Shown piece after piece: positions 1 to 64,000 of a stretch of DNA of 64,000 nucleotides. Position numbers and translations under genes: made by a program. The notes under the pieces were generated by a model. That model was not told the origin of the DNA. It saw nothing but the letters and a program-made list of their open reading frames with translations, and did no database searches. Each line of letters opens with the position of its first letter. Within the stretch, counting starts at the first letter, position 1. The stretch comes from Caldicellulosiruptor bescii DSM 6725 (GTDB taxonomy: Bacteria; Bacillota; Thermoanaerobacteria; Caldicellulosiruptorales; Caldicellulosiruptoraceae), in assembly GCF_000022325.1 (NCBI RefSeq), contig NC_012034.1, positions 1,010,501-1,074,500 on the forward strand, read 5' to 3'.

Positions 1-1257
1 TAACTAAGTATTGTAAACATCACCTCTTTCTTGATATATTTGACCAAGGCTAGAGCATTGCAAAGATCAGAGGAATTAATCGTCTTGCGGTGAGGACGAG
101 GGCACGTTTATGCTGATGACAGGTCCACCTCTGAAAACTTCTTGTTGTAGAAGGCTTTGTAACGTACTGTGTGCTACAGTACACAGTTAGCAGCTTCAAC
201 AAGATAGTATTCTGAGAATATTGGTTACAACACTTAGCTAATGAAACATCTTGGGCATTGAAGTTGCCTGATTGGTACTAAGTCCAAATCAAGCCAGAAT
301 ACTTTGCCAAAGCAGCTACATTTTTGAAACGCTTGATATCACCGATTTCAGTACAGATAGCAGCTGCAAGAACATCTCCTATGCCAGGGATGGTAGTCAG
401 GGTTTGAGAGAAAGCTTTAAGTAGTTTAGAGATTTCTTTGTCGAGTTTTTTGAGTTGTTCTTGCATAAATCTGATGTTTTCAAGAGTCATAGACAAAGCT
501 AAGTCATTTGCCTCAGCCAACAGAGGATGTAATCTGTATGAACGCTTGAGCCTCGGTTTTAAGTATTTCAGCGATTTTATTGACATCTGAGAGTCTATTG
601 TTGCCGTTATCGGATATGAACTTAATTAAATCTTTCTTGTGGCATGGAGGCAATGTCGTCAGGTGTAAAGTTTTCGATGATAGCACAAGAAGCTTTACCG
701 AAGATATCTGAAAATGGACAGTCTTGAGAATAAGTAGAGAATTTAAGGTATATGAGATTGAGGGCTCTGTTTTTTTCACGTGTCAAATTGTGAACAAGAT
801 GATAGCGCATTCTGGTAAGGCGTTGTAGCGCAGCATATTTAAAATCAGGCAAAGGTGTTGGGTTGAGTTTGCTGAACCTGACACTATTGAAGCGATGATA
901 ATTGCATCGATGCTATCTGTTTTAGGCAAGAAAGTATAGATTTTTTTAAAGCCTTTGACTATGCTTGGGTTGAGAACATAAAAAGTTGGTTTATATGGCA
1001 GCAGTTCAGATGAAGAAGCAAGATACAAGTGCAGATGCCAAGCGTAATGTGAAGTTGCTTCCATGCCAAATTTAACGTAGGATAGATTGTACTGGCTGAA
1101 GTAATCAATAACTCCTTCTGATTAATTCATTAGCACCTTCTTGATGGTTAGGCAAGGAAAAAGATTTTTTAATCAAGTGATTACCGGCATCATCGACGAA
1201 GAAGATAGAATTTGACTGACTACTGATATCAATGCCCACTATTAAAGTATTTGGCAA
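1..1257 (-). pseudogene. IS110-family transposase, multiply frameshifted
   Basis: The reading starts at a TTG (1257) behind an AAAGGAGG site 8 nt upstream and opens with an RNase-H-like DEDD motif (VGIDIS). It continues through GMEATSHYAWHL (~1050) and LVHNLTREKNRALNLIYL (~770) to the C-terminal Transposase_20 helix-hairpin-helix TTIPGIGDVLAAAICTEIGD (~340), then SGNFNAQDVSLAK (~260). Each block lies in a different frame: breaks fall near 1103, 865, 640, 560 and 270. The gene cannot make an active enzyme. The order of blocks and the DEDD/Transposase_20 pairing are typical of IS110. The remaining C-terminus probably continues past the left edge of the window. Confidence 0.85.
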
Positions 1258-1317
1258 TTTGAAGACCTCCTTTTTGCAAGTAGTGGTAAGAAAAAGTATT
1301 AAGCCCTTTATCCCTGG

Positions 1318-1457
1318 GGATTACATGACAATAGCAGCCTCGCCGATATTAGAGCTACTTGAGCAGTTTATGCTGTAGCACACATCTGACATGCTCAAAT
1401 CAGATGTGGTAAACTGCTAGTGCTTAAGCCTTCGAGTAAACATTACTCATGTAATCC
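1318..1457 (-). ncRNA. Possible IS110 bridge RNA (nested stem structure)
   Basis: This is the non-coding DNA just upstream of the IS110 transposase start. It contains three nested perfect inverted repeats: 1318-1328 with 1447-1457 (11 bp), 1362-1370 with 1410-1418 (9 bp) and 1381-1389 with 1400-1408 (9 bp, 10-nt loop). IS110 elements are known to encode a structured bridge RNA in the non-coding end next to the transposase start. Position and fold fit that role; assignment is inference. From 1458 to the next gene I see only the palindrome at 1684-1717. Confidence 0.4.
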
Positions 1458-1683
1458 TTTGGGGCTGAAGTCTTTCTCAAGCTGTGGCGTGCAGATATCA
1501 AAGCACGTCCAGCAGGAGGTGTTCAAAAATATCCAAATAAACTAAATCAGGCTTAAACTTTTTCTGATTTTAGTTTACCAAAGATAAAGGGCAAATTTAA
1601 ACTGTAGCAGTCAATTTTAATATTCAATTTTTGAGAAGTGAGTATTTTAAGAAAGGTGCATTATCAAAATGAATTTCCAGTAA

Positions 1684-1717
1684 TCAATTGGTACTAATAA
1701 TTTAATGTACCAATTGA
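1684..1717. promoter_or_regulatory. Inverted repeat upstream of ABC-2 permease
   Basis: Perfect 11-bp arms, TCAATTGGTAC (1684-1694) and GTACCAATTGA (1707-1717), separated by 12 AT-rich bases, about 32 bp before the permease reading frame. The layout suits a repressor site; no regulator is adjacent. It could also be the mark of a lost element. Confidence 0.3.
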
Positions 1718-1748
1718 GATATGAATTTTTAAGTGATTTGATAATTAT

Positions 1749-2547
1749 ATGTTACGAGTGGTAGGTGGTATAGTGATAAGCTTCAAAACATTAGAATCTG
1801 AGATAAAAAAGCTGTTTAAATCTAAACTTATTCTTTTAATATATTTTTTCTACGTAATACTAATGATTATGATATATAGAAACACAAATAGAGACATAAC
1901 TTCAAATAGTATTTTTTCTCCTTATGCATCAGGTTTGTTGTTATATTGTAATTTAATTGGCGGTATAGCGATAACAATTATTTCTGCTCTAATATGTGAT
2001 AGAGAATACCAAGCAAATTTACTCTTTATTTATTCTACAATTCTGAAAAGAAAATACTTTTTTTTTACTTAAGCAATTTACAATATTTTGGTGTTCTTTA
2101 CTTTTCAGTTTGATTTCTATACTTTTGGGTGTGGTTTTTGATGAAGTTATAATTGCTATTACTTTACCATGGTACAAACTAATTATACAATTAATTAGTG
2201 TTGTTTTTTGTTTATATTTGGTGGGAAATTTATCATATACGTTGCATCTGTTAACTAAGAATTTTGTTTATTCTTTAAGTTTACCCTTATTTCTGATATT
2301 TTTTGAACCAGCAATTCATAAATTTTCTATCAAAGCTTTTTATATAAAGTTTTTGGTTATATTTAATATATACGGTTTCTTAAATGGATTTTTTAAAAAT
2401 TTAAAATATGGAAGCATAATAATAGTTCCTGAGAATCAAGCATATAATTCGCTGTTAGGATCATTTTTTATACTTTTGAGTTATTTAATCTTTATGTTTA
2501 CTGTTCAATTTTTATTTATCAAAAGTGAAAAGTTTTCATCTAAATGA
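1749..2547 (+). pseudogene. ABC-2 type permease-like membrane protein, frameshifted in a T9 run
   Basis: Two frames together read as one ~265-residue polytopic membrane protein. The first part (to 2072) holds a cytoplasmic start, ISFKTLESEIKKLFKSK, and two membrane helices; the second (to 2547) holds further helices. They join without loss if the T run at 2058-2066 is eight rather than nine bases, giving KYFFLLKQFTIFWCS. The pattern resembles ABC-2 permease subunits that lack their own ATPase, like the intact 41049-41660 gene. No ATPase gene lies nearby. The break may be a real mutation, a slippage-prone switch or a sequencing error. Confidence 0.6.
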
Positions 2548-2646
2548 AGAAAATAATTAAATATTTTCAAAATTAATTTTCGTTATTGAAGTATTTCTGT
2601 TAATAGTTTTTGCTAAGTATTATGTTTATATCTTTCAATAGCAGAG

Positions 2647-3003
2647 ATGATTTTCAAAGGAATATTCAAGTACGAAGCACTCAACTGGGCAGTGCCATTT
2701 TTCACCTTTGTTGTGTTATTAGCTCTGGGTATAGACTACAGTGTATTTTTACTGATAAGGTTTTACGAATATAGAAATTTAGAACTTTCAGAAGCACTTA
2801 AGTTTACCTCAGCAAACATTGGTCATGTTGTAACATCAGCGGTGATAATTTTAGCTGGCACATTTGCGGCAATGCTGCCATCTGGGATTTTGACATTAAT
2901 GCAGGTTTCCATCTGTGTTGTGATAGGCCTTGTTCTGCTTGCATTTTTCCTGCTTCCATTTTTGTACAATACTTTGATGAGAATAAAAAGGGATATAATA
3001 TAA
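2647..3003 (+). pseudogene. C-terminal fragment of an MMPL/RND-type exporter
   Basis: The 118 residues match the end of MMPL-family transporters: the GIDYSVFLLIRFYEY motif, a TSANIGHVVTSAVIILAG helix and a final helix ending FLYNTLMRIKRD. The N-terminal ~600 residues typical of the family are absent, and no in-frame continuation is visible upstream. It is therefore a remnant. A diverged copy of its last 30 codons lies at 9366-9456, which marks the left edge of a duplicated block. Confidence 0.75.
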
Positions 3004-3260
3004 AAGGAACTTCGAAAAAATTTGAAAGCTGCTTCCAAGAGAAGGGGGGCAGCTTTTTGTTTGTGAAAAAACAAGAGAAAATTTAAGAAATTTAGAGATA
3101 TTAAAAGAAAGAGAGAGCTGATAGCTGAAAATTGCTTAAAATTAACTAAAAAAAAAAAAAAAAACGAGTTTGACAGGATGAAAATTAATAAAGTAAAATT
3201 GAGGTGAAAATGCCAAGGAGAAAATTAGTAAATATAGCAATCTGCAAGATTACAGGAGCA
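3003..3260 (+). repeat. Terminator-promoter-leader cassette, copy A
   Basis: First of five related copies. It holds a Rho-independent terminator (AAAGCTGC 3025-3032 with GCAGCTTT 3049-3056, then T5), a conserved AT-rich spacer, a run of 17 A (3148-3164), a promoter (TTGACA 3170-3175, 18-bp spacer, TAAAAT 3194-3199) and an ATG at 3210 that opens a short frame, MPRRKLVNIAIC. The cassette ends transcription of the MMPL remnant and starts that of the metzincin operon. Confidence 0.75.
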
Positions 3261-3380
3261 TTAACTTCTTTAAGAGCCCTAAAGAGGAGGTGGTATGTGA
3301 ATATGTTGTAGAAAATATAAATTTAGTATCATTAGCAAATATTAGTAAAACAAAGTATACTGACAGGAGGGGAAAAGCAA

Positions 3381-4151
3381 ATGATTGCTGAGAATTTAAA
3401 AAAGTTATACAATAAGATTGTGATATCAATTGCCTTAATTATTTTAATCGTAGTTTCTTCTTTGTTAACTATTGCCTATTCTCACGAATTGTATTATATA
3501 ATCGGTCAGAAATATTCTGTTCGGTGGTACTGGAAAATTACAGAAGGAGGAGTTACTAAGCTTTATATTAAAACTAATAGCGATTATTTGAAATCACCAT
3601 TTGTTGAGGTATACAACAATGCACTAAACAACTGGAACAATGCTTGGAGCTTAAATTCATCATCTAGCTTTGCAAGATCTTTGAACCTAAAAATACACAC
3701 ATACTCACATGTGAAGTTTGAAAATACTTCATTCAATTCAGCTAAACTGTTCTTTGCGACACCGACAAAAGAATGGTGGAACGCTACCGTTGGAAATAAT
3801 GGGGATATGGCGGGACTTGCTTTCATAACAAATACAGATGGGATTCAAATTACAGAAAGTAATGTTATAGGAATTAACAACAGAAACATTGGTGCTGGTT
3901 CTATTTTCGTAAGTCCATATATAACTGCAAGTAGAAGCGAATTTGAGAGAACGTATATCCTAATGCATGAAATGGGACATATTATAGGACTTGGTCATAT
4001 AAGCTATGATGACTTGTTAAATCCTTACCCACCTAATACAGTACCAGGTAGAAGTGTTATGACTTATGATTACTTAGCGCAATTTCCAACTCTACATGAC
4101 ATATATGATGTGGAAATAATGTATGGCTTTTCTTGTCGAAATTGGAAGTAA
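3381..4151 (+). CDS. Secreted or membrane-tethered metzincin-like zinc metalloprotease
   Basis: A 256-residue protein with an N-terminal hydrophobic helix (residues ~13-34, signal peptide or anchor) and the extended zinc motif HEMGHIIGLGH beginning at His196. The Met-turn follows in GRSVMTYDYL. HExxHxxGxxH plus a downstream Met defines metzincins; length and layout are closest to matrixin-like M10 proteases. No propeptide cysteine switch is evident. The ATG at 3381 has a strong AGGAGGGG site. The next gene begins 21 nt after the stop, so the two are co-transcribed. Near-identical and diverged homologues lie at 9827-11373 and 59719-60444. Confidence 0.8.
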   Translation: MIAENLKKLYNKIVISIALIILIVVSSLLTIAYSHELYYIIGQKYSVRWYWKITEGGVTKLYIKTNSDYLKSPFVEVYNNALNNWNNAWSLNSSSSFARSLNLKIHTYSHVKFENTSFNSAKLFFATPTKEWWNATVGNNGDMAGLAFITNTDGIQITESNVIGINNRNIGAGSIFVSPYITASRSEFERTYILMHEMGHIIGLGHISYDDLLNPYPPNTVPGRSVMTYDYLAQFPTLHDIYDVEIMYGFSCRNWK

Positions 4152-4172
4152 AAAATGAAGGGGGCAAATCGA

Positions 4173-4934
4173 ATGAAAAAGAAAACTAAAATTATAGCTT
4201 TGATGTTTAGTTTGACAATGATTGTAGGTATATCTATCATCTTTGTTCATTACGTTAAAAATGCTATTAAAATGAAATCCTATGAAAAACCTTTCTTCAC
4301 AGGTGCAGTAACAAGAATTGGCTTAGCAATACCACTAACATTTGAATATGGAGTTCAAAAGGCAAAAGTAATAGTTGTTGGGAAAGTTATTAATAAATAT
4401 GAAAAACTTGAAGATATAGAAGCAAAACCAGGAACACCAGAGCATGCTGTATTATCAAAAATAATGAATAAAGATTCCTCTTTAAATTATCCTGTAATTA
4501 TTCAAATACCGAGATTTTATGTTACAATTGAAGTTGAAAAGTTTCTTAAAGGAAAAGCCGATAAACGACTAATCCTTGAATTTACTAAGCTTTGTGACAA
4601 CAATGAAAATCTCTTCAAAATGAACCCAGGAGAAAGATTTGTCTTTATGTTAGAGGAGTCAGATAAACCTGGTATATGGTGGCATAGAGCTGATAAAAGA
4701 TTTATTTTCAAGGTTAACGATGACAACACGGTATATCCAGCTTGCTGGTGGTATGATGAAAAAAGTAGGAAAAGATTTTTGAATATTACTATAGAACAGT
4801 TAGCAGAAGAAATTAAAGAAGCAGAAAAGGTGAAGAATCCACCCATGTATGAGAAATTGTCGCCAAGCGCATCGCAAACGATGTATGAGGAATTAATAAG
4901 AAAACAAAAAATGGACAATAACACAAGTAACTAA
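4173..4934 (+). CDS. Membrane-anchored partner protein of the metzincin (unknown family)
   Basis: About 253 residues: one N-terminal membrane helix (~5-28), then an extracytoplasmic domain with VIVVGKVINKYEKLEDIEAKPGT, YVTIEVEKFLKGKADK, MNPGERFVFMLEE and ACWWYDEKSRKR. The V-GKV...Y-V-VEKFLKG...GE-FVF layout resembles small secreted beta-rich domains, but I do not recognise a named family. ATG 4173 is preferred over 4155 because AAGGGGG sits 8 nt before it. It follows the metzincin gene in all three copies in the window, so a substrate, inhibitor or chaperone role is plausible but unproven. Confidence 0.7.
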   Translation: MKKKTKIIALMFSLTMIVGISIIFVHYVKNAIKMKSYEKPFFTGAVTRIGLAIPLTFEYGVQKAKVIVVGKVINKYEKLEDIEAKPGTPEHAVLSKIMNKDSSLNYPVIIQIPRFYVTIEVEKFLKGKADKRLILEFTKLCDNNENLFKMNPGERFVFMLEESDKPGIWWHRADKRFIFKVNDDNTVYPACWWYDEKSRKRFLNITIEQLAEEIKEAEKVKNPPMYEKLSPSASQTMYEELIRKQKMDNNTSN

Positions 4935-5014
4935 AGAGTTAATAAAATTTTGAAGTTAAGTTAAAAGTGAAGGGTACTGGTGAGGATAAAAAGGAATATA
5001 GTCTAAAAAAAGCA

Positions 5015-5330
5015 TCTTTGAGAGAATATAAAAGCTACCTCCATGAAAGGGGTAGCTTTTTATTTACATAAAAATATGAGAAAATTTAAGGAATTTAGAG
5101 ATATTTGAAGGAAGAGAGAGCTGATAGCTAAAAATTGCATAAAATCAGCCTAAAAAAAGAAAAAACAAGTTTGACCAAGTAAAATTACTAATGTAGAATT
5201 GAAATAGAAATGCCAAGGAGAATATTAATAAATATAGCAATTTGCATATTGCCTTTCGCAAATGAGATAGTTTATATGCAAATAGGATGGTATACCAGGG
5301 AATATAAAAAAGAAAATATTAAAACATGCT
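5015..5330 (+). repeat. Terminator-promoter-leader cassette, copy B
   Basis: Terminator AAAAGCTACC (5030-5039) with GGTAGCTTTT (5051-5060); promoter TTGACC 5171-5176, 17-bp spacer, TAGAAT 5194-5199; ATG at 5210 opening a 54-codon frame (to 5374) that begins MPRRILINIAICILPFANEI. The frame starts only ~5 nt after the predicted transcription start and has no ribosome-binding site, so translation is doubtful. The cassette lies directly upstream of the RiPP cluster. Confidence 0.7.
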
Positions 5331-5375
5331 TATATATAATTATTGAGGTTCAATTTTATCTTACAAAAGAATGAT

Positions 5376-5429
5376 TTGACACTTGATCATCTAAACTATT
5401 ACATAAAACGCTCATAATGAGCGTTTTAT
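5376..5429 (+). promoter_or_regulatory. RiPP cluster promoter with 27-bp palindromic operator
   Basis: A consensus TTGACA lies at 5376-5381, with a weak -10 about 15-17 bp downstream (TATTAC/TTACAT, 5397-5404). Overlapping and following the -10 is a near-perfect palindrome, 5403-5429: arms ATAAAACGCTCAT and ATGAGCGTTTTAT around one central A. Its place at the expected transcription start suits repressor control. Related sites occur at 34212-34230 and 45771-45789. Confidence 0.6.
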
Positions 5430-5473
5430 AACATTACAAAATATTCTAACAAGAGAGGAGGTGCTATTTAACG

Positions 5474-5548
5474 ATGAAAAATTACTCTAAACCTGTTGTT
5501 AAAAGGGTAGTTAGAGGTTTAGTAGTAATGGGCGGTCACAAAGTTTAA
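5474..5548 (+). CDS. Candidate RiPP precursor peptide (24 aa)
   Basis: A 24-codon frame with a strong AGAGGAGGTG site ~10 nt upstream. The peptide starts MKNYSKPVVKRVV and ends RGLVVMGGHKV. It is basic, valine-rich and has no Cys, Trp, Ser/Thr-rich or double-Gly/Cys core, so it does not look like a sactipeptide or ranthipeptide substrate. It is followed at once by a hairpin, an exporter, a PqqD-like recognition protein and two radical SAM/SPASM enzymes, the standard context of a ribosomal peptide precursor. Modified residues and leader cleavage site are unknown. Confidence 0.7.
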   Translation: MKNYSKPVVKRVVRGLVVMGGHKV

Positions 5549-5553
5549 ATCAT

Positions 5554-5586
5554 TAGTGGCAAGTCACTAAAAGTGACTTGCCACTA
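5554..5586 (+). terminator. 15-bp perfect hairpin after the precursor gene
   Basis: TAGTGGCAAGTCACT (5554-5568), loop AAA, then the exact complement (5572-5586). It starts 5 nt after the precursor stop. No U-tract follows, so it is more likely a partial terminator, RNA-stabilising 3' end or processing site that raises precursor mRNA over the downstream enzyme genes. A GTG inside it (5573) is in frame with the MFS gene but is not a plausible start. Confidence 0.6.
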
Positions 5587-5611
5587 CTATCAAGAAACGC
5601 GAGGGGATTTT

Positions 5612-6784
5612 ATGTTAGCTTATTATGTAACAATTTTTTTAAAAGGCACTGCAAAAGGGTTATTTTTTCCTATTTGGATATTGCATATATCAAACAACAA
5701 AATTTCTTTGTTTTTTATTGGCATATTAGGTACAATTTTGGAAACAGTTAGGTTTATCACAGAAATTCCTCTTGGGGCATTTGCAGATAAATATGGTAGA
5801 AAAGTTTCATTATTTTTATCAGCTTTTTTATATTTTATGGCTTTTTTCTTATTTTCATTGGGAAATACAATTTATATGTTTGTATTTTCAGTATTAATAA
5901 TGGGATTAGCTGATTCTTTCGAATCTGGAGCATTAGAGGCATGGTTAGCTGATCATTTGATTCTGAAAGGGAAAGTCGATAAACTTGAAAATGAGTTGAG
6001 AAAAATGTACATTATTTTGATTGCTGGAAGTATTATTGGAGCAATTTTTATAACCCATTTGTACAAAATGAATACTATTATGCCATTTTTAGTGTCAGCA
6101 GTATTATATTTAATTGCTACCTTAATAACATGTATTTTTGTACCTGAATCGTTGCCAGTATCTCGTAGTTCGAATATCAATAAGTCAATAATAAATAAAA
6201 TAAAATTATCTGTTTCTTATGTGATGTCAAGTAAAACTCTATTGTTATTGTCATTAGCAATGTTTTTATTTGCAATAGGATTTGATGGTATAGAAAGATT
6301 TTATCAGACATATTTAAAATATAGAAAATTCAACGTTTTTTGGATAAGCAATATATATATAATTAGTGCTATTTTTGGTCTTGCGTTTATGTTTTTACAA
6401 AACATGTTGATTAACAATAAAAAAAATGATTTATTAATAATTGGCAATCTAAAAATTTCAATGTTTATAATACTAACTGTTGCTATCTTTATAAACTTAA
6501 ATATTATCTCATACTTATGTTTAGTGTCCTTTTTTGTATTAGAAGTTATTCTTAGACCTTATCTTCAAAGCTATCTAAATAAATTTATTGATTCTGAAAT
6601 AAGGGCTACTACATTATCTTTTTTTCAATTTGCAGAAGCGTGCGGCGAAATTTTAGCAGGTATAGGAATTGGTTACTTTATAAAGGTTTTAGGCATTTCA
6701 TATGGTTTGTTTGTAAGTGCCGTATTTATTTTAATTTCGGGTTTAGCAGTTTTTGTTTTGTTATTTTTTGAAAGGATATATTGA
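5612..6784 (+). CDS. MFS transporter, probable RiPP exporter
   Basis: 390 residues with about 12 membrane helices. The MFS loop motif GAFADKYGRK lies at residues ~53-62, between helices 2 and 3. ATG 5612 has GAGGGG 7 nt upstream. The gene lies between the precursor and the maturation genes, so export of, or self-protection against, the mature peptide is the most likely job. No ABC exporter or C39 peptidase lies in the cluster, so leader removal would have to be done by another enzyme. The second half is very Ile/Lys/Asn-rich, as in the rest of the cluster. Confidence 0.75.
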   Translation: MLAYYVTIFLKGTAKGLFFPIWILHISNNKISLFFIGILGTILETVRFITEIPLGAFADKYGRKVSLFLSAFLYFMAFFLFSLGNTIYMFVFSVLIMGLADSFESGALEAWLADHLILKGKVDKLENELRKMYIILIAGSIIGAIFITHLYKMNTIMPFLVSAVLYLIATLITCIFVPESLPVSRSSNINKSIINKIKLSVSYVMSSKTLLLLSLAMFLFAIGFDGIERFYQTYLKYRKFNVFWISNIYIISAIFGLAFMFLQNMLINNKKNDLLIIGNLKISMFIILTVAIFINLNIISYLCLVSFFVLEVILRPYLQSYLNKFIDSEIRATTLSFFQFAEACGEILAGIGIGYFIKVLGISYGLFVSAVFILISGLAVFVLLFFERIY

Positions 6785-6812
6785 AATATTGATTAAAATG
6801 GGGGGTGTTTAG

Positions 6813-7076
6813 ATGCCTAAATATAAACAAGTAAAAGTGGATTATAGAATATTTAAAAATGGATATTTATTTAGTAATGGAATTGCTTTAAACAAGACAG
6901 CTTTTGAAATATGGGAATGTTGTAGAGAACCTGTAGATGAGAATATAATTGTAAAAAAGTTCTTTGAAAAATATATGCCTCAATCTGATGAAGATAAAAA
7001 AATGATTATTGAAGATATAAAAAATTGCCTGAATTTATTGATAGAAGGGAATCTTATCGAAAGGATTGGTAAATGA
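6813..7076 (+). CDS. PqqD-family RiPP recognition element protein
   Basis: An 87-residue stand-alone protein with the PqqD-like fold pattern: VDYRIFKNGYLFSNGIALNKTAFEIWECC (three strands and first helix), then helices IIVKKFFEKY and IIEDIKNCLNLLIEGNLIERI. Such proteins bind the precursor leader and present it to a radical SAM enzyme. A GGGGGGTG site precedes the ATG, and the stop TGA abuts the ATG of the first radical SAM gene, so the two are translationally coupled. Confidence 0.85.
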   Translation: MPKYKQVKVDYRIFKNGYLFSNGIALNKTAFEIWECCREPVDENIIVKKFFEKYMPQSDEDKKMIIEDIKNCLNLLIEGNLIERIGK

Positions 7077-8183
7077 ATGGAATTAGTGGATACTTCTATT
7101 AGAATTAGGAAGATATTAGGTGATATACCAATACTTGCTGCTTCAATAAGAGTAACAAAAAGATGTAATGCATTTTGCAAACATTGCTATGGTAACTCAG
7201 GTGAACCATTTAATAATGAGTTAACTACTCGAGAAATTAAGAAGCTAATAGACGTTTATAGTGATGAATTTGGAGTAAAGAAAATCTTTTTTACAGGCGG
7301 TGAGCCATTTGCAAGAGGAGATATAGTAGAGATATTACAATATGCGTACTATAAAAATATGGAAATATTAATAAGTACTAATGGTTCTCTACTCACAAAA
7401 GATATACTAAAAGAAATACAAAATATAAACTTTTCTATGTTTCAAATTAGTATTGATGGACCTAAGGAAATTCATAATAAAATTAGAGGTGATGGGTTTT
7501 TCGAAAAAGCAATAAATGCTTTAAAATTATTAAAAGAGTTGAATTTTAAAAATGTGACAATAGCTACTTGTCTTATGAAAGAAAATTATGATCAAATTAA
7601 TAAAATAATTGATATTGTAGTTGAATATGAAGTTGATATATATTCTTTAGTTTTACTTTTAGTAGCTGGTAGAGCTAATAGTGAATTAGATGTAACTTCG
7701 CAAGAATTAAAATTAGCAATTAATGATTTGTTTAGTGCTTATAGAAAATATAAAGGAAAATTCAAGTTAGCAGAAAATAGTATTATTCCGCCAGCTTTAG
7801 TACCTGCCGATTTACGAGAAGAAGGTCTGCATAAGCAATTTGAGGTATGTTGTGCATTTCCTAATATCATAGGTATTGAAGCAAATGGTGATGTTGCTCC
7901 ATGTGATGGTTTTTTTACTTTTCCTGAGTATATTGCAGGAAACATAAGAGAATCTTCTGTCTTGGATATATGGGAAAGGTCTAATGTATTTTCAAAGTTG
8001 TCCGAACTAAATAGATTAGATATTAAAGGTGTTTGTAGTAAATGTATATTTCTAAGTACATGTGCAGGTAGTTGTCGTGCCTCAGCGTATGCGTATTATA
8101 AAGATATACATGCACCATTTCCAACGTGCCAAAAACTATATGAAGAGGGTCTTTTCCCGCCAGATTGTATAGTAGGAGAGTGA
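7077..8183 (+). CDS. Radical SAM/SPASM peptide maturase 1
   Basis: 368 residues. The radical SAM CxxxCxxC motif is CNAFCKHC (residues ~29-36), followed by FFTGGEPF and the ISIDGPKEIHNKIRG segment of the TIM barrel. The C-terminal SPASM domain shows Cys in VCCAFPNIIGIEANGDVAPC and GVCSKCIFLSTCAGSCRASA, enough for two auxiliary Fe-S clusters. This layout is shared by PqqE, AlbA-type and epimerase-type RiPP maturases; the reaction cannot be told from sequence. It follows the PqqD-like gene directly and is a paralogue of the next gene. Confidence 0.9.
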   Translation: MELVDTSIRIRKILGDIPILAASIRVTKRCNAFCKHCYGNSGEPFNNELTTREIKKLIDVYSDEFGVKKIFFTGGEPFARGDIVEILQYAYYKNMEILISTNGSLLTKDILKEIQNINFSMFQISIDGPKEIHNKIRGDGFFEKAINALKLLKELNFKNVTIATCLMKENYDQINKIIDIVVEYEVDIYSLVLLLVAGRANSELDVTSQELKLAINDLFSAYRKYKGKFKLAENSIIPPALVPADLREEGLHKQFEVCCAFPNIIGIEANGDVAPCDGFFTFPEYIAGNIRESSVLDIWERSNVFSKLSELNRLDIKGVCSKCIFLSTCAGSCRASAYAYYKDIHAPFPTCQKLYEEGLFPPDCIVGE

Positions 8184-8186
8184 ATT

Positions 8187-9278
8187 TTGAAAATGTTTGT
8201 AAATAGTGAAGATATTTTCAGTAGCATACCCATATTATCTGCTTCGGTTAAAGTTACTCGCAAATGTAATTTAGCTTGCAAACATTGTTATGTAGCAAAT
8301 AAAAATTTTGATTATCAAAGTGAACTTTCTGTTAACGAGATTAAATTGATAATTGAACAGTTATATGAGGCAGGTTGTTTAGACTTGTATTTAAATGGTG
8401 GAGAACCTTTTCTAAATGAAAACATATTAGAAATTTGTGAATTTGCACATAATAAAGGATTGAGAATTTCAGTGAGTACTAATGGAATTACTATCGACGA
8501 AGAAATAATAAAAATATTATCAAAATTTAATTTGAAGATTTTTCAAGTTAGTATAGATGGATTAGAAGAAACACATGATAAAATAAGAAATAAAATAGGA
8601 GCTTTTAGAGAAGGAATAAAAGCATTAAATTTAGCAAAGAGATATTTTAAAAATTCTGATACTACAGTAATAATGGCAACGACATTAATGGAAGATAACA
8701 AAAATCAAATTTTCAAGTTATATGATTTAGCTTGTGAATTAAACGTTGATACATATGCATTAATTCCATTACTTCCAACAGGAAGAGCTTGTTCTGCAAT
8801 AGATGTATCAGTAAAAGAAAAAATGGATATTTTTAGTAATATAGCAGAATATTTTGTAAGTAAAAATACTTCTACCGAGCTAAGTCTTATTTTACCACCT
8901 GGTTTAATACCAAAAGTATTATCAACAAGAAAGTATGGGAAAGGTTATTACTGTACATTTCCAAACATAATAGGAATTGATTCTAATGGGAATATAGCAC
9001 CATGTGATGGTTTATTAAATATAAATGAATTAATTATTGGGAATATTAGAAAAAAAACTATAGAAGAATGCTGGTACAGTTTTGTTATGGAGGAAATAAG
9101 AAATATCAATGTAAATCAATTAAAAGGAGTCTGCTCAATGTGTAAATTTCTCTCTACTTGTAGAGGTGGCTGTAGAGCTTATGCATATATCAAAACAGGT
9201 AGTTTTTATGCTTCTGATCCATTATGTCAAGAAATTTACGAAGCTGGTTTATTTCCTAAAGAATCTTTAAAGACATAG
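8187..9278 (+). CDS. Radical SAM/SPASM peptide maturase 2
   Basis: 363 residues with CNLACKHC, LNGGEPF, VSIDGLEETHDKIR and a SPASM domain (YYCTFPNIIGIDSNGNIAPC; GVCSMCKFLSTCRGGCRAYA). Both maturases end in a similar C-Q-x-[IL]-Y-E-x-GLFP tail, so they arose by duplication. The likely start is TTG 8187, with AGGAGA 8 nt before it and only 3 nt after the previous stop; ATG 8193 is the alternative. Two maturases for a 24-residue peptide imply two kinds or two sets of modification. Confidence 0.88.
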   Translation: MKMFVNSEDIFSSIPILSASVKVTRKCNLACKHCYVANKNFDYQSELSVNEIKLIIEQLYEAGCLDLYLNGGEPFLNENILEICEFAHNKGLRISVSTNGITIDEEIIKILSKFNLKIFQVSIDGLEETHDKIRNKIGAFREGIKALNLAKRYFKNSDTTVIMATTLMEDNKNQIFKLYDLACELNVDTYALIPLLPTGRACSAIDVSVKEKMDIFSNIAEYFVSKNTSTELSLILPPGLIPKVLSTRKYGKGYYCTFPNIIGIDSNGNIAPCDGLLNINELIIGNIRKKTIEECWYSFVMEEIRNINVNQLKGVCSMCKFLSTCRGGCRAYAYIKTGSFYASDPLCQEIYEAGLFPKESLKT

Positions 9279-9365
9279 TTTATATTTTTTTATTTCGTTA
9301 GCAAACCAAATGTTTCCATAAATGTACTTTTATTAAGAATTTTAGCTTTGATAGAAGTTTATATC

Positions 9366-9456
9366 TGCATTGTAATAGAGTTAGTTCTGCCTGCATTTTT
9401 CCTACATCCGTTTTTGTATAGTACTTTAATAAGAGTAAAAAGGGATATAATATAAA
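9366..9456 (+). pseudogene. Diverged copy of the MMPL exporter tail
   Basis: Thirty codons reading LVLPAFFLHPFLYSTLIRVK..., clearly matching the end of the fragment at 2908-3003 but with many differences. No upstream coding sequence belongs to it. It marks the left edge of the second copy of the metzincin block. Between the end of the radical SAM gene and this remnant (9279-9365) I see nothing else. Confidence 0.6.
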
Positions 9457-9740
9457 AGGAAATTCGAAAAAATTTGAAAGCTGCCTCCAGAGAAGGGGGC
9501 AGCTTTTTGTTTGCGAAAAAACAAGAGAAAATTTAAGAAATTTAGAGATATTAAAAGAAAGAGAGAGCTGATAGCTGAAAATTGCTTAAAATTAACTAAA
9601 AAAAAAAAAACGAGTTTGACAGGATGAAAATTAATAAAGTAAAATTAAGGTGAAAATGCCAAGGAGAAAATTAGTAAATATAGCAATCTGCAAGATTACA
9701 GGAGCATTAACTTCTTTAAGAGTCCTAAAGAGGAGGTGGT
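9457..9740 (+). repeat. Terminator-promoter-leader cassette, copy C
   Basis: Nearly identical to copy A: terminator AAAGCTGCC 9477-9485 with the complementary arm near 9499-9506, TTGACA 9616-9621, 18-bp spacer, TAAAAT 9640-9645, ATG 9656. The A run before the -35 is 13 bases instead of 17. It drives the second metzincin/partner pair. Confidence 0.7.
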
Positions 9741-10018
9741 ATGTGAATATGTTGTAGAAAATATAAATTTAGTATCATTAGCAAATATTAGTAAAACAAA
9801 GTATACTGACAGGAGGGGAAAAGCAAATGATTGCTGAGAATTTAAAAAAGTTATACAATAAGATTGTGATATCAATTGCCTTAATTATTTTAATCGTAGT
9901 TTCTTCTTTGTTAACCATTGCCTATTCTCACGAATTGTATTATATAATCGGTCAGAAATATTCTGTTCGGTGGTACTGGAAAATTACAGAAGGAGGAGTT
10001 ACTAAGCTTTATATTAAA

Positions 10019-10360
10019 TTTTTTATCCATGCTCTCTTCAAAGATTTTCAGTGTCCATTCTCTTACATCTGGATCTGTTAATTTGGCGAATAGCTTATTG
10101 TAATTTTTAAATATTTCTTCAGCTTTCGGGTGATATTTTCTAAAATCATCACCGTTTATTTTTACAACGTTGCCATCTTTAAAAAATTCGTTTTCTGATA
10201 ATGTTATTATTTTGCTTTTTCCTGCCCCAGGTTGTCCGCCAAGAATAATTATTTTAGGGTAATCAACTGGACTCTTGTTTTCAAAAATTTTTTCCCTTAT
10301 ATCATGTAAAACTTTATCATGCTCTTTACTATTTAGTTTATAAAGATTTTCATTAATCAT
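10019..10360 (-). pseudogene. Zeta-toxin-family kinase, C-terminally truncated
   Basis: The start ATG (10360) has AGAAGGGA upstream and lies 22 nt after the preceding gene. Visible motifs are the P-loop GGQPGAGKS and the zeta-specific INGDDFRKYHPKAEE, the substrate-binding region of UDP-N-acetylglucosamine-phosphorylating toxins. After EWTLKIFEESMDKK the frame runs into antisense metzincin DNA and stops at 9911. Zeta/PezT toxins normally need ~100 or more further residues, so this protein is probably inactive. Confidence 0.75.
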
Positions 10361-10381
10361 TTGTGTTTTTCCCTTCTTGAT

Positions 10382-10678
10382 TTAAAAGGTTTTAGAGTTT
10401 ATAATTTTTTCTTCATCGATTGACCGAGAGAGGAGAGCATAAGCAGTTAGTGCCCTTTCAGTTGCATCTTTGTCACCACGATAGATGAGATCTCTTTCTT
10501 TCCACAGTGTTTTTAAGATTTTTTCTATTTTTTGAATCTTTCGTTCTTTTGTTTCGTTATCAAGAGACAAATCTTCAATTTTAATTTTTATATTGGTTAG
10601 CTTACCGAGAAGTCCCATAACTGTATCAATAGCAACCTCATGTTTAATATCTTCTTGAATAGTTTTTATATCGCTCAT
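10382..10678 (-). CDS. Putative antitoxin paired with the zeta-toxin fragment
   Basis: 98 residues, highly charged and mostly helical (KIKIEDLSLDNETKERKIQKIEKILKTLWKERD), with no recognisable DNA-binding motif. The start at 10678 is chosen because GGAGG lies 9 nt upstream. It precedes the zeta-like gene in the same direction, the usual antitoxin-first order. The antitoxin label rests on context only. Confidence 0.55.
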   Translation of the reverse strand: MSDIKTIQEDIKHEVAIDTVMGLLGKLTNIKIKIEDLSLDNETKERKIQKIEKILKTLWKERDLIYRGDKDATERALTAYALLSRSIDEEKIINSKTF

Positions 10679-11394
10679 CTTCATCATCCTCCTTCAATTA
10701 AATAATAGCACTTTTGAGCTGAAATATGCAAGTTTTTGTTATAAAAAAATGTTGAGTTATTTTGAGATTGAAATAGCGTTAGCCATGTGTTAAAATTAAT
10801 AGCGATTATTTGAAATCACCATTTGTTGAGGTATACAACAATGCACTAAACAACTGGAACAATGCTTGGAGCTTAAATTCATCATCTAGCTTTGCAAGAT
10901 CTTTGAACCTAAAAATACACACATACTCACATGTGAAGTTTGAAAATACTTCATTCAATTCAGCTAAACTGTTCTTTGCGACACCGACAAAAGAATAGTG
11001 GAAAGCTACCGTTGGAAATAATGGGGATATGGCGGGATTTGCTTTCATCACAAATACAGATGGGATTCAAATTACAGAAAGTAATGTTATAGGAATTAAC
11101 AACAGAAACATTGGTGCTGGTTCTATTTTCGTAAGTCCATATATAACTGCAAGTACAAGCGAATTTGAGAGAACGTATATCCTAATGCATGAAATGGGAC
11201 ATATTATAGGACTTGGTCATATAAGCTATGATGACTTGTTAAATCCTTACCCACCTAATACAGTACCAGGTAGAAGTGTTATGACTTATGATTACTTAGC
11301 GCAATTTCCAACTCTACATGACATATATGATGTGGAAATAATGTATGGCTTTTCTTGTCGAAATTGGAAGTAAAAAATGAAGGGGGCAAATCGA

Positions 11395-12156
11395 ATGAAA
11401 AAGAAAACTAAAATTATAGCTTTGATGTTTAGTTTGACAATGATTGTAGGTATATCTATCATCTTTGTTCATTACGTTAAAAATGCTATTAAAATGAAAT
11501 CCTATGAAAAACCTTTCTTCACAGGTGCAGTAACAAGAATTGGCTTAGCAATACCACTAACATTTGAATATGGAGTTCAAAAGGCAAAAGTAATAGTTGT
11601 TGGGAAAGTTATTAATAAATATGAAAAACTTGAAGATATAGAAGCAAAACCAGGAACACCAGAGCATGCTGTATTATCAAAAATAATGAATAAAGATTCC
11701 TCTTTAAATTATCCTGTAATTATTCAAATACCGAGATTTTATGTTACAATTGAAGTTGAAAAGTTTCTTAAAGGAAAAGCCGATAAACGACTAATCCTTG
11801 AATTTACTAAGCTTTGTGACAACAATGAAGATCTCTTCAAAATGAACCCAGGAGAAAGATTTGTCTTTATGTTAGAGGAGTCAGATAAACCTGGTATATG
11901 GTGGCATAGAGCTGATGACAGATTTATTTTCAAGGTTAACGATGACAACACGGTATATCCAGCTTGCTGGTGGTATGATGAAAAAAGTAGGAAAAGATTT
12001 TTGAATATTACTATAGAACAGTTAGCAGAAGAAATTAAAGAAGCAGAAAAGGTGAAGAATCCACCCATGTATGAGAAATTGCCGCCAAGCGCATCGCAAA
12101 CGATGTATGAGGAATTAATAAGAAAACAAAAAATGGACAATAACACAAGTAACTAA
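11395..12156 (+). CDS. Metzincin-partner protein, copy 2
   Basis: Almost identical to 4173-4934 (a handful of substitutions, for example N to D in DNNEDLFKMNPGE and K to D in ADDRFIFKVND). It has the same membrane helix, the same ACWWYDEKSRKR segment and the same AAGGGGG site. It is intact although its upstream metzincin is broken. It may still be expressed from cassette C or from the insert. Confidence 0.7.
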   Translation: MKKKTKIIALMFSLTMIVGISIIFVHYVKNAIKMKSYEKPFFTGAVTRIGLAIPLTFEYGVQKAKVIVVGKVINKYEKLEDIEAKPGTPEHAVLSKIMNKDSSLNYPVIIQIPRFYVTIEVEKFLKGKADKRLILEFTKLCDNNEDLFKMNPGERFVFMLEESDKPGIWWHRADDRFIFKVNDDNTVYPACWWYDEKSRKRFLNITIEQLAEEIKEAEKVKNPPMYEKLPPSASQTMYEELIRKQKMDNNTSN

Positions 12157-12237
12157 AGAGTTAATAAAATTTTGAAGTTAAGTTAAAAGCGAAGGGTACT
12201 GGTGAGGATAAAAAGGAATATAGTCTAAAAAAAGCAT

Positions 12238-12545
12238 CTTTGAGAGAATATAAAAGCTACCTCCATGAAAGGGGTAGCTTTTTATTTACATAAAAATATG
12301 AGAAAATTTAAGGAATTTAGAGATATTTGAAGGAAGAGAGAGCTGATAGCTAAAAATTGCATAAAATCAGCCTAAAAAGAGAAAAAACAAGTTTGACCAA
12401 GTAAAATTACTAATGTAGAATTGAAAGAGAAATGCCAAGGAGAATATTAATAAATATAGCAATTTGCATATTGCCTTTCGCAAATGAGATAGTTTATATG
12501 CAAATAGGATGGTATGCCAGGGAATATAAAAAGAATATATTGCAA
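12238..12545 (+). repeat. Terminator-promoter-leader cassette, copy D
   Basis: Copy of cassette B: terminator AAAAGCTACC 12252-12261 with complement 12273-12282, TTGACC 12393-12398, 17-bp spacer, TAGAAT 12416-12421, ATG 12432. Similarity to copy B ends near 12545, which sets the right edge of the duplicated metzincin block. The long frame from 12432 is a by-product of the repeat. Confidence 0.7.
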
Positions 12546-12619
12546 CATGTTTATGTTTGTTACCATTATTTGTCTATTTGTTTATTATACTTAAAAGATT
12601 TCAAGTTACAATGGCATCA

Positions 12620-12643
12620 ACTTCTCATGGGCGCTCATGAGAG
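12620..12643 (+). promoter_or_regulatory. Leader hairpin upstream of the type-44 toxin gene
   Basis: A 24-nt self-complementary stretch centred on CATGGGCGCTCATG, flanked by GCATC and GATGC, 35 nt before the toxin start. It matches 16584-16607 and differs from it by base changes that keep pairing, including T-A to C-G. It probably acts as RNA (translation, stability or temperature control). Confidence 0.55.
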
Positions 12644-12677
12644 GATGCAAAATAAAATAGGTAGGAGGAATGGGAAT

Positions 12678-13548
12678 ATGAAAAGCAGTAAAAAGAAGTT
12701 AGCTTTTTTAAGTATTATGACGATTTTTGTATTTAATATTTAATGTATTTAACTTCTCTTTGTCATATGCTGAAGATGAAAAATATAAGATAGTTGGCAA
12801 CTATACATTGCAAGATAGTAAATTGATAGAAAGTTTGCTCAACATTAATAGTCTTGTGCTAAAAAGTCCTAAAAATTATTTAAGGATTAATGATGATGGA
12901 AGTATTACTGTCAATGAATCAATAAAAGATATAGTCAAAGACGATAATTTAATATTGAAGTGTAAAGAATGCATAAAATACCTTAACTTAGCTATAGAGG
13001 AATGAATTATAGAAGTAAAAGATGATTTTAGTATACAGCTTTCAAAAAATATACAACTAAAAAATAAAAGTGTAAAAAGCAATAAAAATTCAATTGTTAT
13101 TCAGCATGATCCAGATGAGCCAGAGCGTGTATATTTGATAGAAATGTGCAGAGCTAATGTAAATGAATTGAACGGTATTTATTTATCAACATTAATTATT
13201 AATGGAAATGCTGCCTTAGCGTATTCTGCAAAAGTTGCATATTGGACATCTAAAGTAAGAGAAGGTGGTGATTGGGATTACAAAAGAATATATGGATGGA
13301 ATAAATTATATAAAATCGTTGTTGATGGTAAGATAGAGTATATACATGGAGAAGATATTGGTAATATTCATTATGGATATACAGGTAGATCACTACCTCT
13401 TCCAGCATAAGTTTTATGTGCAGCTGACGGACTTGTTCAAATATTATCTGGAACATGGGATATTTCTTACTATAAAAGCTATTTTGATGATCCGAAAGAT
13501 CAAGAAGCAATTAGGAAAGGGATATCATGGTATGAGCAAGGTTTATAA
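12678..13548 (+). pseudogene. Secreted polymorphic toxin type 44-like protein, three lesions
   Basis: Signal peptide MKSSKKKLAFLSIMTIFVF, then a linker and a C-terminal domain with VREGGDWDYKR, GEDIGNIHYGYTGRS, AADGLVQI and DDPKDQEAIRKGISWY, the signature of polymorphic toxin type 44 (Ntox44), a predicted metal-dependent effector. Three lesions interrupt it: a tandem duplication of ATTTAAT near 12732-12745 shifts the frame inside the signal peptide, TGA at 13003 is in frame, and TAA at 13408 is in frame just before the AADG segment. AGGAGG precedes the ATG. The immunity-like gene follows in overlap. Confidence 0.7.
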
Positions 13549-13999
13549 ATCTAATGGTTCAGCTGAAGTAAACAATGGTTCTTTTAAAAGAATATTAATC
13601 AAATTACTGAAAACAATATTAATGCTTATATTATTATTTTCTTTTTTTGTCTACTGGCTATTTTTTGATATAAACAGACTTCCGCATGGCGAATTTTTAA
13701 GTGAATCTTTATCCCCTGATGGAAAATATAAAATTAAATTTTACTTAATCAATGGTGGTGCAACAACAGCATATGGAGTTAGAGGGGAGCTGTGTTATAA
13801 AAATGGCTTAAAAATTAGAAACATATACTGGAACTACCCGGAAGATAAAGCTGATGTTAAATGGATAAATAATCATGTAGTTATAATTAATGGTCACAGA
13901 TTAGACATTTTTAAAGACTCTTTTGATTTTAGAAAAGAATCTTTAAAAAGGCTGATAGAAAAACTTCGAAGTAAAAAAACAAAATTTCACGGTAAGTGA
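13532..13999 (+). CDS. DUF5412-like membrane protein, probable immunity protein
   Basis: 155 residues: one membrane helix (~22-44), then an extracytoplasmic domain with LPHGEFLSESLSPDGKYKIK, INGGATTAYGVRGEL, IRNIYWNYPEDKADVKW and VIINGH. These blocks recall the DUF5412 family, often found beside type-44 toxins. The start ATG (13532) overlaps the toxin end, with AGGAAAGGG upstream, so the two are coupled. A membrane-bound immunity role is inferred. Unlike the toxin it is intact, which fits loss of the toxin first. Confidence 0.65.
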   Translation: MSKVYKSNGSAEVNNGSFKRILIKLLKTILMLILLFSFFVYWLFFDINRLPHGEFLSESLSPDGKYKIKFYLINGGATTAYGVRGELCYKNGLKIRNIYWNYPEDKADVKWINNHVVIINGHRLDIFKDSFDFRKESLKRLIEKLRSKKTKFHGK

Positions 14000-14021
14000 T
14001 TAAGGCGGTGATGTTTTTGTA

Positions 14022-14402
14022 TTGTTGCCGTATGAAAAGAATGTATATGTATTAAAAGTCGATTCATGGATGACAAGTGAGCAGTATATCAAATATAAAG
14101 AATCATTGAGAATTAATGAAAATTTAATTGAAAACAAGAACTATGCTACACAGTTTAAAGAGCAAACTACTAAATATAGTATAGGTACTTCTGGTCTGAC
14201 AAGAGACCAAATAATGTCTATTGCTTACCAGTACAATAATTACAAATGGTATTGTTCAAAACAAAATTATGATGGTTCAAAGGCAGCAAATCCTAATTTG
14301 TGGCGAAGACCAGGTTATGTTCAAGTTATTCACCGCGCGCGAAGTAAGTCTGATGTAGAAAGTTCATATGGTGCATACAAATGTCCTTTTGTAAGTAATT
14401 AA
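14022..14402 (+). CDS. Hypothetical protein, probably a fragment of a secreted protein
   Basis: 126 residues, no signal peptide, TTG start and poor initiation context. The segment LTRDQIMSIAYQYNNYKWYC and LWRRPGYVQVI have the spacing of secreted amidase or peptidase modules (Y..W....N....W..P), but no catalytic residues follow before the stop. I regard it as the surviving part of a decayed gene; no family can be named. Confidence 0.35.
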   Translation: MLPYEKNVYVLKVDSWMTSEQYIKYKESLRINENLIENKNYATQFKEQTTKYSIGTSGLTRDQIMSIAYQYNNYKWYCSKQNYDGSKAANPNLWRRPGYVQVIHRARSKSDVESSYGAYKCPFVSN

Positions 14403-14440
14403 GTATATTTTTATTGATTGCATTATGCATGATAGTGATG

Positions 14441-14490
14441 CCTCTCTTGTGGTTGTATGTCTAATTGACCATAAGAGAGGATTTTCATAT
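14441..14490 (+). terminator. Rho-independent terminator
   Basis: CCTCTCTTGTGGT (14441-14453) pairs with ACCATAAGAGAGG (14468-14480), one G-U, followed by ATTTTCATATTT. It closes the toxin/immunity block. From there to 14600 I see no gene. Confidence 0.65.
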
Positions 14491-14600
14491 TTCTTAACTT
14501 TAAATTTGTTAGGTTTACGATGTTTAAAAACCTCTATTGCAAATGTGTTAAATAAAATTTTGATAATTTTATAACAAAATAAGAAAAAGGATGTGAGTAC

Positions 14601-16256
14601 ATGAAGTCAAATAATAAAGTTACTATGAAAAAACTTCTTTTTGCTGGACTGATATTATTTGCAATAGTTTTAATAGGATTTTTGTATGCATATTTTCTTC
14701 AATCAGACATTGAAAAAATAGGATATGTAAAAGTATTAAATAACAAAAATCGAAATGTGTTATATGGTAGAGAGTTTGAGGGAAGACTTGTTGACAGCAG
14801 AGGGAATGATAAATTATTATTCAAATTTAAAACAACAGATGCTGGGATTGACAATAATTTTACGCTTTTTCCACGTCGATTTTTTGCATGGGGGAAAAAT
14901 TATGTAGCTTATACACAAAATCTTAAAGAAGTAATTCTGGTTGATTATAAAACCGGAAAAGAAGTATATAGGCAAGGACTAAATGAGAGGGTTGAGTTTA
15001 TTAATGTAAACAAGGAAAGAGAAGAATTTGTAATTGCCTCTGAAAAGGCACTATATATATTGAAATATCAGAAAAAAAAGAGTAATGAGAAAAAATCTTC
15101 GTTCATATTGGCACGTATAGCAGAAGGCAAATTTTGCTGGCCTTCTCTTTCGTGTGATAGCAGATATATAGTGTGTGGAGAAAATAACAATAAGGAAAAC
15201 TATTCAGCTACATCGTTTGTTATGATTGATTTGCAGAATAATACAAAGAAAAAGATTCTCTCTGAAAAAATAGATAATTTACCCTTAACACAAGATTATA
15301 GATTGATATTTTCTACTGCTATAAGCAACGATAATAAGTGGGTTGTAATTAGCACCTCCTCATCGGCGTCTCCACCATATGTATATCTAATGGCTGTAAA
15401 CTTAAAAAGCGGAACTATAAGAGAATTTTCTGAAATTACAGGTTTATGCAACTCACCAGGTTTCTTTATTTCAAATGATAAATACATGTTTGCACAGGGA
15501 GAACCAGAATATCGAGAATTTGGGGATTATTCTTCTATTATTGACCCATTTAGATCAAAACCAGTTATTCTTGACCTTAATACTGGAAAGTTGGAGATTG
15601 TTAACGATGTGCCCAAAGACATTAATGCCTATTGGCCGATATATGGAAATGATAAAGCAATTTATTTTATTGACAGAAACTATCAGTCATTTGTACCTAA
15701 TAAAATTTTTGATACTAATATTTATAGACTAAAAAATAAAAAGGTTGAGCTATTATTTCAAATAAAGGGCGGTATTGTGAGTTATGATGTGATTTCAAGG
15801 TAAAACTTTTATGTTAATCCAAGTTTAGATGTCTATTGCTTGCTTGATGCAAACAAATTACAAAAAGTAAAAGAGTATTATGGGATAGGATTTGTTTGGG
15901 ATAGTCGGAAAGAAAATATTTATTATGTTTTGCCGCAACCACACTTTTCAAATCTGAGAGGCAGAGAAAAGATTTATAAAAATGACCAAGTCATTTTTGA
16001 AACGTCTGATAATGAGAGTATCCTCAAAGGTCCTTATATTTCTGAAAATAATGATATTGCATTCTACACGAAAGATATAAATGCTGAAGATGAAGTGAAG
16101 CTTAATATAGGCAAAGTTAAAGATGAAAGGATTGTAATTAATAAAAGGGTAAAGTGGGATGAAGAAACGGGAGCGGTAACGTTTACTGATAATTCTATTC
16201 AGATTAGAAGCAGTAGTGGAATAAAAGAGTATAAAATTGACGATATAAAATAACAA
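14601..16256 (+). pseudogene. Membrane-anchored beta-propeller-like protein with one in-frame stop
   Basis: A ~551-codon frame: N-terminal helix (residues ~11-32), then repeated strand-rich units with WPSLSCDSRYIVCGEN, AISNDNKWVVISTS and FISNDKYMFAQGEP, typical of TolB/WD40-like propellers. A single TAA at 15801-15803 splits it into 400 residues and a 150-residue tail that continues in the same frame (GFVWDSRKENIYYVLPQPHF) to 16256. Everything else is undamaged, so this is a very recent nonsense mutation, readthrough or an error. Confidence 0.65.
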
Positions 16257-16287
16257 AGTTTTTTACTAAAAAATTAAAGGGGTTTCT

Positions 16288-16540
16288 ATTTGTTTGCGGA
16301 AAAACAAGAGAAAATTTAAGGAATTTAGAGATATTTGAAGAAAGAGAGAGCTGATAGCTAAAAATTGCTTAAAATTAACTAAAAAAACGAGTTTGACAGG
16401 ATGAAAGTTAATAAAGTAAAATTGAGGTGAAAATTCCAAGGAGAATATTAATAAATATAGCAATTTCCATATTGCCTTTCGCAAATGAGATAGTTTATAT
16501 GCAAATAGGATGGTATACCAGGGAATATAAAAAAGAAATT
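16288..16540 (+). repeat. Terminator-promoter-leader cassette, copy E
   Basis: Resembles copies A/C at its left (TTGACA 16393-16398, 18-bp spacer, TAAAAT 16417-16422, A run of only 7) and copies B/D at its right (ATATTGCCTTTCGCAAATGA). It is thus a hybrid. The terminator hairpin is not intact, and the start codon is changed to ATT. It precedes the RlpA-like gene. Confidence 0.65.
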
Positions 16541-16583
16541 ATTTATTTTAATTTTGAGATATTTCAACTGGTATTGGCATTAA

Positions 16584-16607
16584 CCTTTCATGGGCGCCCA
16601 TGAAGGG
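16584..16607 (+). promoter_or_regulatory. Leader hairpin upstream of the RlpA-like gene
   Basis: Contains the perfect palindrome TTCATGGGCGCCCATGAA (16587-16604), flanked by GCAT and ATGC, 31 nt before the start codon. It is the counterpart of 12620-12643 with compensatory changes in the stem. Confidence 0.55.
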
Positions 16608-16637
16608 ATGCAAAATAAAATGGGAGGTGGATGGTAG

Positions 16638-17431
16638 ATGTTTTCCAAAAAAATGCTTAGAATGAACTTTGTCAAAATCATTGCTTGTTGTTCAGTTTTG
16701 CTTTTAGTGTTAAGTAGTTGGAATTCTTTAGCTGCAACGGCTTTGAATAGTAACGAAATTGATAAAAGCCATAATAATAAAATACCCTCTTATATGAAGC
16801 CAGGCACGATTATTACATTTGATGAAAATGGGAAATTAATTATTTTGTCTGAAGGCAGTGATAATTTAATTTCATTATCAAAAGAAGACAAAAAAATAGC
16901 AGAAAATTGTAAACCGCTACCTGAAGAGGATTTACCTGAAGTAGAGCCTGGAATGATAGTTGTATATGACGCATTAGGTGCACCAGTTGTTATTCATCAG
17001 GGGCAAGAAGAACCTTTGAAAATTGATTTAAAAGAAGTGAATTAGATGAAATCAAAACTAATGATAGTAAATCAGAAAAAATAGAAAATAAAGCAAACGA
17101 TGATGAAAATAGTAATAACATTTTGCAACAGGGTGCTAAAAAGTTGAATACAGAAACAGGTTATATTTCATGGTATAATGGTGAAGGGAAAAAAGGAGCA
17201 GCAGGAGTAATATTGGATAGCGAAAGTGCTGCACATAAGACAATTGAATTTTGGACAAGGGTAAAGGTAACCAGTCTTGAAAATGGCAAAAGCACAACAG
17301 TAAAAATATTAGATAGAGGTCCATATGTGCAAGGTAGAATATTGGATATGGTAAAAACAGCATTTTCAAAAATTCATAATACAAGTAAAGGAATTTTTAG
17401 GGGGAAAATAGAATGGAATACTCAAAGTTAA
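16638..17431 (+). pseudogene. Secreted RlpA-like double-psi beta-barrel protein, frameshifted
   Basis: Signal peptide (residues ~8-33), then a region with two GTIITFDENGK / GMIVVYDALGA repeats. Near 17036 the frame shifts (LKEV to NELDEIKTND). The second part carries an RlpA-like domain: GYISWYNGEGKKGAAG, EFWTRVKVTSLENGKSTTVKILDRGPYV, ILDMVKTAF. RlpA-like domains bind or cleave peptidoglycan glycans; the conserved TVKILDRGP segment is present. One base change would restore a ~264-residue protein. Confidence 0.65.
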
Positions 17432-18492
17432 AAATAGATGTAATAAGGATAGTAGCAATTTTATTGCTACTATCCTTATCTTTAGGAATTTATAATAAAG
17501 CAGAAGCCGGTAAAGAAGAGGTAGTGGAAAAGTTACTTGTCTCAGTATATGATAAAAATGGAAAGACTCATATGTGGAAGGTTATACCTAAAAAGAAAAA
17601 GGAAGAACTAATTCTTAAAAACAGGGAAGTCATGACCTTTGGTGATATTTCCACAAATGAAGAATGGCTTGCGTATGCTGATGCAATTGGAACTGGACCT
17701 TGGGAGTTGTTTGTGAAGAATTTAAAAAATCAGAAAGTATTCCAAGTTACTAATGATCAAGCTGGAGAAATAGATATTGAAATTCTCAGTGAAAAACCTT
17801 TGAAAATATGTGTATCAAGAGTTGGATTGAGTTCTCCAATACCAAGAATATGGATTTTTGATGTTGAAAAGAAAAAAGCTCAAATGGTAAAACCTATAAA
17901 TTCTGATATGGTATTTGATAGCATTGAAGTGATTGATAGTAATCATATTTTTACTGTCTCTTATTCATCTATGGATGAGAAAAAGATGTATGAGGATAAT
18001 TCCTCAGTTGATTCAATAAAACATACTTTTTACATCATTGATTTAAAAAATCAAAAATATACAAAAATTACTGAACTCAAAGCGGGATCAATTGGAGCTT
18101 TAGGTTTTGTACCAAAGAGTAATATTATTACTTTTAGTGCAACCAATATTTATCTAAACTCTACCAGAAAAAAGGGAGAAACGGGCATATACAAGTTAGA
18201 TCTAAAGTCAAAAGTAATAGTGCCAATACTAACTGAAAGTATGCTAAAAAAAATAAAAGATACACCTGTTGAGGAGTTTGCCTCTCCGATAGAAGGTTAT
18301 TTAAGTAATGATGGAAAAAAACTCTGGTTTATCGGTATTCCTAAAAATGTAAAGAGAATGATGTTTGGTGAAGGGATTGAAGCTTATCCAAGCGCTGTTT
18401 TTGAATATGATTTAAGAGAGAAAAAGGTACGAAAAATATTTGAAAAAAAGAATACTTTTGTAACAGGAATGACAGTTTCATATGGAAAATAA
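17413..18492 (+). CDS. Secreted beta-propeller-like protein
   Basis: 359 residues with a signal peptide (~10-32, ending NKAEA) and strand-rich repeats (FGDISTNEEWLAYADAIG, IWIFDVEKKKAQM, GYLSNDGKKLWFIGIP). These recall TolB/WD40-like propellers and the broken 14601-16256 protein. The start overlaps the end of the RlpA-like frame, with AGGGGG 8 nt before the ATG, so it is coupled to that gene. Function unknown; surface or periplasm-equivalent location likely. Confidence 0.65.
   Translation: MEYSKLKIDVIRIVAILLLLSLSLGIYNKAEAGKEEVVEKLLVSVYDKNGKTHMWKVIPKKKKEELILKNREVMTFGDISTNEEWLAYADAIGTGPWELFVKNLKNQKVFQVTNDQAGEIDIEILSEKPLKICVSRVGLSSPIPRIWIFDVEKKKAQMVKPINSDMVFDSIEVIDSNHIFTVSYSSMDEKKMYEDNSSVDSIKHTFYIIDLKNQKYTKITELKAGSIGALGFVPKSNIITFSATNIYLNSTRKKGETGIYKLDLKSKVIVPILTESMLKKIKDTPVEEFASPIEGYLSNDGKKLWFIGIPKNVKRMMFGEGIEAYPSAVFEYDLREKKVRKIFEKKNTFVTGMTVSYGK
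17443..17479 (+). repeat. 17-bp perfect hairpin inside the signal-peptide codons
   Basis: Arm 17443-17459 (ATAAGGATAGTAGCAAT), loop TTT, exact complement 17463-17479. It lies at codons 11-23 of the propeller gene, where it encodes part of the hydrophobic helix. It would block ribosomes unless unfolded. Confidence 0.6.
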
Positions 18493-18557
18493 AAATAATG
18501 TTAAATCTAATTACTGTATCAAAGTATGAAATAAACGAACACTTTGTATTGCAAGAA

Positions 18558-18598
18558 AGGGGCTATCAAATTATCTTTTTTTGACAGCCCCTGTTTTA
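18558..18598. terminator. Bidirectional terminator
   Basis: AGGGGCT-A-TCAAA pairs with TTTGA-C-AGCCCCT around an AT-rich loop, between convergent genes. Confidence 0.7.
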
Positions 18599-18620
18599 AT
18601 CTGTTCCCAAAATTTTCTTT

Positions 18621-19226
18621 TTAAAATCCTTTTGCTATTTCCTCAGCCTCTTTCAACGCAGTGAACATAATCTTTTCTACATCCTCACCTACGATGTCAA
18701 GCCGTTGAGCTGTTATCGTTTTAAAATCCTCAACTCCCATAAAACCCAAAATTGTTTTCAGGTACCTGTTTGCCATCTCAAAGTCCGAAAATGGTAGTGT
18801 TTTGTACTCTCCGCCTGTTGCCATGATATGAACTGCTTTTTTACCGCGAAGAAGACCCACAGCCCCTTGTTCAGTGTATTTAAAGGTTATTCCTGAGACT
18901 GTGATATAGTCTATATATGCCTTGAGGATTGCGGGAATGCCCAAATTCCACATAGGTGCTGCAAACACATACTTGTCAGCCTCAGCAAACTGATAAGCAT
19001 ACTTCAAAATATGGTGATGCTTTGATGCCTCAGTCTTTGGAGCAAAGATATCGTTGATATCCTCTTGAGAAAGAAAATGAATTCCTTCTTTGTAAAGGTC
19101 CAAAGTAATAATCTGGTCGTTTGGATGAAATTCTTTGTATACCTTTATAAAATGTTCCGAGATTATAAATGTTCTTGAACTCTGGTTGCTCTTTGGATTA
19201 GCTTTTATATACAGTAGCTTTGCCAT
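18621..19226 (-). CDS. azoR: FMN-dependent NADH-azoreductase / flavodoxin-fold quinone reductase
   Basis: 201 residues, the usual AzoR length. N-terminal KLLYIKANPKSNQSSRT is the FMN phosphate-binding loop; FAAPMWNLGIPAILKAYIDY and HIMATGGEY are the flavin ring-binding segments of this family. The enzyme reduces quinones and azo compounds with two electrons using NADH, in the cytoplasm. It is monocistronic. The physiological substrate is not known. Confidence 0.88.
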   Translation of the reverse strand: MAKLLYIKANPKSNQSSRTFIISEHFIKVYKEFHPNDQIITLDLYKEGIHFLSQEDINDIFAPKTEASKHHHILKYAYQFAEADKYVFAAPMWNLGIPAILKAYIDYITVSGITFKYTEQGAVGLLRGKKAVHIMATGGEYKTLPFSDFEMANRYLKTILGFMGVEDFKTITAQRLDIVGEDVEKIMFTALKEAEEIAKGF

Positions 19227-19327
19227 TCTGAACTTCTCCTCTTCTCAATATACCTCTCATATAAGTAATTTTCTTGATTATATTATACCCTTGTAAATCG
19301 ATTATATAACTATGAATTTATTTTAAA

Positions 19328-20422
19328 TTACTCAACCGAACCTTTTACAACATCTATCATTTCATCAAGCGAGACTGCATGTCTTAAATTTGCTACATTT
19401 TTAGACTCGAGGGCTCTTTTTGCATAATATTCTATTCTGTCACTTGGCAATTTTGGAATAGATTCTTTAACAAAAAATCTTACAAACTCAGAAAATTCGT
19501 CTATGCTTTCAAAGCCCATGCAGTTTAAAGCAAAGCTTACTTCTTCTTTTAAATATTTGCTTTCAAGCCTCAAAAAGCTTGAAAGTAAAATTGCATTGGC
19601 TCTTCCGTGTGGGATGTCATGGTAATAAGTAAGATTGTAACCTAAAGGATGAACAATTAAAGTACCTGTCTGTGCAATGATTATTCCACCAATCAATGAT
19701 ATCCATGCAAACTTTTCAAGGTCAGTTTCTTTTAGAGTGTTTTCTTTTAGATTACCTTTTGAGCTTGCAAACAAGCTCAAGGCTTTTTTAGAGTAAGCTT
19801 CAATTATATGGTCTGAGAATTTTGAAAGGTAGCCTTCTATCACATGAGAAAGAGCATCAAAGAGAGTGTTTACAATAACGTTATGTGGCAATGTTAAAAG
19901 ATATTTGTAATCCACGATTGCTATTTTCGGGAAAATTAATTCTGACGCAAAGCTCTTTTTGTTTTCAATGGTTTTAAGTGTAAGAATTGAATATGGAGTA
20001 ACCTCGCTTCCTGTGCCACATGTTGTTGGAATTGCAACTATAGGTAAGCACTTTTCAAATTTTGAGTCAAAAAGATCCTGCGCTTTTAGATTTTTTTCAG
20101 CACACAGCACTGCTACTGCCTTTGATGAGTCAAGAGGAGAACCTCCACCAATTCCAATTATAAAGTCTGGGGAAAACTCTCTTGCCAATTTTGAAACTTC
20201 ATCTATCTGTTCTACGCTTGGGTTTTGAGCAATTTTGCTGTATATTGAATATTCAATTGAAAGTTCCTTTAATACAGTTGTTACATCTTCTAAGGAACCA
20301 TTCATAAGAGAAGATGGAGATGTCACGATAAAAGCTCTTTTGCCAAGCTTGAAAAGGTCTTTATTCTTCAAAACACCATCTTTTTCAAATATGACCTTTG
20401 TTGGCATAAAAAATTTGCTCAT
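19328..20422 (-). CDS. Iron-containing alcohol dehydrogenase
   Basis: 364 residues from the ATG at 20422, which has GGAGGC in place upstream. Family signatures are GIGGGSPLDSSKAVA (nucleotide loop), PTTCGTGSEVTP, DALSHVIEGY and HPLGYNLTYYHDIPHGRANA, which carry the metal-binding Asp/His residues of group III Fe-ADHs. It probably interconverts an aldehyde/ketone and alcohol with NAD(P)H. Substrate cannot be told. It stands alone on the minus strand. Confidence 0.88.
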   Translation of the reverse strand: MSKFFMPTKVIFEKDGVLKNKDLFKLGKRAFIVTSPSSLMNGSLEDVTTVLKELSIEYSIYSKIAQNPSVEQIDEVSKLAREFSPDFIIGIGGGSPLDSSKAVAVLCAEKNLKAQDLFDSKFEKCLPIVAIPTTCGTGSEVTPYSILTLKTIENKKSFASELIFPKIAIVDYKYLLTLPHNVIVNTLFDALSHVIEGYLSKFSDHIIEAYSKKALSLFASSKGNLKENTLKETDLEKFAWISLIGGIIIAQTGTLIVHPLGYNLTYYHDIPHGRANAILLSSFLRLESKYLKEEVSFALNCMGFESIDEFSEFVRFFVKESIPKLPSDRIEYYAKRALESKNVANLRHAVSLDEMIDVVKGSVE

Positions 20423-20575
20423 TTTTAAAGCCTCCTTCACAGTACTATACTATTTGTGCTTTAAAATAAATTATAGCACATATTTTGTGTTAAAGACGTA
20501 TAAAAGACCATCTTTACAGGAAAAGTTATTTATTATAGAAAGTATTTTAAGACCAAGCCAGAGGTGATAAAAAAC

Positions 20576-20746
20576 ATGGCAAGCAAGGAACAGCAAAGAG
20601 CAGTTGCCAAACTCTGCCCAGAGTTTAACGATGGTGGTTATTCTCACAAAGGTGATATAAGCTGTGAAGTTTGTATTCACTGGGATGGGAAAAGGTGCAA
20701 TATAAACTATTTTGATAATGTTCTGACCAGCATGGACCAGACATAG
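20576..20746 (+). CDS. Small Cys-containing conserved-type protein
   Basis: 56 residues from ATG 20576, with GAGGTG 9 nt upstream. It has four Cys: CPEF near residue 14, then CEVCIHWDGKRC. The arrangement could bind a metal or Fe-S cluster. I do not recognise a family. It is divergent from the alcohol dehydrogenase gene. Confidence 0.5.
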   Translation: MASKEQQRAVAKLCPEFNDGGYSHKGDISCEVCIHWDGKRCNINYFDNVLTSMDQT

Positions 20747-20775
20747 AGTTTGTAATGGGTCTTTGAAAATTTTTA

Positions 20776-20880
20776 TTGATTTTTTGATTGAATTGTCTTA
20801 AAATAAAGCTTGGCAAGAGATGTGGAGAGCCTGCAAATAGCTTCATTTAAAAAGGGGCTATTTGCAGGCTTTTTATTTAC
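20776..20880 (+). promoter_or_regulatory. Promoter and attenuator of the glycerol-3-phosphate operon
   Basis: Promoter TTGATT (20776-20781), 17 bp, TAAAAT (20799-20804). About 20 nt into the transcript is a perfect 14-bp terminator stem (20828-20841 with 20857-20870) followed by TTTTTATTT, ending 30 nt before the dehydrogenase start. A terminator inside a leader, plus a GlpP antiterminator gene at the end of the operon, suggests glycerol-3-phosphate-dependent antitermination as in Bacillus glpD. Confidence 0.65.
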
Positions 20881-20903
20881 CATATTTTGAAAAGGGTGAT
20901 AAT

Positions 20904-22343
20904 ATGAGCAGAATTTATGATGTTGCTGTAATAGGAGCGGGAGTTGTTGGCATGTCAATTTTAAGAGAACTAACACGTTACAGATTAAAAGTATGCAGTC
21001 TTGAAAAGATGGAAGATGTTGCAGAAGGTGCGTCCAAAGCAAACTCCGCAATAGTGCATGCAGGTTATGACCCAATTGAGGGGACCCAAAAGGCAAGATT
21101 CAATGTTGAGGGTAACAATATATTTGCAGATATTTGCAATGAACTTGATGTTGAGTATAAGATGATTGGTTCGCTTGTGGTTGCATTTGATGACCATGAA
21201 ATAAATGTATTGGAAGAACTTTTGCAAAGAGGAAAAAGAAATGGTGTTAAAGGGCTTGAGATAAAAAGTCAAGAGTGGGTTTTTGCAAATGAGCCGAATT
21301 TGAGCAGAAACATAAAAGCAGCACTTTTTGCTCCATACTCTGGAATTACAAATCCGTATAAATTAACAGTCGCCCTTTTTGAAAATGCTATTCAAAATGG
21401 AGCAGATGTGATATTTGGCTTTGAAGTCTGCAAAATAGAAAAAGATGGAGACTATTTTGTGGTTCATTCAGCGGACGGCCACTTTATAAAAACCAGGGTT
21501 TTAATAAACTGTGCAGGAGTGTATGCAGATGAAATAAGTAAATTGGCAGGAGCAAAGCTTTTTAAAATATATCCAAGACGCGGACAGTACTACATCTTAG
21601 ACAAGCCAGATAAGATGCCAGTTACCAGAGTCATTTTTCAGGTACCCACAGAAAAGGGAAAAGGAATTTTAGTTGCCCCGACTGTAGATGGAAATTTACT
21701 TATTGGACCAAACTCTGAGTATATAGATGACAAGGATGACACAGCTACAACCCAAAAGGGGCTTGATGAGGTATTTGAAAAGGCAAGGAAAGTATTGCCA
21801 AGCCTGAGCAAGAGAGATGTAATAACAATCTTTTCGGGAATCAGAGCAACACCGGATACTCATGACTTTATTATTGAAGAAGACGAAGATGTCAAAAACT
21901 TTATAAACGTTGCAGGAATTGAGTCACCAGGTCTTACCGCATCGTTGGCAATAGGAAGGTATATCGCTGGACTTGTAAGCAGAAAACTTAACGCGAAAAG
22001 AAATCTTAATTTTAATCCTTATAGGGAAGATATAAAAAGGTTTTCAAAGCTTTCTGATGAAGAAAAAGAAAGAATGATTAAGCTTTATCCGAGTTTTGGG
22101 AACATTGTGTGCAGATGTGAGCTTGTGTCTGAATATGAGATAGTTGAAGCAATAAAAAGAGGTGCAAGGACCATAGATGGTATCAAAAGAAGAACAAGAG
22201 CTGGTATGGGAAGGTGCCAGGGAGGATTTTGTCTGCCTCGTGTGATGGATATACTTTCAAGGGAGCTAAAAATTGACAAAACTAAAATAACAAAATTTGG
22301 AATAAACTCTTATATTCTGACCGAGAAAAGGTGGGAAGACTGA
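20904..22343 (+). CDS. glpA: FAD-dependent glycerol-3-phosphate dehydrogenase with BFD-type Fe-S domain
   Basis: 479 residues from ATG 20904. The N-terminal dinucleotide fold VAVIGAGVVGMSILRELTRY binds FAD; the DAO domain continues to ~residue 370. The C-terminus has a BFD-like [2Fe-2S] domain, with CRCELV and GRCQGGFC. This is the catalytic subunit of the anaerobic three-part enzyme of Clostridia and Thermotogae, oxidising sn-glycerol-3-phosphate to dihydroxyacetone phosphate. It is followed within 2 nt by the second subunit. Confidence 0.88.
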   Translation: MSRIYDVAVIGAGVVGMSILRELTRYRLKVCSLEKMEDVAEGASKANSAIVHAGYDPIEGTQKARFNVEGNNIFADICNELDVEYKMIGSLVVAFDDHEINVLEELLQRGKRNGVKGLEIKSQEWVFANEPNLSRNIKAALFAPYSGITNPYKLTVALFENAIQNGADVIFGFEVCKIEKDGDYFVVHSADGHFIKTRVLINCAGVYADEISKLAGAKLFKIYPRRGQYYILDKPDKMPVTRVIFQVPTEKGKGILVAPTVDGNLLIGPNSEYIDDKDDTATTQKGLDEVFEKARKVLPSLSKRDVITIFSGIRATPDTHDFIIEEDEDVKNFINVAGIESPGLTASLAIGRYIAGLVSRKLNAKRNLNFNPYREDIKRFSKLSDEEKERMIKLYPSFGNIVCRCELVSEYEIVEAIKRGARTIDGIKRRTRAGMGRCQGGFCLPRVMDILSRELKIDKTKITKFGINSYILTEKRWED

Positions 22344-22344
22344 G

Positions 22345-23607
22345 ATGGAAAAATATAAAGTAGTTGTCATAGGTGGTGGACCAGCCGGACTTGCGGCTGC
22401 TTTAGAAAGTTTTAAGAGCTTGGATGATAAAAAAGTGCTGATCATAGAGAGAGACAAGTTTTTAGGAGGGATTTTAAACCAGTGTATTCATCCTGGCTTT
22501 GGACTTCACTATTTCAAGGAAGAACTAACAGGACCTGAGTATGCCCACAGGTTTATTGAACAAGTGATTGAAAGCCAAATTGAATATCTTACCGAAACTC
22601 ATGTGATAGACATAACCCCAGAAAAGGAAATAGTAGCTGTCAATAAAAAAGGGCTTAAGAGGATAAAAACAGATGCTATTGTGCTTGCAATGGGATGCAG
22701 GGAAAGAACAAGGGGTGCTATAATGACACCTGGAACAAGACCTGCGGGGATTTTCACAGCAGGTCAGGCTCAAAGGTTTATAAACATTGAAGGATACAGA
22801 ATTGGCAAAAAAGCAGTAATTGTTGGGTCTGGGGATATAGGTCTTATCATGGCAAGACGTCTTACTTTAGAAGGGATAGAGGTAAAGGCAGTGGTGGAGA
22901 TAATGCCCTACTCTACAGGGCTAAGAAGAAACATTGTTCAATGCTTAGATGATTTTGGGATACCTCTTCTTTTATCGCACAAGGTTGTAAAGATTCACGG
23001 AAAGTATAGAGTTGAAGGTGTTACAATTGCAAAGGTGGACTCTCAACTGCAAGAAATTCCGTCAACAGAAAGGTTTATCGAATGCGACACGGTGCTATTT
23101 TCTGTTGGGCTGATACCTGAAAATGAACTGAGTAAAAAAGCTGGAGTTGTTCTTGATTCAAAAACAGGAGGTCCAGTTGTTGACAATACATTTTCAACCT
23201 CGCAAAAAGGGATATTTGCCTGTGGAAATGTTCTTCATGTTCATGATCTTGTTGACAATGTTACAAAAGAGGCGCAGACAGCAGGAAGGTATGCTGCAAT
23301 ATATTCTCAGCACCCTGAGCTTTTTGAAAATAACATTCATATAAATATTGTGGCAAAAGAGGGTATAAAATATGTTGTGCCGCAAAAGCTAAACAAAAAT
23401 TTTGTCCAGCCCTTTGTTCTCAGGTTTAGGGTAGATAATTTTTATAAAGATGCTGTTGTGACTATTTCTAATGCAGGCAAAATTCTTATTGAGATCAAAA
23501 AAAGCATTTTAACACCTGGTGAGATGGAGGGTATAGAAATTTCACAAAAGATTCTCTCTCAGTTGGATTTTTCTAATGATATTGTGGTAAGCTTGCAAAA
23601 CATTTAA
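22345..23607 (+). CDS. NAD(P)/FAD-dependent oxidoreductase subunit of G3P dehydrogenase
   Basis: 420 residues. VVVIGGGPAGLAAALESF is the FAD-binding fold; KKAVIVGSGDIGLIMARRLTLEG is a second, NAD-binding fold; GIFACGNVLHVHDLVDNV is the C-terminal FAD contact typical of pyridine nucleotide-disulfide oxidoreductases. CRERTRGAIMTPGTRPAG is characteristic of the glp-associated group. It probably passes electrons from the G3P-oxidising subunit to its acceptor. Confidence 0.85.
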   Translation: MEKYKVVVIGGGPAGLAAALESFKSLDDKKVLIIERDKFLGGILNQCIHPGFGLHYFKEELTGPEYAHRFIEQVIESQIEYLTETHVIDITPEKEIVAVNKKGLKRIKTDAIVLAMGCRERTRGAIMTPGTRPAGIFTAGQAQRFINIEGYRIGKKAVIVGSGDIGLIMARRLTLEGIEVKAVVEIMPYSTGLRRNIVQCLDDFGIPLLLSHKVVKIHGKYRVEGVTIAKVDSQLQEIPSTERFIECDTVLFSVGLIPENELSKKAGVVLDSKTGGPVVDNTFSTSQKGIFACGNVLHVHDLVDNVTKEAQTAGRYAAIYSQHPELFENNIHINIVAKEGIKYVVPQKLNKNFVQPFVLRFRVDNFYKDAVVTISNAGKILIEIKKSILTPGEMEGIEISQKILSQLDFSNDIVVSLQNI

Positions 23608-23635
23608 AGGCAAAAAAAGGAGAGAAGAAGCCAAA

Positions 23636-24013
23636 ATGCAGAAAAATAAAGTCACATGCATTCTTTGCCCAAGAGGCTGCACAATTGAAAAAAAGGCACA
23701 AGGTGATACTTTTGAGTTTACTGGATTTGGGTGCAAAAGAGGGATGAAGTGGGCAAAAGAAGAGTTTACAAACCCTAAAAGAATTCTTACAACCACCGTC
23801 CATGTTAAAAATGGTGAAATAGACTTTGTGCCTGTTCGAACTAACATACCTATTCCTAAGGAGAAAATTTTTGAAGCTATCTCAATCTTAAAAGGCATAG
23901 AAGTTTTAGCACCAGTTGAGATAGGAAGTGTGATTGTGAAAAATATTCTTGATACTGGTGCTGATGTTGTTGCAACAAGAAGGGTTGGCAAAAAAGACTC
24001 ATCATATGATTGA
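23636..24013 (+). CDS. DUF1667 Cys-rich protein, third subunit of G3P dehydrogenase
   Basis: 125 residues with ILCPRGCTIE, GFGCKRGMKWAKEEFTNPKRILTTTV and VATRRVGK, the DUF1667 pattern. The family nearly always travels with the two preceding genes; the three conserved Cys may bind an Fe-S cluster. Its end overlaps the end of the convergent glpP gene by 12 bp. No terminator separates them. Confidence 0.85.
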   Translation: MQKNKVTCILCPRGCTIEKKAQGDTFEFTGFGCKRGMKWAKEEFTNPKRILTTTVHVKNGEIDFVPVRTNIPIPKEKIFEAISILKGIEVLAPVEIGSVIVKNILDTGADVVATRRVGKKDSSYD

Positions 24014-24568
24014 AAAGAGGTCAGGTTTGCTTGTTGAGATTGCAACAGCACCGGAAGAGAGAGCCTGTATTACCTCTTCTTTTGTTTCAATCATCCCGCC
24101 TGCAATAATAGGGATTGTAGTTGAAATGGCCAGCCTTTGTATTGCTTTTGGTATTACACCTGGCAACACCTCAATTAGTGTTGGCTTAGAGTTTTCAATT
24201 ATCTTAAGACCGGATGTTATGGACTGCGAGTCTATCAAAAATATTCTTTGAACGCAAGGTACAGAAAGAGAAGAAGCATAGTTGATTAAGTTTTGCCTTG
24301 TTGATATAATACCATCAGCACCACAGTTTATAACAAACTCAATCCCTTTTTCGTCTTTTCCCACACCTTCAATTAGGTCTATGTGGACGAAAACTGTTTT
24401 GTTTTTTCGTTTTATCATATTAATTTCATCTTTTATGGTTAAAATAGAAGAGTGAAGAAGAAAAATGACACTGCATTCAGAATTTATTGCATATTCAAGT
24501 ATTGCTTTGTCTCTTATAGCTGGTATAATAGGATTTTGAATGAGTTTGTCTATCAAGTTTTCCATCAT
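24002..24568 (-). CDS. glpP: GlpP glycerol-3-phosphate-responsive antiterminator
   Basis: 188 residues from ATG 24568, chosen over 24574 because AAAGGAG lies 9 nt upstream. GlpP-family blocks: HIDLIEGVGKDEKGIEF, ADGIISTRQNLI, EVLPGVIPKAI, IIAGGMIETKEEV. It folds as a barrel related to G3P-binding enzymes and binds nascent leader RNA in the presence of G3P. The likely target is the terminator at 20828-20870 ahead of glpA. Confidence 0.88.
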   Translation of the reverse strand: MMENLIDKLIQNPIIPAIRDKAILEYAINSECSVIFLLHSSILTIKDEINMIKRKNKTVFVHIDLIEGVGKDEKGIEFVINCGADGIISTRQNLINYASSLSVPCVQRIFLIDSQSITSGLKIIENSKPTLIEVLPGVIPKAIQRLAISTTIPIIAGGMIETKEEVIQALSSGAVAISTSKPDLFSII

Positions 24569-24646
24569 AGCCATTAGCTCCTTTGAAGAGTTTTAATATA
24601 ATTATACACCCAGAAATAAAATTATAAAAACGGAGGCAGATAAAAT

Positions 24647-26974
24647 TTGAGCAGCACAGTATCTACAAGAACAATACCAGTGATTCCTCTGCGTGGGCTT
24701 GTGGTTTTTCCATACATGATGCTTCACTTTGATGTTGGAAGACAAATTTCTCTTAAGGCATTAGAACAAGCTATGGAAAATGACCAGCTTGTTTTGCTTC
24801 TTTCTCAAAAAGACCCAAAACAAGAAGAACCAACACCGGATGATATGTATCAGTTTGGCACAGTTGCAAAGGTAAAGCAGATGTTAAAACTGCCAAGCGA
24901 GACTTCAAGGATACTTGTTGAAGGTCTCTATAGAGCACGAGTTATAAGATATTTGTCAACAAACCCATATTTTTTAGTTGAGGTTGAAGAATATAAAGAA
25001 AATGAAATTAAATTAGAAGATGATCCTGAATTAGAAGCACTCATAAGAAATGTGGTTGGAGCATTTGAAGAGTTTGCAAGACTCACAAACAAAATTCCAC
25101 CTGATGCTATTTTGTCTGTCACTACAATTCAAAGCCCTGACCAGCTTGCAGATGTTATAGCTGCAAATGTTGTTGTCAAGCTTGAAGATAAACAGCTTTT
25201 ACTTGAAAAGGTTGACTTGAAAGAAAGACTTGTAAAACTATATGAAATGATACTAAAGGAAAAAGAAATAATTGAGATTGAAAGAAAAATTGCTATCAAA
25301 GTGAAAAAACAGATTGATAAAACCCAAAAAGAGTATTATCTGAGAGAACAGCTAAAGGCAATCCAGAGCGAACTTGGGGAAAAAGACAGCCTTTTTTCTG
25401 AGGCAGAGGAATATAGAGAGCAGGTCAAAAAACTGGGACTGAGCCAGGAAAGCCTTCAAAAGGTGTTCAAAGAAATAGATAGGCTTGAGAAATTGCCTCC
25501 AAACTCGCCCGAGGTTGGGGTTATAAGAACGTACCTTGACTGGATTGTTGACCTTCCATGGAATGTGAGAAGCGATGAAAAGATTGATATAAATCTGGTC
25601 AAAAAAGTGCTTGATGAAGACCACTATGGGCTTACAAAAGTAAAAGAAAGGATACTTGAGTATATTGCTGTAAGGAAACTAAAAAATGACATGAAAGGGC
25701 CTATTTTGTGTTTAGTAGGACCACCTGGTGTTGGGAAGACATCAATTGCAAAATCAATAGCACGTGCACTTAACAGAAATTATGTAAGAATTTCGCTTGG
25801 TGGTCTTCGGGATGAAGCAGAGATACGAGGACACAGGAAAACCTATGTTGGTGCAATGCCAGGAAGAATTATTTATGCTCTTCGTCAGGCAAAAACAAAA
25901 AACCCTCTTATACTTTTGGATGAGATTGACAAGATGTCGAATGATTTTAGGGGTGACCCTGCATCTGCGCTTTTAGAGGTCTTGGACAGTGAACAGAACT
26001 TTGCATTCCGCGACCATTATATTGAAATTCCTTTTGATTTGTCTGAAGTAATGTTCATAGCAACAGCAAACACACTTGAGACAATTCCAAGACCTTTACT
26101 TGACAGGCTTGAAGTGATTGAGATTACAGGGTATACTGAAGAAGAGAAGCTTGAGATTGCTAGAAGGTACCTTTTGCCCAAGCAATTAGAACAGAATGGG
26201 CTTAAAAAATCTCAACTGAGATGTGAAGAGAGTGCTATAAAGGATATTATAGCATTTTATACACGTGAATCAGGTGTGAGAAATTTAGAAAGAGAAATTG
26301 CGAGATTGTGTAGGCGTGTTGCTAAGGAAATTTTAGAAAAAAACAAAAAGATGGTAAAAATCACATCAAAGAATCTTGAGAAGTACTTAGGTACACCTAA
26401 GTACAGAAGAGATGAGTTAATAGAAGAAAATAGGATTGGTATTGTGACGGGTCTTGCATGGACTCCATTTGGTGGTGAAACTCTTTTTGTCGAAGCACTT
26501 GTTATGCCAGGGTCTGGCAAGTTAGAACTTACAGGTCAGCTTGGCGATGTTATGAAAGAGTCAGCAAAGGCTGCAGTGAGTATTATAAGGTCAAGGGCGA
26601 AAGAACTTGGAATTGACCAAAACTTTTACAAAGAGTGTGATATTCACATTCATGTTCCAGAAGGTGCTATTCCAAAAGATGGACCGTCTGCTGGAGTGAC
26701 AATGGCAACTGCAATGGTTTCGGCACTTTCACAGAGAAGAGTAAGATACGATGTTGCCATGACAGGCGAGATTACTTTAAGCGGTAGGGTACTTCCAATT
26801 GGCGGGGTTAAAGAGAAGGTTTTAGCAGCAAAGAGAATGGGTATTAAAAATGTAATACTACCTATTGGAAATAAAAAGGATGTAGATGAGCTTGAAGACT
26901 ATGTAAAAAAAGATATGAACTTTATATTTGTAAAAACAATTGATGAGGTGTTTGATGTTGCAATAGTAAAGTAA
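24647..26974 (+). CDS. lon: ATP-dependent Lon protease
   Basis: 775 residues, standard LonA length. N-terminal substrate domain ([16 protein letters not shown]), AAA+ Walker [10 protein letters not shown] and Walker B LILLDEID, then the Ser-Lys protease domain with [12 protein letters not shown] (catalytic Ser) and the conserved Lys in [15 protein letters not shown]. Degrades damaged and regulatory proteins in the cytoplasm. The start is a TTG behind GGAGG. engB follows within 20 nt; this lon-engB order is common in Firmicutes. Confidence 0.96.
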
Positions 26975-26992
26975 AGGGGGGTGAAAATTAAT

Positions 26993-27607
26993 TTGAAAAT
27001 TAATCTTTCCAATGCAAGGCTTGAAAAGATTGCTGTGAAAAAAGAAGACTATCCGCCGATTAAAATGCCAGAGATGTGCATTTGCGGAAGGTCAAACGTA
27101 GGGAAATCATCATTTATAAATGCTGTGTTCAAAGACAAGCTTGCAAAGGTTGGGTCAACCCCGGGGAAAACCCGAACAATCAATTTTTTCAATATAGACA
27201 ACAAGTTCAGGGTTGTTGACCTGCCGGGCTATGGCTATGCTGAGGTTTCAAAAGAGGAAAAGCGAAGATGGAGAACCATGATTGAGGAGTACCTGCTTGA
27301 AAGGCAGGAGCTAAAACTTTCTGTTTTGCTTTTAGATTCAAGACATCTTCCCACAGAAGATGATAAGATTATGCTTGGCTTTTTTGATAAAAAAGAAATT
27401 CCTATCATGATTGTACTAACAAAGTGTGATAAACTTTCAAATAATGAACTTGCAAAAAATACAGAGCTTATTTCAAAAGAACTGGGGATAGAAAAGGAGT
27501 TATTTTACCACTTTTCAGCTAAATCTGGTATGGGGGTAAAACAGGTGCAATTTGCCATAACCAAATTTATGGAAGAGGCAATAACGCAGAAGAAGGGTAA
27601 AAAATGA
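26993..27607 (+). CDS. engB: Ribosome-biogenesis GTPase EngB/YsxC
   Basis: About 204 residues. G1 GRSNVGKSS, G2 GSTPGKTRT, G3 DLPGYGYA, G4 TKCDK and G5 FSAKSG are all present. It assists assembly of the large ribosomal subunit. I prefer TTG 26993 (AAGGGGGGTG 8 nt upstream) over GTG 26981, which lies inside that site. Its end overlaps the next start by 4 nt (ATGA). Confidence 0.94.
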   Translation: MKINLSNARLEKIAVKKEDYPPIKMPEMCICGRSNVGKSSFINAVFKDKLAKVGSTPGKTRTINFFNIDNKFRVVDLPGYGYAEVSKEEKRRWRTMIEEYLLERQELKLSVLLLDSRHLPTEDDKIMLGFFDKKEIPIMIVLTKCDKLSNNELAKNTELISKELGIEKELFYHFSAKSGMGVKQVQFAITKFMEEAITQKKGKK

Positions 27608-28020
27608 AATATGCGCTCATCAGCAGCTGTCTTATAGGGCTCAATACAAAATATGATGGGACAAACAATTTGAGAGAAGAAGTTGTTGAAAGATTGAAAA
27701 ATGAGTACATTCTTATTCCCATTTGTCCTGAACAGCTTGGAGGACTTCCAACACCACGAAATCCCTGTGAGATAAAAGATGGCAGGGTTATAGATATAAC
27801 AGGCAGGGATTTTACCGATAATTTTTATAAAGGTGCTTATGAAGCTCTAAAACTTGCAAGTTTTTTCGGTGCACAAATTGCATTTTTAAAGTCTAAAAGT
27901 CCTTCTTGTGGCTATGGCAAAATCTATGATGGAAGCTTTTCAGGAAAACTGGTTGAAGGAAGTGGCATTACAGCTGATATTTTTATGCAAAATGGTATCA
28001 AAGTGGTCTGTATTGATTAA
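27604..28020 (+). CDS. DUF523 family protein
   Basis: 138 residues with SSCLIGLNTKYDG, CPEQLGGLPTPRNPCEI and FLKSKSPSCGYGKIYDGSFSGKLVEGSGI, all diagnostic of DUF523. The conserved Cys residues suggest metal or sulfur chemistry; the biochemical role is unknown to me. It is translationally coupled to engB. Confidence 0.88.
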   Translation: MKYALISSCLIGLNTKYDGTNNLREEVVERLKNEYILIPICPEQLGGLPTPRNPCEIKDGRVIDITGRDFTDNFYKGAYEALKLASFFGAQIAFLKSKSPSCGYGKIYDGSFSGKLVEGSGITADIFMQNGIKVVCID

Positions 28021-28044
28021 GATTATAGAGGGTGTAAAAAGGAT

Positions 28045-28920
28045 ATGGATTTTAAAGAGATTATCAAGTATGACGATTTGATTTCGGTTTTAGATAACTT
28101 TTCTTACATTACAGGAATCTCAGCAAACTTTTTGACAGCTGACAACGAATGGGTAGAAAATAAGAAGAAAGGCACATGTGAATTTTGTACTATAATGAAA
28201 AACTATTATAAAAATGGTGAAGCGTGCCGAGAATCTGATATAAACGGTGCACAGACTGCTCAAAAGAAAAAGGGTATACATGTTTATAAGTGTCACATGG
28301 GGCTTATTGAGGCTGTTATTCCTCTGTTTTTCAACACAAGCTATATAGGCTCACTTTTTATTGGTCAGATTCTTTTAGAGCCGCCATCAGAAAAGATGTG
28401 GGAACAAATTGCAAAAAAATTAGACGGTCAGCCAGTGGACATACAAAGAGTAAAAGAGAGCTTTTTCAAGCTTACCTTCATTGACCAGGAAAAACTGAAA
28501 AGTGTACTTGATATGATGCATATAGTGGCAAAATACATTATAGACTCAGAGATGATAAGAATTTCTTCTCTCTCGTCAATTGAAAGGATAATTGAATATA
28601 TTAAAAACCACTATATGGAAGAGATAACACTTGATGATTTGGCTAAAATGGTATATTTATCTCCAACTTACTTGAGCTATCTTTTCAAAAAGCAACTTGG
28701 TGTGACATTCAAGGAATATCTTATTAACATAAGGCTTAAAAAATCGAAAGAGCTCATAGAAACAACAGACCTTCCGATTGGAGAAATCTCAAAGATGGTT
28801 GGAATAGAAGACCAGAACTATTTTAGCAGATTGTTTAAAAGAAAGTATGGAGTGTCTCCAATGAATTACAAGAAGGATAAATATATTTATGATACACCTA
28901 AAAAAAATGCTAATACATAA
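28045..28920 (+). CDS. PocR-domain AraC-family transcriptional regulator
   Basis: 291 residues. The N-terminal ~160 residues form a PocR-type sensory domain (CEFCTIMKNYYKNGEACRESD, YKCHMGLIEAVIPLFFN). The C-terminal ~100 carry two AraC helix-turn-helix units (ITLDDLAKMVYLSPTYLSYLFKKQLG and IGEISKMVGIEDQNYFSRLFKRKYGVSP). PocR domains bind small polar metabolites. A terminator follows, then the galactose operon, which is a possible target. Confidence 0.88.
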   Translation: MDFKEIIKYDDLISVLDNFSYITGISANFLTADNEWVENKKKGTCEFCTIMKNYYKNGEACRESDINGAQTAQKKKGIHVYKCHMGLIEAVIPLFFNTSYIGSLFIGQILLEPPSEKMWEQIAKKLDGQPVDIQRVKESFFKLTFIDQEKLKSVLDMMHIVAKYIIDSEMIRISSLSSIERIIEYIKNHYMEEITLDDLAKMVYLSPTYLSYLFKKQLGVTFKEYLINIRLKKSKELIETTDLPIGEISKMVGIEDQNYFSRLFKRKYGVSPMNYKKDKYIYDTPKKNANT

Positions 28921-28921
28921 A

Positions 28922-28960
28922 AAAGAAGTGCATTCAAATTGCACTTCTTTTTTTTTAGAA
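28922..28960 (+). terminator. Rho-independent terminator
   Basis: AAGAAGTGCA pairs with TGCACTTCTT across a 7-nt loop, then a run of T. It separates the regulator from galT. Confidence 0.85.
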
Positions 28961-29013
28961 TGAAAAATAGGAAGAAAGGAGAAAAAATTTTATTTTGATG
29001 TGGGGGAGAAAAA

Positions 29014-30003
29014 ATGGCAGAACTTAGATGGAATCCTCTTTTACGTGACTGGGTAATGATTGCATCGCACAGACAAGAAAGACCACAAATGCCTAAAGAC
29101 TGGTGCCCGTTTTGTCCTGGTTCTGGCAAGGTTCCAGAAAGTTATGATGTTTTAGAATATGATAACGACTTTCCAGCTTTAATGCAAAATCCACCACAAC
29201 CAGATGATGTTGCTACGTCTTTTTATAAGGTTGCACCCGCATATGGAAAATGTGAGGTGATTTTGTACTCTCCAAATCATATCATAACACTGCCTGAGCT
29301 TGAGGTCTCTCATATAAGAAAGCTTGTGGACTTATGGGTTGAAAGATTTGAAACTCTAAGGAAAGATAAAAACATAAAGTTTATATTCATCTTTGAAAAC
29401 AGAGGTGAGGTAGTGGGTGTCACAATGCCGCATCCACATGGTCAGATATATGGATATTCATGGATACCACTAAAAATCTTACGTGAACTTGAAAGTGCTA
29501 AGATGCACTATGAAGATCATGGTGAGTGTTTAATCTGCAGGATTGACAGAGAAGAGATGGAGTTTAAAAAGAGAATAATCATAGAAAACGACCATTTTGT
29601 AACATACCTACCTTTCTTTACTGAATATCCTTATGGTGTGTTTATATCTCCAAAACGACATGTGGGGACGATTGCTGACCTTTCAGCAGAAGAAAAAAAC
29701 AGCTTTGCAAAGATATTAAAAGAGACAACAGGAACATTGGATAGTCTTTTTGACTATCAGTTCCCGTACATGATGTGTATGCATCAGCTACCTGTCAATG
29801 TCGATGAGGACTATTCAAAATTTTACCATTTTCATGTAGAATTTTACCCACCTATGCGCTCGAAAGATAAACAAAAGTTTAATGCGTCGAGTGAAACAGG
29901 GGCATGGGCACCGTGTAACACCACTTCACCTGAGGAAAAGGCAGAAGAGCTGAGACAGGCTTATAAAAGATTTATGAAAAAGATGCAAGGAGGAATCAAG
30001 TAA
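29014..30003 (+). CDS. galT: Galactose-1-phosphate uridylyltransferase
   Basis: 329 residues. Zn-site Cys in WCPFCPGSGKVPES, catalytic HPHGQ triad with the uridylylated His (TMPHPHGQIYGY), and second-domain FHFHVEFYPP. It exchanges UDP-glucose and galactose-1-phosphate. First gene of a galT-galK-galE Leloir operon; galK begins immediately after its stop. Confidence 0.95.
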   Translation: MAELRWNPLLRDWVMIASHRQERPQMPKDWCPFCPGSGKVPESYDVLEYDNDFPALMQNPPQPDDVATSFYKVAPAYGKCEVILYSPNHIITLPELEVSHIRKLVDLWVERFETLRKDKNIKFIFIFENRGEVVGVTMPHPHGQIYGYSWIPLKILRELESAKMHYEDHGECLICRIDREEMEFKKRIIIENDHFVTYLPFFTEYPYGVFISPKRHVGTIADLSAEEKNSFAKILKETTGTLDSLFDYQFPYMMCMHQLPVNVDEDYSKFYHFHVEFYPPMRSKDKQKFNASSETGAWAPCNTTSPEEKAEELRQAYKRFMKKMQGGIK

Positions 30004-31173
30004 ATGAAGATTGAAGAACTTTTGAAGATGTTCAAAGATGTATATGGCGAAAATAAAGAGCCTATCAGGTGCTTTTTCTCAAGTGGGAGAGTAAACCTAA
30101 TCGGTGAGCATACAGACTACAACGGTGGGTATGTTTTCCCTGCGGCACTCAATGTTGGTACCACCGTTCTTGCTCGAAAAAGAAACGACAAAAAAATTTG
30201 CTTGTATGCAACAGACCTAAAAGAGCTTGTTGAAGCAGACATCGATAAGATTGATGAGTATAAAAATATCAGATGGGGAAATTACCAGCTTGGTGTTGTA
30301 AAAGAGCTAAAAGAGGCAGGATATGAAGTTGGAGGTCTTGACATGCTCTTTCACGACACTGTACCGCACGGAGCAGGGCTTTCATCATCTGCTGCAATTG
30401 AGTGTGCAACTGGAATTGCAGTTTACTCCCTATTCAATAACAAGCCAATTGACAGGCTCAAGCTTAGCTTCATATGCCAAAGAGCTGAGAACAGGTTTGT
30501 TGGGGTAAACTGTGGTATTATGGATCAGTTTGCTTCAAGTCTTGGGAAAAAAGACCATGCCATTTTTCTCAACACACGCACTATGGAGTACAGGTATGTA
30601 CCTTTAAAACTTGGTGATTACAAGATTGTCATTAGCAACACTAACAAGAAAAGAAGTCTTGCAGACTCAAAATACAATGAAAGAAGGTCTCAGTGCGAAA
30701 AAGGGCTTGAACTTTTGAAAAAGGAACTTAACATTTCGTGCCTTGGCGAGCTTGACGTTGAGACGTTTGAAAAGTACAAAGATTTAATTGATGACGAAAT
30801 AATCCTAAAAAGAGTGAGACATGTTGTGTACGAAGACGATAGAGTTTTAAAATCCATTGAAGTTTTGCAAAAAGGTAACCTTGAAGCTTTTGGCAAGCTT
30901 ATGATACAATCTCATATATCGCTAAGAGACGACTATGAGGTAACAGGACTTGAGCTTGATACACTTTTTGAAGAAGCTCTGAAAATAGAGGGTGTAATTG
31001 GTACACGAATGACTGGTGCTGGTTTTGGTGGTTGCACAGTTTCAATTGTTCATAAGGATGCAATAGAAGAGTTTATAAGAAAAGTAGGGGAAAGCTATTA
31101 TGCAAAGACAGGTCTTAAAGCAGATTTTTACACATTTGAGATTGACGATGGTGCAAGGGAGATAGAAATTTAA
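30004..31173 (+). CDS. galK: Galactokinase
   Basis: 389 residues, GHMP kinase fold. GRVNLIGEHTDYNGGYV is the galactose-binding signature, VPHGAGLSSSAAIE the ATP loop and GTRMTGAGFGGCTVS motif 3. It phosphorylates galactose at C1. The start follows galT with no gap. Confidence 0.96.
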   Translation: MKIEELLKMFKDVYGENKEPIRCFFSSGRVNLIGEHTDYNGGYVFPAALNVGTTVLARKRNDKKICLYATDLKELVEADIDKIDEYKNIRWGNYQLGVVKELKEAGYEVGGLDMLFHDTVPHGAGLSSSAAIECATGIAVYSLFNNKPIDRLKLSFICQRAENRFVGVNCGIMDQFASSLGKKDHAIFLNTRTMEYRYVPLKLGDYKIVISNTNKKRSLADSKYNERRSQCEKGLELLKKELNISCLGELDVETFEKYKDLIDDEIILKRVRHVVYEDDRVLKSIEVLQKGNLEAFGKLMIQSHISLRDDYEVTGLELDTLFEEALKIEGVIGTRMTGAGFGGCTVSIVHKDAIEEFIRKVGESYYAKTGLKADFYTFEIDDGAREIEI

Positions 31174-31205
31174 AAATTCTTTTAATAAGAAAGGATTGAT
31201 AAGAG

Positions 31206-32189
31206 ATGATTTTGGTTACTGGTGGAGCAGGGTATATTGGAAGCCATATGGTTTGGCTTTTGCTTGAAAAGGAATATGATGTTGTCGTTATTGACAATCT
31301 TGAAAAAGGTCATAAGAAAGCCGTTTTAGGCGGAAAATTTTATAATGGTGACCTCAAAGACAAAGAATTTTTGGAAAAAGTATTTTCTGAAAATGACATC
31401 TCGGCAGTTATCCATTTTGCTGCGTCTTCTTTGGTGGGGGAGAGCGTTGAGAATCCTATAAAGTATTACTACAACAACGTTTATGGTACTCTTAACCTTG
31501 TTGACACAATGATAAAACACAATGTAAAAAAACTTGTGTTTTCTTCAACAGCTGCCGTCTATGGAGAACCAGAAAACATCCCTATACTTGAAGAGGACAA
31601 AACCCAGCCTACAAATCCTTATGGTGAGACAAAACTTGCAATTGAAAAGATGCTAAAATGGATGGATATTGCCTATGGACTAAAATTTGTCTCACTGAGG
31701 TATTTCAACGTTGCAGGTAGCCACCCCGACGGGATTATTGGAGAAGACCATAATCCTGAGACACACCTTATTCCAATAGTGCTTCAAACAGCACTTGGTA
31801 TTCGTGAAAAGGTTATTGTATATGGCAATGATTACAATACAAAAGATGGCACTTGTATAAGAGACTACATCCATGTTATTGACCTTTGCGATGCACACCT
31901 AAAAGCTATGGAGTATTTAGAAAAGAGCAACAAAAGTGAAATATTTAATCTGGGAAATGGGATGGGATTTTCTGTAATGGAAGTAATCGAAAAGGCAAGT
32001 GAGGTTGTTGGCAAGAGAATCCCATATGAAATTGGACCAAGACGAGCAGGCGACCCTTCAATCTTGGTTGCATCATCACAGAAAGCTCAAAAGCTTCTTG
32101 GGTGGCAGCAGAAATATAATAGTTTGGAGACAATAATATCTACAGCGTGGAAATGGCATTCAACACATCCCCATGGATATGAAGAATAA
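31206..32189 (+). CDS. galE: UDP-glucose 4-epimerase
   Basis: 327 residues, extended SDR. NAD-binding GGAGYIGSH, catalytic Ser region FSSTAAVYGEP and Tyr-x-x-x-Lys in NPYGETK, substrate segment LRYFNVAGSHPDG. It interconverts UDP-galactose and UDP-glucose and closes the Leloir operon. Confidence 0.96.
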   Translation: MILVTGGAGYIGSHMVWLLLEKEYDVVVIDNLEKGHKKAVLGGKFYNGDLKDKEFLEKVFSENDISAVIHFAASSLVGESVENPIKYYYNNVYGTLNLVDTMIKHNVKKLVFSSTAAVYGEPENIPILEEDKTQPTNPYGETKLAIEKMLKWMDIAYGLKFVSLRYFNVAGSHPDGIIGEDHNPETHLIPIVLQTALGIREKVIVYGNDYNTKDGTCIRDYIHVIDLCDAHLKAMEYLEKSNKSEIFNLGNGMGFSVMEVIEKASEVVGKRIPYEIGPRRAGDPSILVASSQKAQKLLGWQQKYNSLETIISTAWKWHSTHPHGYEE

Positions 32190-32198
32190 ACAAAGAAT

Positions 32199-32245
32199 AA
32201 GGGTTGGAAGAAGTTGTACATTTTTCCTTCCAACCCTTTTTGTAT
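32199..32245. terminator. Bidirectional terminator between galE and gltX
   Basis: AAGGGTTGGAAG (32199-32210) pairs perfectly with CTTCCAACCCTT (32227-32238) followed by T. Confidence 0.85.
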
Positions 32246-33688
32246 TTACGCAAATATTTTAAGTGTTTTTTCTATTCTATTTATTACTTCATCTTTACCG
32301 AGAACTTCCATCATCTCGAAAAGACCAGGTGTTACAGTTCTTCCGCTTATGCACATCCTTATTGTATGAATAAGATTTGCAGCTTTTGTATTAAATTCTT
32401 CAGCTTTTGACCTCACAAGTTTTTCAATTTCTTCTGATGAAAAAGGTTGTACATTTTTTAAATCATTAAGAAGAAGTTGAAGGCATTTTAGGTTATCAGC
32501 CGTAAAATATTTTTCCACACCCTTTTGTTCATATTCATAATTTGAGTCAAAAAAGTAAGTGCTTGCACTAACTACTTCAACAAGTGTTTTGACCTTTTCG
32601 CGCACAAGCTTTAAAACAGATTTTACATATTCTTTATCAAAGCTTGATATATCAATACCATTTTTGGAATAAAAATATTTCATTCTCTCATATAAATCAT
32701 CAATGTCTATTTCTTTGAGGTAGTACCCGTTTATCCAAGTAAGCTTGTTTATATCATAAATAGCTGCATTTTTTGAAACCTTTTCAAGCTCAAATTTCTG
32801 TATTGCTTCGTCAAGACTTATGATAGTTCTGTCTTCGCCAGGTGACCAGCCAAGGAGCAAAAGGTAGTTGACAATTGCTTCTTTTAAGTATCCATTTTCG
32901 AAAAACTCTTCAACTGAAGTTGCACCATGTCTTTTGCTGAGCTTGCTTCTGTCAGGTGCCAGAATCATGGGAACATGTGCAAACTGCGGCGGCTGAATAT
33001 TTAAGGCTTCATATATTATTAGCTGTTTTGGGGTGTTCGAAAGATGCTCTTCAGCCCTTATAACATGCGATATTTTCATAAGATAATCATCAATTACACA
33101 AACAAAGTTGTATGTTGGATTTCCATCAGACTTTAAGATTATAAAGTCATCTAACTGGTCATTTGAAAATTCAACATCTCCGCGTATGATATCATGCACA
33201 ACTGTTGTTCCTTCCACAGGTGCTTTTATTCTAACAACTGCCTTTTCACCGTTTTCGATTCTTTTTTTTGCTTCTTCTAAACTGATATTCCTGCACTTTT
33301 TGCTGTACTTGTACGGTATCTTTTGCTGCCTTGCAATTTCTCTTTCTCTTTCTATCTCTTCCTGTGTACAAAAACAGTAATAAGCCTTTCCTTCTTCTAA
33401 AAGCTTTTTAATGTATTCAAGGTAGATTTCCTTTCTCTGAGATTGAAAGTACGGTCCAAATTCACCGCCAACATCAGGTCCTTCATCCCATTCAATTCCA
33501 AGCCATCTCAAGCTTCTCATAATACCTTTTGCCCACTCTTCTCTTGACCTTTCTAAATCGGTATCTTCTATACGCAAAATAAATTTTCCATTGTGTTTTT
33601 TGGCATATAGATAGTTAAAAAGTGCTGTCCTTGCACCACCTATGTGAAGCTGACCTGTTGGACTTGGTGCAAATCTAACTCTTACCAT
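32246..33688 (-). CDS. gltX: Glutamyl-tRNA synthetase
   Basis: 480 residues, class I synthetase. HIGH-type motif [13 protein letters not shown] near the N-terminus and KMSKS-type motif DRSKLSKRHGAT are intact, as is the C-terminal anticodon-binding region. It charges tRNA-Glu (and perhaps tRNA-Gln, the usual case in Firmicutes). Two truncated copies of its first ~80-100 codons lie at 36190 and 45090 in the same direction, so only this copy can be active. Confidence 0.97.
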   Translation of the reverse strand: MVRVRFAPSPTGQLHIGGARTALFNYLYAKKHNGKFILRIEDTDLERSREEWAKGIMRSLRWLGIEWDEGPDVGGEFGPYFQSQRKEIYLEYIKKLLEEGKAYYCFCTQEEIEREREIARQQKIPYKYSKKCRNISLEEAKKRIENGEKAVVRIKAPVEGTTVVHDIIRGDVEFSNDQLDDFIILKSDGNPTYNFVCVIDDYLMKISHVIRAEEHLSNTPKQLIIYEALNIQPPQFAHVPMILAPDRSKLSKRHGATSVEEFFENGYLKEAIVNYLLLLGWSPGEDRTIISLDEAIQKFELEKVSKNAAIYDINKLTWINGYYLKEIDIDDLYERMKYFYSKNGIDISSFDKEYVKSVLKLVREKVKTLVEVVSASTYFFDSNYEYEQKGVEKYFTADNLKCLQLLLNDLKNVQPFSSEEIEKLVRSKAEEFNTKAANLIHTIRMCISGRTVTPGLFEMMEVLGKDEVINRIEKTLKIFA

Positions 33689-34271
33689 CTTTTTACTCCT
33701 TTCATTTAAAGCTTTATTTTGGTTCAGTGTTAGTTTTGTGACAGATTGTATTATAACATAAAAAAGTTAATGAAAGAGTATCTTATCTTTTTATCTACCT
33801 TATAATTCATGATAGAGCAAAAATATATTACATTTGCAAAAAACTGTTTAGAATTTGTAAATAAAAAATTAATTTTAATTTATGAAAATTTCCAATTATA
33901 ACATAAAAAATTTATCTAATTTGCCCATTGCATTATGTTTTTTTTTTTGATATAACTATTTACAGTTACTTTATCCATTGAAAGGAGTTGATGATTGTTT
34001 GTATATATAACACCTTTTAAATACTTCAAAACTATTTCCCGTCAAAAAGGGCTCAAAGTTGATTAATTAACATTAAAAATTTATTATTCTGACAAGGTTT
34101 ATTTTGACAATTCTGATATTAATAACTATTAGCAATAACTGTTACCTTGTTCTTCTTAAATTGCTTTAATGGAATATAGTCAAAGGAAAACTTTTAGAAA
34201 GTTCTTATAATAACACTCATATTGAGTTTTTACTGTAAAAAATTTAACAAAAGCAAGGGGGCTAAGTAGAA
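33689..34271. promoter_or_regulatory. Divergent intergenic region of gltX and caspase-like gene, with palindrome
   Basis: 583 AT-rich bases without a gene. At 34212-34230 is AACACTCA-TAT-TGAGTTTT, an imperfect palindrome related to the operators at 5403 and 45771, 41 bp before the downstream start. The leader otherwise shows only a short T9-10 tract near 33943 and no convincing long structure. Confidence 0.4.
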
Positions 34272-35117
34272 TTGATTAAAAATAAATTTTATATTTCTCT
34301 TGCTTTAATTATAATACTGATATTTAACTTTTGTGTAGCTTTTTCGGCAAATTTAAAAGGTATTTACCTTGGCGTTAGCACTTACAGTAGTCCAAATGGC
34401 TCATGCACATATGGCGATAGAGCAGGTGCTCATTATGTTTATAATTTAGCCGATAGTTTATGGAGAAATGCATGGGTAACTGCTTATCTTATAAAACTCA
34501 ACAGTGAAGCGAATGAGTCCTATTTGAAGAATACTTCGCTTACATCACAGGCTGATTTGTTAGTTTATTCTGGACATGGACTATGTTTTTCTAAAGAGAA
34601 TGCTGCTCATTTTTTTGCAAGAAGTACAGGTGAAACTTGGCATAACAGTTCAATGGAATATAATGATGAGGTAAATGCAAGGACAAACGAAGTTCGATTT
34701 GGGCACAGTAATCTAAAATGGGTTATAATGTATACATGTAACTGGCTAAATAGCAACGGGGATCAAGAAAAATTAGAGAATATTTATAAAACATTTGAGG
34801 GCGCAACACTTGTTATGGGTTTTGCATCTACCATGTATTTAGACAGTCGTGAAGCAGTTGATTTTGTAAAGTTTTTAACGGGATACAAAGATAGCTTTGT
34901 AAAAGCATTTGTGAAAGCTGCAAGAATTTATCAGCCACAAAGGCAAGATGGTCAAAGCAGTATTGTTCGTATAATGGGATATAAATTAGCAGCAAATGAT
35001 ACTCTTTATAGTTTTTATGGTTGTCGACCTGAAAAAGAATGGTATAAAAATTACAAGCAAGGGTATGGTATATTAGCAGAGGAAAAAATAGCTCCAACTG
35101 GAGTTGTTATCAGGTAA
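34272..35117 (+). CDS. Secreted caspase/gingipain-like (clan CD) protein
   Basis: 281 residues with a signal peptide (~8-26, ending FCVAFSA). The core has a hydrophobic strand ending in a His, LLVYSGHG (His102), and ~54 residues later a second strand ending in a Cys, WVIMYTCNW (Cys156). Strand-His-Gly followed by strand-Cys is the clan CD protease arrangement. Overall it resembles DUF6345-type secreted proteins. TTG start behind AAGGGGG. The PepSY-like gene follows within 20 nt. A C-terminal remnant of a paralogue lies at 43917-44068. Confidence 0.6.
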   Translation: MIKNKFYISLALIIILIFNFCVAFSANLKGIYLGVSTYSSPNGSCTYGDRAGAHYVYNLADSLWRNAWVTAYLIKLNSEANESYLKNTSLTSQADLLVYSGHGLCFSKENAAHFFARSTGETWHNSSMEYNDEVNARTNEVRFGHSNLKWVIMYTCNWLNSNGDQEKLENIYKTFEGATLVMGFASTMYLDSREAVDFVKFLTGYKDSFVKAFVKAARIYQPQRQDGQSSIVRIMGYKLAANDTLYSFYGCRPEKEWYKNYKQGYGILAEEKIAPTGVVIR

Positions 35118-35136
35118 ATGAAAGGGGTTAAGCTAA

Positions 35137-36075
35137 ATGAAGATAAAAACTGCTAAAATGCATACTATATCAAAAATATCTTTTATAGTGCTAATAATTG
35201 CTTTTATAGCAGGTTATTTTTTGTATATAAGACCAAACAAAATACCGCCGCTTAATATTCCTAAGCCGGGGAATGAAATACCTGAAATAGACTATAAAGT
35301 GACAGCCAAATTTGACAATTTACCTACTGAAGCTATGGTATACAGATTTATAAAGCCAAAAAACATAGATATAGAGATTAAATCTTTAGCTAAAATATTT
35401 GGACTAAAAGGTGAAATGGAATATCAACCTATATGGAGAACTTATTTGATAAAAGAGAAAATAGATGAAAAGTATTATCGTGCATTGGAATATGAAATTG
35501 ACACAGGGAGATGGCATTATGAAGATAGCAAAGGACTTGATAATGATGATCCACAAAATCTACCTTCTGATGAAGAAGCAAAAAAAATTGCACTTGACTT
35601 TTTGAAAAAGAATGGTCTTTATGATAAAAGATTTATTTATTGTGCAGTTACAGACTCTTCATCTGGCGATAAAATTACAAATGATTATAAGGTTCATCAC
35701 AAGAATGTATATTTTTATCCCGAGATAAAAGGAAAGCCTGTATATGGTGTTTCAAGGATATTAGTGGTTGTAGGTGATAATGGAAAGATAGTAGAAGTTT
35801 ATAAATGGTATAAGGAGATTGAAGAATACAAAAAGGTAAAGATAATCTCTGCAGAAAAAGCTTTTGAAAAAGTTAAAAATAGAAAATCATCGAATAGTAT
35901 CAATCATAAGGCAAAGTCTGCAACAATCAAAGAAGTTTTTCTTGCTTACTGGGAAGATGCAGGTACAATTGAAGAGCAGCCATATTTGCAACCTGTTTGG
36001 GTATTTGCCGGGGAGGCTGTGACTGAAGATGGGAAAGTAGAAAAATTTGATGCTGTTGTTCCGGCTATAGAGTAA
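35137..36075 (+). CDS. Membrane-anchored PepSY/YycI-like protein
   Basis: 312 residues. One N-terminal helix (~12-29), then an extracytoplasmic part with a proline-rich linker (IRPNKIPPLNIPKPGNEIPE), repeated alpha-beta units (LPSDEEAKKIALDFLKKNGL; VSRILVVVGDNGKIVEVYKWYKE) and a C-terminal YLQPVWVFAGEAV strand. The pattern is that of PepSY-like or YycI-like domains, often regulators or inhibitors of proteases. It sits directly after the caspase-like gene. 44088-45035 is a close paralogue. Confidence 0.55.
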   Translation: MKIKTAKMHTISKISFIVLIIAFIAGYFLYIRPNKIPPLNIPKPGNEIPEIDYKVTAKFDNLPTEAMVYRFIKPKNIDIEIKSLAKIFGLKGEMEYQPIWRTYLIKEKIDEKYYRALEYEIDTGRWHYEDSKGLDNDDPQNLPSDEEAKKIALDFLKKNGLYDKRFIYCAVTDSSSGDKITNDYKVHHKNVYFYPEIKGKPVYGVSRILVVVGDNGKIVEVYKWYKEIEEYKKVKIISAEKAFEKVKNRKSSNSINHKAKSATIKEVFLAYWEDAGTIEEQPYLQPVWVFAGEAVTEDGKVEKFDAVVPAIE

Positions 36076-36148
36076 AAGTTCGGACTGGTTGTTTATGTAG
36101 GGACGTCTCAAGACAATAATTTTTGATAATTAATATACAGTAAAAAAT

Positions 36149-36188
36149 AAGAGGGTTGAGGTAAAGTTACCAACCAGCCCTCTTGCTT
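36149..36188. terminator. Bidirectional terminator
   Basis: AAGAGGG (36149-36155) with CCCTCTT (36178-36184) and inner TTG/CAA pairing, between convergent frames. Confidence 0.65.
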
Positions 36189-36189
36189 T

Positions 36190-37128
<939 letters not shown>

Positions 37129-38240
37129 AGGTTGTTGAATAAAAGAAATTAACATAAAAGATAATAAATAGATATATAAAAAGCCATCCTCCTTGAGGTA
37201 AAATTATAGGAAGAGAAGACAAAAAACACATAACAAAGGAGGATGGCAATGACTAATTTTATTAAAACACAAAATCAAAAATTTTTAAAGATACTTATGA
37301 CAATTGAGAAAGTAATAAAAGCTCTGGGATTAAAGATAAAAAGCAATAGAAGAGGAAGACCAAAGAAGTTTAAGTTAAGCCATATAATAGCTTGTTTTGT
37401 TTACAAAGTCAAAAACAAGATAAACAGCTTCAGGGAATTAGAATACAAGATAAACGAAGATGAAGAATTTAAAAAAGCTATAGGGATAGAGAAGAGCTTT
37501 TGACATTTCATATTTTTCGAAATGGGCAAAGGTAATTGAAGAAGAATATATAGAAGAAATAGCAAGAATTTTAGCAAGAAGAATAGCTCCGCAGACAAAA
37601 GTTTGTGCTATAGATTCTACCCCTTTGAGAAGTTCGAGGGGTGACAAAGAAGCAGGAACAGGAGTATGTATTAGTTTAGGTTTTTACAATGGATATAAAT
37701 TACATGTAATAGCAACAGTTGGAGATGAGGTTATACCAATAGTATGGTGGTTGACACGTGCAAATGTCCATGACAGTAGAGTAGTAGAAGTTTTGTATTG
37801 ATCTAAGATATTTGGCTTGATGTGATATTAGCGGATGCAGGTTATGATTGTGTAAAGTGGTTTGAGGTGGCAGATAAACTTGGGATAAAGTTTGTAGCGG
37901 CGGTAAATAAGAGAAATAGTAAGGATTTCGGTAATGTAAAAAATATTTTGAGGATAAAGAATATGGAATTTTTAAGAAGTGAAGAAGGACAAAGGTTATA
38001 TAAGCAAAGGACAAAAATTGAAAGATTATTTGGGAAATTAGAAGGAGAATACAATTTAGAACAAGTAAGGTTAAGAGGTTTTAGAACATATAAGAGGCAT
38101 GTGGACTGGATAATGATTACTTATTTGATAGAGGTCTATATTCAAAAAATTGAAAACTGTAAATTTTCTTTTAAATACACGTGGAATAATTTGTAATCCT
38201 ATATAATAACATTAATGGTATAATTATTTATTCAACAACT
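37129..38240 (+). mobile_element. DDE insertion sequence (IS4/IS5-like), decayed, copy 1
   Basis: Bounded by inverted ends AGGTTGTTGAATAA (37129-37142) and TTATTCAACAACT (38228-38240). One transposase, frameshifted, fills it. Three related remnants occur in this window. Confidence 0.8.
37249..38196 (+). pseudogene. DDE transposase (DDE_Tnp_1 type), frameshifted
   Basis: N-terminal SNRRGRPKKFKLSHIIACFVYKVKN, then a frameshift near 37500 and another break near 37800. The catalytic residues survive in separate frames: Asp in AIDSTPLRSSRGD, Asp in ILADAGYDCVKW and Glu in RTKIERLFGKLEGEYN. ATG 37249 has AAAGGAGG 7 nt upstream. Family placement within IS4/IS5 is uncertain. Confidence 0.75.
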
Positions 38241-38536
38241 TATTTGTAAGGTAAATTGATCTTTTTGAGAATATTAATGCATTCTTAGAAGCTTTCTATA
38301 ATTTGTTTAAGAACTGGTCGAGTAGAGTTGTACTGAGGGTAATACATATTTAACACTTGTTTGATAGGCTTATCTTTGATTGTTTCCAATATTTCTCTTA
38401 TTTATTTATGAAGTTCCTTTTGCCAATGATTACGATTTTAATTGTAAAGTGGGCGAGATTTTATTTTAACTTCCAAGAGTAAGAAAAAGTAAAAAAAAAC
38501 AGAGGTATGGAGAATATAAATTATTAATGATTAAAG

Positions 38537-38857
38537 AGGTTGTTGAATAACAGAAATAGCCATATAGAGTAAACATAGTAACAAAAAAGTTTTTAAAAAT
38601 ATACTCATGAGCATTAAAGCACAAAATAAAAATTTTTAAGCTAATTATTTTGAAAAAATTACATTTTTTGTATACAGCCAAAGAAGAAGTGATACCGCTT
38701 TTTTGGATTTTAACAGAGGCAAATGAACATGACTTGAAAACAAGAAGAGCTTTTGTATAGGGCATGGGGCTTTGGCTGTGAGATTGTATTAACAGATGGA
38801 GGATACGATCGTAGCAGATTACATGTATAATTGTTAATATTTTTTATTCAACAACCT
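38537..38857. mobile_element. Internally deleted IS copy (MITE-like), copy 2
   Basis: 321 bp between AGGTTGTTGAATAA (38537-38550) and TTATTCAACAACCT (38844-38857). Inside are scraps of the transposase (VIPLFWILTEANEHD, IVLTDGGYD). It cannot move itself but could be mobilised in trans. Between the two IS copies (38241-38536) I see only degenerate minus-strand coding-like sequence (for example KDKPIKQVLNMYYPQY) of unknown origin. Confidence 0.7.
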
Positions 38858-38953
38858 AATTTATAAATAAAAATACATACCAAAGAGAATGAAAATATGT
38901 GAACGTATTCTATTGAGAGTCAAACAGCAGAATGTCAAGAGGTAGGGGATAAA

Positions 38954-41005
38954 ATGTACCAAATAAAAATAATATTCAAATTTTACTTAACTCAGCTTTT
39001 AAGAAATATTTGGCTAAACTTATTGGTATTAGTAAGTGTTTTATTTATGGTCATTTATGCTTATGATTTGTTTTGGACAGACCGTGGTCAAGCAGCATTT
39101 GTAAGTTCATATTTTCAGCAAAATCTTTTGCTTCCTTTTATCACTATTACATATATTGTTTGGATTTATTATAGCATTTCTAAAGGCGAATTTTGTGATT
39201 TAATGGATAGTTATTCTTTTCGTAATTGGCAGTTATATTTTGGAGTTTACGCAGCTGTTTTTATAGTGTTTTTATTTTATTCAATTTTGCAATTTAGTGT
39301 TATTATGTTAATCCGAACCCTTGTTTTTCACAAACATATAACATTGGGGACGATTTTTATATTCTTATTTCAAAATATCATCAATGTACTATTTTTATCA
39401 TCATTCGGAGCATTCTGTGGAGTTGTTTTAAAAGAAAGTATATTGGGATATATAATAAGTTTTTTGGTTTTAATTATTAACATGTTTTTAGACAGGTTTA
39501 CAATAAAAGCTCTGAGCATAGTAGAAATAATTCACTTGAACATTTTCAAAAGTTCGAATATAACTAACTTTGATATGACTCCTGTTGAGAAGGATATATT
39601 ATTTTTAAGCCGTCTGTTTTTAATTACTTTTTCTCTGTTTTTATTGTTTTTAACTCTGACAATTTTTAAAACCTACAGAGAAAAGACCAACAAATTAACT
39701 AATTACATTACTTTGACAGTTTTATTTTCAATTTGTATTGCTGTTACTGTTTTATATTGGAAGTTTTCAATCATTCCTGAAAAACAAGTTTTGAGAAAGA
39801 TACTGTATTACAATAATACCGTATTAAATGTTCATATTGATGATTACAGTATTGAAGGTGAACTCAATGGTAATAAACTTTCATTAAAAGTAAATTTTAA
39901 TGCATACAATAACACAAATAATCCTCAAAAGTTAAGGTTTTATTTAGCTTCAAATTTTAATATAAAATACATTAAAGTAGATGGTAATTTAGTAGAGTTT
40001 CAGCGCAAAGGAGATTTAGTCAATATCAATCAAACAATTCAACCCAAGGAACAAGTAAATTGTGCTTTAGAATATCAAGGATCTTTACAGGAATTTGCAA
40101 AATGCAGTGATGAGGCTTTTGAATATATTTATAAGCCTTATGCATATATGACTTCTAACATGGTATTTGTTCCGGGAAATGCTGGTTGGTATCCTATGGA
40201 ACATGCAATATATAATTATATTCCTCGAAAGAAATGGCTTTACCCAGGACGGGAGATAAGACCGCGAAAATTTAATTCAAATATAAAATCAAAATTTCCT
40301 ATTGTGGAAGATCAAAATATTATATATGGCTACAAAAATATGGAGAAATCTGTCTATGGTGGAGTTGAGTATTATTACCTTTCAATTCACAAAGAATCAG
40401 TTAAAAAACTGCATCAATATATAAAAAATGAAGTAAAACTTTTAAATGAATTAGTCCCTTTACCAAGAATTCAAGTTTTTGAGGTGCCACAGAACAGTTT
40501 TTTAGCAGGTTTGGAGCAAAATTTGAATGTTGAAAATGGCTATGGTCGAATAATGATAAGTGAAAATTTGTTTATTAAGGCTGGAACGAATAATCTTTTA
40601 GAGATGGATAAACACAATTTAGATTGGGCTGTTTTTTCAGGTTGGTTCAACTTATCTGATGAGGGATTTAATCAAAACATGGATAGTAATTTAGTTAAAG
40701 AAGGTTATATATCTGACACGTTGCCAGGTATAAGGTTAGGTCCACCTATGCTTGCACTTAGTATAAAGTATTTGTTTGATTATATTTATGAGCAAAAGTA
40801 TAACCCACACTTTGATGAAAAGGAATTTATAGAAAATGTAAAGAGAAATTTTGGTGGGGATGCTTCAGAGCCAATTGTTGCGCTTATAAAAAAATATAAG
40901 GAAAATGATATTGAGAAGACAAAGATATTTTTAAGGGAACTTATGAATAGTGAAAAGCAGCAAAAATTGAATGTAGAAGATTTGATAGAACTTTTGTCTC
41001 ATTAA
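38954..41005 (+). CDS. ABC-2 permease fused to an M1-peptidase-like domain without zinc motif
   Basis: 683 residues. Residues ~1-290 hold about seven membrane helices like ABC-2 permeases. The rest is extracytoplasmic and resembles the N-terminal beta domain and catalytic-like region of M1 aminopeptidases fused to permeases in other bacteria. No HExxH is present; the matching region reads LLEMDKHNLDWAVFSGWFN. The domain is probably non-catalytic. With the next two genes it forms an ABC exporter operon. Confidence 0.6.
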   Translation: MYQIKIIFKFYLTQLLRNIWLNLLVLVSVLFMVIYAYDLFWTDRGQAAFVSSYFQQNLLLPFITITYIVWIYYSISKGEFCDLMDSYSFRNWQLYFGVYAAVFIVFLFYSILQFSVIMLIRTLVFHKHITLGTIFIFLFQNIINVLFLSSFGAFCGVVLKESILGYIISFLVLIINMFLDRFTIKALSIVEIIHLNIFKSSNITNFDMTPVEKDILFLSRLFLITFSLFLLFLTLTIFKTYREKTNKLTNYITLTVLFSICIAVTVLYWKFSIIPEKQVLRKILYYNNTVLNVHIDDYSIEGELNGNKLSLKVNFNAYNNTNNPQKLRFYLASNFNIKYIKVDGNLVEFQRKGDLVNINQTIQPKEQVNCALEYQGSLQEFAKCSDEAFEYIYKPYAYMTSNMVFVPGNAGWYPMEHAIYNYIPRKKWLYPGREIRPRKFNSNIKSKFPIVEDQNIIYGYKNMEKSVYGGVEYYYLSIHKESVKKLHQYIKNEVKLLNELVPLPRIQVFEVPQNSFLAGLEQNLNVENGYGRIMISENLFIKAGTNNLLEMDKHNLDWAVFSGWFNLSDEGFNQNMDSNLVKEGYISDTLPGIRLGPPMLALSIKYLFDYIYEQKYNPHFDEKEFIENVKRNFGGDASEPIVALIKKYKENDIEKTKIFLRELMNSEKQQKLNVEDLIELLSH

Positions 41006-41048
41006 TATTAATATTGTTATTGATAAGAAAAGCGAGGGAATATGCGTT

Positions 41049-41660
41049 ATGTTTTATAAGCTTTACCTTTACTACAAGATAAACAAGAATATAAATGTTT
41101 TTATTATGCCAGTTGTTTTTTTATTTGTAAACATAACTGTTTTGCTCACTGCAAAGCAATTAGAAGATACTAACTTTGGGGTTGCCTTTTTCATATTTGG
41201 ACTGATAATGTTTGCAAGTGTTTTTACCAGAATATTAACAACCGAGTTTTCAGCGGGATATTGGGAAATTATGTCAAGCTACCCGGAAAAGAAAATTTAC
41301 ATTTTTCTATTTAAATATTTGCTTGCTCTGCTGTTTTGTCTCATTCCAATGATAAGCTGTTTTATGTTATCTTTTGTTATTAGAGGAGGCAATTATAAAG
41401 GTGAACATAGTTTATTTTTGTTTGCGGTTAGCACTTTTATAGATTGTTTATTCATTGGGAATGTGACAAGTTTTATTTCCTTACTCATTCGTAATTATGA
41501 ACTATCATTAATTGCAAGTTTAATAGTAGTTTTAATACTGCTAAGAATAAATATTTCTATTTTGCTGTCAATGACACTTTTCTCTTTATTAGCTTTATTG
41601 TTCTTAATTCTTTCAATAAAGATATATACACAGGGGGATAAGATTATAAATGAAAATTGA
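41049..41660 (+). CDS. ABC-2 type permease subunit
   Basis: 203 residues with six predicted membrane helices and a central ILTTEFSAGYWEIMSSYPEKKIYIFLFKY loop typical of ABC-2 permeases. It overlaps the ATPase gene by 11 nt. Substrate unknown. Confidence 0.75.
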   Translation: MFYKLYLYYKINKNINVFIMPVVFLFVNITVLLTAKQLEDTNFGVAFFIFGLIMFASVFTRILTTEFSAGYWEIMSSYPEKKIYIFLFKYLLALLFCLIPMISCFMLSFVIRGGNYKGEHSLFLFAVSTFIDCLFIGNVTSFISLLIRNYELSLIASLIVVLILLRINISILLSMTLFSLLALLFLILSIKIYTQGDKIINEN

Positions 41661-42519
41661 AATTCGCAATTTATCAAAAACGTATGGTGAACTGTTAGCA
41701 TTAGATAATTTGAATATCACTATTGAGGGCGGAATGTATGGTCTTTTGGGACCAAATGGAGCTGGCAAAACCACTTTGATGAAAATTATGGCAACAGTCT
41801 TAAAGCCTACAAGTGGAACAGTTTTTTATGATGGATATGATGTTACAAAAAATCCAATAGAGATAAGGCAAATTATTGGTTATCTTCCCCAGGAGTATGG
41901 TTTGTACGGGGATGTAACTGTAATAGATTTTTTGTATTTTGTTGGTGCATTAAAAGGTATATCGCGAACAGAAATAAAGAAACAGGCTGATCAAATATTG
42001 GAGATTGTAAATTTAGGAGATAAAAGATTTTCAAAAATTAAAACTCTATCTGGAGGGATGAAGCAACGTTTAGGAATAGCTCAAGCTTTTTTAGGGAATC
42101 CAGAGGTAATAATTGTGGATGAACCGACTGCTGGATTAGACCCTGAAGAAAGAATAAGATTCCGCAATATCTTAGCTGAACTTAGTTTAGGCAAAACAGT
42201 AATTTTGTCTACACACATTATATCTGATATTGAAGATACTTGTAACATACTCAGCGTTCTAAATAAAGGCAAAATTCTTTATCAAGGTAATCTTGAAGGT
42301 TTAAGTGAATATTCACGTGGGAATGTTTGGGAAATTGAAATGCAACCTGAGTGTTATAATGAGATAAGAGAAAAATATCAAATATTAAACGTGAAAAGGA
42401 ATGATACAGGACTTAGTGTTCGTTTTATTAGTTCTAAAGAAATAGAGGGTAGTAAGCCAGTAGAACCTTCATTGGAATTAGGTTATTATTGCTTGTTAAA
42501 TAAAGTTAAAGGAGAATAA
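41650..42519 (+). CDS. ABC transporter ATP-binding protein
   Basis: 289 residues. Walker A GPNGAGKTT, signature LSGGMKQRLGIAQAFLG, Walker B VIIVDEPTAGLDPEE, switch His in ILSTHI. Belongs to the ABC-2 exporter ATPases. The next frame (42523-42561, 12 codons, with GGAG) stops at once, so a further operon gene was probably lost to the IS debris behind it. Confidence 0.9.
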   Translation: MKIEIRNLSKTYGELLALDNLNITIEGGMYGLLGPNGAGKTTLMKIMATVLKPTSGTVFYDGYDVTKNPIEIRQIIGYLPQEYGLYGDVTVIDFLYFVGALKGISRTEIKKQADQILEIVNLGDKRFSKIKTLSGGMKQRLGIAQAFLGNPEVIIVDEPTAGLDPEERIRFRNILAELSLGKTVILSTHIISDIEDTCNILSVLNKGKILYQGNLEGLSEYSRGNVWEIEMQPECYNEIREKYQILNVKRNDTGLSVRFISSKEIEGSKPVEPSLELGYYCLLNKVKGE

Positions 42520-42599
42520 ATAATGTCTTTAAGGAATATTACTGATATACCTATATATTAAAATTTTGAGAGACTAATTAAGATAGTACTTATACATTT

Positions 42600-42660
42600 G
42601 GTTCATGAGTTATTAATTCCATTCATAAGCAAAAGAAAATTTTTACCTTCTAGGGACAAT
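42600..42660 (-). pseudogene. Transposase C-terminal scrap
   Basis: Antisense to 42617-42652, similar to the final codons of the IS transposase at 53518-54451 (KKFSFTYEWN region). With the N-terminal fragment at 43590-43799 it brackets foreign DNA. Confidence 0.4.
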
Positions 42661-42678
42661 AAATAATTTTGTGTTGAG

Positions 42679-42740
42679 TAAAGCCTCCTTTTTAGTAAGA
42701 ATTTTACATAAAGCATAGATTACCAAAAAGGAGGCTTTTT
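42679..42740. terminator. Strong bidirectional terminator
   Basis: AAAGCCTCCTTTTT (42679-42692) pairs with AAAAAGGAGGCTTT (42724-42737), with T/A runs on both sides. Confidence 0.75.
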
Positions 42741-42847
42741 GCCTTGGTTTAAAAGTGTTTTAACATAAGAATTTTGTTTGAGTTCTAAAAAACGCTACAA
42801 ATAAAAAATATTTCAATGATAGAAAATTAATAATATTAGAAGATTTC

Positions 42848-43430
42848 TTATTTCTGCAGTTTCAAAAACTTTAGTTTCTTTTCAATCTGTTCCCATTTAA
42901 TTTTAGCTTCTTTTCTATTGCTAATTTTTGAAATATCAAAACTTTTAATTAATTTTAAATCATTTTTTAAAACCAGTAATTGGTTAACAACTTTACTCAC
43001 TGAAATTTGATTTTTCTCTATTATTTAATAGCAATATTTGAAGTTGATAAATTTTATCTTCATAACCTGAAATAAAAAATGCAACATTAAAAAATGAAAA
43101 ATCTCTGCCATTTTTACTTTCAAAACAATTATCTGCGATTTTTAACAAAGAAAACATTCTTCCGATGCTCTTCTGAAGAACACTCAAATATCCAATTGTT
43201 GTCATATTAAATTCGGAACTATTTTGGACATCTACTATAAATTGGTTGGTTATAGTTAAACTTCGGTTAATTTCAGATAAGAAAGTTTGAGATAAATCTT
43301 CTTTAATTTCTTTCAATGTTCTGTTATAAATATAAAGCTTGGCAACTGTCAATAAGTTACTTATAATAAGAAGTAAAATTAATAATACGATTATATAGCA
43401 TCTCTTTCTCTCGATATTTCCAAAGTTCAT
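42848..43430 (-). pseudogene. Small membrane-anchored protein of unknown function, frameshifted
   Basis: Residues 1-145: helix ~12-33, then a helical extracytoplasmic part (LKEIKEDLSQTFLSEINRSL). The frame ends at 42993, but a neighbouring frame continues from there with SKVVNQLLVLKNDLKLI to KLKFLKLQK (stop at 42848), giving ~195 residues in all. It may still be made in the shorter form. No family recognised. Confidence 0.45.
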
Positions 43431-43457
43431 GTTTTAACATTTCTCCCTTTTGAAAAA

Positions 43458-43799
43458 TTATTTACAAATGTACGGCAGAGAAATAGTATATGTTTTTACT
43501 CCTCCATAAGTATAATCCATCATATTTGATATATCATAGGTAAATTTTACATTAAAATATTTTGTGCCTGGATTAGGTAATTTGTTTATTATGTCTTGAT
43601 TTATTCGATATTCTAATTCTCTGAAACTTTTTATCCCCTTCTTAACTTTGTAAACCAGACAAGCTATTATTTGAAACAAATTAAATTTCCTTGGGCGTCC
43701 TCTTCTATTGTGCTTTATTCTCCTTGACAGAGCTTCAGCAACCTTTTTCACTACAAAAAGTAGCTTTAAAAATTTCTTATTTTGTGCTTTAATATTCAT
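43458..43799 (-). pseudogene. Chimeric frame: transposase N-terminus joined to an unknown C-terminus
   Basis: Residues 1-~68 (HNRRGRPRKFNLFQIIACLVYKVK...FRELEYRINQD) are the N-terminus of the same transposase as 37249. The remaining 45 residues (IINKLPNPGTKYFNVKFTYD, then YGGVKTYTISLPYICK) are not transposase. The join is in frame. It probably marks an old insertion or deletion scar, not a working protein. Confidence 0.55.
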
Positions 43800-43916
43800 A
43801 TGTATCTTTTTCCCCCTCTCTCAATATACCTTAGATTTTCTCAAAATATCTCGCGATTTCTTTAAATTTCGCTATCGAAACAAATAATTTCGTTCTTGAT
43901 ATTGTTATTATTGCTC

Positions 43917-44068
43917 GTATAATGGGATATAAATTAGCAGCAAATGATACTCTTTATAGTTTTTATGGTTGTCGACCTGAAAAAGAATGGTATAAAAATT
44001 ACAAGCAAGGGTATGGTATATTAGCAGAAAATGTAATATATCCATCTAAAGTTACTGTTGTTAAGTGA
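43917..44068 (+). pseudogene. C-terminal remnant of a caspase-like paralogue
   Basis: About 50 codons (RIMGYKLAANDTLYSFYGC...) nearly identical to the end of 34272-35117, cut at the left at 43917. It shows that the following PepSY-like gene was duplicated together with the tail of its upstream neighbour. Confidence 0.8.
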
Positions 44069-44087
44069 ATTAAAGGGGGATGATTAA

Positions 44088-45035
44088 ATGAAAATAAATG
44101 GTATTAAAATTGGAAATATGTTAAAAGTTTTTTTTGTAATTTTAATAATTGCTTTTATAGCAGGTTATTTTTTGTATATAAGACCAAACAAAATACCGCC
44201 GCTTAATATTCCTAAGCCGGGGAATGAAATACCTGAAATAGACTATAAAGTGACAGCCAAATTTGACAATTTACCTACTGAAGCTATGGTATACAGATTT
44301 AAAAAACCTAAAGATCCAGAAGCAGAAATAAAATCTTTAGCTAAGATATTTGGACTAAATGGTGAGGTACAATATTATCAAGCGGCTAATGAATACTTTA
44401 TAAAAGAGGGAGTGGACGATAGAGATTATCGTCTACTGAGGTATCAGATTAATACAGGGCGTTGGGTTTACACGGATATGAAGGAATATATGCATAACTA
44501 TGATTATAAACCACAGAATCTGCCTTCAGATGAAGAAGCCAAAAAGATTGCACTTGATTTTTTAAAGAAAAATGGTATTTATGATAAAAGATTTATATAT
44601 TGCGGAGTTGCATATGAATCCTCTGGAAGTGCGCTTACTAATGATTATAAAGTACTTCGTAAAGATGTAAATTTTTTCCCAGTAGTAGATGGGAAAGATG
44701 TATATGGTGTTTCGAAAATAATAGTTACTGTAGGTGACAATGGCAAAATAGTAGAAGTTACCAAATGGTACAAAGAGATAGAAGAGTATAAAAAGGTAAA
44801 GATAATGCCTGCAGAGAAAGCTTTTGAAAAAGTTAAAAATAGAAAATCATCGAATAGTATCAATCCTAAGGCAAAGTCTGCAACAATCAAAGAAGTTTTT
44901 CTTGCTTACTGGGAAGATGCAGGTACAATTGAAGAGCAGCCATATTTGCAACCTGTTTGGGTATTTGCCGGGGAGGCTGTGACTGAAGATGGGAAAGTAG
45001 AAAAATTTGATGCTGTTGTTCCGGCTATAGAGTAA
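44088..45035 (+). CDS. Membrane-anchored PepSY/YycI-like protein, copy 2
   Basis: 315 residues, close paralogue of 35137-36075. The start differs (MKINGIKIGNMLKVFFVILI), and the middle has changed most (ANEYFIKEGVDDRDYRLLRYQINTGRWVYTD compared with the first copy). The ends and flanking DNA are almost identical. AAGGGGGATG precedes the ATG. Its upstream caspase-like partner is gone. Confidence 0.55.
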   Translation: MKINGIKIGNMLKVFFVILIIAFIAGYFLYIRPNKIPPLNIPKPGNEIPEIDYKVTAKFDNLPTEAMVYRFKKPKDPEAEIKSLAKIFGLNGEVQYYQAANEYFIKEGVDDRDYRLLRYQINTGRWVYTDMKEYMHNYDYKPQNLPSDEEAKKIALDFLKKNGIYDKRFIYCGVAYESSGSALTNDYKVLRKDVNFFPVVDGKDVYGVSKIIVTVGDNGKIVEVTKWYKEIEEYKKVKIMPAEKAFEKVKNRKSSNSINPKAKSATIKEVFLAYWEDAGTIEEQPYLQPVWVFAGEAVTEDGKVEKFDAVVPAIE

Positions 45036-45089
45036 AAGTTCGGACTGGTTGTTTATGTAGGGACGTCTCAAGACAATAATTTTTGATAA

Positions 45090-45416
<327 letters not shown>

Positions 45417-45614
45417 CTAAGTTGCGTTTTGGTTTGGTATTATAAGTTGTTTAGTTTATAACAGATTGTATTATAACACAAAAATGCTGTTGAGAGGGCT
45501 GATTTTTTGTTTTCAATTTCATAGACTGCATAGAAATTTTAATAAATAAATGAGCGAATCGAAGTTTGAGCAGGCTAAATTTGTGAAATGAAAGTTAAAA
45601 ACAAAAGATGGATG

Positions 45615-45836
45615 TTGACATATTATGAAATGTTTTGATAAAATCTTAGCATAAAATTCAATCCAGAAAGTGGACAAATAAAAAGATTTAGTTTATGTAT
45701 CAAGGAAGCAAGAAAATATTACAAATATAAGGAAAGTGACCAGACTGTTTAGATGTTTTAAATGATTGATAACGCTCATATTGAGCGTTCTGCAAAAGGC
45801 TAAATTAAATTTTAAAATTTGGAGGAGGAAAGTGTA
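45615..45836 (+). promoter_or_regulatory. Promoter, leader and palindrome of the giant secreted protein gene
   Basis: TTGACA (45615-45620), 18 bp, TAAAAT (45639-45644). In the leader, 45771-45789 reads AACGCTCA-TAT-TGAGCGTT, related to the RiPP-cluster palindrome. A GGAGGAGG site precedes ATG 45837. If transcription starts near 45651 the palindrome lies in the RNA and may act as a hairpin or roadblock. Confidence 0.55.
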
Positions 45837-48800
45837 ATGAATGCAAGAAATAAGAAGTTTTTAAGTATGATTTTAGCAATGTTTTTGGTACTCCAATTTT
45901 TACCGTTCAATACGTTTGCTGCTGATGGAGAAGTTCAGATGTCTGGACGGGAAGCTGTTGATTATGCTTTGTTTTCTGCAAGTCGAGAGAGCGCATTATT
46001 ACTGAATGGTTCAAGAATCAGCATAAAGGGTGATGTGCATACTAATGCGGACTTTGTGTATCAAGGTTCAGAGCTTGTTATTGACGGTGCATGTGAAGCT
46101 TCAGGTAAAGTGAGTGCAAAGAATGCAAAAGCTTTAATAACCAAAGAAATTGAATGTGCACCCATTATTGAAATGTCGGATTATACTACTGAGATTAAAA
46201 CAATAGCAAGTGAAAATGCAGAGATATTTGAAGCTGATCAGAAATACCATGGGAACAGTATAGTATTCGAGAAATCTATCATTGCTAATGGGAGTATTTT
46301 TGTAAATGGTTCGAAATTTACAACTAATGACTATATAATAGCAACGAAAGATATTTCAATTAATGTGGCGAAAAGTGAAATTGGCTTTAAAAATGGGAGT
46401 GTTATTTGTTCTGAAACAGGTAATATTACCTTTAATGGTTCTGAGGTAAATATAAAGGGTATCATTTATGCGCCTAAAGGAACTGTTACTATTAATTCGG
46501 GAATATTTACTTTGAAAGGAAGGATACTGGCGAATAAAATAATTTTTAGAGGAATTACTTTAAATGTACAGAGCAACAAAGAGGATATAGATTTAATTTA
46601 CAGAGAAACAGATATAATTTTTGATCAAATTCGAAATGAATATGAATGCAATATTGAACATAAAATATCATTTACGATAGTGGACAAGTTTGGCAAACCA
46701 GTACCGAATGTTATCTGTTCAATAAGTGTTACAGGCAATGCAACTGCACCAAGTTCTGTTACGACCAATAGTGATGGAAGAGCAACTATTGTTATTTCGG
46801 ATAGTATGAATGAATCAATTACGCTAACTATAACCACAAAGAAGGGTTTGAGCAAATCTATAGTACTTAATTTTGTGAAGAATCAAGCAATTATTAATTT
46901 ATACATTGTGGATAATAACAATTTACCTGTAAGTGGAGCCCAAATAACCGTTTTATCCTTGGATAGTGCGGCTGATAATGCAAGTAAAGTATTTTATTCT
47001 AATGAACAGGGTATTGCTGATTTTAGTTTGCCTGAGGGAAATTATACCTTTAAAATAGGGAAAGATAATTACAAACAAGTTATTTATGAAAAGATAAGTT
47101 TAACAGCAGGTAATGTATATTCGAATACAATCATTCTGCAAGAGTTACTTAACGAGATATTTGTTCAATATAAAACTATTTTAACAAATCAACCGGTTAA
47201 AAACCGAATAAGCGTAAAAGTGCTTTACGAGAAGAACCAGTTAAGAAGCGAAACACAAAACAGTACACCTGTGGAGCTATTTATGATGAATGCTTCAGGC
47301 GAGTGGTTATCAAAGGGTTTTCTTTTTGACAATGGCAATTTAAGTATAAATGGCGATGAGATCAAAGCTGACCAAGTGTACACAAATATTTTTGACTTTA
47401 ATGAAACTCAGCAGGGAAAACTAAGATTGAAAATTGTAGTTTACAGAGCTGATGGAACTCAAATTAGCAAAGAGTTTAGCATAGAAGTTATTGAACCTTT
47501 ACCTGATGTGGCATTCCAAACACTTATTGATGTTAATAACTACGTGAGGGAATATATTCAAAGTTATTTTACTTCCAATGTTAACACAAGCGTTAAGGAA
47601 TTAGCAAATCTACTAAAGCTGGAACTGAGTGGGGATGACAGGATAAAAGAAGTAAATGTTGTTAATGATTCATTAGAAATCACATTGACGAGCGGTTTGA
47701 AGTTATATGTTCTAATAACAGAAAATAGCAGTACTGAGACAATGGTTAGAGGTAGTGGAAGTTTTCAACAGATAGATTTAAAACCAGAATCTGATTGTAA
47801 AATTATTGATTTTAATTATGACTTTACATTATCAAAGGACATTCTGCTGTGGGCACCGTTTGACACAAAGTGGGGCGAGGCCGACGAGACAAGATATGTT
47901 GAAGAGATTGTAAATTCTTCGCCGTATGGTTATAAGTTGGACATAGTAAGAGATACTGAAGCCAATGTAGAGTCACTGAGGGATGTTACAAAATATGGTA
48001 TGATTATATTTGCAACTCATGGTCATAATGGTCAGTGGTTGGTGACAGGAGAAAAATTGGGAGAAAACATTAAATACAAAATAGAACAGCAGAAAGATGA
48101 AGTTGGTATATTTACAATAGCAGATATAGATAATAAAAATTCTGAAACCTATTATGCAGTAAGCAACAAATGGTTTGAAAATAATCTTTCTGATAGATTT
48201 GCCAAGAGCATTATAGTAAATAATTCTTGCTATAGCACAGCAACAGATTTACTTTGGAATGCATTTGCTCAAAGAGGAGCATGTGCATATTTTGGTTATA
48301 GTGATAAAGTAACGAATGAATGTATAGTGATAAATAGCGTGCATTTACTTACAGAGATAATTTTGAATGGTAGGTGTACAGTTGAAGCCTATGTACCAAC
48401 TTTAGATACTTATTATAATGATAATGGGATGTTTCAGATAAAAGGTCAGGCAAATTTGAAGATGCCATATGGATTGATTAATGGTAGTTTTGAAAATGAC
48501 CTTATTGGGTGGCAAACGGACGGAGATGGGAGAGCAACAACTGGGCTTGGCTTTGTAAAGCCGACAGATGGAAGCAAGATGGGGATTATTTCAACAGGTT
48601 TAGGCTATACGTTAGAACATGGTGAGCTAAAGCAAAGAATATTTATACCTGAATATGCCAACAAGTTAATATTTGATTGGAATGTTTTATCAGAAGAATT
48701 TTTAGAATGGATAGGTTCACGCTACGATGATCCATTTGTTGTAACAATAACCTTAGAGGGTGAAAATGGGCAGGAGGTTAAGATTTTAGATTTGGACATA

Positions 48801-49901
48801 AATAAAATAGCTTCAATGTTTAATGCGACAGAAACTAACGGTGGGAATTTAATAAAAGTTTCACCTGAGATAGTGTTTGATAAAGGCGATGTATGGATGA
48901 CAGACTGGCAGACCACAGAATTTGATGTAACACCATTCAGAGGGCAGAATGCAGTTCTGAAATTTAGCGTTAAAGATGCGGTTGATACCATATATACGAC
49001 AGCTGTGTTGATAGATAATATTAGATTTGATGTAAATTACGGATATTCAGGGCGACCAGTAGAAGTTGATCCACTGATGTTTAGCAAAGATTTTAGCAGG
49101 GGTATTTTTAATAACACAAAGGGAATAAGTTATATATTTTATGATCCAAAAAACTTTAAATCACAAGCAGAGTTTGCGAGAAAATGGGTTAGATTTAAAA
49201 ATGGATACAAGAGTATAGAACAGGTTAAAGCCATCCAAGTAGAAACAGAGGAAGTATTTGTGAGGGAATGGAATAATATGAGAGATGAAGGGATTGACAA
49301 CGTAATTTTGTTTTTTCACGGTAAGTATTATGCTATAATGATAAATAATGATAGAGACGTTGATCGTGATAATAAAACAGATAAAGAAAACCTAACAGTC
49401 AATCCAGACGGGAAGACACTACATGATGATTTAGCAACTGAAATAAGGAAATTAAAGGAAAAGAAAATAAAGGAACTAGTACTGCTAAGTTGCAATAATG
49501 GTTTGCTTGATGCTATAGACACAAAAGCAACAATAAGTGAAAAAGATAAAAAATTAGTTACCCTTGGTAACGTGGCACAGGCATTTTTAGAAACGCAGAA
49601 TGTTGAGAAAGTAGAGGGGTTTGATGGTTCATTGAGTTTTTTCGGGGGCACATGTTTTCCAAGAATTGCTTTAGACCAGAGTTCTTTTTACGAACAGCTT
49701 GAGCAATTAGAGAATTATAAAAGGCACAAAAATTTTCCAAGGCCGGTTGGACTCTCGTATAATCCTTTCGGAATAAAAGTATTACCTGTTGGGAAGGTCA
49801 TATATTTTAAAGATAGAAATGGAAAGACGAAATGTTCATATAAGTGTGATAAATTTTTAGTAGAGATAGAGGTGATAGGTAATTATGATGGAAAAGAGTG
49901 A
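45837..49901 (+). CDS. Giant secreted protein with two caspase/gingipain-like modules
   Basis: 1354 residues. Signal peptide ends TFAAD. Residues ~30-270 are beta-strand repeats like bactofilin/adhesin helices (NGSKFTTNDYIIATKDISIN). Ig-like and carboxypeptidase-regulatory-like domains follow (~275-450). A clan CD-type module has MIIFATHGHNG (His728, His730) and SIIVNNSCYS (Cys798). A CBM-like region follows (NGSFENDLIGWQTDGDG). A second, degenerate module has NVILFFHGKYY (His1161) and ELVLLSCNNG (Cys1219). ATG 45837 has GGAGGAGG. Its end overlaps the next, broken, gene. Confidence 0.6.
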   Translation: MNARNKKFLSMILAMFLVLQFLPFNTFAADGEVQMSGREAVDYALFSASRESALLLNGSRISIKGDVHTNADFVYQGSELVIDGACEASGKVSAKNAKALITKEIECAPIIEMSDYTTEIKTIASENAEIFEADQKYHGNSIVFEKSIIANGSIFVNGSKFTTNDYIIATKDISINVAKSEIGFKNGSVICSETGNITFNGSEVNIKGIIYAPKGTVTINSGIFTLKGRILANKIIFRGITLNVQSNKEDIDLIYRETDIIFDQIRNEYECNIEHKISFTIVDKFGKPVPNVICSISVTGNATAPSSVTTNSDGRATIVISDSMNESITLTITTKKGLSKSIVLNFVKNQAIINLYIVDNNNLPVSGAQITVLSLDSAADNASKVFYSNEQGIADFSLPEGNYTFKIGKDNYKQVIYEKISLTAGNVYSNTIILQELLNEIFVQYKTILTNQPVKNRISVKVLYEKNQLRSETQNSTPVELFMMNASGEWLSKGFLFDNGNLSINGDEIKADQVYTNIFDFNETQQGKLRLKIVVYRADGTQISKEFSIEVIEPLPDVAFQTLIDVNNYVREYIQSYFTSNVNTSVKELANLLKLELSGDDRIKEVNVVNDSLEITLTSGLKLYVLITENSSTETMVRGSGSFQQIDLKPESDCKIIDFNYDFTLSKDILLWAPFDTKWGEADETRYVEEIVNSSPYGYKLDIVRDTEANVESLRDVTKYGMIIFATHGHNGQWLVTGEKLGENIKYKIEQQKDEVGIFTIADIDNKNSETYYAVSNKWFENNLSDRFAKSIIVNNSCYSTATDLLWNAFAQRGACAYFGYSDKVTNECIVINSVHLLTEIILNGRCTVEAYVPTLDTYYNDNGMFQIKGQANLKMPYGLINGSFENDLIGWQTDGDGRATTGLGFVKPTDGSKMGIISTGLGYTLEHGELKQRIFIPEYANKLIFDWNVLSEEFLEWIGSRYDDPFVVTITLEGENGQEVKILDLDINKIASMFNATETNGGNLIKVSPEIVFDKGDVWMTDWQTTEFDVTPFRGQNAVLKFSVKDAVDTIYTTAVLIDNIRFDVNYGYSGRPVEVDPLMFSKDFSRGIFNNTKGISYIFYDPKNFKSQAEFARKWVRFKNGYKSIEQVKAIQVETEEVFVREWNNMRDEGIDNVILFFHGKYYAIMINNDRDVDRDNKTDKENLTVNPDGKTLHDDLATEIRKLKEKKIKELVLLSCNNGLLDAIDTKATISEKDKKLVTLGNVAQAFLETQNVEKVEGFDGSLSFFGGTCFPRIALDQSSFYEQLEQLENYKRHKNFPRPVGLSYNPFGIKVLPVGKVIYFKDRNGKTKCSYKCDKFLVEIEVIGNYDGKE

Positions 49902-50344
49902 AAGCAAAAAAGGGATGGGTTGTTGGATAATATTAACAATCAGTGTAGGTATGTTTATTTTTTTGGTGGTATATATATCCTATTATACCTTTTGAAGTTA
50001 AAACTTATTATGTTGGTTGGATAGAGAGTGACAAAGAAATAGAAAAAATTATTTGGCGAGACGAGCTTATAGAAGACGAAGTTAGTATGTTATTAAGGTT
50101 AGGAGATGATAAAGATAAAAGCTATCGTATCCAGAAACTATTAGAAAAACTGAGAAAGGTGGATAGTAATAAATATAAATTGTTAGTAGTTCATGGTTCA
50201 CGGATTAAAAGAATTAAGAAATCAATGGACAATATTTGTACTTTTGATGTGTTAGAATTTGAAAGAAATATACCTGAAAACAAAATTCATTATTACTTAA
50301 TAGACAGAAGAATCACTGCAACAAATTTTGATCTTTGGAGATAA
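49885..50344 (+). pseudogene. Small membrane protein, copy 1, frameshifted in a T7 run
   Basis: Copy of 52975-53559. The T run near 49968 has seven bases against six in the second copy, shifting the frame after SVGMFIF. The downstream frame carries the same FEVKTYYVGWIESDKEIEKIIWRD and LLVVHGSRIKRIKKSMDN blocks and ends earlier (NFDLWR). Overlap with the giant protein gene suggests an operon. Confidence 0.75.
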
Positions 50345-50453
50345 GTATAATTGGTTATAGTGCCAAATTAGCATGCTGAATGTTATTATACAAAATGTTG
50401 TAATATAAAATATAAAAAGGTAAAACTATAATTAATTTTGGTAGAGGTGCAAA

Positions 50454-52685
50454 ATGAAAATGAGAAAAATAAAGTATGCAGTATTATTGTTTTTAATTTT
50501 TAGTTTTCTAAGTATGACCTTATCAAATGCAAATTCAAAGAATAAAGAAAACAGCAAAGAGTTGCAGGGAGAAAATTTTAAGGTTATTTCATCAGGTGCC
50601 GGGAGTCTTCACACGTTGGCAATTAAAGATGATGGAACAGTGTGGGCATGGGGATATAATGGTTTTGGGCAGCTTGGCAATGGCACATATAAAGATTCGT
50701 GTATTCCTGTTCGTGTTAAGGGGCTCAAGGATGTGGTGGCAGTATCAGCAGGGACGTTTCATTCTTTGGCGTTAAAGAAGGATGGGAGTGTATGGATTTG
50801 GGGTCATACTAACTATGGACAGAGAAAAAGCGATGTATATAGAGATTTTACAACGCCAGTGAAGGTAAAAGAACTAAAAAATATAGTTGCGATTGCAGCT
50901 GGGTGGGATTTTTCATTGGCTGTTGGTTCTGACGGAAGCGTTTGGGCATGGGGTATAAACAATCATGGGGAGCTTGGAATTGGGAGTTTAAAACCATCAG
51001 CTGTTCCAGTAAAGGTGAAAGGGTTAAAAGATGTAGTAGCAGTTTCAGCAGGACTTTATCATTCATTGGCACTGAAACGTGATGGTACTGTTTGGAGTTG
51101 GGGATATAATGAAGATGGTGAGCTCGGGAACAGACCAACTGAAGATTATACTGTTTCTGTTCCTGTCCGTGTAAAGGGATTATCTGATGTTATAGCAATC
51201 TCAGCAGGTGGTTTTCATTCTATAGCACTAAATAAAGATGGCGCTGTTTGGATTTGGGGTGGAGGTATAATTGAGAAAAATGGGAAAATAGATAATTCAT
51301 ATATTCCTGTACGTATAAGATGGTTAAATAAGGTTGTAGCTATTGCTGCCGGTTATCGTCATTCAATAGCATTGAAAGATGATGGGACAGTATGGGTATG
51401 GGGACATAATTCTTATGGTGTGCTTGGTAGTAATGTTGGTGAGCATTCATTTTTGCTTGTTCAGGTTAAGGGTTTAAAGAACGTTGTAGCAGTTGCCGCA
51501 GGCAGATTGCATTCAGTTGCTTTAACAAAAAATGGTACTATTTGGGCATGGGGGAATAATGCTTTTGGTCAGCTGGGAAGAGAGAATAATAGCTTTTCTT
51601 TAAATCTTCCATATAAAGTGAAATGGCTTGACAATGTTGTAGCAATTGCTACGGGTGGTTCTCATACGTTAGCAATAAAAAGAGATGGAACAGTTTGGTC
51701 ATGGGGTGCTAATAACAAAGGTCAGCTTGGTAACGGGACTTATAAATCTTCGTATATTCCTACGTGTGTAAAGGGACTAAATAATGCTGTGTTAGTGGAG
51801 GCTGGATCTCAACATTCATTAGCAGTAGATAAAGATGGCACTGTTTGGGTATGGGGATTTATTGAAAGTGTGTGGAGTGAAAAAAATACTAAAGATATAT
51901 TATCTCCACTACCAATAAAGATTGGAAAATTAAACGATATTACGGAAATAGCTGGTGGATTAGATTACATATTGGTTTTAAGAAAAGATGGGAACATATG
52001 GGGGTGTGGTAATGATTTTTATTTTCGCAAATTTACCGACAGTTCAGTAAGTTCTGTGACTAAATTAATACGTTTAGATAATATAAAAAATGTGAGGTCA
52101 ATTGCAGCAGGTTACTTTCATTCATTGGCTGTGAGAACTGATGGGACTGTTTGGTCATGGGGTGATACTAATTTAGATAATAAAAAGAAATATCTTAATT
52201 TTTCAGAAAAGCCAGTTAAAATAAAGGGATTGAGTGGAGTAGTAAAAGTAGCGGCTGGTAAATATCATTCTTTGGCTTTGAAAAAGGATGGTACTGTTTG
52301 GAGTTGGGGATATAATGCTTATGGTCAGCTTGGGAATGGGACAAGAGAGACATCTTTTGTTCCTGTACGTGTGAAAGGTCTAAACAATGTAGTAGCAATT
52401 GCTGCAGGGGATTACCATTCAATGGCACTGAAAAAAGATGGAACTGTTTGGGTATGGGGTTCAAACATTAGAGGGCAGCTTGGTAGAAGAAATATAGAAT
52501 TTTCAACAGTTCCTTTAAAAGTAGAAAAGCTTGACAATGTTGTGGCAATTGCTGCAGGAGATACTCATTCAGTAGCGCTTAAAAAAGATGGAACAGTATG
52601 GGTGTGGGGGATTGAATGTGACAGAGATCTTAGCAAAGAGATTCTTTCCTCTTCATCTATTCCGGTACAAATAAAATTCAGATGA
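50454..52685 (+). CDS. Secreted RCC1-repeat beta-propeller protein
   Basis: 743 residues with a signal peptide (MKMRKIKYAVLLFLIFSF...). I count 14 RCC1-type repeats of ~50 residues, each with AIAAGxxHSLALKKDGTVWxWG and often GQLGNGT. Fourteen blades fit two seven-bladed propellers. One repeat is weak (GGLDYILVLRKDGNIWGCG). Such proteins act as binding scaffolds; no catalytic domain is present. GAGGTG precedes the ATG. Confidence 0.85.
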   Translation: MKMRKIKYAVLLFLIFSFLSMTLSNANSKNKENSKELQGENFKVISSGAGSLHTLAIKDDGTVWAWGYNGFGQLGNGTYKDSCIPVRVKGLKDVVAVSAGTFHSLALKKDGSVWIWGHTNYGQRKSDVYRDFTTPVKVKELKNIVAIAAGWDFSLAVGSDGSVWAWGINNHGELGIGSLKPSAVPVKVKGLKDVVAVSAGLYHSLALKRDGTVWSWGYNEDGELGNRPTEDYTVSVPVRVKGLSDVIAISAGGFHSIALNKDGAVWIWGGGIIEKNGKIDNSYIPVRIRWLNKVVAIAAGYRHSIALKDDGTVWVWGHNSYGVLGSNVGEHSFLLVQVKGLKNVVAVAAGRLHSVALTKNGTIWAWGNNAFGQLGRENNSFSLNLPYKVKWLDNVVAIATGGSHTLAIKRDGTVWSWGANNKGQLGNGTYKSSYIPTCVKGLNNAVLVEAGSQHSLAVDKDGTVWVWGFIESVWSEKNTKDILSPLPIKIGKLNDITEIAGGLDYILVLRKDGNIWGCGNDFYFRKFTDSSVSSVTKLIRLDNIKNVRSIAAGYFHSLAVRTDGTVWSWGDTNLDNKKKYLNFSEKPVKIKGLSGVVKVAAGKYHSLALKKDGTVWSWGYNAYGQLGNGTRETSFVPVRVKGLNNVVAIAAGDYHSMALKKDGTVWVWGSNIRGQLGRRNIEFSTVPLKVEKLDNVVAIAAGDTHSVALKKDGTVWVWGIECDRDLSKEILSSSSIPVQIKFR

Positions 52686-52722
52686 AGATTGAGTATTAGA
52701 CTATAAATAATTTTGTATAATA

Positions 52723-52974
52723 GACAAACAGCAGAATGTCAAGAGGTAGGGGATATAATATACCAAATAAAAATAACATTCAAATTTTACTTAATTCAGC
52801 TTTTAAGAAGTATTTAGCTTAACTTATTGGTATTAGTAAGTGTTTTATTTATGGTTTTCGGAATAAAAGTATTACCTGTTAGGAAGGTCATATATTTTAA
52901 AGATAGAAATGGAAGGATGAAATGTTTATATTGGTGTGATAAATTTTTAGTAGAGATAGAGGTGATAAGTAATT
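52723..52974 (+). repeat. Chimeric duplication scar
   Basis: 52723-52857 copies the start of the ABC-2/M1-like gene and its leader (38921-39053). It is joined at once to a copy of the end of the giant protein gene (from ~49768), which leads into the intact small-membrane-protein copy. The gene fragments are not functional. Confidence 0.75.
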
Positions 52975-53559
52975 ATGATGGAAAAGGGTGAAAGCAAAAA
53001 AGGGATGGGTTGTTGGGCAATATTAACAATCAGTGTAGGTATGTTTATTTTTTGGTGGTATATATATCCTATTATACCTTTTGAAGTTAAAACTTATTAT
53101 ATTGGTTGGATAGAGAGTGACAAAGAAATAGAAAAAATTATTTGGCGAGACAGTTTTGTAGAATATGAGGTTAATATGTTGTTAGTGTTAGGGTATGATA
53201 AAAATAAAAGCTATCGTGTCCAGAAACTATTAGAAAAACTGAGAAAGGTGGATAGTAATAAATATAAATTGTTAGTGGTCTATGGTTCACGAATTAAAAG
53301 AATTAAGAAATCAATGGACAATATTTGTACTTTTGATGTGTTAGAATTTGAAAGAAATATACCTGAAAACAAAATTCATTATTACTTAATAGACAGAAGA
53401 ATCCCTGCAATAAGTCCTGAATTTTGGGGGATAAGAATAATTGATTATAGTACCAAAATTAGTTTGTTAAATGTTATTGTACAAAATGTTGTAGATATTT
53501 ATTATGGACAATCAATTAGGTTGTTGAATAATAAATATTACCAACAATACATAAAATAA
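52975..53559 (+). CDS. Small single-pass membrane protein, copy 2 (intact)
   Basis: 194 residues: cytoplasmic start with GESKKGMGC, one membrane helix (~14-34, ending WWYIYPIIPF), then a charged extracytoplasmic domain (YYIGWIESDKEIEKIIWRD, LVVYGSRIKRIKKSMDN, YYLIDRRIPAISPEFWG). No family recognised. Its last ~15 codons come from the inserted IS end (53518 onward), so the native C-terminus was probably different. Confidence 0.6.
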   Translation: MMEKGESKKGMGCWAILTISVGMFIFWWYIYPIIPFEVKTYYIGWIESDKEIEKIIWRDSFVEYEVNMLLVLGYDKNKSYRVQKLLEKLRKVDSNKYKLLVVYGSRIKRIKKSMDNICTFDVLEFERNIPENKIHYYLIDRRIPAISPEFWGIRIIDYSTKISLLNVIVQNVVDIYYGQSIRLLNNKYYQQYIK

Positions 53560-54451
53560 ACAAAAGTTTTTGATTCCATTCATAAGTAAAAGAAAACTTC
53601 TTACCTTCTAATTTTCTAAAAAGTTGCTCAAATAGAAAAGTAATTAATATCCAATCAATAAATCTTTTATGATTTCTAAATTCCTTGAGCCTCACATTCT
53701 CAGGATTATATTCTCCTTTTAATTTGCTAAATAGTCTTTCAATCTTTGTTCTCTGCTTGTATAGCTTTTTACCCTCTTCAGTTTCTAAAAATCTTATGTT
53801 CTTGCTTCTAAAACTATTGCTAACATTGTTTTTATTTTTCATGTTTCTTTTATTTATCCCAGCAACAAATTTAACTTTAAGCTTATTTGCTATATTAAAT
53901 CAGCTGCTACAATCGTATCCCGCATCTGCTAAAACAATCTCACAGCTCAAGCCCCATGCCCTATACAAAAGCTCTTTTTGTCTTGAGTCATGTTCGTTTG
54001 CTGTTGCTAAAATTCAGAAAAGTGGTATTACTTCTTCTTTACCTGCACACAAAAGATGTAATTTGTATCCCCTGAAAAATCCTATTGTAATATGTATACA
54101 TATTTTTGCTTCTAAATCATTTTTGGCACTTCTCAGCGACGGCGAGTCAACTTTTGCTATACTCATATCAGGTTTTATTTCAGCTATTACTATGTCCTTT
54201 ATATCTTGCATGTATTCTTTCTATATTGTTCTTGACAACTTTGCAAAATATGAATAGTTTGGACTTTCTTCCATACCTATTGCTCTTTTAAACTCTGTGT
54301 CTTGGTTTATTCGATATTTTAATTCTCTGAAATTTTTCCCCCTTGTGTTTTGTTGTGATTTTCTCTTAAATTAAAATTATAACACAAGAGGGGTATTTTC
54401 TTTTGTTGCTACGTTTACTATAACATGGTTATTTCTTTTATTCAACAACCT
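53518..54451 (-). mobile_element. Decayed DDE insertion sequence, copy 3
   Basis: 934 bp between AGGTTGTTGAATAA (53518-53531) and TTATTCAACAACCT (54438-54451). The transposase lies on the minus strand in pieces: 54211-54014 (IAEIKPDMSIAKVDSPSLR, FFRGYKLHLLCAGKEEVIPLF), a segment with LADAGYD near 53930, and 53842-53559 (KQRTKIERLFSKLKGEYN). Frame breaks and stops lie between them, and the N-terminus is largely missing. Confidence 0.8.
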
Positions 54452-54590
54452 CAGGATAGAAATAATTTCATATAGTACATTATATCATAATTATATTTAT
54501 TAGAAATATTAGTTTAGAATTCCGTTTATCCATATCAAAAGTACTCGGAATATATAATTTAAAAATTTTAAAAATCATCGAAAAATACAG

Positions 54591-54658
54591 TTGACAGAAT
54601 CAAATTTTAGTGTTATATAATTATATAACACTATAAAAATCAAACAGGAGGGTAGGTT
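54591..54658 (+). promoter_or_regulatory. Promoter with 26-bp palindromic operator (GntR site)
   Basis: TTGACA (54591-54596), 17 bp, TATATA/TATAAT (54614-54621). The -10 is embedded in a perfect palindrome, 54608-54633, with arms TAGTGTTATATAA and its complement. A YtrA-type GntR regulator is encoded in the operon, so autorepression is likely. Confidence 0.7.
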
Positions 54659-55774
54659 ATGCATTTTAATCAAAATGTTTTAGGACTTATTGGTTTGCTG
54701 GTGGTCATTTTTTTCATTGTACTTGGGCTTTTCTATCTTATATCCAAAAATAGCTCTAACATATTTCAGATTAAAAAATTTCACACCAACCAAACAATGA
54801 GACTTGTTTTATCACTGCTTTCAATTTTATTTGCATGGATTTTTCCATGGACTGCATTAAAGGTTTTGTTTGTATTGAGCTGCATTTTGTTTTTATTTAG
54901 TATTTTTACAATAAAGAAAACTTCTATGGGAATGATTATTGCTATAATCTTAGTCATATTGATTGTTGTTGGTTCAATTATATCTCAACTTCACTACTAC
55001 TCTTCTGATAAGCAAGATTTTAAGTTTTCTAGTTTATCAAAAAGTATTTCACAAATAATTTCTGATGTGATTACCAGCAGCGACTTTATAGAGGTTTATC
55101 ATTCAATTACTTATTCTGCAGACCAGGATATGTCAATTAAGAATTTTGATGAAATTGTAATTAGCTGTTCAGGCGGAATAGATTTAGAACTCATTGATGA
55201 TGAAGATACCATCTATTTTCCTTCAGTGCTCAAAACAAAAGTTTCAGGAAAAACTTTAAAAGTCTTTGACAGAAATACAGAATTTGATACAACATATGAA
55301 ATAAGACTTGGTACAAAATCTTTGAAAAATGTAAAAATTTCCTGTAAAGGGCTAAAAACAAGAGGTGATGGGAAGTTCAAAAATCTAACAGTAAATTCAG
55401 ATGGCAGCTTTTTTCAAGGGCAGATTGAAGCAACAGATAATATTTCTTTAGACTGTGTAGGGCTTGAACTGAGAGCTGATTTTAAGGGGAAGCATTTGAA
55501 GGTTAATTCTTCTGGGGCAAATATAAATTCACAGTTGATATTTGATAAAATTGAGATTGATTCAACAGGATTGAATATCAGGGTAAAAGCAAGGTTTGAG
55601 GAGTTTGATATTAATGCAACAGGATTGAATGGATCAATTAATATTTTGAATAGCGAAAATGAAAAGGGCATTTTGAACATTGAAGCAACAGGTGGTATTG
55701 TAAAAATCAATAACCTTTACAGTGCACCTGTTGCAACTATAACTTCAGGTTTTGTAAAACTTATAAGAGAGTGA
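54659..55774 (+). CDS. Membrane protein with beta-helix adhesin-like domain
   Basis: 371 residues. About four N-terminal membrane helices (to ~residue 110), then repeated short strands (SCKGLKTRGDGKFKNLTVNSDGS, DCVGLELRADFKGKHLKVNSSG, DSTGLNIRVKARFEEFDINATG) as in DUF4097-like adhesin or bactofilin-like folds. First gene of the GntR operon. Could sense the envelope. Confidence 0.6.
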   Translation: MHFNQNVLGLIGLLVVIFFIVLGLFYLISKNSSNIFQIKKFHTNQTMRLVLSLLSILFAWIFPWTALKVLFVLSCILFLFSIFTIKKTSMGMIIAIILVILIVVGSIISQLHYYSSDKQDFKFSSLSKSISQIISDVITSSDFIEVYHSITYSADQDMSIKNFDEIVISCSGGIDLELIDDEDTIYFPSVLKTKVSGKTLKVFDRNTEFDTTYEIRLGTKSLKNVKISCKGLKTRGDGKFKNLTVNSDGSFFQGQIEATDNISLDCVGLELRADFKGKHLKVNSSGANINSQLIFDKIEIDSTGLNIRVKARFEEFDINATGLNGSINILNSENEKGILNIEATGGIVKINNLYSAPVATITSGFVKLIRE

Positions 55775-56145
55775 TGATTAAAATGCTGAGAAAAGTTGAT
55801 AAACACAGCGGTGTGCCTGCATACGTCCAGATTGTCAACATGATTAAATCAGAGATAATACTTGGAAATCTTCAGCAAGGTTTACAGCTTCCAACTGTAA
55901 GAGAACTTCAGGCAATTTTTGATGTGAATATAAACACTGTCTTAAAAGCATTTGAAAAACTAAAAGCTGAAGGTTTTATTGAAGCAGAACAGGGGATTGG
56001 GTATTTTGTGAAGAAGGATATTGATGTTGATAAAAAGATAATAGAGATAATAAAAGGGTGTGTTAGGGAACTTAGAAGTCATCAAATAGATTTTTACACA
56101 GCCATGATTTTATTTGAGGAGGTGTGGAAAAATGAAGAGGTTTGA
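55771..56145 (+). CDS. YtrA-type GntR transcriptional regulator
   Basis: 124 residues: winged helix (VPAYVQIVNMIKSEIILGNLQQGLQLPTVRELQ, FDVNINTVLKAFEKLKAEGFIEAEQGIGYFV) plus a short helical tail, the YtrA subfamily size. These regulate adjacent ABC-2 systems and their own promoter. It overlaps both neighbours, so it is an operon member. Confidence 0.88.
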   Translation: MMIKMLRKVDKHSGVPAYVQIVNMIKSEIILGNLQQGLQLPTVRELQAIFDVNINTVLKAFEKLKAEGFIEAEQGIGYFVKKDIDVDKKIIEIIKGCVRELRSHQIDFYTAMILFEEVWKNEEV

Positions 56146-56755
56146 ATTTTCAAGAATTTTAAATTTTAACATCGAAGAAAGTCTAACAAAAATGGATATT
56201 TACATTGGAAAAGAACTAAAAGAAAAAACAGGTCAAATACTATTTTTCATGCTAATATTGTTTATACCAAGTTTTACCATGAGAGTTATTGGCATAATAC
56301 TTCTTTGCTCTGCAATGCTTGTGAATGATATTAAGAATAAAAATGTTGAGCTTTTGTATTTTTTACCGTTCTCAAAAAGAGAGCTTTTCCTGTATAATCT
56401 AATGTTTTTAGTTCTTATAATTTCAATAACATCGGCAGTTGATAAAATATACTATAACCTGACCATTTTAGAAGGGTTATTAGCTATTTTAAAAACAATC
56501 ATTGCGCTTTTAGCAATTTACGGGATAAGTATGTTATTCGCGACATTAGGACATGATGGTTTTATTTGGAGTATTGTAATAACAATTGCAGATGCTTTGC
56601 TGGGAGATTTAGGCTCAAATAATTTGAATGCAGCTGATTTTAATCCATATAGTTTAATAAGCTTTACAAAGCAGGGAAACATAGTTTTAGCCTTTTTGTA
56701 TGCTGCTCTGATTTGCTTTTTTGCATATTTTGCATATGTAAAAAAGGAGGGATAG
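56132..56755 (+). CDS. ABC-2 type permease-like membrane protein
   Basis: 207 residues from ATG 56132 (GAGGAGGTG 7 nt upstream). About six membrane helices, with KNKNVELLYFLPFSKRELFLYNL, the cytoplasmic loop common in ABC-2 permeases. Partner of the ATPase at 57892. Confidence 0.7.
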   Translation: MKRFEFSRILNFNIEESLTKMDIYIGKELKEKTGQILFFMLILFIPSFTMRVIGIILLCSAMLVNDIKNKNVELLYFLPFSKRELFLYNLMFLVLIISITSAVDKIYYNLTILEGLLAILKTIIALLAIYGISMLFATLGHDGFIWSIVITIADALLGDLGSNNLNAADFNPYSLISFTKQGNIVLAFLYAALICFFAYFAYVKKEG

Positions 56756-56759
56756 AAAG

Positions 56760-57854
56760 ATGAATTTAATAGCAAAGACTCAAAAAAATAAAAACAAGAT
56801 TATAGCTGCAATACTTTTTATTATCTTAATAAGTTTTTCAATTTGTTTACTAATTACCACTGTTTTATATAGTCAAGCTTTTAAGAGATGTACCTCCAAA
56901 GATGATAAAGTGTATTCTCTTGTGAAAAAGTATCCTGATTTAATTTACAAAAGAGTACAATTCAAATCAAATGCAGGACAAATGTTAAGAGGTTATATTT
57001 ATTATAAGAAAAATAATATCGAAGCTAAAAAAGGTTTAATTGTTGTATCACACGGATTTGGCGGAACCCATATCAATTATTTAGATGAAATAAATTATTT
57101 TACGGACAAAGGATATTACGTTCTTGGATTCGATAATACTGGATGTGGTGAAAGTGAAAGGGATTCAATGATTGGGCTTCCACAAGCTGTTGCTGATCTT
57201 GATTATGCGTTACGTTTTATTGAAAAGAATAATGAATTTAAAAACATGCCCATATTGCTTTTTGGACATAGTTGGGGTGGTTATGCTGTTTGTGCTGTTT
57301 TATCCTATTCTCATAAAATTGCAGGTGTTGTTTCGTGTGCTGGTTTCAATTCCCCATATGAAATTGTAAAAACAACTGCAATAAACTCTTATGGACTATG
57401 GGGAAAAGTTATTTTGCCTTATTTAAGTTTGCTTGGAAAAATAAAGTTTAGCAAATTAGCAAACATAACTGCATTAGATGGAATAAAGAAAAGTTCAGTA
57501 CCTCTGTTGGTCATACATAGTAAGGATGATGATACAGTGAAATTGGAAAATAGTATTTTTGAGGCGTGCAAACATTTAAATAAAACTAATGTTAGTTTAA
57601 AACTATTTGATAGTAAAGGACATGATATTTTTTTATCAGACAATGCCTTGAAATATATTCGCCAAAAAAGAAATGAATTTAAAGAGTTAACAAGTAAGTA
57701 TGGCAGCTACAAAAAAATTCCTAAAAAAATACTTAAGGACTTTCAAGCTAGTATAAACAGCAAATTAATGTCTGAGATTGATCAAGACATGATGGAGCAA
57801 ATAGTTGAGTTTTTTGATAATGCAATAGAATTACAAAAAAATAGAAGTATGTAG
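56760..57854 (+). CDS. Membrane-anchored alpha/beta hydrolase
   Basis: 364 residues, N-terminal helix (~14-38). Nucleophile elbow GHSWGG (Ser), acid in VIHSKDDDTV and His in SKGHDIF; oxyanion strand VVSHGFGGTH. A serine esterase/peptidase of the S9/BAAT-like type. Its place inside an ABC-2 operon suggests processing of the exported or imported compound; substrate unknown. Confidence 0.82.
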   Translation: MNLIAKTQKNKNKIIAAILFIILISFSICLLITTVLYSQAFKRCTSKDDKVYSLVKKYPDLIYKRVQFKSNAGQMLRGYIYYKKNNIEAKKGLIVVSHGFGGTHINYLDEINYFTDKGYYVLGFDNTGCGESERDSMIGLPQAVADLDYALRFIEKNNEFKNMPILLFGHSWGGYAVCAVLSYSHKIAGVVSCAGFNSPYEIVKTTAINSYGLWGKVILPYLSLLGKIKFSKLANITALDGIKKSSVPLLVIHSKDDDTVKLENSIFEACKHLNKTNVSLKLFDSKGHDIFLSDNALKYIRQKRNEFKELTSKYGSYKKIPKKILKDFQASINSKLMSEIDQDMMEQIVEFFDNAIELQKNRSM

Positions 57855-57891
57855 CGAGGTCTTAATAAAAGAGAAGGCGGTGAGTACTGAG

Positions 57892-58746
57892 ATGGTAGTA
57901 TTAGAAGTCAAAAATTTGAGCAAAAGAATAAGCGGGAAACAGATTTTAGCCGACGTGAATTTTTCAGTTCAAAAAGGTGAGATATTGGCTCTTGTTGGAC
58001 CAAATGGGGCTGGTAAGACGACAACTCTAAAGTGTATAATAAATGCAGCTTCCAGAGATACTGGAGAGGTTTTGATTTTTGGCAAGCCTTTTGAGCCTTC
58101 TTTAAAGAAGAACATAGCATTTGTTTCTGAGCACAGAAAAGTTTTTTCAAGGTTGACATTAGGTGATTACTATAAAATGTATCAAGCCTTGTATCCAAAT
58201 TGGGATGATTTATTTTTCAAAAATTTTCTTTCGCGCTATGGGTTTAGCTTAAATCAAGAACTTTCTAAATTTTCAATGGGACAAAGAACACTTATCCTTG
58301 TTATCTTAGTATTGGCAACAAATGCAGAGCTGGTGCTTTTAGATGAACCTACTCAAAACCTTGACCCAACTGTAAGATTTGAGTTGATACAACTTATAAA
58401 ACAATATGTTCAAGAGAAAAATATAGCAGTTATTGTGTCTTCACACGAGATTTTTGAACTTGAAGAGTATGCAACAAATATTGCGATAATCAAAAATGGC
58501 AGAATTTTGTACTGCGATTCAATTGATGATGCTAAACAAAAACACAGAATAGTCTCTTCAATGGCAAACTTGAAGGATGCAGAAGTTGTAGGTTTGCTTG
58601 ACGGTGAGGTTTTAGTAAGAACTGAGAAGGATATGGGAGAATATCCCCGATTAAATCAAATTATAATTGGATATTTAAGAGGAAAAGAAGGTATGCAGGA
58701 AATTAAAAGTGGTTACTACCAGATAACAGATTTAAATTCTTTATAA
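57892..58746 (+). CDS. ABC transporter ATP-binding protein
   Basis: 284 residues from ATG 57892 (AAGGCGGTG upstream). Walker A GPNGAGKTTTLK, a variant signature KFSMGQRTLILVILVLATNAE, Walker B VLLDEPTQNLDP, His in VSSHEIFELEEYA. A YtrB-like ATPase, consistent with the YtrA-type regulator and the permease upstream. Confidence 0.9.
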   Translation: MVVLEVKNLSKRISGKQILADVNFSVQKGEILALVGPNGAGKTTTLKCIINAASRDTGEVLIFGKPFEPSLKKNIAFVSEHRKVFSRLTLGDYYKMYQALYPNWDDLFFKNFLSRYGFSLNQELSKFSMGQRTLILVILVLATNAELVLLDEPTQNLDPTVRFELIQLIKQYVQEKNIAVIVSSHEIFELEEYATNIAIIKNGRILYCDSIDDAKQKHRIVSSMANLKDAEVVGLLDGEVLVRTEKDMGEYPRLNQIIIGYLRGKEGMQEIKSGYYQITDLNSL

Positions 58747-58904
58747 TATACCTTAAAATTACTGAAATGTTCGGCTCACTTTGCTCTTGTATCTTAGGAT
58801 AAAATTACAAAGATTGTTCATAGCCATTAAAAAATTTCTGCCAATATTCCTTGTATTCTCTTCCAATTTTTACTAATATAAAATTGTGTTTTTAAGGCTA
58901 ACAA

Positions 58905-58938
58905 AAAGGTGGGAAGTTTTAACTTCCCACCTTTTAGA
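58905..58938. terminator. Bidirectional terminator
   Basis: AAAGGTGGGAAGTT (58905-58918), 2-nt spacer, exact complement 58921-58934, then T. Between convergent operons. 58747-58904 holds nothing I can identify. Confidence 0.85.
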
Positions 58939-58942
58939 TATT

Positions 58943-59683
58943 TTATTTTTCTGAAGAGCTTTTAGTTTGCGATTCAGATTCTGCTTCGTAGTACTTTTCC
59001 CATACCTCTTTTGGAACATCATCATACATAGGGACATTTTCAAGTTTATCTATTCTTTTGAACTCTTCTGATAATTGATCTAAGGTTATATTAAAATATT
59101 TCCTCTTATATCTTTCATCATACCACCAACAAGCAGGATATACGGTATTGTTGCTGTTCACTTTGAATATAAACCTATTGGGACAATTTACATACCAGGT
59201 ATTAGGCCTTGTGTTTTTTCCTTTTGTCAGAACAAACACAAATTTTTCACCAGGATTCATTGCAAAAAGATCAGAGTGATTTTGTGGATCAAAGACTACA
59301 AAGCCTACATCAATTTGTTTTTCATCTAATTTGCCTTTGAGAACCTTTTCAACTTCAACTGTAACATAAAGTCTTGGCAGGATCTTAACAAAAGGTATGC
59401 CTGCTGCTTTCGCAACTCCATATTCATTTGTACCAGGTTGTGCAGTTATTGTTTCTTCTACTTGTTCTTTTTTAATAACTTTTCCAACGATAATAAGCTC
59501 TGAATATTTTGCGCAAAATTCAAAATTAAGAAATCTTACAGAAGACATAGGATCAATGTAAATTTTAGGTTTTTCATATTGAATTGTTGTGTGTGTATTT
59601 TTAAATTTGATAAGCATGTAAGGTAGTAATAACAACAAAAAAATACAAAGAATTAAAATGCCTATTTTAATTCTTTTCTTCAT
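58943..59683 (-). CDS. Metzincin-partner protein, copy 3 (diverged)
   Basis: 246 residues from ATG 59683 (GGAGG 7 nt upstream). Same plan as 4173-4934: one membrane helix, IIVGKVIKKEQVEETITAQPGT, LYVTVEVEKVLKGKLDEKQ, MNPGEKFVFVLTKG and ACWWYDERYKRKYFN. Conserved blocks across copies mark the likely functional parts. It follows the third metzincin gene. Confidence 0.7.
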   Translation of the reverse strand: MKKRIKIGILILCIFLLLLLPYMLIKFKNTHTTIQYEKPKIYIDPMSSVRFLNFEFCAKYSELIIVGKVIKKEQVEETITAQPGTNEYGVAKAAGIPFVKILPRLYVTVEVEKVLKGKLDEKQIDVGFVVFDPQNHSDLFAMNPGEKFVFVLTKGKNTRPNTWYVNCPNRFIFKVNSNNTVYPACWWYDERYKRKYFNITLDQLSEEFKRIDKLENVPMYDDVPKEVWEKYYEAESESQTKSSSEK

Positions 59684-59718
59684 ACTATTACCTCCTAAAT
59701 TATCAAATACATTTTTTA

Positions 59719-60444
59719 ATAACGGCAATTAAAATTATACATTATCTCTATATCATATACGTCGTGAATAGAAGGATAATCCTCATTAAAATAATTGTCC
59801 ATTATACTTCCGTATGTTTGAGCTGAATATGGATTTCTGGAATCTGTACCATTTGGGTGTCCCAAACCAATTGCATGTCCCATCTCATGCATTAAAATTC
59901 CTCTCCGTTGAATAAAATTGTAGGCAGTCGAAGTGACGTAGGGACTTAAGTATATAATAGATTTGCCAATATTTCTGTCTACACTTGAAACGGTAGAAGA
60001 GTCAACTTTAGTTCCATAGATATTATAATTTTCTGTGAGAGCTAAAAACTCGTATTGCTCGTAACTGTAATTAAATAATTGTTGCCACCATTCTTTTGAA
60101 GCTGAGCAAAAGAAAAGATTTGCATTTGAGTATGTTGTATCAATACATTTTATATGAGAAACTGAGTGAATATTATAATTTGCATTAGCACTCCATGCAT
60201 TATTCCAGTTACTTAAAGAAGATGTATATGTCTCTAAGAATGGTTGATCTAAATAATCCTTATTAGCTTTTAAATAAAGTTTTGTTTTGCCATCTTCTGT
60301 AATTTTAGTATACCATCTAATGGGGTACGAGTATATTTCGTGTGAGTAAGTATAAGTTGGTAAGTAAGTAGATAATATAACTAAAACTGTTGCAAAGAGA
60401 ACTTTGATTTGATTAAAACATTTTTTGTGAACAGTTTTAATCAT
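59719..60444 (-). CDS. Metzincin-like zinc metalloprotease, copy 3 (diverged)
   Basis: 241 residues from ATG 60444 (AAGGAGGG 8 nt upstream). Signal peptide to ~residue 35 (STYLPTYTYSHE), zinc motif HEMGHAIGLGH, Met-turn YGSIMDNYF, ending DIEIMYNFNCRY. Many substitutions compared with copies 1 and 2 but every metzincin feature kept, so it is under selection. No terminator-promoter cassette precedes it. Confidence 0.8.
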
Positions 60445-60468
60445 TAGTTTTTCCCTCCTTAACAGCAA

Positions 60469-60769
60469 ATATTTTAATCAATTCACTAAAAATGAAGTAA
60501 TTAGTTCAAAAAATCAATTATAATAATAGTGTAATTTCTAATACATATCAATCACACTCCTCTTATAATAGAAATTTTTAGTATAAACTACGAATTAAAA
60601 ATAACAAAAAAAAAAAACTTGTCAAGTGTTATTTCATTAATAGTATTGCAATTTATAATAAAATATTTTCTACAAACTCTTGACACTATCTAATCACAAA
60701 AAATTTTTGACAAAAGATCAGAAGTTTATTATCATATAATAGTGTCAAGTTTTTAAGCTTTACAGAGAG
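60469..60769 (+). promoter_or_regulatory. Divergent promoter region with spaced inverted repeat
   Basis: CTTGACACTAT (60679-60689) and its exact complement ATAGTGTCAAG (60739-60749) are separated by 49 bp. Between them lies TTGACA (60707-60712) with TATCAT/TATAAT (60730-60740), a likely ylxM promoter. A related AACTTGTCAAGTGTTAT occurs near 60629. The rest is AT-rich with no gene. Confidence 0.4.
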
Positions 60770-61132
60770 ATGAAATTAAAAATGCAGCAAGAAAATAAGG
60801 TATATTTGAGCCTTCTTTACGATTTTTATAAGGACTTTTTGACCGAAAGACAAAAAAAGATTATAGAGCTGTATGTAAATGAAGATTTAACCTTGGGAGA
60901 GATATCAAAAGAACTTGGCATATCACGGCAGGGTGTTTTTGATGCATTTAGAAAAGCAAAAATAGCCTTAAAAAGGTATGAGGCAAAGCTAAAACTGGCA
61001 GACAAGTATTATAAAAACAGGAGCATAATTGAAGAAGTCCTCCAGAAACTAAGGAGAATATACGAAAGATACAAAGATGAAGAAATCATGAGTATAATAA
61101 ATAGTATTCAGGAGTGGCAAGAAGATGTTTAG
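60770..61132 (+). CDS. ylxM: YlxM, SRP-associated helix-turn-helix protein
   Basis: 120 residues with a sigma-70 region 4-like helix-turn-helix (LTERQKKIIELYVNEDLTLGEISKELGISRQGVFDAFRKAKIALKRYE). The UPF0122/YlxM family is always beside ffh and may modulate SRP. ATG 60782 is an alternative start. It overlaps ffh by 8 nt. Confidence 0.9.
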   Translation: MKLKMQQENKVYLSLLYDFYKDFLTERQKKIIELYVNEDLTLGEISKELGISRQGVFDAFRKAKIALKRYEAKLKLADKYYKNRSIIEEVLQKLRRIYERYKDEEIMSIINSIQEWQEDV

Positions 61133-62456
61133 TAGTCTTTCTGAAAAACTGCAGGATGTTTTCAAAAGACTGAGAGGTAAGGGCAAGCTCACAGAAAAGG
61201 ATATCAAAGACGCTATGAAAGAAGTGAAACTTGCTCTTTTAGAGGCTGATGTAAACTACAAAGTGGTAAAAGATTTTATCAACACTGTGACACAAAAGGC
61301 TGTGGGAGAAGAAGTTTTAGAAAGCCTCACTCCTGCCCAGCAGGTAATAAAGATTGTATACGATGAGATGGTAAACCTTCTTGGTGGAAGTGACACAAAA
61401 CTTACATTTTCACCAAGCGGGTTTTCCACCTATATGATGGTGGGGCTTCAAGGTTCTGGTAAGACCACCACAGCTGGAAAGCTTGCCGGGCTTTTAAAAA
61501 GGCAGGGCAAAAACCCTTTGCTTGTTGCCTGTGATATATACAGACCTGCTGCAATAAAACAATTAGAGGTTGTTGCACAAAAGGTTGGAGTGAAATGTTT
61601 TGCAGACTACAACAGCAAAGATGCTGTTAAGATAGCAAAGGAAGGCATTGAGTTTGCAAAGGTAAGCAGGTGCGATGTTGCCATTGTTGACACTGCAGGA
61701 AGACTTCACATAAATCAAGAACTTATGGATGAGCTGGTTGCAATCAAAAATGCAATAAAGCCGACAGAAATTTTGCTTGTATTAGATGCCATGACAGGAC
61801 AAGATGCTGTGAATGTTGCTGCAGCTTTCAATGAGCAGCTTGGCATAGATGGAATTATTATGACAAAGCTTGACGGTGACACACGAGGCGGAGCGGCTCT
61901 TTCTGTCAAAGCTATAACTGGCAAACCAATAAAGTTTGCCGGTGTTGGCGAGAAGATGGAAGATTTAGAGGCTTTTCATCCCGACAGGATGGCTTCCCGA
62001 ATACTTGGAATGGGAGATATTTTGACTTTAATAGAGAAAGCTCAGGAAGCTATTGATCAAAAAAAAGCTGAGGAGCTTGAAAAAAAGCTCAGAAGCATGC
62101 AGTTTACTCTTGAAGACTTTTTAGACCAGCTAAAGCAAATAAAGAAGATGGGATCTTTATCTCAGATTATTTCCATGATACCTGGAGTGAAATTAAAAGG
62201 TGATGTGGATTTTGATGCTGGCGAGAAGGAACTTAAAAAAATAGAAGCAATCATAAATTCCATGACAAAAGAAGAACGCCAAGATCCAAGTATTATTAAT
62301 TCCAGCAGAAAAAGAAGAATTGCTATGGGTTCAGGTACCACTGTTCAGGATGTAAACAGACTTTTGAGACAGTTTGAGGATATGAAAAGGATGATGAAGC
62401 AATTTTCAAATCCCAGCTTTGCCAAGAAAGGAAAATTTAAATTTCCTTTCATGTAA
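61125..62456 (+). CDS. ffh: Signal recognition particle protein Ffh
   Basis: 443 residues. NG GTPase domain with GLQGSGKTTTAGKLA, DTAGRLHIN and TKLDGDTRGGAA, then the Met-rich M domain (MKRMMKQFSNPSFAKKGKFKFPFM). It binds signal sequences and SRP RNA to target membrane proteins. No SRP RNA gene is visible nearby. Confidence 0.97.
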   Translation: MFSSLSEKLQDVFKRLRGKGKLTEKDIKDAMKEVKLALLEADVNYKVVKDFINTVTQKAVGEEVLESLTPAQQVIKIVYDEMVNLLGGSDTKLTFSPSGFSTYMMVGLQGSGKTTTAGKLAGLLKRQGKNPLLVACDIYRPAAIKQLEVVAQKVGVKCFADYNSKDAVKIAKEGIEFAKVSRCDVAIVDTAGRLHINQELMDELVAIKNAIKPTEILLVLDAMTGQDAVNVAAAFNEQLGIDGIIMTKLDGDTRGGAALSVKAITGKPIKFAGVGEKMEDLEAFHPDRMASRILGMGDILTLIEKAQEAIDQKKAEELEKKLRSMQFTLEDFLDQLKQIKKMGSLSQIISMIPGVKLKGDVDFDAGEKELKKIEAIINSMTKEERQDPSIINSSRKRRIAMGSGTTVQDVNRLLRQFEDMKRMMKQFSNPSFAKKGKFKFPFM

Positions 62457-62489
62457 TACATCAAAAATTTAAAAGAGGAGGTGATGTAA

Positions 62490-62735
62490 GTGGCAGTAAG
62501 AATAAGACTCAAGAGAATGGGTGCAAAAAACAATCCTTTTTATAGAATTGTTGTTGCAGATTCACGCACACCGAGAGATGGAAAAACAATTGACGAAATT
62601 GGCTATTACAATCCTTTGAAGAATCCTGCTGACATCAAAGTTGATGTTGAAAAGGCAAAAAAATGGTTATCATACGGTGCTCAACCAACAGATACTGTTA
62701 AAATTCTGCTTAAAAAAGCTGGAGTAATTGAATAA
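62490..62735 (+). CDS. rpsP: 30S ribosomal protein S16
   Basis: 81 residues, [31 protein letters not shown] is the S16 start. GTG start with GAGGAGGTG upstream. Standard place after ffh. Confidence 0.97.
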
Positions 62736-62763
62736 AACATTTTAAAAGGAGGGGTAGCTTGTC

Positions 62764-62997
62764 ATGCTAAAAGATTTAGTTGAAGTCATAGCAAAATCTC
62801 TTGTTGACAATCCAGACCAAGTAAAGGTTAGTGAAATCCACGGTGAGCAGTCAGTAATTATTGAGCTTAAAGTTGCTCCTGAAGATATGGGCAAGGTCAT
62901 TGGCAAGCAGGGAAGAATAGCAAGAGCTATAAGAACAGTTGTCAGAGCTGCAGCAAACAAAGACAACAAGAGAGTTATAGTTGAGATTTTACAATAA
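62764..62997 (+). CDS. khpA: KH-domain RNA-binding protein KhpA
   Basis: 77 residues with the KH motif KVIGKQGRIARAIRTVVRAAA. The KhpA (YlqC) family binds RNA with KhpB/Jag. It lies between rpsP and rimM, as usual in Firmicutes. Confidence 0.93.
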   Translation: MLKDLVEVIAKSLVDNPDQVKVSEIHGEQSVIIELKVAPEDMGKVIGKQGRIARAIRTVVRAAANKDNKRVIVEILQ

Positions 62998-63035
62998 AAG
63001 AGTTAGGCGTATCTTGCCTAACTCTTTTTTAAAAA
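62997..63035 (+). terminator. Intra-operon terminator/attenuator
   Basis: AAAGAGTTAGGC (62997-63008) pairs with GCCTAACTCTTT (63016-63027), then T6. It begins at the khpA stop, so rimM-trmD are probably transcribed at a lower level or from readthrough. Confidence 0.75.
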
Positions 63036-63046
63036 GGAGGTAGATT

Positions 63047-63556
63047 ATGTATAAGTACCTCCAAGTTGGCAAGATTGTAAATACTTTTGGACTCAAAGGT
63101 GAAGTTAAGGTAATACCTCTTACAGATGAGGTTGACAGGTTTTCTGAGCTTGAATATGTTCTTTTGGAAGACAACCTTTCAACAAAGCTCACAATTGAAA
63201 GATATAGAGTAAAAGATAATATTGTGATAATCAAGTTCAAAGAAATTTCCAGCATAGATGAAGCACAAAAGCTGAAAAACAGGTATATAGTGATAGAAAG
63301 AGAAAGAGCCAAAAAACTGCCAAAGGACACTTATTTTATATGTGATATTATTGGGCTTGAAGTGTATGATTTAGATGGCAGAAAACTGGGTAGAATAAAG
63401 GATGTTTTAAAAACCGGAAGCAACGATGTTTACATTTGCGACAGCTATATAGGAAAGAAAGACATACTGATTCCTGCCTTGAAAGAGATTGTAAAAGAGG
63501 TTAATATCGAAGAGGGATATATGAAAATAAAGGTTGTTGAAGGGTTGTTGGATTAA
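63047..63556 (+). CDS. rimM: Ribosome maturation factor RimM
   Basis: 169 residues. N-terminal [22 protein letters not shown] and the PRC-barrel C-terminus ([39 protein letters not shown]). It assists 30S assembly. AAGGAGG precedes the ATG. Confidence 0.95.
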
Positions 63557-63558
63557 AG

Positions 63559-64000
63559 ATGGTATTCAAAGTTCTAACTTTATTTCCAGAAGTTATTTTA
63601 TCTGCAACAAACTATAGCATCTTAAAAAGAGCTCAGCAAAAAGGGCTGATAAAGATAGAGGCAATTAATATACGAGATTTTACTATGAATAAGCACAAGA
63701 GGACAGATGACTATCCATACGGCGGCGGGTTTGGAATGGTTATGAGTGCCCAGCCGATAATTGATGCATATGAGAGTATAAAACCAGCCAAACCTCACAG
63801 AGTTATTTATCTTACACCTCAAGGCAAAACATACACTCAGCGCTATGCAGAGCAGCTGTCAAAAAGAAAAAGAGATTGTAATAATATGTGGGCACTATGA
63901 AGGAATTGACCAGAGAGTAATTGACATGATTGTGACAGATGAGATTTCTATAGGAGACTATGTTTTAACTGGAGGAGAGTATGCTGCACTTGTGGTGATT
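63559..64000 (+). CDS. trmD: tRNA (guanine-N1)-methyltransferase TrmD, apparent frameshift, cut by window end
   Basis: [29 protein letters not shown] and VIYLTPQGK are TrmD blocks. The frame stops at 63900. With one A fewer in the A5 run at 63861-63865 it reads on correctly ([40 protein letters not shown]) to the window edge. That second part contains the trefoil-knot SAM-binding site. TrmD is important for accurate decoding, so an error in the sequence is as likely as a mutation. Confidence 0.88.

What the first reader, a model, noticed from the sequence alone, without database searches (positions are those of the whole stretch)
58943..60444. Three metzincin + partner pairs, one strongly diverged yet fully conserved in motifs
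The partner always follows the metzincin within a few dozen bases (or overlaps the region), and both keep defined blocks (HEMGHxxGLGH; GKV..KxE, MNPGExFVF, ACWWYDE). Constant linkage suggests a functional pair of unknown kind, possibly protease plus dedicated inhibitor or substrate.
Basis: partly seen in the sequence, partly recalled or inferred. Interest (0 to 1): 0.55.

Follow-up and report, generated by a model that had tools for sequence, protein, structure and literature searches.

The report
Secreted protease with TIMP-like partner
Two neighbouring bacterial genes make a secreted zinc protease and a surface protein shaped like the animal inhibitors (TIMPs) of such proteases; a pair of this kind is already described in Listeria, and this is a further, much-duplicated and partly decayed branch of it.

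Summary
The pair is real. Window 59719-60444(-) encodes a metzincin; 32 bases on, 58943-59683(-) encodes a partner with an N-terminal membrane helix. Pair A1 (3381-4934) is intact. In pair A2 (9827-12156) the protease is a pseudogene (insertion plus stop) and only the partner is open.

The "unknown kind" is known: the Mtz-Tim pair of Boichis et al. 2021 (PMC8235301). One Tim model built without this genus and without the Listeria Tim finds both that Tim (2.7e-18) and the window partners (7.6e-15, 1.4e-10); a protease model does likewise. A low-confidence model of the partner has TIMP-2 as its first two PDB matches (E 0.012, prob 0.99), and the 38 best realigned entries are all TIMP/NTR-type.

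Linkage is asymmetric. 24 of 28 short metzincins from 398 genomes are followed by a Tim-like gene, but 42 of 79 Tim-like places lack a metzincin directly upstream. In the genus, all 7 discordant loci have lost the protease and kept the partner.

I favour a cognate inhibitor or immunity role; Listeria Tim is also cleaved. New: Paenibacillus fusions and the decay pattern.

The parts
59719..60444 (-). mtz-C: metzincin with hydrophobic N-terminus, 242 aa, HEMGHAIGLGH, Met-turn SIM; stop codon at 59716-59718
   Evidence: metzincin HMM built without this genus E 6.4e-12
58943..59683 (-). tim-C: TIMP/NTR-fold partner, 246 aa, predicted N-terminal helix 3-29, linker with YEKP (residues 36-39), core from about residue 47-54
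   Evidence: Tim HMM without this genus E 7.6e-15
3381..4151 (+). mtz-A1: intact metzincin, 256 aa, HEMGHIIGLGH, Met-turn SVM
   Evidence: PF00413 25.6 bits, cut-off 24; E 1.4e-15
4173..4934 (+). tim-A1: partner, 253 aa from ATG 4173; an in-frame ATG lies at 4155
   Evidence: E 1.4e-10
9827..11373 (+). mtz-A2: pseudogene copy of mtz-A1, interrupted between 10018 and 10790, with a TAG at 10996-10998
10019..10789 (-). insertion inside mtz-A2 (about 771 bases), carrying most of a truncated Zeta_toxin ORF (9911-10360, running on into the old gene) and a small ORF (10382-10687)
   Evidence: PF06414 E 2.4e-23, profile positions 9-98 of 199
11395..12156 (+). tim-A2: open partner gene left beside the protease pseudogene; 4 non-synonymous and 0 synonymous differences from tim-A1

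Best explanation
Each pair is an Mtz-Tim cassette: a small secreted matrixin-like zinc protease in which I see no pro-domain (by eye), and a cognate partner probably held at the outer face of the membrane by its N-terminal helix and carrying a TIMP/NTR-type OB-fold. Most likely Tim binds the active-site cleft of its own protease and so protects the producing cell (and sister cells that carry Tim) from a protease that acts on bacterial envelope proteins; cut free from its anchor by the protease, it can stay bound or act at a distance. Shown here: gene identity, homology to Listeria Mtz and Tim, the TIMP-like predicted fold, linkage, fusion, and one-sided decay. Shown by others in Listeria: Mtz cleaves Tim, and the two together sensitise cells and their neighbours to cell-wall attack. 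Inferred: secretion and anchoring, inhibition, the envelope target, and the immunity role.
For: Homology: a Tim HMM from 23 sequences (no window genus, not L109; it does include a different Tim relative from a Listeria record, L077) gives Listeria Tim 2.7e-18 and window-genus Tims 7.6e-15, 1.4e-10 and 5.1e-12; best of 200 shuffles 0.33. A protease HMM from 21 sequences gives Listeria Mtz 5.4e-22 and window 1.4e-15 and 6.4e-12; best of 150 shuffles 2.3. Fold: Foldseek PDB ranks 1-7 are TIMP or NTR/NtA entries, TIMP-2 first (E 0.012 and 0.013, prob 0.99 and 0.97); among the 1000 best realigned by VIA, ranks 1-38 are TIMP, NtA, NTR or complement C3/C4/CVF chains over their NTR-type end (that last label recalled), Z 9.4 to 5.0, then other OB-folds under 5. 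Linkage: 24 of 28 short metzincins, in 17 genera, have a Tim-like next gene. Fusion: metzincin and Tim in one ORF in Paenibacillus; Tim domains inside 5 of the 15 large proteins, that one included. Decay: of 14 loci in the genus, protease intact in 3 and Tim in 10; 7 of 7 discordant loci keep Tim (sign test p 0.016). Group D Tims of G001, G005 and G007, none beside an intact protease: dN/dS 0.11-0.14. Precedents: potempins (PMC7296668 passages, where inhibition is cited as unpublished) and a putative T6SS metalloproteinase with a potempin-like immunity protein (PMC13340143 passages).
Against: No inhibition has been measured here, nor reported in the parts of PMC8235301 I read; there Mtz cuts Tim and the phenotypes need both active Mtz and Tim, which is not plain inhibition. 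The TIMP zinc-binding Cys1 is absent (Ser47 aligns there). 42 of 79 Tim-like places have no metzincin directly upstream, so part of the family does something else. The partner model is poor (mean pLDDT 59, three close sequences; residues 26-52, which hold position 47, are under 50), no Foldseek match reaches E 0.001, and the protease model failed (pLDDT 38). Direct comparison of the genus profile with the single Listeria Tim was not significant. Constraint on orphan Tims is not uniform: tim-C of G008 is broken; tim-C of G005 gives dN/dS 0.27-0.31 against 0.11 for G000-G002 (both paired) and 0.22 for G000-G001 (G001 has a broken protease); tim-A2 differs from tim-A1 by 4 non-synonymous and no synonymous changes.
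Confidence: 0.58

Rival explanations
1. Tim is mainly the substrate. It is an inactive membrane-held precursor, and Mtz sheds the TIMP-like fragment, which then acts on cell walls of the producer and its neighbours (the model of Boichis et al. 2021).
For: Listeria Mtz cuts off about 50 N-terminal residues of Tim; an E136A Mtz does not; conditioned medium sensitises other cells only with Tim and active Mtz (PMC8235301 sections 4.3 and 5). In the window genus the linker motif YEKP is identical in all three groups (4 of 4 positions), while none of the next 11 is.
Against: Open Tim genes persist at 7 loci where the protease is lost or broken, with dN/dS 0.11-0.14 in group D; a precursor without its activator should decay. 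It does not by itself explain the TIMP-like fold or the fusions.
Confidence: 0.25
2. A phage or mobile-element lysis accessory: the pair rides on mobile elements and helps lysis, and its presence here is debris.
For: PMC8235301 reports prophage and mobile-element neighbourhoods. Transposase-like genes (by eye) lie near several loci here, and many copies are broken. A Lactobacillus phage (3-521) encodes a protein annotated Zn-dependent protease that matches a metzincin of this kind weakly (E 0.09).
Against: Scans of viral contigs with the window proteins, which reach close relatives only, found nothing. In phage records the Tim of L069 matched 2 and the protease of L054 matched 4 records labelled Listeria phage, three other queries none; of the records looked at, L110 has chromosomal-looking neighbours (proB, PrsW-like, XRE). 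BFVD gave no TIMP-like hit in its 50 listed rows, many of them unnamed. Group C and D Tims evolve under constraint.
Confidence: 0.09
3. Two unrelated secreted proteins merely co-transcribed; the partner is a general envelope OB-fold protein.
For: 42 of 79 Tim-like places have no metzincin directly upstream; some sit beside an ABC-transporter ATPase (by eye; L154, L162, L175, and L178 at 381 bases).
Against: 24 of 28 short metzincins have the partner, in 17 genera; fusions; the groups diverge in step (A-C 42/39%, A-D 45/42%, C-D 58/55% for protease/partner).
Confidence: 0.06

Closest known systems
Mtz-Tim pair of Listeria monocytogenes (LMRG_00713/00714; Boichis et al. 2021, PMC8235301)
   Same: Small secreted metzincin followed directly by a surface protein of TIMP-like predicted fold; both proteins score with the same HMMs as the window pair.
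   Different: The window Tims have no lipobox (the paper says the same of other Firmicutes) and a longer part with ACWWYDE; I saw no XRE genes directly beside pairs A1 and C in the ORF lists (by eye); several paralogous, partly decayed pairs per genome.
Potempins and KLIKK proteases of Tannerella (karilysin with PotA is recalled)
   Same: Bacterial proteases, one of them matrixin-like, each with a small lipoprotein inhibitor in an operon (PMC7296668 passages; inhibition cited there as unpublished).
   Different: There the inhibitor gene precedes the protease. No potempin appeared among the PDB sequence or fold matches listed; common origin not shown.
Animal TIMPs and NTR domains (TIMP-1/2/3, agrin NtA, PCOLCE NTR)
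   Same: Same predicted fold; TIMP, NtA and NTR rows align over 110-136 residues with Z 9.4 to 5.0.
   Different: No Pfam TIMP or NTR match, no Cys1, four cysteines in all (13, 57, 167, 185) against twelve in TIMPs (recalled), 10-16% identity.
Putative T6SS metalloproteinase Tse2 and immunity Tsi2 of Stenotrophomonas rhizophila (PMC13340143)
   Same: MMP-like protease paired with a signal-peptide-bearing potempin-like immunity protein (passages).
   Different: Effector fused to PAAR and injected by T6SS; the window pair looks like generally secreted proteins; no T6SS was looked for.

Membership tests
Mtz-Tim pair (Boichis et al. 2021) | Small metzincin with HEXXHXXGXXH/D and a Met-turn | tested here: met
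   HEMGHAIGLGH with SIM and HEMGHIIGLGH with SVM; HMM of metzincins of this kind 6.4e-12 and 1.4e-15
Mtz-Tim pair (Boichis et al. 2021) | Partner gene directly downstream | tested here: met
   gaps of 3 to 32 bases depending on pair and start codon; absence of a separate promoter not tested
Mtz-Tim pair (Boichis et al. 2021) | Partner homologous to Listeria Tim | tested here: met
   one HMM built without either finds both (it includes another Tim relative from a Listeria record); direct comparison of A3 with the single Listeria Tim was not significant (prob 1.1)
Mtz-Tim pair (Boichis et al. 2021) | Partner has a TIMP-like fold | tested here: met
   on a low-confidence model
Mtz-Tim pair (Boichis et al. 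2021) | Secretion signals | not tested
   no signal-peptide predictor here; hydrophobic N-termini seen by eye, helix 3-29 in the partner model
Mtz-Tim pair (Boichis et al. 2021) | Lipobox on Tim (not universal by the paper itself) | tested here: not met
   by eye: the one early Cys of tim-C (13) follows LIL and lies inside the hydrophobic stretch; tim-A has no Cys there
Mtz-Tim pair (Boichis et al. 2021) | Mtz cleaves Tim | not testable with these tools
   needs protein
TIMP family (PF00965) | Sequence match to the Pfam family | tested here: not met
   no TIMP or NTR model among hits up to E 10; HMMER filters drop most weak matches
TIMP family (PF00965) | N-terminal Cys1 that binds the catalytic zinc (recalled) | tested here: not met
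   Ser47 aligns with the first TIMP residue in the 18 TIMP rows, though this stretch of the model has pLDDT under 50
Matrixin, PF00413 (M10) | Score over the curated cut-off | tested here: inconclusive
   mtz-A1 25.6 bits over 24; mtz-C 17.2 bits, under it
Potempin | Sequence or fold match to a potempin | tested here: inconclusive
   none among the PDB matches listed; not listed does not exclude

The most novel reading that the evidence does not exclude
Mtz-Tim is a secreted toxin-immunity system of Gram-positive bacteria built on the MMP/TIMP fold pair. The protease attacks envelope proteins of competing relatives; the anchored Tim is the immunity protein, kept as an orphan immunity gene after the toxin is lost (seven loci here, none the other way). 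Tim becomes a full TIMP-type inhibitor only when Mtz cuts its linker: of the published Listeria cut region (about residues 49-55), residues 52-55 align with residues 40-43 of the window Tim and 49-51 fall opposite a gap (numbering uncertain by two), just upstream of residue 47, which aligns with TIMP residue 1. Cutting would thus create a free N-terminus close to where TIMPs put theirs into the active site.
Probability: 0.25. Interest if true: 0.72.

Novelty: new member of a known kind. Interest (0 to 1): 0.42.

Why it matters
The animal MMP/TIMP pair is a textbook protease-inhibitor system. Among the papers my searches listed, one study describes a bacterial metzincin with a TIMP-like partner, on the strength of a Phyre2 prediction (about 60%, over 90% for the cleaved form). 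Here a separate prediction and fold search also give TIMP/NTR first, and the pairing appears as a rule for short metzincins of the phylum, with single-chain fusions. That makes inhibitor, substrate or immunity directly testable, perhaps with heat-stable proteins if the host is the thermophile I suspect. If the immunity reading holds, secreted matrixins would be a new class of Gram-positive weapons.

Tried and rejected
AlphaFold of the protease (A2, two sequences) failed (pLDDT 38); nothing is drawn from it. The fused Paenibacillus protein was not folded: MAFFT misplaced the Tim rows (A5), only two fold jobs existed, and coordinates are not returned. The genome-contig scan with the partner alignment found nothing, perhaps because near relatives are left out. 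Viral-contig scans with A1 and A2 found nothing. The scan with L069 Tim gave L075 and L076; in L076 the match lies inside a terminase-like ORF, L075 has the same matched residues and was not opened; both set aside as chance. Plasmids: no match for the window partner or the L069 protease. Pfam, NCBIfam, PHROGs and PADLOC name no family for the partner (weak chance-like rows only). Rfam, whole window: none at gathering score. PDB sequence searches: chance-like matches for the partner and the 16-row Tim profile; for mtz-A1 a putative metalloprotease at E 0.13 and an unrelated row at 0.011. BFVD: no useful match. The G095 hit was rejected by eye. Direct comparison with the one Listeria Tim was not significant; the link rests on the family HMM.

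Counts. Of the 47 places, dropped before the 24-of-28 count: 1 at a contig end (L067), 3 that do not look like metzincins (L070, L100, L103) and 15 in large proteins (L042, L043, L046, L051, L052, L055, L059, L062, L066, L093, L095, L099, L102, L105, L106; L062 has a Tim-like next gene, E 8.8e-4). The four misses: L049, L107 (archaemetzincin-like, by eye) and two short frames, L050 and L104. Of the 24, three are of the window genus (scored through winA), L057 is near-identical to L058 and was scored through it, two Tims are partial (L064, L094), and candidates were picked by eye before the leave-one-group-out test (E for 4000 sequences). The 79 Tim places come from a model seeded with metzincin-adjacent Tims, with at most 8 candidates scored in most genomes, so they are a lower bound and the paired share (31 paired, 5 fused, 42 none, 1 contig edge) leans upward. 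Against that, of the 42, L137 and L141 have a longer HELGH protein upstream, L144 is a second Tim after a pair, and L163 is the remnant of a fusion; of the 31, L015 has a broken protease and L157 only a 55-residue HExxH frame. Prior-art searches; in their listings only PMC8235301 describes the pair.

Full report
OBSERVATION. The window (G000:C1:1010501-1074500 of a 2.93-Mb genome) holds three metzincin zinc sites; 100 shuffles gave none. Pair C, the one given, is mtz-C 59719-60444(-) and tim-C 58943-59683(-), 32 bases apart with AGGAGG before the Tim ATG. Pair A1 is 3381-4151 and 4173-4934 (+). Pair A2, 9827-12156, is a copy of A1 inside a larger duplication (2887-5333 against 9339-12554). Its protease is broken by about 771 bases carrying a Zeta_toxin fragment and by a TAG; its partner is open.

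GENUS. Among 12 genomes of the genus (own plus 11) the partner model matched 7 and the protease model 5; outside the genus each matched one of the other 89 genomes, the partner match being rejected and the protease match (L022) being real. I sort the copies into groups A, C and D by similarity. Over 14 loci where either gene is detectable, the protease is intact in 3 (G000 A1 and C, G002 C) and the partner in 10 (G003 A ends about 9 residues early). In the 7 discordant loci (G000 A2, G001 C and D, G003 A, G005 C and D, G007 D) it is always the protease that is lost, by different lesions: insertion plus stop, stop in the N-terminal hydrophobic stretch, truncation, absence beside a transposase-like gene. 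The loci are not fully independent, so the sign test (p 0.016) is a guide only. The partner is broken in G000 D and G008 C and not found at G002 A and G007 C. Pairwise dN/dS of partners: group D 0.106 (G001-G005), 0.144 (G001-G007), 0.135 (G005-G007), none of the three beside an intact protease; group C 0.11 (G000-G002), 0.22 (G000-G001), 0.27 and 0.31 (with the orphan of G005); group A 0.24 (G000-G003), and 4 non-synonymous against 0 synonymous changes between A1 and A2. Proteases: 0.32 (C, G000-G002), 0.48 and 0.79 (A, partly pseudogenes). These values include time before any loss.

FAMILY. No library names the partner. The lead was L022, from another family of the phylum: a metzincin with a diverged partner 18 bases on. 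I then took all PF00413 matches in 398 genomes of the phylum, without reference to the partner: 47 places in 37 genomes. Of 28 short metzincins with readable flanks, 24, in 17 genera, have a next gene that a leave-one-group-out Tim model recognises (E 0.0022 to 2e-25). Of the 15 large proteins, 5 carry a Tim domain themselves (L043, L046, L055, L093, L106). In Paenibacillus both domains form one ORF of about 350-390 aa: P. pabuli, P. xylanivorans and P. taichungensis, with a broken copy in Paenibacillus sp. OVF10. Of 75 genomes of that genus 11 matched the fused protein; six have an open fused frame, two of them (L083, L084) only 40-43% identical, and one is broken. The reverse search with a Tim model found 79 places in 54 of 398 genomes: 31 directly after a HExxH gene, 5 fused, 42 without, 1 at a contig edge. 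So the protease depends on the partner more than the partner on the protease.

FOLD. AlphaFold of tim-C with the three window sequences: pLDDT 59, pTM 0.56, a helix at 3-29, then a beta-rich core with short helices; residues 26-52 are under 50. Foldseek against the PDB puts TIMP-2 at ranks 1 and 2 (prob 0.99, 0.97; E 0.012-0.013, none under 0.001), then the PCOLCE NTR domain, TIMP-1 twice, agrin NtA and TIMP-2; the first unrelated entry is rank 8. VIA-align, a second look at Foldseek's best 1000 chains, lists at ranks 1-38 only TIMP, NtA, NTR or complement-type entries (Z 9.4 to 5.0); other OB-folds follow below 5. The 18 TIMP rows all begin at model residue 47 and the first TIMP residue. Z under 8 can be chance by the tool's own note; the uniform list is what persuades me.

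LINK TO THE KNOWN PAIR. PMC8235301 (abstract, sections 4.1, 4.3 and 5, and passages read) describes a secreted metzincin Mtz and a TIMP-like lipoprotein Tim in Listeria, with similar pairs in other Firmicutes near mobile elements. Two of the four matching records labelled Listeria phage were opened and hold such a pair, both Tims with an LTAC lipobox, one cut by the contig end; one locus has proB, a PrsW-like gene and an XRE gene nearby (by eye), as in the paper. One Tim model without the window genus and without that sequence finds both it and the window Tims, and one protease model finds both proteases. The window pair is thus a member of the Mtz-Tim kind.

MECHANISM. Inhibitor or immunity is my first choice: TIMP fold, dependence of the protease on the partner, protease-first decay, and parallels in potempins (passages of PMC7296668) and in a putative T6SS metalloproteinase with a potempin-like immunity protein (passages of PMC13340143). 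Substrate or shed effector is the main rival, because Listeria data show cleavage and an effect needing both. The two can be joined: part of the published cut region of Listeria Tim aligns just upstream of the position that matches TIMP residue 1, and YEKP is the one invariant linker block in the genus (4 of 4, against 0 of the next 11). That alignment is loose and lies in a low-confidence part of the model; no step of this was tested.

ORGANISM.

VERDICT. A real, functional-looking pair of a described kind; what I did not find in the papers listed is its spread as a rule, the fusions, the orphan pattern and the blind PDB fold result. Interest is moderate.

Noticed in passing
window 10019-10789: About 771 bases inserted in the mtz-A2 pseudogene carry a truncated Zeta_toxin ORF and a small upstream ORF on the minus strand; no transposase ORF is visible there, and the ends share what looks like a short target repeat.
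   Followed up: partly
window 2975-3246, 4978-5246, 9436-9692, 12200-12468, 16273-16543: A roughly 270-base repeat with a terminator-like hairpin, a conserved leader and a TTGACA promoter-like stretch (by eye) flanks the A pairs; 17 matches in the genome, 7 of them within 993-1027 kb. No Rfam match.
   Followed up: partly
window 5573-9278: Between pairs A1 and A2: an MFS transporter, a PqqD-like protein and two radical SAM/SPASM proteins, the look of a peptide-modification cluster; no precursor was sought.
   Followed up: no
L162 (G000:C1:761300-765900) and L154 in the genus; L175; L178 with 381 bases between: Tim-like proteins beside an ABC-transporter ATPase (by eye) rather than a metzincin: possibly a second role of the fold.
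   Followed up: partly
L071-L073 (Paenibacillus pabuli, xylanivorans, taichungensis), 4001-5104: Metzincin and Tim domain in a single protein, followed by a small lipoprotein-like gene (118-119 aa).
   Followed up: partly
L077 2390-2998: A Tim relative with no metzincin ORF beside it, in a record labelled Listeria phage whose neighbours look chromosomal.
   Followed up: partly
G086:C1:2619500-2625900 (L145, L146, L118): Three Tim-like genes in tandem, one with a stop inside, each preceded by a HExxH protease, in one genome.
   Followed up: no
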